From the NCBI GenBank assembly GCA_945860125.1, contig CAMAPQ010000020.1, forward strand, positions 1-36,733: a stretch of 36,733 nt of DNA, written 5' to 3'. A model generated the notes under the pieces. That model worked only from the letters and a program-made list of their open reading frames with translations. It was not told the DNA's origin and did not search any database. This document shows positions 1 to 36,733 of the stretch, one piece after another. Each line of letters starts with the position of its first letter. Position 1 is the first letter of the stretch. Both the position numbers and the translations under genes were made by a program. This DNA is from Klebsiella pneumoniae (lineage in GTDB: Bacteria; Pseudomonadota; Gammaproteobacteria; Pseudomonadales; CAMAPQ01).

Positions 1-41
1 ACTTTTTTTTCTAAAAGCCTAATTTTTTCAGCCTTTTCCAT
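1..41 (-). CDS. 5' end of an unidentified CDS truncated by the window edge (MEKAEKIRLLEKK...)
   Basis: Minus-strand ATG at 41-39 with AGGA-like RBS upstream; open to the window edge; only 13 codons visible. Confidence 0.3.
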   Translation of the reverse strand, partial: MEKAEKIRLLEKK

Positions 42-93
42 GGTAACGATCCTGGTTACTTAGCAACAAGGCATAGCGTCATACAAGTTGGAA

Positions 94-123
94 AAAATAG
101 CAAGAAAAAATCACGCTTGGCAA
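94..123 (-). promoter_or_regulatory. possible sigma70 promoter for the left-edge CDS
   Basis: Minus-strand TTGCCA (118-123), 18-nt spacer, TATTTT (94-99). Confidence 0.25.
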
Positions 124-300
124 TGTAGTTTCAAGGGGTGATCACTTACTATGAATCAATCAGTATCAACGCCCCGCCACAACCCACTTAAAGCTTAACA
201 GAAAACTGAAATTAGTTTGCGGGCAAGCTTGGATAGCTGCGCGCGATGTCAAATTATGGGGCGTGATCTTTTACTGATTTTTCACTCAGAACAATCAAAC

Positions 301-347
301 AAACACTGTAATTGATCACCATAAAAGCATGATCAATTACAGTGTTT
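301..347 (-). terminator. perfect 18-bp inverted repeat after rpoC, probable terminator / 3'-end stem-loop
   Basis: AAACACTGTAATTGATCA (301-318) / TGATCAATTACAGTGTTT (330-347), 11-nt loop, directly after the rpoC stop; minus-strand tail GTTTGATTGTT is moderately T-rich. Confidence 0.6.
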
Positions 348-354
348 TCAGCAA

Positions 355-3300
355 CTACTTATCTGCATCATTCAATGCATCACTCAATGCTTGCTCAACC
401 TCTTTAGGTGTTGGCTGAGCCTGCTGATTAGCCATAGCAGCAGCATGTCGAGCAGCTTTATTTTTTCTATTCATATGGTACGCAAAGCCTGTTCCAGAAG
501 GAATTAATCTTCCAACAACAACATTTTCTTTAAGACCTTTCAATCCATCTATTCTTCCTGTCACCGCAGCATCGGTTAATACACGAGTTGTCTCTTGGAA
601 AGAAGCAGCAGAAATAAATGAGCTTGTAGATAATGATGCTTTTGTTATACCCAATAGAACACGCTCAAACTTAGCAGTGAATTTATTTGATTTAACCATT
701 TGCTCATTTTCAGCAACTAAATCAGCATACTCAATTTGCTCACCTCTAATAAAGGTTGTATCAGCAGGCTCAACAATCTCTACTTTTCTAAGCATTTGTC
801 TCAAAATAACTTCAATATGCTTATCGTTGATCTTTACACCCTGAAGCCTATAAACGTCCTGGACTTCGTTAACAATATAGTTTGCAAGTGTGCTCACACC
901 TTTTAGACGCAGAATATCATGTGGATTAGAAGGGCCATCAGAAATAACCTCCCCTCTCTCAACGCGCTCTCCCTCAAAAACACCTAAGTTCCTCCACTTA
1001 GGTATAAGCTCCTCGTAAGCTTCGCTACCATCGTCTGGAGTAATAACCAATCTTTTCTTACCTTTAGTTTCTTTACCAAAACTAATAATACCGGTAATTT
1101 CAGCAAGAATAGCTGACTCTTTTGGTCTTCTTGCTTCAAATAAATCGGCGACTCTAGGCAGACCACCAGTAATATCTCTTGTTTTGCTGCTTTCTTGAGG
1201 GATTCTGGCAATAACATCCCCAACCTCAACACGTGAACCATTCTCTAAATTAGTCACTGTGCTTGGAGGCAAGAAATACTGTAAGGGAGTTTCACTTATA
1301 CCAACAGTAACTAAATTACCCTTATCATTTACGATACGAATAACTGGACGCAAATCTTTCCCTGACGCCGGCCTATCTCTAGCATCTAAAACTTCAAAAC
1401 TTGTTAGACCAGTCAAGTCATCAGTTTGCCTTTTAACAGACAGATCCGTCTCAAAATCACCAAACTGAATAAAGCCAGATTGTTCTGCAATAATGGGGTG
1501 AGTATGAGGGTCCCAGTTAGCAATAACACTGCCCGCCTTAACACCATCGCCACTTCTTACCTTAATAACAGCACCATATGGTAGCTTATATCTTTCTCTC
1601 TCACGACCTCTTGCATCAGCTATCGCAAGCTCTCCAGACCTAGAAACAGCAACAAGATTGCCTCCCGCTTGCTCAACTGTTTTCATGTTGATTAGCCTAG
1701 CAACACCATCGGTTTTTACCTGAACATTTGAGACCGCAGAGCCTCTTGAGGCTGCACCACCGATATGGAAAGTTCTCATAGTAAGCTGAGTCCCTGGCTC
1801 ACCAATTGATTGAGCGGCAGTTACACCTATAGCTTCACCGATATTAGTTATGTGGCCTCTCGCAAGATCACGACCATAACACTTCTGGCATACACCATAC
1901 TTTGTTTCGCAGGTAATGGGTGATCGACATACAACTTCATCAATCCCTAAAGACTCAAGTTGATGAACCCAATATTCATCAAGCAAAAGACCGGCCTCCA
2001 CAAAAACCTCATCAGAACCAGGAGCATAAACATCTTTTGCAACAACACGACCCAAAACTCGCTCGCCAAGCGGCTCAACTATATCGCCTCCCTCAATAAG
2101 AGGCGTCATTATTAGACCCTCTCTTGTTCCACAATCCTGCTCTGTGACAACTAAGTCCTGAGCGACATCTACCAGTCTTCTAGTCAAATAACCAGAGTTT
2201 GCTGTTTTCAATGCGGTATCCGCCAGACCTTTTCTCGCTCCATGCGTCGAGATAAAGTACTGCATAACGGTCAAACCTTCTCTAAAATTAGCAGTAATAG
2301 GTGTTTCAATAATTGAGCCGTCAGGCTTTGCCATCAAGCCTCTCATCCCCGCCAACTGACGAATCTGTGCAGCAGAACCCCGAGCACCCGAATCAGACAT
2401 CATATAAATAGGGTTAAAAGAGTCCTGCTTTACATCTGCTCCAGACCTATCTTTAACTAAATCCCAGCGCAAACTCTCCATCATAGCCTTGGCGATCTGA
2501 TCATTTGTTTTCGCCCATATATCAACAACTTTGTTATAACGTTCACCCTGAGTAACAAGACCAGAAGCAAACTGATCCTCAATTTCTCGAACTTCACGCT
2601 CAGCACCAGCAAGAATTGCCGGTTTCTCCAGAGGGATCGCCATATCTTCAATCCCAACTGAGGTGCCAGACATTGTTGCATGATAAAAACCCATATACAT
2701 GAGCTGATCAGCAAAAATAACAGTGGATTTTATGCCTAAAATTCTATAACAAGCATTAATAAGACGCGATATTGCCTTTTTAGTCATGGGCTGATTAATA
2801 AGAGAAAATGGCAGTCCTGGCGGCACAATTGACCAAAGCATTGCTCTGCCCGCTGTAGTATCAACAATTCTTGTCTCTGTAATAAGCGCACCAGAATCAT
2901 CTTTTACTGTCTCAAGTATTCTTACACGAACCTTTGCATGAACTGAAGCGGCATTAGTCCCAACTGCACGAAAAACTTCATTAACATCAGAAAAACATAA
3001 CCCCTCACCAGAAACATTAACCTTCGAGCGAGTAATATAATAAAGACCCAAAACAACGTCTTGAGTAGGAACAATAATTGGTTCACCATTCGCGGGAGAA
3101 AGAATATTATTCGTAGACATCATTAGAGCTCGCGCTTCTAGCTGAGCCTCAATCGTTAGAGGGATATGAACAGCCATCTGATCGCCATCAAAGTCAGCAT
3201 TAAAAGCAACGCAAACTAAAGGATGAAGCTGTATTGCCTTGCCTTCAACTAGCATAGGCTCAAATGCTTGAATACCTAAGCGATGTAAAGTAGGCGCTCT

Positions 3301-4584
3301 ATTTAATAGTATTGGATGCTCTCTAATAACGTCTGCAAGAATATCCCAAACTTCTGAAGTTTCCCCTTCAACCATTCTTTTTGCTGCTTTAATAGTTGTA
3401 GCTAAGCCTTTATATTGTAAGCGAGAAAAAATAAAAGGCTTAAATAGCTCAAGAGCCATTTTTTTAGGCAAACCACACTGATGTAGTTTTAACGTTGGTC
3501 CAACCACAATGACAGAACGACCAGAGTAATCAACCCTTTTTCCTAGTAGATTTTGTCTGAAACGCCCCTGCTTACCTTTAATCATGTCAGCCAATGATTT
3601 TAAGGGTCGCTTATTTGAACCAGTTATAGCGCGCCCTCTTCTACCATTATCTAGAAGAGCATCTACCGCTTCTTGCAGCATCCTTTTCTCATTTCTTACG
3701 ATAATATCAGGAGCCGTTAAATCCAAAAGGCGCTTTAGTCTATTATTCCTATTTATAACCCGCCGATACAAATCATTGAGGTCAGAAGTGGCGAAACGAC
3801 CGCCATCCAGAGGCACCAAAGGCCTAAGATCAGGCGGAAGAACAGGTAAAACACTTAAAACCATCCACTGAGGCTTATTTCCCGAAGCCTGAAATGACTC
3901 CATAAGCTTCAAACGCTTCATGAGTTTCTTTGTTTTAGTTTCAGAAGAAACCGTGGGAATTTCCTCTCTAAGCGTCTTGATCTCTTGATCAAGATCTATG
4001 TCTTTTAGCAGAATTTGTATCGCCTCAGCACCCATTTTTGCAACAAAATCATCGCCATACTGCTCTAGAGCTTCATAATATTGTTCATCGTTTAAAAGCT
4101 GGGCTTTTTCAAGCGGGGTTAACCCAGGATCAATTACGACAAAAGATTCAAAATAAAGAATTCTTTCAATATCTCTTAACGTCATATCAAGCAAAAGACC
4201 TATGCGAGAAGGCAAGGACTTTAAAAACCAAATATGAGCAACAGGAGTAGCAAGTTCAACATGCCCCATTCTTTCTCGTCTAACTTTTGCAACAGTAACC
4301 TCAACGCCACATTTCTCACAGACAACGCCACGATGCTTCATTCTCTTATATTTCCCACAAAGACATTCGTAGTCTTTAATTGGGCCAAAAATTTTAGCGC
4401 AAAACAAACCTTCCCGCTCAGGCTTAAAGGTCCGATAGTTGATTGTTTCTGGCTTTTTTACCTCACCAAAAGACCATGAGCGTATCAATTCAGGAGAGGC
4501 TAAGCCTATCCTGATTGAATCAAATTCATCCAAACTTTCTCTTGATCTAAGCAAGCTAAATAAGTCTTTCACTAGAGTCTCCAA
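355..4584 (-). CDS. rpoC: DNA-directed RNA polymerase subunit beta'
   Basis: 1409 aa; [12 protein letters not shown] catalytic motif, zinc-binding [22 protein letters not shown]; directly downstream of rpoB. Confidence 0.99.
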
Positions 4585-4628
4585 ATCAGAAAATAATCAA
4601 TATGCGCAACCTAAGAAACAACAACTAG

Positions 4629-7600
4629 TTAATTTTCCTCAAGCTCAATATCAATACCCAATGCACGAATTTCTTTAATTAGAACATTAAAAGACTCAGG
4701 TATACCTGCATCCATTTTATGCTCGCCATCTACAATATTTTTATATACCCTAGTCCTGCCAGTTACATCATCAGACTTGACAGTTAACATCTCCTGAAGC
4801 GTATAAGCAGCGCCATAAGCCTCCAAAGCCCAAACTTCCATCTCTCCAAATCTTTGGCCACCAAACTGAGCCTTACCACCCAATGGTTGTTGAGTTACTA
4901 GACTATAAGAACCGGTTGATCTTGCATGCATCTTATCATCCACTAAATGGTTTAGTTTTAGCATATACATATAACCAACCGTCACTGGAGAATCAAACTG
5001 ATCACCAGTCCGACCATCAAAAAGAACCATTTTTCCGCTCTCAGGAAGACCCGCCAAAGAAAGCATAGCCTTTATCTCAGACTCTGAAGCGCCATCAAAA
5101 ACGGGGGTAGCCATGGGAACTCCACCCCTAAGATTCCTAGCCAAGCTTAGTATCTCATCATCAGTAAAAGCCTGCATATCAAACGCAGAAGCTGAACCAG
5201 AATAAATTTGGATAAGAAACTTCTTAATCTCATTAAGTGAGCGCTGCTCGTCTAGCATTAGCGCAATTTTATTGCCAAGACCCTTAGCAGCAAAACCTAA
5301 ATGAGCCTCTAGTATTTGCCCGACATTCATCCTTGAGGGCACACCTAATGGATTTAAAACAATATCAACAGGAAGCCCGTTGACATCAAAAGGCATATCT
5401 TCGACTGGCATAATAGCCGAAATAACCCCCTTATTTCCATGCCTACCAGCCATTTTATCCCCAGGCTGCACTCGACGCTTTATAGCCAAGTAAACCTTGA
5501 CTACCTTTAAAACTCCATGAGCTAACTCATCACCACTCGTAATCTTTCTTTTCTTTTCAGCAAATCTTTTTTCCTGATACAGCTTATGCTCGGCAAGATA
5601 GGCCTTGGCCTGGGCAAGCTGATCCATAGCCTTCTCATCATCAACACGGATATCAAACCATAAGCTCCTTTCAATAACATCAAGCATGTCATTGGATATT
5701 TCTTGCCCTTTTTTTAGCCCTGCGCCACCAAGAGCAGCAAAACCAACCAATACAGATCTTAATCGCTTAAAGGCTAATTCCTCAATAATTCTATACTCAT
5801 CCTTCAGATCCTTCCTGAACTCATCCAAATGCTGGCGCTCTATGGCCAAAGCTCTTGTATCTTTTTCCACACCATCACGCGTAAATACCTGCACATCAAT
5901 AACAGTACCTTTAACTCCAGAAGGAACCCTCAAAGATGTATCTTTAACATCTGAAGCTTTTTCACCAAAAATTGCTCTAAGCAGCTTCTCTTCTGGGGTC
6001 AGCTGAGTCTCACCTTTAGGGGTTACCTTTCCAACCAGAATATCGCCACTTGAAACTTCTGCACCAATATAAACAATTCCAGACTCATCAAGCTTTGATA
6101 AAGCAGACTCACTAACATTTGGTATGTCCGCAGTAATCTCTTCCGAACCCAGCTTCGTATCTCTTGAAATACAAGAAAGTTCCTGAATATGTATAGACGT
6201 AAAGCGATCTTCCTGAGAAACCTTTTCGGATATAAGAATTGAATCCTCAAAGTTATACCCATTCCAAGGCATGAAAGCTACTCTCATATTCTGGCCAAGA
6301 GCGAGCTCCCCCATATCAATAGAAGGACCGTCAGCAATAATATCGCCCTTAGAAACGACATCCCCCGCAGCAACTAAAGGGCGCTGATTAATACAGGTAT
6401 TTTGATTTGATCTTGTGTACTTAATGAGATTATAGATATCAACACCAACATCATCGCTGGCAATTTCCCCCTCATTTACCCTTACAACTATTCTGCCGGC
6501 ATCAACACTATCAACAATGCCGCCACGAATAGAAATAACGCACACGCCAGAATCTCTAGCAACATTTCTTTCCATACCCGTACCAACCAAAGGCTTTTCT
6601 GAAACAAGGGTTGGAACAGCCTGACGCTGCATATTAGAGCCCATCAATGCACGGTTAGCATCATCATGCTCAAGAAATGGAATAAGTGAAGCTGCAACAG
6701 ATACAACTTGGCGAGGAGAAACATCCATATAATGGACATTTTCACCTCTAGTAAAGGTGAACTCATTCTTATGCCGAACTGAAACTAAATCATCTAAAAG
6801 TCGACCATTATTATCAATTTTTGCATTTGCCTGCGCGATAACAAAATCACCCTCTTCTATAGCAGATAAATAATCAACCTGATCAGTCACAACCCCTTCA
6901 GAAACACGACGGTAAGGCGTTTCCAAAAAACCATAAGAATTGGTTTTAGCAAAAACAGCCAAAGAATTAATCAAACCAATATTTGGGCCTTCTGGCGTTT
7001 CAATCGGACAGACTCTACCATAGTGCGTTGCATGGACATCTCTTACCTCAAAACCAGCTCTCTCCCTCGTCAGACCGCCAGGGCCTAAGGCTGAAACACG
7101 TCTTTTATGGGTAATTTCTGATAATGGATTATTTTGATCCATAAACTGAGAAAGCTGACTTGAACCAAAGAACTCTTTGATAGCAGCAGCTACCGGTTTA
7201 GAGTTGATCAGATCCTGAGGCATCAACCCTTCAGATTCAGCCAAACTCAAACGCTCTTTAACTGCTCTTTCAACACGAACAAGACCTATCCTAAACTGAT
7301 TTTCAGTCATTTCGCCAACTGAACGCACCCTTCTATTGCCCAGATGATCAATATCATCAACAACACCCACACCATTTCTGATCGCGACCAAAGTACGAAC
7401 AACGTCAACTATATCCTCTCTTGAAAGAGTACCATCGCCCTGGGTTTCTTTGCGTCCTAGCCTTCGATTAAACTTCATCCTTCCAACTGCAGATAAATCA
7501 TATCTCTCAGGTGTAAAAAATAATCCTCTAAACATGCTTTCTGCGGCCTCCTTAGTCGGCGGCTCACCAGGACGCATCATTCGATAAATTTCAACCAAAG

Positions 7601-8696
7601 CCTCAGCCTGACCTTTTGTTGAATCAGTTCTCAGCGTGTCAGAAATAAAAGAGCCGCAATCTAACTCATTGGTGTATATCGTTTTTATTTGTAAAATGCC
7701 GTGAGACAGAAGCTTAAATAATAATTCTTGCGTTAGCTCAGAATTCGACTCACAAATAATCTCACCCGTACTTTCATCAATAATATCTTCAGCAAGAACT
7801 CGACCATAGAGATACTCGTGAGGAACATTCAACGAACGCACCTTATGCTTTTCTAGCAGCTTAACATGCCTTGCCGTAATTCTTCTTCCCTTTTGAACAA
7901 TAAGCTCGCCATTTGCCTCTATATCAAAAGACGAGGTCTCGCCTCTTAAGCGATCAGGAACCAACTCCAAACTAGCCTGAGACTCATCGATATTAATCGT
8001 ATTCTTATCATAAAACATATCTAAAATCTGAGCAGGCTCATACCCCAAAGCCTTAAGAAGTATCGTGGATGGAAGTTTTCTTCTTCTATCTATCCTGAAA
8101 AATAACAAATCCTTTGGGTCAAACTCAAAATCCAACCATGAACCCCTGTAGGGTATAATTCTTGCCGAATACAAAAGCTTACCAGAGGAGTGGGTTTTAC
8201 CTTTGTCATGATCAAAAAACACACCTGGAGAACGGTGAAGCTGGGAAACAACAACTCTCTCAGTTCCATTAATCACAAACGTTCCATTATTTGTCATTAA
8301 TGGAATTTCGCCCATAAAAACTTCTTGTTCTTTAATATCTCTAATCATTTTGGATGGAGAGTCTTTCTCAAACAATATAAGTCGGAGCTTTACCCTTAAT
8401 GGAGAGGCGTATGTCAGGCCTCTTAATTGACACTCTTTAACATCAAAACCAGGCTCACCTAAAGAATACTCAACAAATTCTAGCGCAGCAGACTCCGAAT
8501 AACTAACAATCGGAAACACAGACTTAAAGGCAGCCTGCAAACCAACATCATCGCGACTAGCAGCATCTAATCCAGACTGCAAAAAAAACCTATAAGACTC
8601 AACCTGAATAGCTAAAAGATAGGGAATGTCTATTACATCACTAAGTTTCCCAAAGTTCTTGCGAATCCGTTTTTTTTCAGTAAAAGAATATATCAT
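4629..8696 (-). CDS. rpoB: DNA-directed RNA polymerase subunit beta
   Basis: 1355 aa; [30 protein letters not shown] and [13 protein letters not shown] motifs. Confidence 0.99.
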
Positions 8697-8927
8697 TTTG
8701 AATCCTTAGTCGCAGGTTAGCTTTGTACGCTCTTCAGAAGCAGGGGTAAGAAAAGGATTGTCAGCCGGACGAAGCAAGACCTCTATTAATATCGCAATAT
8801 TTATCTAGTCGAAAACTTTCAGCAATTAAAAAGAAGAATATATAGCACAAGAAATGCCGTTATAGAGAAACCAAGACACTAAAGCCTAGAATGTTTAGTA
8901 TATTATTTGAAATGTTTCAACTCAATT

Positions 8928-8960
8928 AAGCAGGGCGAAGGTAAAATCCTCGCCCTGCTT
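8928..8960 (-). terminator. rplL-rpoB intergenic stem-loop, candidate attenuator
   Basis: AAGCAGGGCGA (8928-8938) / TCGCCCTGCTT (8950-8960), 28 bp after the rplL stop and upstream of rpoB. Confidence 0.5.
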
Positions 8961-8988
8961 TATAGAAAAAATAAAAATCAATAGATTA

Positions 8989-9363
8989 CTACTTGATATC
9001 TACCTTAGCTCCAGCTTCTTCCAGCTCTTTCTTGATTTTAGCAGCTTCATCCTTAGATACAGCCTCTTTAACAACAGAAGGAACAGCCTCAACTAAATCT
9101 TTAGCTTCTTTAAGGCCAAGACTGGTGAGGGCACGAACAACTTTAATAACGCCTACTTTATTTTCACCAAAAGAAGTAAGCAGCACATTAAACTCGGTTT
9201 GCTCTTCTTGTTGCGGAGCAGATTGGGCTGCGGCAGGGGCAGCGACAGCAACAGCCGCTGCACTAACACCAAACTTCTCTTCAATCGCACTAATAAGACC
9301 AACCAAATCTAAAACAGTCATTCCGGCAATAGCGTTAATAATTTCATCTTTTGAAAGCATCAT
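8989..9363 (-). CDS. rplL: 50S ribosomal protein L7/L12
   Basis: Ala-rich hinge and [31 protein letters not shown] motif; next to rplJ. Confidence 0.97.
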
Positions 9364-9383
9364 AATTTCTCCATCAAATAAAT

Positions 9384-9908
9384 TTAGGACTGTTGTTTAT
9401 CTTTAACTTGCACAATAACTCTAGCCAACTTCGTAGGAAGCTCTGCCAAGGTTCTAGCAAACTTAGTAACAGGCGCCTGCAATACAGAAGCCAAGGATGA
9501 AAGTGCCTGATTAAGGGTAGGAAGGCTAGCAACCATATCAATTTGATCGGCAGCAAGAAGCTTTCCAGATAGAGCCAAAGCAGCAACCTGCAGCTTTTCA
9601 TGGCTTTTAGCAAAATCCCGAACAACCCTTGCTGCCGCGCCAGGCTCATCCATAGAAAAAGCAAGCATAGTCGGGCCAGAAAGTGAATCTTGAATACACT
9701 CGTACTTAGTACCCGCCACAGCAATTCTTGTCAGAGTATTGCGGGCAATTTTAAAGTATACCCCCGAACGTCTTGCAATTACGCGAAGCTCCGTCATTTC
9801 AGAAACACTCAAACCCTTATTATGAGCAATAACGAGAGATTGAGAACCAAGAGCTTTCTGTCTAATATCATCAACAATATTTTTCTTTTGCTCTAATTTT
9901 AATGCCAC
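9384..9908 (-). CDS. rplJ: 50S ribosomal protein L10
   Basis: (M/V)[14 protein letters not shown] start; GTG start at 9906-9908 with strong GGGAGGT RBS; the ORF-track start at 9995 lies in the leader. Confidence 0.93.
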
Positions 9909-9924
9909 TTTACCTCCCACAATT

Positions 9925-10060
9925 AAATTAATATACAAATAAAGAAGCGGAAACTTCTCCATGTAAACATGGCGGAGCAAAAAACGACACCGCATCTACG
10001 TAGGATTTAAACTTTCGCAACCCACGGTCTTTGATGCTCGGCAGGTATAACAACCCTGCC
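9925..10060 (-). promoter_or_regulatory. ribosomal protein L10 leader-like mRNA structure (rplJL autoregulation)
   Basis: 162-nt rplA-rplJ gap containing AAGACCGTGGGTTGCGAAAGTTTAAATCCTACGTAGATGCGGTG on the minus strand, which resembles the L10-leader core; limits approximate. Confidence 0.65.
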
Positions 10061-10070
10061 CAGCAAAAAA

Positions 10071-10772
10071 TCAAGCGCCCAACGACGACAAATCAACAGC
10101 CAAACCCGGCCCCATTGTCGAGGACAGGACAATGCTTTTTAAATAAACACCCTTAGATGATGACGGCTTGAGTCTCTTTATCTCAGAAACAAGATACTGA
10201 AGATTTTCTCTTAATAATTGAGAACCGAAAGCGATCTTGCCAACCGTGCAGTGAATAATGCCATTTTTTTTGTCTGTTCTAAAACGAATCTGGCCAGACT
10301 TAGCATTTTTTACAGCCTGAGAAATATCAACGGTAACAGTTCCAACCTTTGGGTTTGGCATTAAACCTCTAGGACCAAGAATCTGGCCTAGCTTTCCCAG
10401 CACTCTCATAGCATCAGGCGTAGCCACAACAACATCAAAATCTAGCCTGCCTTTTTGAATTTCTTCAGCTAAGTCATCAAAGCCACTTACATCAGCCCCA
10501 GCCTGCCTAGCCTCCTCAAGCTTTGCTCCCTGAGCAAAAGCCGCAACCCTTATTTTTTTCCCCGTTCCATGAGGAAGCACGCATGAACCAACAACAATTT
10601 GATCTGGCTTTTTAGGGTCAACACCAAGATTTATAGCAACATCAACAGACTCAACAAACTTCTTAGAAGAGCACTCAACCAATATTTTAACAGCATCTTC
10701 AATACTATAAAGAACACCCGGCTGAACCAGCTGATTAATTAGCTTTTTCTTTTTTGATAGACGTAAAATCAT
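10071..10772 (-). CDS. rplA: 50S ribosomal protein L1
   Basis: [16 protein letters not shown] motif; overlaps rplK by 4 nt. Confidence 0.98.
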
Positions 10773-11203
10773 AACATCCCCTCCACATCCAAACCCATAC
10801 TTCGTGCAGTTCCTGCAATCGTCCTAACACCAGCCTCTAAGCTAGCAGCAGTGAGATCGGGGGCTTTTTGCTTTGCAATAGCCTCAAGCTGCAAACGAGA
10901 AACAACACCTACTTTTTTCTTGTTTGGCACATCACTACCTTTAGAAATACCAACCGCCTTTCTTAGCAAAACACTAGCAGGCGGAGTCTTCATAATAAAT
11001 GTGAAGCTTCTATCACTATAAACAGTGATAACAACAGGAATTGGCAAGCCTTTCTCAAGGCTTTGAGTTTGAGCATTAAAAGTTTTGCAAAACTCCATAA
11101 TGTTAACGCCTTGCTGACCTAGGGCTGGCCCGATTGGAGGACTTGGATTTGCCTGGCCCGCAGCCACCTGTAACTTTACATACGCCTGAATCTTTTTTGC
11201 CAT
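10769..11203 (-). CDS. rplK: 50S ribosomal protein L11
   Basis: [33 protein letters not shown]. Confidence 0.98.
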
Positions 11204-11263
11204 CTAAAACCTCTATACGGGTACAATCGCTACATAGCTCCCCGACGTAATTAAACTAAAAAA

Positions 11264-11797
11264 CTAAGCCTTCTCAACCTGACTAAACTCAAGCTCAACC
11301 GGTGTGGACCTGCCAAAAATTAAAACAGCCACCTGCAGCCTGCTTTTTTCATAATTAACAAGCTCGACCACTCCATTAAAATCAGCAAAAGGACCATCGC
11401 TAACCCTGACAACCTCACCGACTTCAAACAAGGTTTTTGGTTTTGGCTTGTCAATACAATCCTCAACTCTGCTGAGAATATTCCGGACCTCTTGCTCAGA
11501 AATAGGCATAGGTCTATCTGACTTACTGCCTATGAAACCAACAACTTTGGGGCAACTTTTCACTAAATGCCAAGACTGATCACCCATCTCCATCTCAATC
11601 AAAACATAACCAGGAAAAAACTTCCTCTCACTCTTTCTTTTCTGGCCAGACTTCATCTCAACAACCTCTTCCGTAGGAACAAGTATCTGACCAAAGCTAT
11701 CATCAAGACCAGCAAGCCTAACCCTGTCCTCCAGGGAACGCTTAACGTGCTTCTCAAAGCCGGAATGTGCATGAACCACATACCACTTTTTCGACAT
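11264..11797 (-). CDS. nusG: transcription termination/antitermination protein NusG
   Basis: [31 protein letters not shown]-terminal KOW domain. Confidence 0.98.
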
Positions 11798-11813
11798 GCC
11801 ACACCTCGAAAAG

Positions 11814-12194
11814 TTAACTTAAAATACTTGAAATCAACATCAAGACCAAACTATCAATCAACCAGATAAAAAGAGAGACAATAACCACAACAACAAAAAC
11901 AACGCCAGTTGCAATTACGGTCTCTCTCCTTGAAGGCCATGATATTCTTCGCAACTCCCGAAAAGACTGCACAAAAAAAAGACCAGCCCTCTTTCCGTGA
12001 GAAGTTGTAAAAATTACAACAAAAGCCAAGCAAACCAACACCAACTGAGAAGCAAAAATAGCTAACGGAGGAAGAGAAGGGAAAACAAAACCAAAAAAAA
12101 CAGAGAAAACAAAAAAAACAAAACCAGCAACCCAAGCAAAAAAGTCTTTATATGAAGAAACCACCGAAATTTTCTCTGTTTTTTTGTTTTCCAT
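11814..12194 (-). CDS. secE: preprotein translocase subunit SecE
   Basis: Three TM segments and conserved [17 protein letters not shown]; position between nusG and tRNA-Trp/tuf. Confidence 0.95.
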
Positions 12195-12234
12195 TAGTTA
12201 TGGCTGAACCCTCAAAAACTAAACTTAAAAAAAA

Positions 12235-12310
12235 TGGCAGGCCAGGAGGGAATCGAACCCCCAACCTGCGGTTTTGGAGACCGCCGCTCTGCCAATTGAG
12301 CTACTGACCT
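12235..12310 (-). tRNA. tRNA-Trp (CCA)
   Basis: AGGTCAGTAGCTCAATTGGCAGAGC...GTCTCCAAAACC...GGTTCGATTCCCTCCTGGCCTGCCA; cloverleaf with encoded CCA. Confidence 0.96.
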
Positions 12311-12315
12311 AAAAA

Positions 12316-13515
12316 CTAAGCATTAACAGTAATGATCTTAGCAACAACACCCGCGCCAACCGTTCTACCGCCTTCCCTAATAGCGAAGCGGAGCCCCTCT
12401 TCCATCGCGACAGAAGAAAGCAAGGAAACAACCAGCTTAACGTTATCACCAGGCATAACCATTTCTACGTCCTCAGGAAGAGTTACTTCGCCCGTCACAT
12501 CAGTTGTCCTGAAGTAGAACTGAGGCCTGTATCCCTTAAAGAAGGCTGTATGCCTTCCACCCTCTTCCTTACTAAGGATATAAACCTCTGCCTCAAATGT
12601 TTTGTGTGGCTTAATACTGCCTGGCTTTGCTAAAACCTGACCACGCTCAACATCATCCCTTTTTGTGCCTCTAAGCAAAACACCAACATTATCGCCCGCA
12701 CGACCTTCATCTAATAACTTTCTAAACATCTCAACGCCAGTACAGGTGGTTTTCTGGGTATCTTTAACGCCAACTATTTCCAGTTCTTCACCAATCTTTA
12801 CAATCCCTCTTTCAATTCTTCCAGTTACAACCGTTCCGCGACCAGAAATAGAGAAAACATCCTCAATAGGCATAAGAAAAGCACCATCTATTGCACGCTC
12901 AGGCAAAGGGATATAACTATCAATAGCCTGGACAAGCTTCACCACAGACTCAACACCTATAGGGGTTTTTTCGCCCTGCAGGGCTTTAAGCGCAGAACCA
13001 CGAATAATTGGCGTTGCATCACCAGGAAACTCATACTGATCTAGAAGCTCTCGAACCTCCATCTCAACCAGCTCAATCAGCTCTTCATCGTCAACCATAT
13101 CAACTTTATTAAGAAAAACTATAATATAAGGAACGCCAACTTGACGAGCCAACAATATGTGCTCTCTAGTTTGCGGCATTGGGCCGTCAGCAGCAGAAAC
13201 AACCAATATAGCGCCATCCATTTGAGCAGCGCCAGTAATCATGTTTTTTATATAATCAGCATGGCCTGGGCAATCAACATGAGCATAATGTCTTTCCTGA
13301 GACTGATATTCAACATGAGAAGCGGCTATGGTTATACCTCTCGCCCTCTCTTCTGGCGCATTGTCAATCTGATCAAAAGCCCTAACTTCACCGCCCCAAG
13401 TATCAGCGCAGACCTTAGTCAAAGCTGCGGTAAGGGTCGTCTTACCGTGATCCACATGACCAATTGTTCCTACGTTAACGTGGGGCTTGGTTCTTTCAAA
13501 CTTTCCTTTAGACAT
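12316..13515 (-). CDS. tuf: elongation factor Tu
   Basis: [44 protein letters not shown]; probable ATG at 13513-13515, internal to the longer ORF-track call. Confidence 0.98.
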
Positions 13516-13579
13516 ATCAATTACCTCAGTCAAATAAATAAGGGCTTTTTTCGCCAAAAAATAAACAAAACACTAACAC

Positions 13580-13655
<76 letters not shown>

Positions 13656-13681
13656 AAACATAGCACCCGAAAATACAAAAT

Positions 13682-13755
13682 TGGAGCGGGTGGCGGGAAT
13701 CGAACCCGCACGATCAGCTTGGAAGGCTGAAGTTCTACCACTAAACTACACCCGC
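13682..13755 (-). tRNA. tRNA-Gly (TCC)
   Basis: GCGGGTGTAGTTTAGTGGTAGAACTTCAGCCTTCCAAGCTGA...GGTTCGATTCCCGCCACCCGCTCCA. Confidence 0.96.
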
Positions 13756-13801
13756 AATCAATAAAAACCAGCACAACCGCCAAAAAAACTTAGCTAAAAT
13801 A

Positions 13802-13886
13802 TGGTGGAGGGGGCAGGATTCGAACCTGCGAAGACAGAGTCGTCAGATTTACAGTCTGATCCCTTTGACCGCTCGGGAACCCCTCC
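13802..13886 (-). tRNA. tRNA-Tyr (GTA)
   Basis: GGAGGGGTTCCCGAGCGGTCAAAGGGATCAGACTGTAAATCTG with long variable arm; ends CCTCCACCA. Confidence 0.96.
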
Positions 13887-13956
13887 AATTCTTACTACAA
13901 ACATGCCAGATAAAATTATATTGCCTAAAAACGGCTCAAAAAACCATGTTAGATCA

Positions 13957-14032
13957 TGGAGCTGGCGAGAGGAATCGAACCCCCGACCTGCTGATTACAA
14001 ATCAGCTGCTCTACCTGCTGAGCTACGCCAGC
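13957..14032 (-). tRNA. tRNA-Thr (TGT)
   Basis: GCTGGCGTAGCTCAGCAGGTAGAGCAGCTGATTTGTAATCAGC...GGTTCGATTCCTCTCGCCAGCTCCA. Confidence 0.96.
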
Positions 14033-14067
14033 ATAAATTAGCCCACGCACTTTGGCTTGGGCTAAGG

Positions 14068-14096
14068 ATCTTACGCAACTTATTGAACAAAAGCAA
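14068..14096 (-). promoter_or_regulatory. probable sigma70 promoter of the tRNA-tuf operon
   Basis: Minus-strand TTGCTT (14091-14096), 17-nt spacer, TAAGAT (14068-14073), then CCTTAGCCC just before the first tRNA. Confidence 0.5.
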
Positions 14097-14228
14097 ACTA
14101 AAATAAATTAAAAATATAAATAAAATTAAAACGCTTTGTAATTTTTTAAGCCCTCCCACTATTTAAAGTCTATAGTTCAAATAGCGGGATAAAAAATCAA
14201 AATAAATACTAAACATAAAAAAGTAGAC

Positions 14229-15371
14229 ATGAATAAATCAACAAGAAAATTAATTATTTGCGGACCGACCCCCTCAGTAAATGATGACATTTCCTCTTTT
14301 TTATCGGGCATAATTAGCTCGGGAGCCTACAATAAAGTTTCAGATATCCATAAAGAAATCATAAAGCCATCAATCGTATTGCTTGAAATAGAACAACTGA
14401 AACAGTCAGAAAATGAGCTTGAACTTCTACTGGCAGAAATAAAAGAAAGTAATTCGCTAGCCTGCGCTTTTTCTGAAAAACATCTGACAGACCAAGAGGC
14501 TAGCTACTGGCTTGACAAAGGAATGTCGCGCATATGGAGCAGCACCTTATCTCACTTTAAAACAGATTTAAAAGCGGTGATTGAAACAGCATTAGCAGAC
14601 GATAATAAATCACTTAAAATTCTACAGCAAGACAATGAAATTAAAGCACTCAAGCAATCTCTACAGCTTGCCAATCAAACGGCTTTTGCCGCTTTAAATA
14701 CGCTTTCAGAAACAGGCGGAATTCTAAATACAATCATTGATCTTTTTGCCATTGAAACCAAAGAACAGCTTGCCCAAGCTTGCATTGGCTCTCTGAAAGA
14801 AGTCGGTTTAAAGTCTCATATTTGGTGTTTTACAGAGAAAGAGACTGAGTGTTTTGGTGCTGACACACTTTCTAAAGCAGAAGAGTCTATCGTGTTAAAA
14901 ACGCGAGATAAAAGAATATTCTCCTCAGGAAATGTTGCCATATTTAATGCTCACTTCGTCTCAATTTTTGTCAACAACATGCCAACTGATGACCCAGATC
15001 GCTCAGGCAGACTAAGGGATATATTGAGCTACCTAGCACAAGCGGTAAGCGCAAGAATTAAATCAGTCATGCTTGAAAGCACTATAAAAAATCAAAGTAA
15101 ATCGACGATTGATCTAATGATTCTCATAAGAAACATTAGCCGAGATACTCACAAACATTCTATGGATGTTGTTAATAGACTAATAATAGATCTTGAAATT
15201 GCCGTGGCCAAACTTGTTGATACAGACGAACAAGAAAGATGTTTTGAACAAATTATTGGTAAATGCGCAGGAGACATGGAAAAGCTTTATCAAAATAGCT
15301 GCTTAATAGAGCAGCATTATGTAAACCTAGCAGAAGGCTTTAGAAAAGCACTTAGCTTTGTTGATAAATAA
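14229..15371 (+). CDS. uncharacterised response-regulator-like protein: divergent receiver-like N-terminus, linker helix, C-terminal sensory-like domain
   Basis: 380 aa; N-terminus has receiver-like alternation with PSIVLLEIEQL; C-terminal VSIFVNNMPTDDPDRSGRLRDILSYLAQAVSARIKS resembles a module on some gammaproteobacterial response regulators (recalled, not searched). Confidence 0.6.
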   Translation: MNKSTRKLIICGPTPSVNDDISSFLSGIISSGAYNKVSDIHKEIIKPSIVLLEIEQLKQSENELELLLAEIKESNSLACAFSEKHLTDQEASYWLDKGMSRIWSSTLSHFKTDLKAVIETALADDNKSLKILQQDNEIKALKQSLQLANQTAFAALNTLSETGGILNTIIDLFAIETKEQLAQACIGSLKEVGLKSHIWCFTEKETECFGADTLSKAEESIVLKTRDKRIFSSGNVAIFNAHFVSIFVNNMPTDDPDRSGRLRDILSYLAQAVSARIKSVMLESTIKNQSKSTIDLMILIRNISRDTHKHSMDVVNRLIIDLEIAVAKLVDTDEQERCFEQIIGKCAGDMEKLYQNSCLIEQHYVNLAEGFRKALSFVDK

Positions 15372-15389
15372 AAGGCCAATAAAAAAATA

Positions 15390-16283
15390 TTATCGAACAA
15401 GCTTAATTTTTCGCATCAGACTAAATGCGGTGAGAGAATCATAATAAGCCGCCTCGTTAATAAAAGCAGGATACAGCTCTTCTTTTCCTTCATAAGCAAT
15501 AACCTCACCATTAAAAGCCATAAAAACAGGGTCTCCAGGATGTAGCGCCTGATAATCACGCCCTTGTAACGCAGGATGTATCATCGCAGCCAAGTCGCTT
15601 CCATCAACCGTTTTTGGATAATTTACTTTTTCAATAAACTGGTATGCTTCAATATCAGTCGATAACGCAACAAACATTTTATTTTGATTCCAAGCATCAA
15701 AAAACTTAAAAACAAACTCAATAAGCCGAGCAGTCTTTAAAAAGATATCTGCCCTAAGCAGCCCCTGAGCCACCTCGCCAATCTCAATTAAAATACCGCC
15801 AAATTTCCCAATAGAATAAAGATAAGGCGCTGAAGCTAAATCGCCCGGCTCAAAAAAAACATTTATATCTGGTTCGCACTGCACAAGGTAAGAAATTAAA
15901 TCAAACATAAAGCCGTCTTTGCTCAGAACAACAATTGTTGCACCCATGCGGGTCGTTGTTGTATGAAGATCAATCACAAAATCGGTAGGTTGCTCACTGT
16001 GAGCACCATATTGATGATAAATCTCTTTCGCTCTTACCGCCTCATAATGAACTAACAAAGAGTTATCTAAATCACTTACAGTAAAGCAGCGATTTAAATC
16101 TTGATCGCAATAACGGCGCTTTTCCTGAATGGCGCGAGGGTTACCCAAAATTTTACTGACTACAAATGATTCAGGAATAAACGTCATTACTTGATCCCAG
16201 TTTTTAATAAGATAAGCACCCGTGAGCTCATTACCGTGTGTACCGCCTGCTACCAATACTCGACTCACTAATTCACGAGACAT
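15390..16283 (-). CDS. aspA: aspartoacylase (N-acyl-L-aspartate amidohydrolase), ASPA family
   Basis: AGGTHGNELTGAYL, NPRA...DQDLNR, DLHTTT, IEIGEVAQGLLRADIF, LHPGDPVF, INEAAYYDS all match the ASPA family; likely start at MSRELV (16281-16283). Confidence 0.88.
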   Translation of the reverse strand: MSRELVSRVLVAGGTHGNELTGAYLIKNWDQVMTFIPESFVVSKILGNPRAIQEKRRYCDQDLNRCFTVSDLDNSLLVHYEAVRAKEIYHQYGAHSEQPTDFVIDLHTTTTRMGATIVVLSKDGFMFDLISYLVQCEPDINVFFEPGDLASAPYLYSIGKFGGILIEIGEVAQGLLRADIFLKTARLIEFVFKFFDAWNQNKMFVALSTDIEAYQFIEKVNYPKTVDGSDLAAMIHPALQGRDYQALHPGDPVFMAFNGEVIAYEGKEELYPAFINEAAYYDSLTAFSLMRKIKLVR

Positions 16284-16318
16284 AAAGTTACCCCCGAAAA
16301 AACACCCCTTCACTGAAA

Positions 16319-16786
16319 CTATATTTTTTTAAGCAAGCTCACCATTTCGAGCGCAGATAAAGCAGCATCAGCACCCTTATTCCCAGCCTTTGTGCCGGAA
16401 CGCTCAATAGCCTGCTCAATAGAATCCGTTGTTAGCACACCAAATGAAACGGGCTTAGAAGCGCTCATCATCACCTGAGCCAAACCTTTAGTACATTCAC
16501 CAGCTACATAATCAAAATGAGGCGTACCGCCACGAATAACCGCACCCAAAGCAATTACCGCATCGAAGTCTTTCTGCGCCACTTTCTGCACAACAAGCGG
16601 CATCTCAAACGCACCAGGACAACGAAAAACATGAATGTTTTCTTGCTTAACACCATGACGAATCAGCACATCTAAAGCGCCCTGCAATAAGCTCTCAACA
16701 ACAAAAGAATTAAATCGCGCAACAACGATCGCGTAACGACCTTCAACATTTTTCCAATCGCCCTCTGTGATCTTATAAGCTGACAT
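16319..16786 (-). CDS. ribH: 6,7-dimethyl-8-ribityllumazine synthase
   Basis: [47 protein letters not shown]; likely start MSAYK with GGAGAG RBS. Confidence 0.96.
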
Positions 16787-16807
16787 CTTTCTCTCCTGCA
16801 ATTATTT

Positions 16808-17920
16808 TTAGGGCTCAACATACTCAATAATTTCCAAACCAAAGCCAGATAAAGCATTAAATTTCTGCTTTGAGCTTAATAAGCGCATTTTGCCCACACC
16901 TAAATCCCGAAGGATTTGCGAGCCCGTTCCGATCGTACGATAAATTTTAGAGCCTCTTGACTGACTCAGCAAAGCCTCGCCTTGTCCTTTTAAAAATAAC
17001 TGAACTCTCTCAAAATAAGCCTCAGCATCCATCTCTTGCCCAATAAGCAATACAACGCCGGCCTTTTCAGAAGAAACCTTGCTTAAAGCGCCTGATAATG
17101 ACCAGCTTTTTTTTCCTTCAAGCTGAGCACCCAACCAATCTCTCAAAGGATCAACCACATGAACACGAACAAAAGGAATTTCTCCACCCTCAAGATCACC
17201 TTGAATCAGCGCAAGATGGATTTGTGAATCAACCATATCCTTAAAGCCAATCACACGAAAAACACCATGTTCAGTGCTAAGTTTATTTTCAATAACGCGG
17301 TGAATCGTTTTTTCATGCAAAGTGCGATAGTGAATTAAATCTGCAATCGTGCCCATCTTCAGATTATGCGTTATAGCAAACTGCTCAAGATCAGGCCTGC
17401 GCGCCATTGTGCCATCTTCATTCATGATCTCAACAATTACCGCGCTCGGATCAAGACCTGCAAGGCGCGCTAAATCACACCCCGCCTCAGTATGCCCTGC
17501 TCGATTCAATACACCCCCAGGACGCGCCATCAAAGGAAAGACATGCCCAGGTTGAACAATATCTTCAGGCTTTGCCAGAGGCTGAACTGCAACTCGAATC
17601 GTATGCGCACGATCCGCTGCTGAGATGCCTGTCGTTACACCCTGAGCCGCCTCAATCGACAATGTAAAGTTAGTACCCATACCTGAGGCGTTCTTGCTAA
17701 CCATCAAAGGCAAATTCAGCTGCTCACATCGTTCACGCGTTAAAGTTAAGCAGATTAATCCTCGCGCAAATTTAGCCATAAAATTAACTTGATCTGGTCG
17801 AACATGACTAGCCGCCATAACAAGATCACCCTCATTTTCGCGATCTTCATCATCCATCAGAATGATCATTTTGCCTTCGCGAATATCTTCTATTAACTCT
17901 TCAACAGTATTCAAAGGCAT
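16808..17920 (-). CDS. ribB: 3,4-dihydroxy-2-butanone-4-phosphate synthase fused to a degenerate GTP cyclohydrolase II-like domain (RibBX type)
   Basis: N-terminal DDEDRENEGDLVMAA, RAGHTEAGCDLARLAG, EIMNEDGTMARRPDL; C-terminal RVHVVDPLRDWLG region lacks the CX10CXC zinc site of RibA. Confidence 0.93.
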   Translation of the reverse strand: MPLNTVEELIEDIREGKMIILMDDEDRENEGDLVMAASHVRPDQVNFMAKFARGLICLTLTRERCEQLNLPLMVSKNASGMGTNFTLSIEAAQGVTTGISAADRAHTIRVAVQPLAKPEDIVQPGHVFPLMARPGGVLNRAGHTEAGCDLARLAGLDPSAVIVEIMNEDGTMARRPDLEQFAITHNLKMGTIADLIHYRTLHEKTIHRVIENKLSTEHGVFRVIGFKDMVDSQIHLALIQGDLEGGEIPFVRVHVVDPLRDWLGAQLEGKKSWSLSGALSKVSSEKAGVVLLIGQEMDAEAYFERVQLFLKGQGEALLSQSRGSKIYRTIGTGSQILRDLGVGKMRLLSSKQKFNALSGFGLEIIEYVEP

Positions 17921-17950
17921 AAATTCTCTCGTTTTGTCTTTAAGCTAAAG

Positions 17951-18634
17951 TCACTTTAAATAGCCGTTATTTGCCAAAAAATCTTTTGTAATCGCGCTAG
18001 AAACTTGAGGATCAGAATAATCAATCTGCTTTTGCGCTGTCTGCTCTTTCATTAATAACCGCTCTAAATATCTTGCAATTAAATCAACTTCAAGATTAAT
18101 AATCTGACCTACTTTCCACTGATGCACTGTCGTTACTTGATAAGTATGCGGCACAATATTGACTGAAAATAGATGATCTTGAATCTCATTCACAGTGAGA
18201 CTCATGCCATCCAAACATACCGAACCCTTGATCGCAATGTAATGTGATAACGCCTTAGGTGCCTCAATATCAAACCGATAAGAACGCGCAGATTGCTCAA
18301 TACTGATTACTTTAGCCAAGCCATCAACATGCCCGCTTACAATATGCCCGCCTAATCGTTGGCTGACTTGAAGCGCCTTCTCAAGATTAACAAGATGGCC
18401 CATTTTTAAAGCAGATAAAGAGGTGCAAGATAATGTTTCCAAAGAGACATCAGCATAAAACAAGCTTGGCTCAAGCTGTACAACTGTTAAACACACACCG
18501 TTCACAGCAATACTATCGCCCAACTTTACATCCTGCCAATCCATACTCTGCGAATAAACAGCAAGACGAACATCGCCACTGACCTGTCTCAATGAGCGCA
18601 ACTGTCCTGTTGTTTCAATAATGCCTGTAAACAT
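17951..18634 (-). CDS. ribE: riboflavin synthase alpha subunit
   Basis: MFTGIIETTGQL, GDSIAVNGVCLTV, GGHIVSGHVDG, SLTVNEI. Confidence 0.97.
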   Translation of the reverse strand: MFTGIIETTGQLRSLRQVSGDVRLAVYSQSMDWQDVKLGDSIAVNGVCLTVVQLEPSLFYADVSLETLSCTSLSALKMGHLVNLEKALQVSQRLGGHIVSGHVDGLAKVISIEQSARSYRFDIEAPKALSHYIAIKGSVCLDGMSLTVNEIQDHLFSVNIVPHTYQVTTVHQWKVGQIINLEVDLIARYLERLLMKEQTAQKQIDYSDPQVSSAITKDFLANNGYLK

Positions 18635-18655
18635 AAAACGGCCAAATCCAATTAA

Positions 18656-19831
18656 TTAGCATGTTGAAATAAGCGTAACTTTAATATCTGAACCTATCTT
18701 GGAAATATCACGAACGGTAAACTGAAGCGCATCTTGCAATCGATCTATTGTCACGCCCACCAACGGCCTAGCCGTTGAGCCTAAAAATTTAGGCGCAAGA
18801 TAAAGAACACATTCATCCACCAAATGCGCGGATAAAAAACTTCCCGCCAAAGTAGAACCTGCCTCAACCAACACTTCGTTTATCTGCATTTGCGCCAGTT
18901 TTTGCAATAAAAAAACAAGGTCAATCCCTTCCTTTGAAATAGGCAAACACCAAACTTCACTTTGCTCACTCTCAGGCCAAACTGCTTTTTTAGCAGCTAC
19001 TTTCGCAGCGTTTAAAGCAGAAAAATCACGCCAATCGCCTACAACAATAATTGTTTTTCCCGGCTGAGCAAAAATAGGATGACTCGCTTCAATCATAAAC
19101 TGGCTATCCAAAATAATACGAAGCGGCTGCCTGACAAAATAGCCTTCTTGCCCAAAAGAAAAATCTACCCTTGGATAAATAACAGAAGACTCTGTCCAGG
19201 TTTCAGGGCGCACAGACAGTAAAGCTGCATCTTTTATAACCGTATTAATGCCCGTAATAATACAAGCACTTCTTGCACGCAAATACTGAACATCTAAGCG
19301 TGCTTCCGTGGACGTAATCCACTTACTTTCGCCAGAAGCCATCGCTGTTCGACCATCAAGACTCGCTCCCATTTTCAGCCTGACAAAAGGTTTACCTTGA
19401 GTAAATCTTGCAATAAAACCAGGGTTTAAAGCACGCACTTCCTTTTCGCAAACACTTAAAGCAATCTCAATACCTGCTTCTTTTAACGCACGAATACCGT
19501 TGCCATGAACTTGCGGATTAGGATCTTCCATACCAACGACGACACGTTTAATCCCTGCATTAATGAGCGCATGCGCGCAGGGCGGTGTTCTTCCATAATG
19601 ACTACAAGGCTCAAGCGTGACATATGCTGTGGCACCCACACTAAGTAGACCAGCTTGCCTTAACGCATAAACTTCTGCATGCGGCTGACCTGCTTGAACA
19701 TGGTACCCTTCACCTAAAATTTCGCCGTCTTTTACGATGACGCAGCCGACTCGCGGGTTAGGGTCTGTAGTAAAAAGCCCTTTCTTAGCAAGCTCAATCG
19801 CCTTGCGCATATAAAAAACGTCTTGTTCCAT
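18656..19831 (-). CDS. ribD: bifunctional diaminohydroxyphosphoribosylaminopyrimidine deaminase / 5-amino-6-(5-phosphoribosylamino)uracil reductase
   Basis: HAEVYAL...TLEPCSHYGRTPPC deaminase motif; C-terminal reductase with RLKMGASLDGRTAMASGESKWIT. Confidence 0.97.
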   Translation of the reverse strand: MEQDVFYMRKAIELAKKGLFTTDPNPRVGCVIVKDGEILGEGYHVQAGQPHAEVYALRQAGLLSVGATAYVTLEPCSHYGRTPPCAHALINAGIKRVVVGMEDPNPQVHGNGIRALKEAGIEIALSVCEKEVRALNPGFIARFTQGKPFVRLKMGASLDGRTAMASGESKWITSTEARLDVQYLRARSACIITGINTVIKDAALLSVRPETWTESSVIYPRVDFSFGQEGYFVRQPLRIILDSQFMIEASHPIFAQPGKTIIVVGDWRDFSALNAAKVAAKKAVWPESEQSEVWCLPISKEGIDLVFLLQKLAQMQINEVLVEAGSTLAGSFLSAHLVDECVLYLAPKFLGSTARPLVGVTIDRLQDALQFTVRDISKIGSDIKVTLISTC

Positions 19832-19882
19832 GACACCGCGCTGTTATTGCAAATAATTTATGGGTACTGATGCTTTTTGAAA

Positions 19883-20368
19883 TTAAGGTGCAGCCAAACT
19901 ACCAAGCACAGTCTTTTCTTCCGCGTGCATCCTATCAATTTCTTTTTGAAACTCACTTACATCCTGAAAACTACGATAAACGGAAGCAAAACGAACGTAA
20001 GCGACTTCATCAATTTTTCTTAACACGCCCATAATCTGCTCACCAATCCAAGAAGATTTCACCTCTCGCTCATTAGAAGACCTAACCGCTCTTTTAATCT
20101 GGTGTACACCCTCTTCTATCTGCTCAGAGCTAACAGGACGCTTCTCTAGCGCCCTTAACATACCAGCACGTAGCTTATCTTCATCAAAGGGTTGTCTTGA
20201 GCCATCCCGCTTAATAATACGAGGCATAACAAGCTCAGACACCTCAAACGTTGTCCAGCGCTCAGCACAACCTTGACATTCACGACGACGACGAACCTGA
20301 GCGCCCTCAGCCACCAAACGAGAATCTATCACTTTTGAATCCGGCGCCTGACAGAAAGGGCAGTTCAT
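19883..20368 (-). CDS. nrdR: transcriptional repressor NrdR
   Basis: [17 protein letters not shown]...[17 protein letters not shown] zinc ribbon plus ATP-cone. Confidence 0.98.
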
Positions 20369-20393
20369 TTTTTTGCTCGCAACCTAAGAATAT

Positions 20394-21668
20394 TTAGTTT
20401 TGATAAACAGGAAACCGCTCGCACAGCTTGATCGATTTTTCTTTCACCTGACTGATTACCGCAGGATTGTTAATATCATCCAAAATATCGCAAATCCAGT
20501 GTGCAAGCGCAGAAACTTCAACCTCTTTAAAACCACGACGCGTAACCGCTGGCGTCCCTATGCGTAAACCGCTTGTCACAAAAGCAGAGCGGGGATCTTT
20601 AGGGACTGCATTTTTATTGACCGTAATATTTGCCTGACCCAACGCAAAATCAGCCTCTTTTCCAGTCACTTCTTTGCCAATTAAACTAACAAGAAAAAGA
20701 TGATTATCCGTGCCGCCTGATACAACGCTGTAACCTCTTTCCTGAATAACAGCCGCCATGGCACGCGCATTTGCAACAACTTGTTTTTGGTAGTTTTTAA
20801 ATTCGTCACTCATCGCCTCTTTGAAGCAAATCGCTTTTGCTGCAATCACATGCATTAAGGGGCCGCCCTGACCACCTGGAAAAACAGCAGAATTTAATTT
20901 CTTTTCAAGATCAGGATTGCTTTTCGCAAGAATAATTCCGCCTCTTGGACCTGCAAGCGTCTTATGTGTGGTGGAGGTCGTTACATCTGCAATTTGGCAA
21001 GGATTAGGATAAAGACCCGCTGCGATCAACCCCGCTACATGCGCCATATCGACAACAAAATATGCGCCCACTTCATCTGCAATTTCACGAAAAATAGACC
21101 AGTCAATCACGCGAGAATAAGCAGAAAAACCAGCCATAATCATTTTTGGTTTATGCTCTCTTGCTAACGCTCTTACCTCATCATAATCAATACAACCTGT
21201 TTCTTCATTCAAACCATACTGTACTGAATGATAAATTTTTCCCGAAAAATTAACTTTGGCGCCATGCGTTAAATGCCCGCCATCCGCAAGACTCATTCCC
21301 AACACAACATCACCCGGATTTAACAGCGCCATATAAACAGCTGAATTTGCTTGTGATCCAGAATGAGGTTGCACATTAGCGTAATCTGCGCCAAATAAAG
21401 CCTTTGCACGCTCTATCGCCAAAGACTCAACAATATCAACATGCTCACAACCACCATAATATCTTTTCCCAGGATAGCCTTCGGCATACTTATTAGTAAG
21501 CACGGAGCCTTGCGCTTCCATCACACGAGGTGATGCGTAATTTTCCGAAGCGATTAGTTCGATGTGATGCTCTTGGCGCATTTCTTCTGCCAAAATAGCA
21601 TTTGCAATTTCATCATCAAAACCAGAAATAGACATTTCATTCTTAGACATCACCATAAAATTTTGCAC
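20394..21668 (-). CDS. glyA: serine hydroxymethyltransferase
   Basis: [56 protein letters not shown]; the start may be an internal Met (e.g. [10 protein letters not shown]). Confidence 0.98.
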
Positions 21669-21758
21669 CCATCTGAATTGTTAAGCAGTTGAATCATGTG
21701 CGGGAGAGTGTACACTAAACCTTCAATTTTCTCATCAGCAGCAAGGGCAATTTATCTT

Positions 21759-23465
21759 ATGAGCGAACAGGATTCATCAAGCAAAAACAAAGAAACAAAC
21801 ACACGAAAATATTCTAGCGTTGTTGTAGACGGTATTACTCAAGCGCCGGGACGCGCCATGTTACGCGCCGTTGGCTTTAAAGAAGAAGACTTTCAAAAAA
21901 CCCAAATTGGTATTGCCTCAACCTGGAGCATGGTGACGCCCTGTAACGTTCACATTAACAAGCTTGCTGAAATCTCAGCAAAAGGCGTGGATGATAACGG
22001 CGGAAAAGCGGTTATTTTTAATACGATTACCGTTTCAGATGGCATTGCAAACGGCACTGAAGGCATGAAATATTCGCTGGTTTCACGGGAAGTTATTGCA
22101 GACTCTATTGAAGTGGTTGCAGGCTGCCAAGGTTTTGATGGGCTGATTGCAATTGGCGGCTGCGATAAAAATATGCCCGGTTGTTTAATGGCAATGGCGC
22201 GCTTAAATCGACCTTCAATTTTTGTTTACGGCGGCACGATTCGTCCTGGAAAAAACCATACCGACATTATTTCGGTTTTTGAAGCTGTTGGGAAACACGC
22301 GAAAGGCGAAATATCGTTATTAGACGTAAAGCAAATTGAAGAAACAGCGATACCCGGGCCTGGCTCGTGCGGTGGGATGTACACCGCTAATACCATGGCT
22401 TCTGCAATTGAAGCTTTGGGTATGAGCTTGCCCAATAGCTCAGCGCAGGATGCAATTTCTGACAATAAAAAAATCGACTGCGAAAGCGCAGGAAAAATGG
22501 TACTAACCCTCATCAAAAAAGATATTAAGCCGCGCGACATCATGACACGCCATGCCTTTGAAAATGCGATCACCGTGGTGATTACGCTGGGCGGGTCCAC
22601 TAATGCGGTGTTACATCTTTTAGCACTGGCAAGATCAGTGGATGTTGCGCTATCGCTAGAAGACTTTACCGAAATAGGAAGGCGCGTCCCTGTACTCGCT
22701 GATTTAAGACCCAGCGGTAAATATATGATGTCCGAACTAAACGAAATTGGCGGCATTCAACCACTGATGAAACGCTTACTTGCAGCAGGCTTATTGCATG
22801 GTGAGTGCCTCACCGTAACAGGTAAAACGCTGGCAGAAAACTTAAGTGAAGCGCGTGATTATCCTGCCGAACAAACCATTATTCGGCCGCTAGATAATCC
22901 TATTAAAACAGAAAGTCATTTAGTTATTTTAAAAGGAAATCTTGCACCAAATGGTGCCGTTGCAAAAATCACCGGCAAAGAAGGTCTTGTTTTTTCCGGC
23001 AAAGCACGCGTCTTTTCATCAGAAGAAGAAACGCTAAAATCAATTTTAGATGGCACTGTTGTAAAAGGCGATGTGCTGGTTATTCGTTATGAAGGCCCCA
23101 AAGGCGGACCCGGCATGAGAGAAATGCTAAGCCCTACTTCTGCAATTATGGGAAAAGGTTTAGGGAAGGACGTCGCGCTCATCACGGACGGCCGATTCTC
23201 AGGTGGCAGCCATGGTTTTGTGGTGGGCCACATTACGCCCGAGGCTTTTGATGGCGGCCCCCTTGCGATTGTCGAAAATGGTGACGACATTACCATTGAC
23301 GCTATAAAAGAGAAAATAACACTTCACGTTACTGATGAAATAATTCAGCAGCGATTGAGCAAGTGGAAAAAACCAGCACCGCGTTATACACGTGGCGTGC
23401 TTGCAAAATATGCACGAACGGTTCTATCCGCCTCAGAAGGTGCCGTAACAGATATAATCGAGTAG
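21759..23465 (+). CDS. ilvD: dihydroxy-acid dehydratase
   Basis: [52 protein letters not shown]; start probably ATG at 21759 (MSEQDSS). Confidence 0.97.
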
Positions 23466-23475
23466 GTATAACCGC

Positions 23476-23889
23476 ATGAGCATCAATGTAGACTTTCTAA
23501 TGCGCTGTGTTGCCACACTAGAAGGTGCTTATGCGGCGTTGCGACAAAAAGAACAAAGCGATATTGCTTACGATATTTACCGTGCAGCATGCGTAAAAGA
23601 ATTTGAAATCATTTTAGAACAAAGCGGTAAATTACTAAAAAAGCGGCTTGCTGAATATTTTGCAACGAACAAAGCCGTAGATAGCTTAATTTTTAAAGAC
23701 CTCTTTCGCCACGCGCTCAAACATTCACTAATTGATACAGAAACTTGTGAGCGCTGGCTGGTTTACCGAGAAAATCGTAACAGTGCCGCTCACGATTATG
23801 GCGAGAAATTTGCCGAAAGCACGCTGCAACTTTTACCAAGTTTTATTACCGATGCAAGAGCGCTTGCCCAGCTTATTGGAAAACACTAA
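23476..23889 (+). CDS. HEPN-domain protein, nucleotidyltransferase substrate-binding family (HI0074-like)
   Basis: 137 aa; RNSAAHDY (R101-H106-Y108) gives an RX4HXY motif; overlaps the next ORF by 1 nt (TAATG). Confidence 0.87.
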   Translation: MSINVDFLMRCVATLEGAYAALRQKEQSDIAYDIYRAACVKEFEIILEQSGKLLKKRLAEYFATNKAVDSLIFKDLFRHALKHSLIDTETCERWLVYRENRNSAAHDYGEKFAESTLQLLPSFITDARALAQLIGKH

Positions 23890-24215
23890 TGAGCAAAGAT
23901 CGACTTCACCTGCGCCCTATCGATAGACAATGCCTATTGAGCCTTATAAACCAGCATCTTCCTGATATTGAGGTATGGGCTTACGGGAGCAGAGTTAAGG
24001 GGAGAAGCCACGAGGGAAGCGATCTTGATTTGGTGCTTCGCAAGCAAAACCTAACCAATATTGAGCCAGATCGGCTTGCCGCCTTTAAAGAAGCACTGCA
24101 AGAATCCGCCATTCCATTCTTAGTCGAAGCGAAAGATTGGGCAACACTGCCCGCAAGTTTTCTTGCTGAAATTGAGAAAGACTATGAAGTGCTCATAACG
24201 CAAACACAGGCTTAA
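23889..24215 (+). CDS. minimal nucleotidyltransferase (MNT, HI0073-like)
   Basis: 108 aa; YGSRVKGRSHEGSDLDLV = GSX10DXD catalytic motif; coupled to the HEPN gene. Confidence 0.9.
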   Translation: MSKDRLHLRPIDRQCLLSLINQHLPDIEVWAYGSRVKGRSHEGSDLDLVLRKQNLTNIEPDRLAAFKEALQESAIPFLVEAKDWATLPASFLAEIEKDYEVLITQTQA

Positions 24216-24223
24216 TATTAATA

Positions 24224-24328
24224 TTAGGACTTACGCAAAATTGTCCCAGCAAGACGTCGCGATGAAGGCAGTACAAATCGTACGACGAAGCTTGACAACA
24301 AAGCTGGGCAGCTTTGCGTAAGTCCTAA
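24224..24328. mobile_element. 105-bp MITE-like palindromic element with perfect 16-bp terminal inverted repeats
   Basis: TTAGGACTTACGCAAA (24224-24239) / TTTGCGTAAGTCCTAA (24313-24328); inner CCCAGC/GCTGGG pairing; possible 3-bp ATA flanking duplication. Confidence 0.7.
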
Positions 24329-24338
24329 ATATAAACAA

Positions 24339-25037
24339 CTAAACACTCGCCCAAATTTGCACTGCTCTCATTGGCGCGCCATTTTCACGGGGCCAAACAT
24401 AAAAACCAGGAAATCTTGATTCAGGCCATTCGTTTTCAAGCCTTAACCAATCAAACTTTTTAAATACATCGAAGTGAACAGGATTCACGTAAGCAATTTT
24501 TATTTTTGCAGGATTTTTCTTCTGCTCTTGCGCAACAATAGTTAAAAACGCTTCTACTGTTTCAGCGCCAAAGGGATTATAAAGAAAAAATCGATCTATA
24601 TTTTCATAGCGACGCGCAGTTGCAGAAACATTATCAATACTTCCCGCGTTTTTGACTGCATTTTTTGACTGCATTTTTTTAACATTAGCTTGTGCAATTT
24701 GCGCAAGTTCTTCGTCAATTTCTACACCAATCACTTCTGCAAAATTCAGCGTCATCGCGGCGCACACCACACGCCCCTTACCACAACCAATATCAGCAAA
24801 AGTGTTTTCAGAAGAAACACCTAAGGCTGCAAGCACAGGAAAAATAACGGTGTACGGTACAGGCTCATAAGATACAGCATCTTTATGAAGAGTATTTCTT
24901 TTAATACCAACGGTACTTATACCCATGCGCCACTCACAGAAAACATCATGCCACTTAGCATAATGATTATATAGCTTCTCTTTAAGGCCTAACCCACGCA
25001 GCGGTTTTAAACAACGCGAAATAATTTGGTTAATCAT
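24339..25037 (-). CDS. class I SAM-dependent methyltransferase
   Basis: FADIGCGKGRVVCAAMTL...VIGVEIDEEL Rossmann/SAM motif I-II; FLYNPFGAETVEAFL. Confidence 0.8.
   Translation of the reverse strand: MINQIISRCLKPLRGLGLKEKLYNHYAKWHDVFCEWRMGISTVGIKRNTLHKDAVSYEPVPYTVIFPVLAALGVSSENTFADIGCGKGRVVCAAMTLNFAEVIGVEIDEELAQIAQANVKKMQSKNAVKNAGSIDNVSATARRYENIDRFFLYNPFGAETVEAFLTIVAQEQKKNPAKIKIAYVNPVHFDVFKKFDWLRLENEWPESRFPGFYVWPRENGAPMRAVQIWASV
24649..24680 (-). repeat. 13-bp tandem repeat inside the methyltransferase CDS
   Basis: Plus strand TTTTT GACTGCATTTTTT GACTGCATTTTTT T, two exact 13-mers (24654-24666, 24667-24679) plus a partial unit. Confidence 0.85.
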
Positions 25038-25099
25038 ACTCTTTCTTTTACCTTATTTTAAAAAACCCAAATTTACAGTAAGACCTAACACAGGCAACA

Positions 25100-25933
25100 T
25101 TATAATTTTTTAATCATCTCGATTGCTGGCAATGTCTTCGGCAGAACATTACGCCAAACAAAAAAAGCTTCGGCAGCCTGCTCAACTAACATGCCTAATC
25201 CATCGCATAATTGAACAGCGCCTAATTTTTCAGCCATCTTTAAAAAAGGCGTTTGTTCTTTGCCATAAACAAGATCATAACAAAAGGTATGCGCTGAAAG
25301 CGTTGAGAAAGGAATGGCAATATTTTGATTGCTCACCCCCATAGACGTTCCATTAATTAAAAAATCAACTTTATCTTCGCTAAACATTTGCTCGCACTCA
25401 CGTGAATCAAGCGCAAAAACATTGGGAAAATGAGCAGAAAAATAAGCGGCTAATCCTTGCGCTTTTTCATGCGTACGATTAACCACATAAACGTTTGCAG
25501 GCTGCTTTTCAAGCATTGGTGCAAGAATTCCTCGCACTGCCCCACCAGCACCTAAAATAACAACATTTTTATTCTTAAAATCACAATGATGATTTTGATA
25601 AATATCACGCATAAAACCAACGCCATCGGTATTATCACCCTCTACTTCATTTTGAGCATTTAAATAAAGCGTATTGACTGCTTGTGCTAATTGCGCACGC
25701 TGCGTTACTTTTTTGGCCAAAGCAAAAGCGGTTTCTTTAAAAGGCACTGTAATATTTAAACCCTTCCCGCCTTCAGAAAAAAAAGCACGGACAGCTTGCT
25801 CAAAAAGCCCAGGCTCAATATCGCGCTTATCATATATAATTTCACACGCCACACTTTGAGCAAAAAAATGATGAATTAACGGCGATAAACTCTGTTTCAC
25901 AGGATGCCCAAACACGGCATAATGATCGATCAT
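25100..25933 (-). CDS. aroE: shikimate dehydrogenase (NADP+)
   Basis: YAVFGHPVKQSLSPLIH, NITVPFKE, DNTDGVGF, VILGAGGAVRGI, NGTSMG. Confidence 0.97.
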   Translation of the reverse strand: MIDHYAVFGHPVKQSLSPLIHHFFAQSVACEIIYDKRDIEPGLFEQAVRAFFSEGGKGLNITVPFKETAFALAKKVTQRAQLAQAVNTLYLNAQNEVEGDNTDGVGFMRDIYQNHHCDFKNKNVVILGAGGAVRGILAPMLEKQPANVYVVNRTHEKAQGLAAYFSAHFPNVFALDSRECEQMFSEDKVDFLINGTSMGVSNQNIAIPFSTLSAHTFCYDLVYGKEQTPFLKMAEKLGAVQLCDGLGMLVEQAAEAFFVWRNVLPKTLPAIEMIKKL

Positions 25934-26028
25934 ACTTCAAAGTCTCCTTATGCCTAAAACGCCCAAGTAATAATTTTATTCGCAAATTAATGATAAATCG
26001 CAGTGTAACGAATTAGGTTTCAGAACTC

Positions 26029-26156
26029 TAGACCGTTCGTTATTGGAATCACCGGGGAGGCGGCAAGAGCGTGAACCCCATGAGCATAGATAAACTATGT
26101 GATTGGGGTGAATGAACGCTGCCAACAATGCCGTGGTTTCAAGTACGAACGGTATA
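26029..26156 (+). repeat. ERIC/IRU-like imperfect palindrome, copy 1
   Basis: 128 bp; ends TAGACCGTTCGT...ACGAACGGTATA; core GAACCCCATGAGCATAGATAAACTATGTGATTGGGGTGAA, 40 nt identical to copy 2. Confidence 0.85.
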
Positions 26157-26263
26157 CCACCGAAATGAGCGCACGTGATGCTTGTGGTGGCATGCTTCAA
26201 TTTTGTAGACTAGGCAACTTGAAGTATTCAGACTCGTAACGACCAAGCCAAGGAGGCATAATT

Positions 26264-27466
26264 ATGCATTTTTCATCAATAGGTTTTCCTAAAAAAATGA
26301 GCGTGCTATTTGTTATTCCATCGCTTTTTTTATTAAGTTTAACCGCTTGCAATAATTCAGAAAAAACACCCGCACAAACAGCAGAGGTTGTACAAATTGA
26401 AACCATTAAAATTGGTGTTGTTGCACCACTCACAGGCCCACAAGCGCATTTGGGCAAAGAATTTAAAGATGGCGCCGAAATGGCTGCTGACGAAATGAAT
26501 ACTAAAATGGCGCAAACGAAGGGGCTTATTGGCGGAAAACAAGTAACGTTTGTGATCGTTGCGGAAGATGATCAGGCAGATCCTAAAACAGCAACACTCG
26601 TCGCACAAAAACTTGCCGACCAAAATGTGAGCGGCGTGGTGGGTCACCTCAATTCTGGCACTTCAATTCCCGCCTCAAGAATCTACGCAGAAGCGGGCAT
26701 TCCTCAAGTATCGCCTTCCGCTACTGCGGTGGCTTATACCTCTCAAGGTTACAACACCACTTTTCGAGTGGTTGCTAACGACTTACAACAAGGCTCTGTT
26801 CTGGGACAGTCTGCTGTCACAAAACTTAATGCGAAAAAAATTGCTGTGATTGATGATCGCACAGCTTATGGGCAAGGGCTTGCTAATCAAGTTGAAAAAT
26901 CTGCTAAAGAAGCCGGCGCAGAAATTGTTGCGCATGAATTTACGACAGATAAATCAACCGACTTCACCGCAATTCTTACTTCAATAAAGGCAAAAAACCC
27001 AGAGGTTATCTTTTTTGGTGGTATGGATACGCAAGCGGCACCCTTGGTAAAACAACTAAAAGCGCTTGGGATAAAAGCGATTTTAGTTGTAGGTGATGGC
27101 GGCCAATCTGCTGAATTTATTCACATAGCAGGCGAAGCGGCTGAAGGCACGGTGGGAAGCTCACCAGGGCTACCAATTGAACAAATGCCAGGCGGCCCTG
27201 CTTTTATAGCTACTTTTACAGAACATTATGGCAAAATTCAAAATTATGCGCCTTATGCTCATGATGCCGCTGCTGTATTAATGGCTGCGATAAAAGAGGC
27301 TGACTCAGCCATGCCTGAGAAATATTTGCCCACTCTACATAAAATCAACTATACCGGTGTAACAGGCAACATCACTTTTGACGAGAAAGGCGACATTAAA
27401 AGCGGCGCAATTACCCTCTACCAAGTAAAAGAGGGGCAATGGCAAGTGCTGGACGTTATACGCTAA
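26264..27466 (+). CDS. livK: branched-chain amino-acid ABC transporter substrate-binding protein, predicted lipoprotein
   Basis: Signal peptide with lipobox FLLSLTAC; IKIGVVAPLTGPQAHLGKEFKDGAEMAADEMN; AGGAGG RBS; upstream of livHMGF. Confidence 0.93.
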   Translation: MHFSSIGFPKKMSVLFVIPSLFLLSLTACNNSEKTPAQTAEVVQIETIKIGVVAPLTGPQAHLGKEFKDGAEMAADEMNTKMAQTKGLIGGKQVTFVIVAEDDQADPKTATLVAQKLADQNVSGVVGHLNSGTSIPASRIYAEAGIPQVSPSATAVAYTSQGYNTTFRVVANDLQQGSVLGQSAVTKLNAKKIAVIDDRTAYGQGLANQVEKSAKEAGAEIVAHEFTTDKSTDFTAILTSIKAKNPEVIFFGGMDTQAAPLVKQLKALGIKAILVVGDGGQSAEFIHIAGEAAEGTVGSSPGLPIEQMPGGPAFIATFTEHYGKIQNYAPYAHDAAAVLMAAIKEADSAMPEKYLPTLHKINYTGVTGNITFDEKGDIKSGAITLYQVKEGQWQVLDVIR

Positions 27467-27496
27467 AACACCGAACAACCTAACTAACAACCTAAC

Positions 27497-27623
27497 TATA
27501 CCCAAAGTAATTGGAATCACGGTGAGGCGGCAAGAGAGAGAACCCCATGAGCATAGATAAACTATGTGATTGGGGTGAACGAGCACAGCCAACAATGCCG
27601 TGTTTTCAAGTACGAAGGGTATA
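27497..27623 (+). repeat. ERIC/IRU-like imperfect palindrome, copy 2
   Basis: 127 bp; TATACCCAAAGTAATTGGAATCAC...GTTTTCAAGTACGAAGGGTATA; same core as copy 1. Confidence 0.87.
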
Positions 27624-27636
27624 GGGCGAGCATGTA

Positions 27637-28566
27637 TTGGAAACCTTTTTACAGCAACTGATTAACGGCCTAGTGCTTGGCAGCGTGTATGCGCTTGTTG
27701 CGCTCGGCTATACCATGGTTTATGGCATTCTTGGCTTAATCAATTTTGCGCACGGCGATATTGTGATGATTGGCGCTATGGTTGCTACCGCTGTGGTTGC
27801 TGCAATACTAGGCTTTGAACCAAATCTGCCTCATTTAATGACTTTATTCATCGGTGTTTTTGCCGGCATTATTGCGTGCATGATCACAGGTTTTTTAATT
27901 GAGCGAATTGCCTACCGCCCTTTAAGACACGCCCCTAAACTATCACCACTGATTACCGCAATAGGTGTTTCTATTGTTTTGCAAAATATGGCGATGATCA
28001 TCTGGGGGAAACACTACATTCCCTTCCCTCATGTGATCAATGTTATTCAATATGATTTTTTTAATGCCTCTTTTTCAAACCTTCAAGTTGTAATTGTTTG
28101 TTTATCTGCCCTTACAATGTTTGCACTTTTTTTACTGGTGCAAAAAACAAAGCTGGGCTGCGCGATGAGAGCAACGGCTTCTTCACCAGAAATTGCTCGT
28201 TTAATGGGCGTGAATACCAATAGCATTATCTCTGTGACATTTATTATAGGCTCGGCCTTGGCAGCAATTGCGGGGGTTATGGTGAGTGCTTATTACGGCG
28301 TCATTCACTATTACATGGGTTTTATGCTGGGACTGAAAGCATTTACGGCTGCGGTACTCGGCGGCATTGGTAATATTTTCGGCGCAATGCTCGGCGGACT
28401 GCTGCTGGGCGTCATTGAAAGCATGGCGGCAGGCTATATAGGCCCTTTAACGGGGGGATTTTTAGGCAGTCACTATCAGGACGTTTTTGCGTTTATTGTC
28501 TTAATTACGGTTCTTTTTTTTAGACCTTCAGGCTTACTAGGCGCGCCCGTCAATGAAAAATTATAA
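27637..28566 (+). CDS. livH: branched-chain amino-acid ABC transporter permease LivH
   Basis: LVLGSVYALVALGYTMVYGILGLINFAHGDI; TTG start with AGGG(CGAG) upstream. Confidence 0.95.
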   Translation: METFLQQLINGLVLGSVYALVALGYTMVYGILGLINFAHGDIVMIGAMVATAVVAAILGFEPNLPHLMTLFIGVFAGIIACMITGFLIERIAYRPLRHAPKLSPLITAIGVSIVLQNMAMIIWGKHYIPFPHVINVIQYDFFNASFSNLQVVIVCLSALTMFALFLLVQKTKLGCAMRATASSPEIARLMGVNTNSIISVTFIIGSALAAIAGVMVSAYYGVIHYYMGFMLGLKAFTAAVLGGIGNIFGAMLGGLLLGVIESMAAGYIGPLTGGFLGSHYQDVFAFIVLITVLFFRPSGLLGAPVNEKL

Positions 28567-29656
28567 AGAAGAAACCTTATTTCATCGTCTTTTTTTGGCG
28601 CAGGATCGCTTTAAAAAAAATCAGAAAACCGTTTGGGTTTCTTTCTTTCTTTTAGCTGTTTTTCTCGTTGCGCTGCCTTTTATAACGGAAATGAGCCTTG
28701 GTAAAACATGGTTACGTATTTTAAATTTTAGCCTGCTGTACTGCATGCTTGCTTTGGGGCTGAATATTGTTGTTGGTTATGCCGGATTGCTTGATTTAGG
28801 CTATATCGCTTTTTATGCGGTAGGCGCCTATATCTATGCTTTATTGTGTTCGCCCCATTTTGGCTTACATTGGCCGCTGTGGTTTGTTTTACCGCTGGGC
28901 GCCATGATCGCTGGCTTGTTTGGTGTTTTGCTTGGCGCGCCAACCCTCAAGCTACGAGGAGATTATCTGGCAATTGTCACGCTAGGCTTCGGTGAAATCA
29001 TTCGTATTTTCCTTAATAATCTCGATGCGCCGATCAATGTCACCAATGGACCTCAGGGCGTTAATCTTATCGATCCTCTCTCGATAGGCGCTTTCTCACT
29101 TAATCAATCTTCTATGCTATTTGGCATTAAAATTTCTGGCCTTGCTCAGTATTACTATCTATTTTTAGCCTTAACACTACTCATTATTTTTATTTCAATC
29201 AGGCTACAAAAGTCTCGCATTGGCAGAGCCTGGGTTGCAATCAGAGAAGATGAAATCGCCGCAGGTGCCATGGGAATTAATACACGAAATATTAAGCTAC
29301 TTGCTTTCGCAATGGGTGCTTCTTTTGGCGGACTAAGCGGTGGGCTTTTTGCTGGTTTTCAGGGATTTATCAGCCCCGAGAGCTTTGGGTTGATGGAATC
29401 TATTATGATTTTATGTATGGTGGTGCTAGGTGGTATGGGTAATGTCGCAGGCGTTATTTTAGGGGCGCTTTTATTAAGTATTCTGCCAGAAATGCTGCGT
29501 TATATTGGCTCGCTAGAAATGCTAATGTTCGGTAAAATCATTGTTGAACCTTCAGATTTACGCATGCTTATATTTGGTTTTTCTTTAATTATTCTCATGC
29601 TTTTTAAACCGTCAGGCTTGTTACCCGCCGCCACTCAAAAAAAGCAATTATCGTAA
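28553..29656 (+). CDS. livM: branched-chain amino-acid ABC transporter permease LivM
   Basis: ALGLNIVVGYAGLLDLGYIAFYAVGAY, GDYLAIVTLGFGEIIRI; overlaps livH by 14 nt. Confidence 0.95.
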   Translation: MKNYKEETLFHRLFLAQDRFKKNQKTVWVSFFLLAVFLVALPFITEMSLGKTWLRILNFSLLYCMLALGLNIVVGYAGLLDLGYIAFYAVGAYIYALLCSPHFGLHWPLWFVLPLGAMIAGLFGVLLGAPTLKLRGDYLAIVTLGFGEIIRIFLNNLDAPINVTNGPQGVNLIDPLSIGAFSLNQSSMLFGIKISGLAQYYYLFLALTLLIIFISIRLQKSRIGRAWVAIREDEIAAGAMGINTRNIKLLAFAMGASFGGLSGGLFAGFQGFISPESFGLMESIMILCMVVLGGMGNVAGVILGALLLSILPEMLRYIGSLEMLMFGKIIVEPSDLRMLIFGFSLIILMLFKPSGLLPAATQKKQLS

Positions 29657-29671
29657 CGGCATAGGCATTTT

Positions 29672-30442
29672 ATGACAAATCCCCTCTTAAAGGTGAATCA
29701 TCTTAGCAAGCAATTTGGCGGTGTTACCGCTCTAAATGATGTTTCGTTTGAGATCATACAAAATGAAGTTTTTGGTTTAATTGGCCCTAATGGCGCAGGC
29801 AAAACAACCTTGTTTAATGTCATTACAGGCTTCTATGAACCCTCACAGGGCGATGTATTCTTAAGTGGCTTTCCTATAAACAACTTAAAAACGCATGAAA
29901 TTGTGCAGCAGGGGTTAGCCCGCACATTTCAAAATATTCGGCTATTTTCAAGCATGAGCGCGCTTGAAAATGTCATGGTCGGCTTTCATGCGCGCACAAA
30001 AAAAGGCATTATTGGCGCAATTTTAAGGGATAAAAAAACAAAAGAAGAAGAGCATTTTATTAAAGAGCAAGCTGAAAAATTACTTCAATTTGTTGGATTG
30101 ACCACTCAAAAAAATCATCTTTCTACGCATTTATCGTATGGTGATCAGCGTCGATTAGAAATTGCAAGAGCACTCGCAACACAACCTTCTTTACTCGCAT
30201 TAGATGAGCCTGCCGCAGGAATGAATGCGACAGAAACAGATAAACTAAAAGAGCTTATCCAAAAAATAAAAGAAAAAAAAATAACAATTCTACTCATTGA
30301 GCATGATATGAAGCTTGTGATGGATAGTTGTGATCGCATTCTTGTGCTTAATTATGGCAAAAAAATTGCGCTAGGCTCCCCTAAAGAAATTCAGCAAAAT
30401 CCTTGCGTTATTGAAGCCTATTTAGGAGGCGCACTGTCTTGA
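29672..30442 (+). CDS. livG: branched-chain amino-acid ABC transporter ATP-binding protein LivG
   Basis: Walker A GPNGAGKTTL; LSYGDQRRLEIARALATQPSLLALDEPAAGMN. Confidence 0.95.
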   Translation: MTNPLLKVNHLSKQFGGVTALNDVSFEIIQNEVFGLIGPNGAGKTTLFNVITGFYEPSQGDVFLSGFPINNLKTHEIVQQGLARTFQNIRLFSSMSALENVMVGFHARTKKGIIGAILRDKKTKEEEHFIKEQAEKLLQFVGLTTQKNHLSTHLSYGDQRRLEIARALATQPSLLALDEPAAGMNATETDKLKELIQKIKEKKITILLIEHDMKLVMDSCDRILVLNYGKKIALGSPKEIQQNPCVIEAYLGGALS

Positions 30443-31185
30443 ATATGCTAGAAGTACAAAATTTATCTGTCTCTTATGGTGGTATTCAAGCGGTGAGATC
30501 TATTAGCCTTGAGATTAAGCAAGGCGAGCTTGTGAGCCTTATTGGCGCAAATGGTGCGGGTAAAACAACAACATTAAAATCAATCTGTGGCCTCATTCCG
30601 ATTACATCTGGGCAGGTGCTTTATCAAGGGGAGCCTCTTTGCCATAATACTTTTTTACTTGCGTCAAAAGGTATTGCTTTAGTGCCGGAAGGTCGAGGCG
30701 TCTTTAAAGGGCTTACGGTGCTTGAGAATTTAAAAATGGGTGCTTTTCATCGCAAGGATACAAACTGTATCAGTAAAGACCTTAATAATATCTATGAACT
30801 ATTTCCACTGCTATATGAAAGACAAACACAACAAGCGGCAACGCTTTCTGGTGGTGAACAGCAAATGATGGTGATTGCGCGTGCGATGATGAGTCGCCCT
30901 AAGTTACTTTTATTGGATGAGCCTAGCATGGGGCTTGCGCCACTGATGACCGATAAGATTTTTAATATTATAAAAAAAATTGCACGTGAGGGAATGACTG
31001 TATTGCTTGTTGAACAAAATGCTAAACTAGCACTCGAAATGAGCAACCGTGCCTACGTTATGGATAGCGGAGAAATGGTGCTAACAGGAGACGCTCACGA
31101 TCTCCTTAAAAACCCGAAAATTAAACAAGCTTATCTCGGCGAATGGACCGAAGATACAGGCGGTCATGAATCAGCCTTCGTCTAA
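30439..31185 (+). CDS. livF: branched-chain amino-acid ABC transporter ATP-binding protein LivF
   Basis: GANGAGKTTTLK, LSGGEQQMMVIARAMMSRPKLLLLDEPSMGLAP; start TTG 30439 or ATG 30445. Confidence 0.95.
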   Translation: MNMLEVQNLSVSYGGIQAVRSISLEIKQGELVSLIGANGAGKTTTLKSICGLIPITSGQVLYQGEPLCHNTFLLASKGIALVPEGRGVFKGLTVLENLKMGAFHRKDTNCISKDLNNIYELFPLLYERQTQQAATLSGGEQQMMVIARAMMSRPKLLLLDEPSMGLAPLMTDKIFNIIKKIAREGMTVLLVEQNAKLALEMSNRAYVMDSGEMVLTGDAHDLLKNPKIKQAYLGEWTEDTGGHESAFV

Positions 31186-31186
31186 A

Positions 31187-31216
31187 TTGGAAATAACCGA
31201 GATTCACTTATATAAT
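31187..31216 (+). promoter_or_regulatory. sigma70-type promoter upstream of rpoD
   Basis: TTGGAA (31187-31192), 18-nt spacer, TATAAT (31211-31216). Confidence 0.6.
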
Positions 31217-31260
31217 ACCCTGTTCAAAACGCATTCAATTTAAGGGGAAGCTTGTACTCC

Positions 31261-33117
31261 ATGAGCAACGACAACCAACAAAAGACTTCTCAATTAAAAT
31301 CCCTGATCGCCCGAGGAAAAGAACAAGGCTATCTAACCTACGCGGAAGTCAATGATCATCTGCCAGACGGGATCAATGATCCTGAGCAAATCGAAGATAT
31401 CATTGGCATGATCAATGATATGGGTATTCCTGTTTTTGAAGTGGCGCCTGATGAAGATACCCTTCTTTTGGCCTCAGAAACGCAGGATACAGATGAAGAT
31501 ATCGAAGAAGAAGCCGTGGCCGCGCTAACCTCTGTTGAGTCAGAGCCTGGTCGCACGACGGATCCTGTTCGTATGTACATGCGAGAGATGGGAACGGTTG
31601 AGCTTTTAACGCGCGAAGGTGAGATTGTCATTGCTAAGCGCATAGAAGAAGGCTTAAGACAGGTAATGCACTCACTGGCTCACTGGCCAAACGCCATGAA
31701 TCATCTGCTAGATGAGTACGCCTTAGTTGCAGAAGAAAAACGCAGATTAACCGACATTATTAGCGGTTACCTTGATCCTGTGCCTGAAGGTGTAATTATC
31801 CCTGTCGCTGAGATCATGATCGAAGAAAGCGAAGATAAGCCGCTTGTCGTTGATGAAGAAGCTGAAGGTATTGCGGAGGGTGATGAAGATGCCATTGACG
31901 GAAGTCTTGATCCCGTAGAAGCAAGCACACGCTTTAATAAACTGCGTGAACTATACGAAAAAGTAATTGAAACCACTAAGAAAAAAGGGCGCGCTCATAA
32001 AACGACCCTTGCAGCGCTTGATGATCTTTCTGCTTATTTTATGAATATTAAGCTTAGCAATAAGCTTTTTGAGGCACTTACCAGTGGCATTCGTCAAACC
32101 ATTGAACAAATACGTGATAGAGAACGTAATCTGTTAAAGACCTGCCTAAAAAAAGGCAAAATGCCAAGAAAAGACTTCATTAAAGAATTCCCTGGCAATG
32201 AAATAAATCTTAAGTGGGCTGATGAGCAAATTGCGAAGAAACGAGCTTATTCTGCCGCTTTAGAAGATGCCAGAGCAGAAATTATTAGCCACCAAAAGTC
32301 ATTCCAGGAAATTGAAAATAAAATTGGTTTATCGATTCTTGAAATTAAAGAAATCAACCGCAGAATGTCTGTTGGCGAAGCACAAACGCGACGCGCTAAA
32401 AAAGAAATGGTTGAAGCTAATTTAAGACTTGTTATTTCGATTGCTAAAAAATATACCAATCGCGGCCTGCAGTTTTTAGATCTTATTCAGGAAGGCAACA
32501 TTGGCTTGATGAAAGCGGTGGATAAGTTCGAGTATCGTCGAGGGTATAAGTTTTCAACTTATGCGACTTGGTGGATTCGCCAGGCAATTACCCGCTCAAT
32601 TGCTGACCAAGCACGTACTATTCGTATCCCCGTACACATGATTGAAACGATTAATAAGCTCAATCGTATCTCACGACAGTTACTGCAAGAGTCTGGTAGA
32701 GAGCCTTCTCCAGAAGAGTTAAGCAAAAAGCTTGAACTGCCAGAAGATAAAATTCGTAAAATTCTGAAGATTGCCAAAGAGCCGATCTCTATGGAAACGC
32801 CGATTGGTGATGACGATGATTCACATCTGGGCGATTTTATCGAAGATGGCATGATTCAATCTCCCATTGAGTCTGCCACTGCGGAAGGCTTAAAAGAAGC
32901 AACGCGCTGCGTGCTTGCCAGCCTAACTGCACGCGAAGCCAAAGTGCTTAGCATGCGTTTTGGTATCGATATGAATACAGATCACACGCTTGAAGAGGTT
33001 GGTAAACAATTTGACGTAACGCGTGAACGAATCCGTCAAATTGAAGCCAAGGCGCTTAGAAAATTGCGTCATCCTTCTCGCTCTGAACAGCTTCGTAGTT
33101 TCCTTGAAGATTTTTAA
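31261..33117 (+). CDS. rpoD: RNA polymerase primary sigma factor RpoD (sigma70)
   Basis: [64 protein letters not shown] and C-terminal [28 protein letters not shown] 31261 has AAGGGGAAG RBS. Confidence 0.98.
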
Positions 33118-33195
33118 TCTTTAGTTTTCTGTATCCCTGAACCCGCCGAAGGGCTTTTTATATCTGTTATTCCTACCTTGAGCGGGAATAATAGA

Positions 33196-33337
33196 TATAC
33201 CCTTCGTACTTGACTCTTCACACTTGAACACGCGGCATTGTTGGCAGCCCTCATTCACCCCAATCACATAGCTTGTCTATGCTCATGGGATTCTCTCTCT
33301 TGCCGCCTCCTTAGTGATTCCAATTACGTTTGACATA
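33196..33337 (-). repeat. ERIC/IRU-like imperfect palindrome, copy 3, inverted relative to copies 1-2
   Basis: 142 bp; TATACCCTTCGTACTTGA...CACCCCAATCACATAGCTTGTCTATGCTCATGGGATTC...CTTGCCGCCTCC...GTGATTCCAATTA; about 14-bp extra segment and one degenerate end. Confidence 0.82.
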
Positions 33338-33408
33338 CAGCCAAAAGGCCACAAAAACACATACAAAAGCGATTAGTTTGTGAAAACCAGGAAGGTGAGC
33401 AATAATTT

Positions 33409-33476
33409 TGATAGGTCTTTTTCAATCGTTTGTTTTCTTTTTCTAGACAATAACCCGAAAAGCCACCTATCAAATA
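33409..33476 (+). promoter_or_regulatory. long inverted repeat upstream of the DUF4124 gene
   Basis: TTTGATAGGT (33409-33418) / ACCTATCAAA (33467-33476), with further inner CTTTTC/GAAAAG pairing. Confidence 0.4.
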
Positions 33477-33501
33477 GGCTCACAAGAAGGTAATTCTCGA
33501 T

Positions 33502-34071
33502 ATGATTGCGCACCCTTCCCTTTTTTTAGCAAAAAAAACACGCTTGGCAACAGCCTGTTTTCTTCTAACAACTTTTTGTACGCAAATATTATTTGCTGCA
33601 ACACCTTACTATAAATGGACGGATAAAGAGGGAAAGACCCACTACACATCAGCCGCCCCCAAAGCTAATGAAAGCAACACCATGACTAAAGGCAACGACC
33701 AAAAAGCTAAAAATTCGCTTAGCAAGATAGCAGAGGATGAGGCTAAAAAACGAGAAGAGGCAGAAAAAGCCAGCCAACCGCCGACACAACCTAAAGCAGT
33801 TGAAGCACCCAAACCCGTACCTGCTGCTGCCACAAAAACAGAAGCACCTTCTTCGTTAGAGGAAGCTAAAAACCAATACTTGAAAAAAGCCTGCGAGCAA
33901 GCAAATGAAAATATTAAAATTATGACGGAAAACGGAAGAGTAAGAGAGAAACGAAATGGCGAGGATTACTATCTTTCAGCACAAGAAAAAGAACAAAAAA
34001 TACTAGAGACTCATAAGATGATAAAAACGGAATGTAAAAATCCCTCCAAAACAAAAGGCCCTAATAAATAG
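33502..34071 (+). CDS. secreted/periplasmic DUF4124-domain protein
   Basis: N-terminal signal-like segment, then TPYYKWTDKEGKTHYTSAAPKA typical of DUF4124; Lys/Glu/Ala-rich linker. Confidence 0.8.
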   Translation: MIAHPSLFLAKKTRLATACFLLTTFCTQILFAATPYYKWTDKEGKTHYTSAAPKANESNTMTKGNDQKAKNSLSKIAEDEAKKREEAEKASQPPTQPKAVEAPKPVPAAATKTEAPSSLEEAKNQYLKKACEQANENIKIMTENGRVREKRNGEDYYLSAQEKEQKILETHKMIKTECKNPSKTKGPNK

Positions 34072-34087
34072 GGCTAAAAATGGCTCG

Positions 34088-34119
34088 TAATCTCTCCTTC
34101 TTACGGGAAGGAGAGATTA
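34088..34119. terminator. bidirectional terminator between the convergent DUF4124 and clpB genes
   Basis: TAATCTCTCCTTC / GAAGGAGAGATTA, perfect 13-bp stem, 6-nt loop. Confidence 0.7.
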
Positions 34120-34128
34120 AAATCGCGC

Positions 34129-36711
34129 TTATTTTTTTACTGTAAAACTAAAAAAGTGCTGATCATCAGGTTGCACAACGATTGTCTCACCTGAAAGATA
34201 GGCACCTCTTAATAAGGCCTCAGCAAGTGGATTTTCAATATATTGCTGAATTGCCCGCTTGAGGGGTCTTGCACCAAAAACAGGGTCATAACCCAGCTCA
34301 CACAACTTAGCAAAAGCCTCTTTAGTCATGAACAAACTAAGATCACGCTCTTTTAATCTCTTCGCCAAGCGCTCAATCTGTACCTCTGCCACACCTTGCA
34401 TATGCTTGCTACCCAAAGAATGAAATATGACCACTTCATCAATACGATTTAAAAATTCAGGTCGAAAATAACGGCTGACAACTTCAGAAACAGCTGCTTT
34501 CATATCACTATAAGGTTTATCAATGGGCATGCTATGAATCACATCTGAGCCAAGATTAGAGGTCATAATAATCACCGTGTTTTTAAAATTAACGGTTCTA
34601 CCTTGGCTGTCTGTCAATCTTCCATCATCGAGCACCTGCAACAAAATGTTAAACACATCAGAATGTGCTTTCTCAATTTCATCTAGCAAAATCACCGAAT
34701 AAGGCTTCCTTCTAACCGCCTCAGTTAAATGACCGCCCTCTTCATAACCAACATAACCAGGGGGTGCCCCAATCAATTTTGCAACGGAATGCTTCTCCAT
34801 AAATTCAGACATATCAATACGAATGAGCGACTCTTCGGTATCAAATAAAAATTCAGCTAATGCTTTGGAAAGCTCTGTTTTACCGACCCCTGTTGGCCCT
34901 AAAAACAAAAAGGAGCCGCTGGGGCGATTTGGATCAGATAATCCCGCCCTAGAGCGACGAACAGCACTAGAAACCGCTTTAATCGCCTCTTCTTGACCCA
35001 TAACGCGCTTATGAAGGACAGACTCCATTTTAAGCAATTTATCTTTTTCACCTTGCAGCATTTTGGAAACAGGAATGCCCGTCCACTTAGAGACGACCTC
35101 TGCAATTTCTTCTTCTGTTACTTTATTTCGAAGTAGCTTTGAAGGCTGTCCTTCGTTCTGTGAAGACTGCTCAAGTTGTTTTTCAAGCGCAGGAATACGG
35201 CCATACTGCAACTCTGACATTCTCGTCCAATCGCCCTTACGGCGTGCATTTTCAAGATCAAGTTTTGCACTTTCAAGCGCTGCTTTTATTTTTTGCCCGC
35301 CCATAAGGGAGGCTTTTTCACCGCTCCAGATATTTTCAAGATCAGCAAATTCTTTCTCCATTTTTTGGATATCTGCATTTAATTTTTCAAGACGATCAAG
35401 CGATGCTTTATCCGTTTCTCTTTTCATTGCCTCCCGCTCAATTTTAAGCTGAATTAATTTGCGCTCAAGCCGATCGATTGCTTCTGGTTTTGAATCCATT
35501 TCCATGCGGATTCTAGAGCCTGCCTCATCAATTAGATCAATTGCTTTATCGGGCAATTGTCGATCGGTAATATAACGATGAGATAATTTTGCTGCTTCAA
35601 CAATGGCGCTATCAGTAATATTAACGTTGTGATGCAGCTCATAACGTTCTTTTAAACCACGTAATATAGCAATGGTATCTTCAACGCTCGGCTCATCAAC
35701 TAATACCTTCTGAAATCGGCGCTCAAGGGCAGCATCTTTTTCAATAAATTGCCGGTATTCATCCAGCGTTGTTGCGCCGACACAATGTAACTCACCACGT
35801 GCCAAAGCAGGTTTAAGCATATTTCCTGCATCCATTGCCCCTTCCGCTTTACCTGCACCGACCATGGTATGAATTTCATCAATAAATAAAATAACCTGCC
35901 CTTCTTGCTTCGCAAGATCATTCAGCACGGCTTTTAATCGCTCTTCAAAATCGCCTCTAAATTTAGCGCCAGCGATTAAGGCCCCCATATCCAGCGATAA
36001 TACACGCTTATTTTTTAAGCCTTCCGGCACTTCTCCATTAATAATTCTTTGCGCCAAACCTTCAACAATAGCTGTTTTTCCGACGCCCGGTTCGCCAATT
36101 AAAACCGGATTATTTTTAGTGCGTCGCTGTAAAACCTGAATAGTGCGGCGAATTTCCTCATCCCGACCAATAACAGGATCTAGCTTGCCCGAAGAAGCTC
36201 TTAAGGTTAAATCAATCGTGTACTTCTCAAGCGCCTGACGACCCTCTTCTGCTTGTGGATCTTTCACTGTCTCTCCTTTCCTCATTTGCTCAATTTTTTG
36301 ACTCAATGTTTTTTCAGTTAACTTTAACTTCTTAAATAAATCACCGATGCTGCCTCGTTCTTGTAACAAAGAGAGCAACAGCATCTCAGTTGACACAAAC
36401 TGATCGCCACGTCCAATCGCTGCTTTTTCGGCCAAATTAAACAAACGTAAACACTCATTAGAAAAATGGATTTGCCCATCACTTTGCTCAATTTTCGGCA
36501 TTTTTTCGAGTATTTCTGTAACAGTACTTTTTAATTCTTCTACTTGAATTTTCGCATCACGCAATAACGGGGTAACAGACGAGTCTGGCTGAGCCAAAAG
36601 AGCAGATAAAATATGCGCCGCCTCTATAAACTGATGATCATAACGCAAGGCTAAAGAATGGCTTTCTGAGAGAATGTGCTGGACACTGCTGGTAAAGCGT
36701 TCTTTTGACAT
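34129..36711 (-). CDS. clpB: ATP-dependent chaperone ClpB
   Basis: 860 aa; two AAA+ modules ([39 protein letters not shown]), middle coiled coil, N-terminal Clp_N. Confidence 0.98.
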
Positions 36712-36733
36712 AAAAACCCCATTAAATAAAAAC

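Follow-up and report, generated by a model that had tools for sequence, protein, structure and literature searches.

A genome-wide family of ERIC/IRU elements in a gammaproteobacterium outside the Enterobacterales and Vibrionaceae

ERIC and its described relatives

ERIC elements, also termed IRU or RU-1 and entered in ISfinder as MITEEc1, are among the most cited bacterial repeats through their use in ERIC-PCR typing; what moves them, and how wide their host range is, have remained vague. Their described hosts are Enterobacteriaceae or Vibrionaceae (PMC10969869). MITEPlu5 of Photorhabdus luminescens resembles the repeats reported here in spanning 123 bp between TA dinucleotides (duplications in MITEPlu5, putative ones here), in its hundreds of copies, and in having ends like those of CCC-type IS630 elements, namely ISPlu3, ISPlu8, and ISPlu19; it differs in its Enterobacterales host and in numbering about 450-550 copies, and a link between ERIC and IS630 is already published for Photorhabdus (PMC6267812). 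CCC-type IS630 elements, which occur in Vibrio, on enteric plasmids, and, as IS630-C, in the genome studied here, have in common with ERIC a TA target and TATACCC ends followed, some nine bases inward, by another conserved block. They are autonomous, about 1.1 kb long, and encode a DDE transposase, whereas ERIC encodes nothing. Another small MITE that inserts at TA, and is presumed to be mobilized by an IS630 element, is RUP of Streptococcus pneumoniae (PMC2229807), a likeness by description that carries no claim of sequence relation.

We analyzed a stretch of 36,733 nucleotides (the window) that contains three imperfect palindromes; to judge from their sequence, these are true ERIC/IRU (RU-1) elements. 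Like the ERICs of Enterobacteriaceae and Vibrionaceae, the family is 127 bp long with short, TA-bounded inverted ends, carries the motifs GGCGGCAAG and GCCAACA and a CCCCA...TGGGG core hairpin, is intergenic and present in many copies, and aligns with them without gaps over its full length. It differs in host order, in its core (ATGAGCATAGATAAACTATGTGATT), and in its inner ends, which are TTGGAATCAC/TTGAAAACAC here and of the TTCAAGTTGCAG type in enteric and Vibrio ERICs. What is new is the host lineage, the copy scale, and the comparison of IS and ERIC ends outside Enterobacterales.

Three copies in the window and a family across the genome

Copy 1 (26029..26156, + strand, 128 bp) occupies the spacer between the divergent genes aroE (25100-25933, - strand), for shikimate dehydrogenase, and livK (26264-27466, + strand); it scores 135.0 bits against R1, a model built from this genome's copies, and folds with a z-score of -8.7. 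Copy 2 (27497..27623, + strand, 127 bp; 161.1 bits, z -7.8) lies inside one operon, between livK and livH (27637-28566, + strand). Downstream of rpoD (31252-33117, + strand) and antisense to it is copy 3 (33196..33337, - strand, 142 bp; z -1.7), which scores 105.1 bits over 33210-33336 and owes its extra length to a 14-bp tandem duplication of the right end. Similar right-end duplications were seen elsewhere in the genome, for example on contig C19.

The initial annotation had described three homologous palindromes of 127-142 bp, all intergenic, with 40 consecutive identical bases common to copies 1 and 2 (GAACCCCATGAGCATAGATAAACTATGTGATTGGGGTGAA), and our analysis agrees on each of these points. 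It had also ascribed TA-ended terminal repeats to every copy. This holds for copy 2, the sole window copy with both TATACCC...GGGTATA ends intact; the left end of copy 1 is mutated to TAGACCGTTCG (its right end reads TACGAACGGTATA), and copy 3 starts with TATGTCAAACG, its left end eroded. A core common to all three likewise breaks down at copy 3, which has TCCCATG instead of CCCCATG. Scanning the whole genome with R1 yielded about 111 full-length ERICs in 2.58 Mb, each scoring at least 104 bits, plus about 12 weaker matches that are remnants. Because copies are this dense, the grouping of three that had been taken for a local cluster is at chance level, with about five triples within 7.3 kb expected, and ERIC in this genome is a genome-wide family.

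An unrelated palindrome might have come to resemble ERIC by convergence, given that IS630-type MITEs with TA ends but very dissimilar cores are known, as in Methylotuvimicrobium buryatense. Copy 2, however, finds its best E. coli match in an ERIC alignment that covers 127 of 127 bases without a gap (78% identity, E 5e-18), the asymmetric motifs named above are conserved, and not one of 500 palindromes shuffled with pairing and composition preserved equals the score of any window copy. The alignment and the shuffle test refute convergence, to which we attach virtually no probability, and bear out the earlier proposal of an ERIC-homologous family. Matches to one window copy turn up in 5,203 of 5,426 E. 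coli genomes, and the model from this genome detects 130 copies in Buttiauxella, 64 in Hafnia, and 25 in Vibrio hibernica, with no ERIC in 19 other named genomes; three matches in Methylotuvimicrobium were rejected as a different repeat, a MITE with IS630-like ends, and no Rfam family exceeded threshold for the repeats. It is just as hard to credit that misbinning brought the window in from an enteric bacterium or Vibrio. The assembly does comprise 125 contigs, but rpoB and rpoC lie on the same contig as the window, and the rpoB tree groups the genome with Pseudomonas, Marinobacter, and Moraxellaceae (support 100/99), separate from Enterobacterales and Vibrio (100/100). ERICs moreover occur on most of the longer contigs of an assembly that is 96.8% complete with 0% contamination, and those of this genome form their own clade (96/88). 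Placement in a Pseudomonadales/Oceanospirillales/Moraxellaceae clade upholds the suggestion that the host lies outside Enterobacterales and Vibrionaceae, and so beyond a described range that is a description and not a defining property. The host range of ERIC is wider than usually described, with about 110 full-length copies in another order.

Ends, target sites, and IS630 elements

Among 74 copies matched end to end, 59 are 127 nt and 10 are 128 nt long; 73 start with TATA and all 74 end with it, and nearly all full copies in the genome have TATACCC...GGGTATA ends. In head-to-tail dimers exactly one TA is common to both units (C5:44090-44341, C71:6965-7220). Overlap with an ORF of at least 100 aa is absent from 88 of the 100 copies away from stretch ends, and in the remaining 12 it mostly concerns the end of a called ORF. 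Target sites are markedly biased (chi-square p 1e-28 for the target set), with CTAT/ATAG observed 40 times against 8.3 expected (4.8-fold), CTAG 5 times against 1.8 (2.7-fold), and TTAA 0 times against 11.2. The target preference of IS630 is CTAG. Clean paralogous empty sites were not found within this genome; in the single presence/absence case, G034 against G128, the junction was too diverged for the TA to be read, and the locus of the best E. coli match, sought as an empty site, is present in just two genomes.

Pieces of a CCC-type element, IS630-C, are present in this genome, comprising a left end (TATACCCATCGCCAATCAAAACGC) on contigs C87 and C37, a right end (TATACCTATCGGAAATCAAAAAGC) on C113, C100, C48, and C84, and a reading frame with a stop in C113; the assembly holds no complete copy. 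Beyond TATACCC, the ends of related IS630 elements agree with ERIC ends at 13-15 of 19 positions for the elements of Vibrio and of an E. coli plasmid (P<0.001) and at 12-13 of 19 for those of genome G286 (P 0.004 and 0.0008). The agreement of IS630-C with the ERICs of its own genome is modest, at 11 of 19 (P 0.016), and its ends match ERICs of other hosts about equally (12 of 19 for G286 and G139); in this genome, therefore, IS and ERIC ends do not pair up host by host. IS630-A, of another type, scores 7 (P 0.5), and both it (ends TATACTCAACTAGCTC) and IS630-B (end TATAGCTGATACC) were rejected as matches, their ends being unlike those of ERIC. Candidate autonomous elements with ERIC ends on both sides were also discarded: isolated ends in this genome are broken ERICs, and a pair of ends 2.47 kb apart in genome G419 belongs to two separate ERICs. 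No transposase was found at the best-matching isolated ends in G419, and the sole IS630 of that genome has ends (TATAGCA...) loosely like its ERICs. Its TA boundaries, CTAT/ATAG preference, and CCC-type-like ends indicate that ERIC behaves as a non-autonomous IS630-type MITE.

Acquisition, amplification, and possible function

We hold with considerable confidence that an ERIC MITE was acquired, amplified, and moved by a CCC-type IS630 transposase. ERIC/IRU (RU-1) is a non-autonomous MITE of 123 bp (TACCC...GGGTA) flanked by two TA dinucleotides. A lineage within Pseudomonadales-type Gammaproteobacteria would have gained a canonical-type ERIC, most likely horizontally, which would then have multiplied to about 110 copies. 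Their mover, acting in trans, would have been a CCC-type transposase of the IS630 family, with TATACCC ends, that would cut at the element ends and insert at TA, with CTAT/ATAG favored and TTAA avoided. In a transcribed spacer, such as that of copy 2 in the liv operon, ERIC would form a long RNA hairpin that may alter mRNA processing or decay.

Had ERIC instead been inherited vertically from a common gammaproteobacterial ancestor and lost from most lineages, ERIC-like elements at low frequency across several orders would be understandable, as would the finding that the multi-copy families f8 and f35 are sisters in the rpoB tree. Yet among 392 genomes sampled from the order just 15 have a match of any kind, two of these being weak, and in the class sample the figure is 9 of 369, which would require very many losses. 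The deepest split in the ERIC tree separates the ERICs of f8 from those of f35, and likewise those of this genome from those of its rpoB sister, G033. An AU test rejects a single clade of Pseudomonadales ERICs (p 0.026), though a clade made up of f8 and f35 ERICs alone is not rejected (p 0.109). The ERIC tree, built on just 128 columns, disagrees with the host tree, a disagreement that suggests horizontal transfer between hosts, and we regard purely vertical descent as unlikely. A little less likely still is that the hairpin is kept for a host function, in mRNA stabilization, processing, or termination, and is not a selfish passenger. The stems of copies 1 and 2 are strong, and across 37 cross-lineage copies 95% of cells are paired, with two-sided changes in 27 of 30 consensus pairs. 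Of the copies in tandem gene pairs, 34 are oriented with the genes and 18 in the opposite sense, and in Yersinia the orientation of ERIC determines its effect on upstream mRNA stability, in the summary of De Gregorio et al. given in PMC2229807. The orientation bias is weak, however, copy 3 folds barely above shuffles, and conserved pairing is also expected if transposition or hairpin-templated repair requires a palindrome; transposition alone explains the target preference and the near-identical copies.

ERIC probably moves between distant bacteria, aided by an IS630-type transposase. We lean slightly toward a broader reading in which ERIC is no peculiarity of enterics and Vibrio but a single branch of a MITE superfamily spanning the Gammaproteobacteria, which has at least two old subfamilies, has ends coevolving with CCC-type IS630 transposases, and crosses orders. 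Of the proposed subfamilies, the canonical one has TATACCC ends; the other is divergent, frequently has TATACTC ends, and occurs in families f35, f75, f76, and f151. With about 110 copies in a host beyond the described families, and an IS630 with related ends alongside them, this genome offers an independent system for asking what moves ERIC and whether it passes from one order to another. It also urges caution in typing, where ERIC-like bands need not mean an enteric bacterium or Vibrio.

ERIC identity of three intergenic repeats

Three palindromic repeats lie in intergenic spacers of the window: copy 1 (26029-26156, forward strand, 128 bp) between aroE and livK, copy 2 (27497-27623, forward, 127 bp) between livK and livH, and copy 3 (33196-33337, reverse, 142 bp) 3' of rpoD. 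Both ends are intact in copy 2 (TATACCCAAAGTAATTGG...CAAGTACGAAGGGTATA), the left end of copy 1 is mutated, and in copy 3 the left end is eroded and the right end tandemly duplicated over 14 bp. These boundaries bear out the positions and intergenic setting in the initial annotation, as well as its run of 40 consecutive identical core bases in copies 1 and 2. Folding of copies 1 and 2 is much stronger than that of shuffled sequences (z -8.7 and -7.8); copy 3 scarcely exceeds them (z -1.7). A right-end tandem duplication of 13-15 bp is common to copy 3 and two other sites in this genome (contig C19 near 4310, locus L163; C32:14864-15004), and may either mark a sub-family or reflect repeated slippage at that end.

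The proposed homology to ERIC was upheld. The best E. coli match to copy 2 runs unbroken over 127/127 bases with 78.1% identity (E 5e-18), and 5,203 of 5,426 complete E. coli genomes match it at E <= 1e-5. When aligned to ERIC, the three copies score 77, 97 and 81, against maxima of 29-33 for 500 shuffled palindromes with base pairs kept, 0/500 of which reach any of these scores. A covariance model built from this genome's copies only recovered 130 copies in Buttiauxella massiliensis, 64 in Hafnia alvei, 25 in Vibrio hibernica, 9 in Vibrio 05-20-BW147, 6 in Mangrovibacter and 2 in Vibrio ES.051, and zero in 19 other named genomes, including Pseudomonas, Marinobacter, Acinetobacter and Pasteurella. 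The ERIC2 typing primer agrees with the copies at 16-18 of its 22 positions. Judged by these alignments, the window repeats are ERIC elements.

Three model hits in Methylotuvimicrobium buryatense proved to be another repeat, not ERIC; strain 5G (G778; loci L292, L299, L305) carries MITEs of ~80-210 bp with ends TATACCTATCGTAGATCAAAATTCGGC / TATACCTTTCGCACTTCAAATTTCGGC, one resembling IS630-C, an IS630-type element of the window's genome, and the other the ERIC right end.

Host placement and family size

The reported host range of ERIC is Enterobacteriaceae and Vibrionaceae (PMC10969869). In a tree of 39 RpoB proteins (bootstrap/SH-aLRT supports), the window falls within a clade of Pseudomonas, Halieaceae, Oceanospirillaceae, Marinobacter and Moraxellaceae (100/99), outside Enterobacterales and Vibrionaceae as had been suspected; Hafnia, Mangrovibacter, Vibrio, Photobacterium, Avibacterium, Ferrimonas and Thalassotalea form a separate clade (100/100). 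From this tree we infer the order name Pseudomonadales. The nearest sampled genome, G033, belongs to another family (RpoB identity 77%), and the relatives included no second genome from the window's own family. These ERICs sit in a lineage outside the literature range, although an earlier report is possible, for example in the 2011 survey by Zo that PMC10969869 cites.

With copy 2 as query, the window's genome (2.58 Mb, 125 contigs, 96.8% complete) yields at least 41 matches at 89-100% identity. The covariance model, built from 32 copies, finds 123: 111 full copies at 104 bits or more and 12 weaker remnants. At this density, one full copy per 23 kb, chance alone would give ~5 triples within 7.3 kb, so the clustering singled out in the initial annotation needs no explanation.

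A second palindromic repeat of 105 bp, TTAGGACTTACGCAAAATTGTTCC...GGTTTTGCGTAAGTCCTAA, occurs at 24224-24328 of the window and on many contigs of the genome, with ~35 near-complete copies within 0.6 Mb. At locus L166 2057-2291 (C35:17056-17290) it lies inside an ERIC loop with CTA on either side, and further copies directly adjoin ERICs. We tentatively class this repeat as an IS5-type MITE.

Ends, targets and a candidate mobiliser

Among 74 end-to-end ERIC matches, 73 start and all 74 finish with TATA, and two head-to-tail dimers have exactly one TA in common. Counted without one TA per side, the element measures 123 bp, as does the Photorhabdus ERIC MITEPlu5 (PMC6267812). Relative to expectation from intergenic TA sites, flanks favor CTAT/ATAG (40 observed, 8.3 expected) and CTAG (5, 1.8) over TTAA (0, 11.2) and GTAA/TTAC (1, 9.1; overall chi-square p 1e-28). 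CTAG is the preferred IS630 target. No empty site was legible to the base at an f35 (genome family) locus pair or the E. coli best-match locus: the former has an ERIC in G034 and none at the syntenic place in G128, with a diverged junction, and the latter occurs in two genomes only.

CCC-type IS630 elements from Vibrio hibernica (L333), plasmids of Vibrio, E. coli and Salmonella, and genome G286 have ends that start with TATACCC or close to it, followed by another block (TGAAGATGC, for example) in the position that TTGAAGTTGC or TTCAAGTTGC takes up in ERIC. Over 19 positions beyond TATACCC, their ends match ERIC ends of their own or related hosts at 12-15/19 (P 0.004 down to <1 in 20,000, nominal per chosen element, against shuffled ends). 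An ERIC link to CCC-type IS630 was published for Photorhabdus in 2018 (PMC6267812), so the likeness here is independent support rather than a first report. The window's genome has a relative of these elements, IS630-C, present as transposase pieces (52-60% identical, mostly at contig ends); the assembly includes no intact IS630-C gene. Its ends, TATACCCATCGCCAATCAAAACGC and TATACCTATCGGAAATCAAAAAGC, match local ERIC ends at 11/19 (nominal P 0.016), a fit we regard as suggestive only, and those of family f8 at 12/19. A multi-copy IS630 element with end TATAGCTGATACCTTATAAAATGGC, on contigs C10, C14, C39, C81, C83 and C103 (L152-L157), interrupts the assembly at several contig ends.

Distribution, transfer and hairpin constraint

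ERIC matches turned up in 15 of 392 genomes sampled from the order, counting the window's own and two weak cases (G222, G112); the repeat is multi-copy in the window's own family, f8 and f35, with single matches in G033, G085, G162 and G172. The class sample gave 9 of 369, again counting the window's own, with several copies in G419, G709, G564 and G670. The deepest split among ERIC copies (SH-aLRT 99; 100/100 in a careful tree) separates a canonical type (enterics, Vibrio, the window's genome, f8, G172) from a divergent one (f35, G419, G709). Families f8 and f35 are sisters by RpoB (100/98), yet their ERICs fall on opposite sides, and the copy in G033, the window's RpoB sister, is of the divergent type. 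A single clade of Pseudomonadales ERICs was rejected (p 0.026); one of f8 and f35 ERICs alone was not (p 0.109). Horizontal transfer seems the better reading of this distribution, though not a proven one. The window genome's copies group in a single clade (96/88), as would be expected if one founder multiplied.

G172, which RpoB places close to Nitrincola, has a lone ERIC (C17:1503-1630, L241) that clusters with copies from Vibrio (98/96) and is likely a single recent transfer. In G419 (L263, L271, L275, L279), a divergent subfamily with TATACTC ends has three identical members at separate sites, suggestive of recent movement; the one strong IS630-type match in that genome is an intact gene (L392 2810-3829).

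Across 37 copies from several lineages, pairs in an RNAalifold structure hold in 95% of cells, and 27/30 show two-sided changes, a raw and uncontrolled count; the structure itself comes from the alignment of these copies. The hairpin appears to be under constraint, which would be compatible alike with an RNA role, a need in transposition or hairpin-templated repair. Where neighbouring genes run in tandem, 34 copies are oriented with the genes and 18 against them, a weak bias. ERICs alter transcripts in Yersinia (PMC2229807), and copy 2 could possibly affect the livK-livH transcript in the same way. As a known element in an unusual host, this family is useful for testing both what moves ERIC and how it is transferred.
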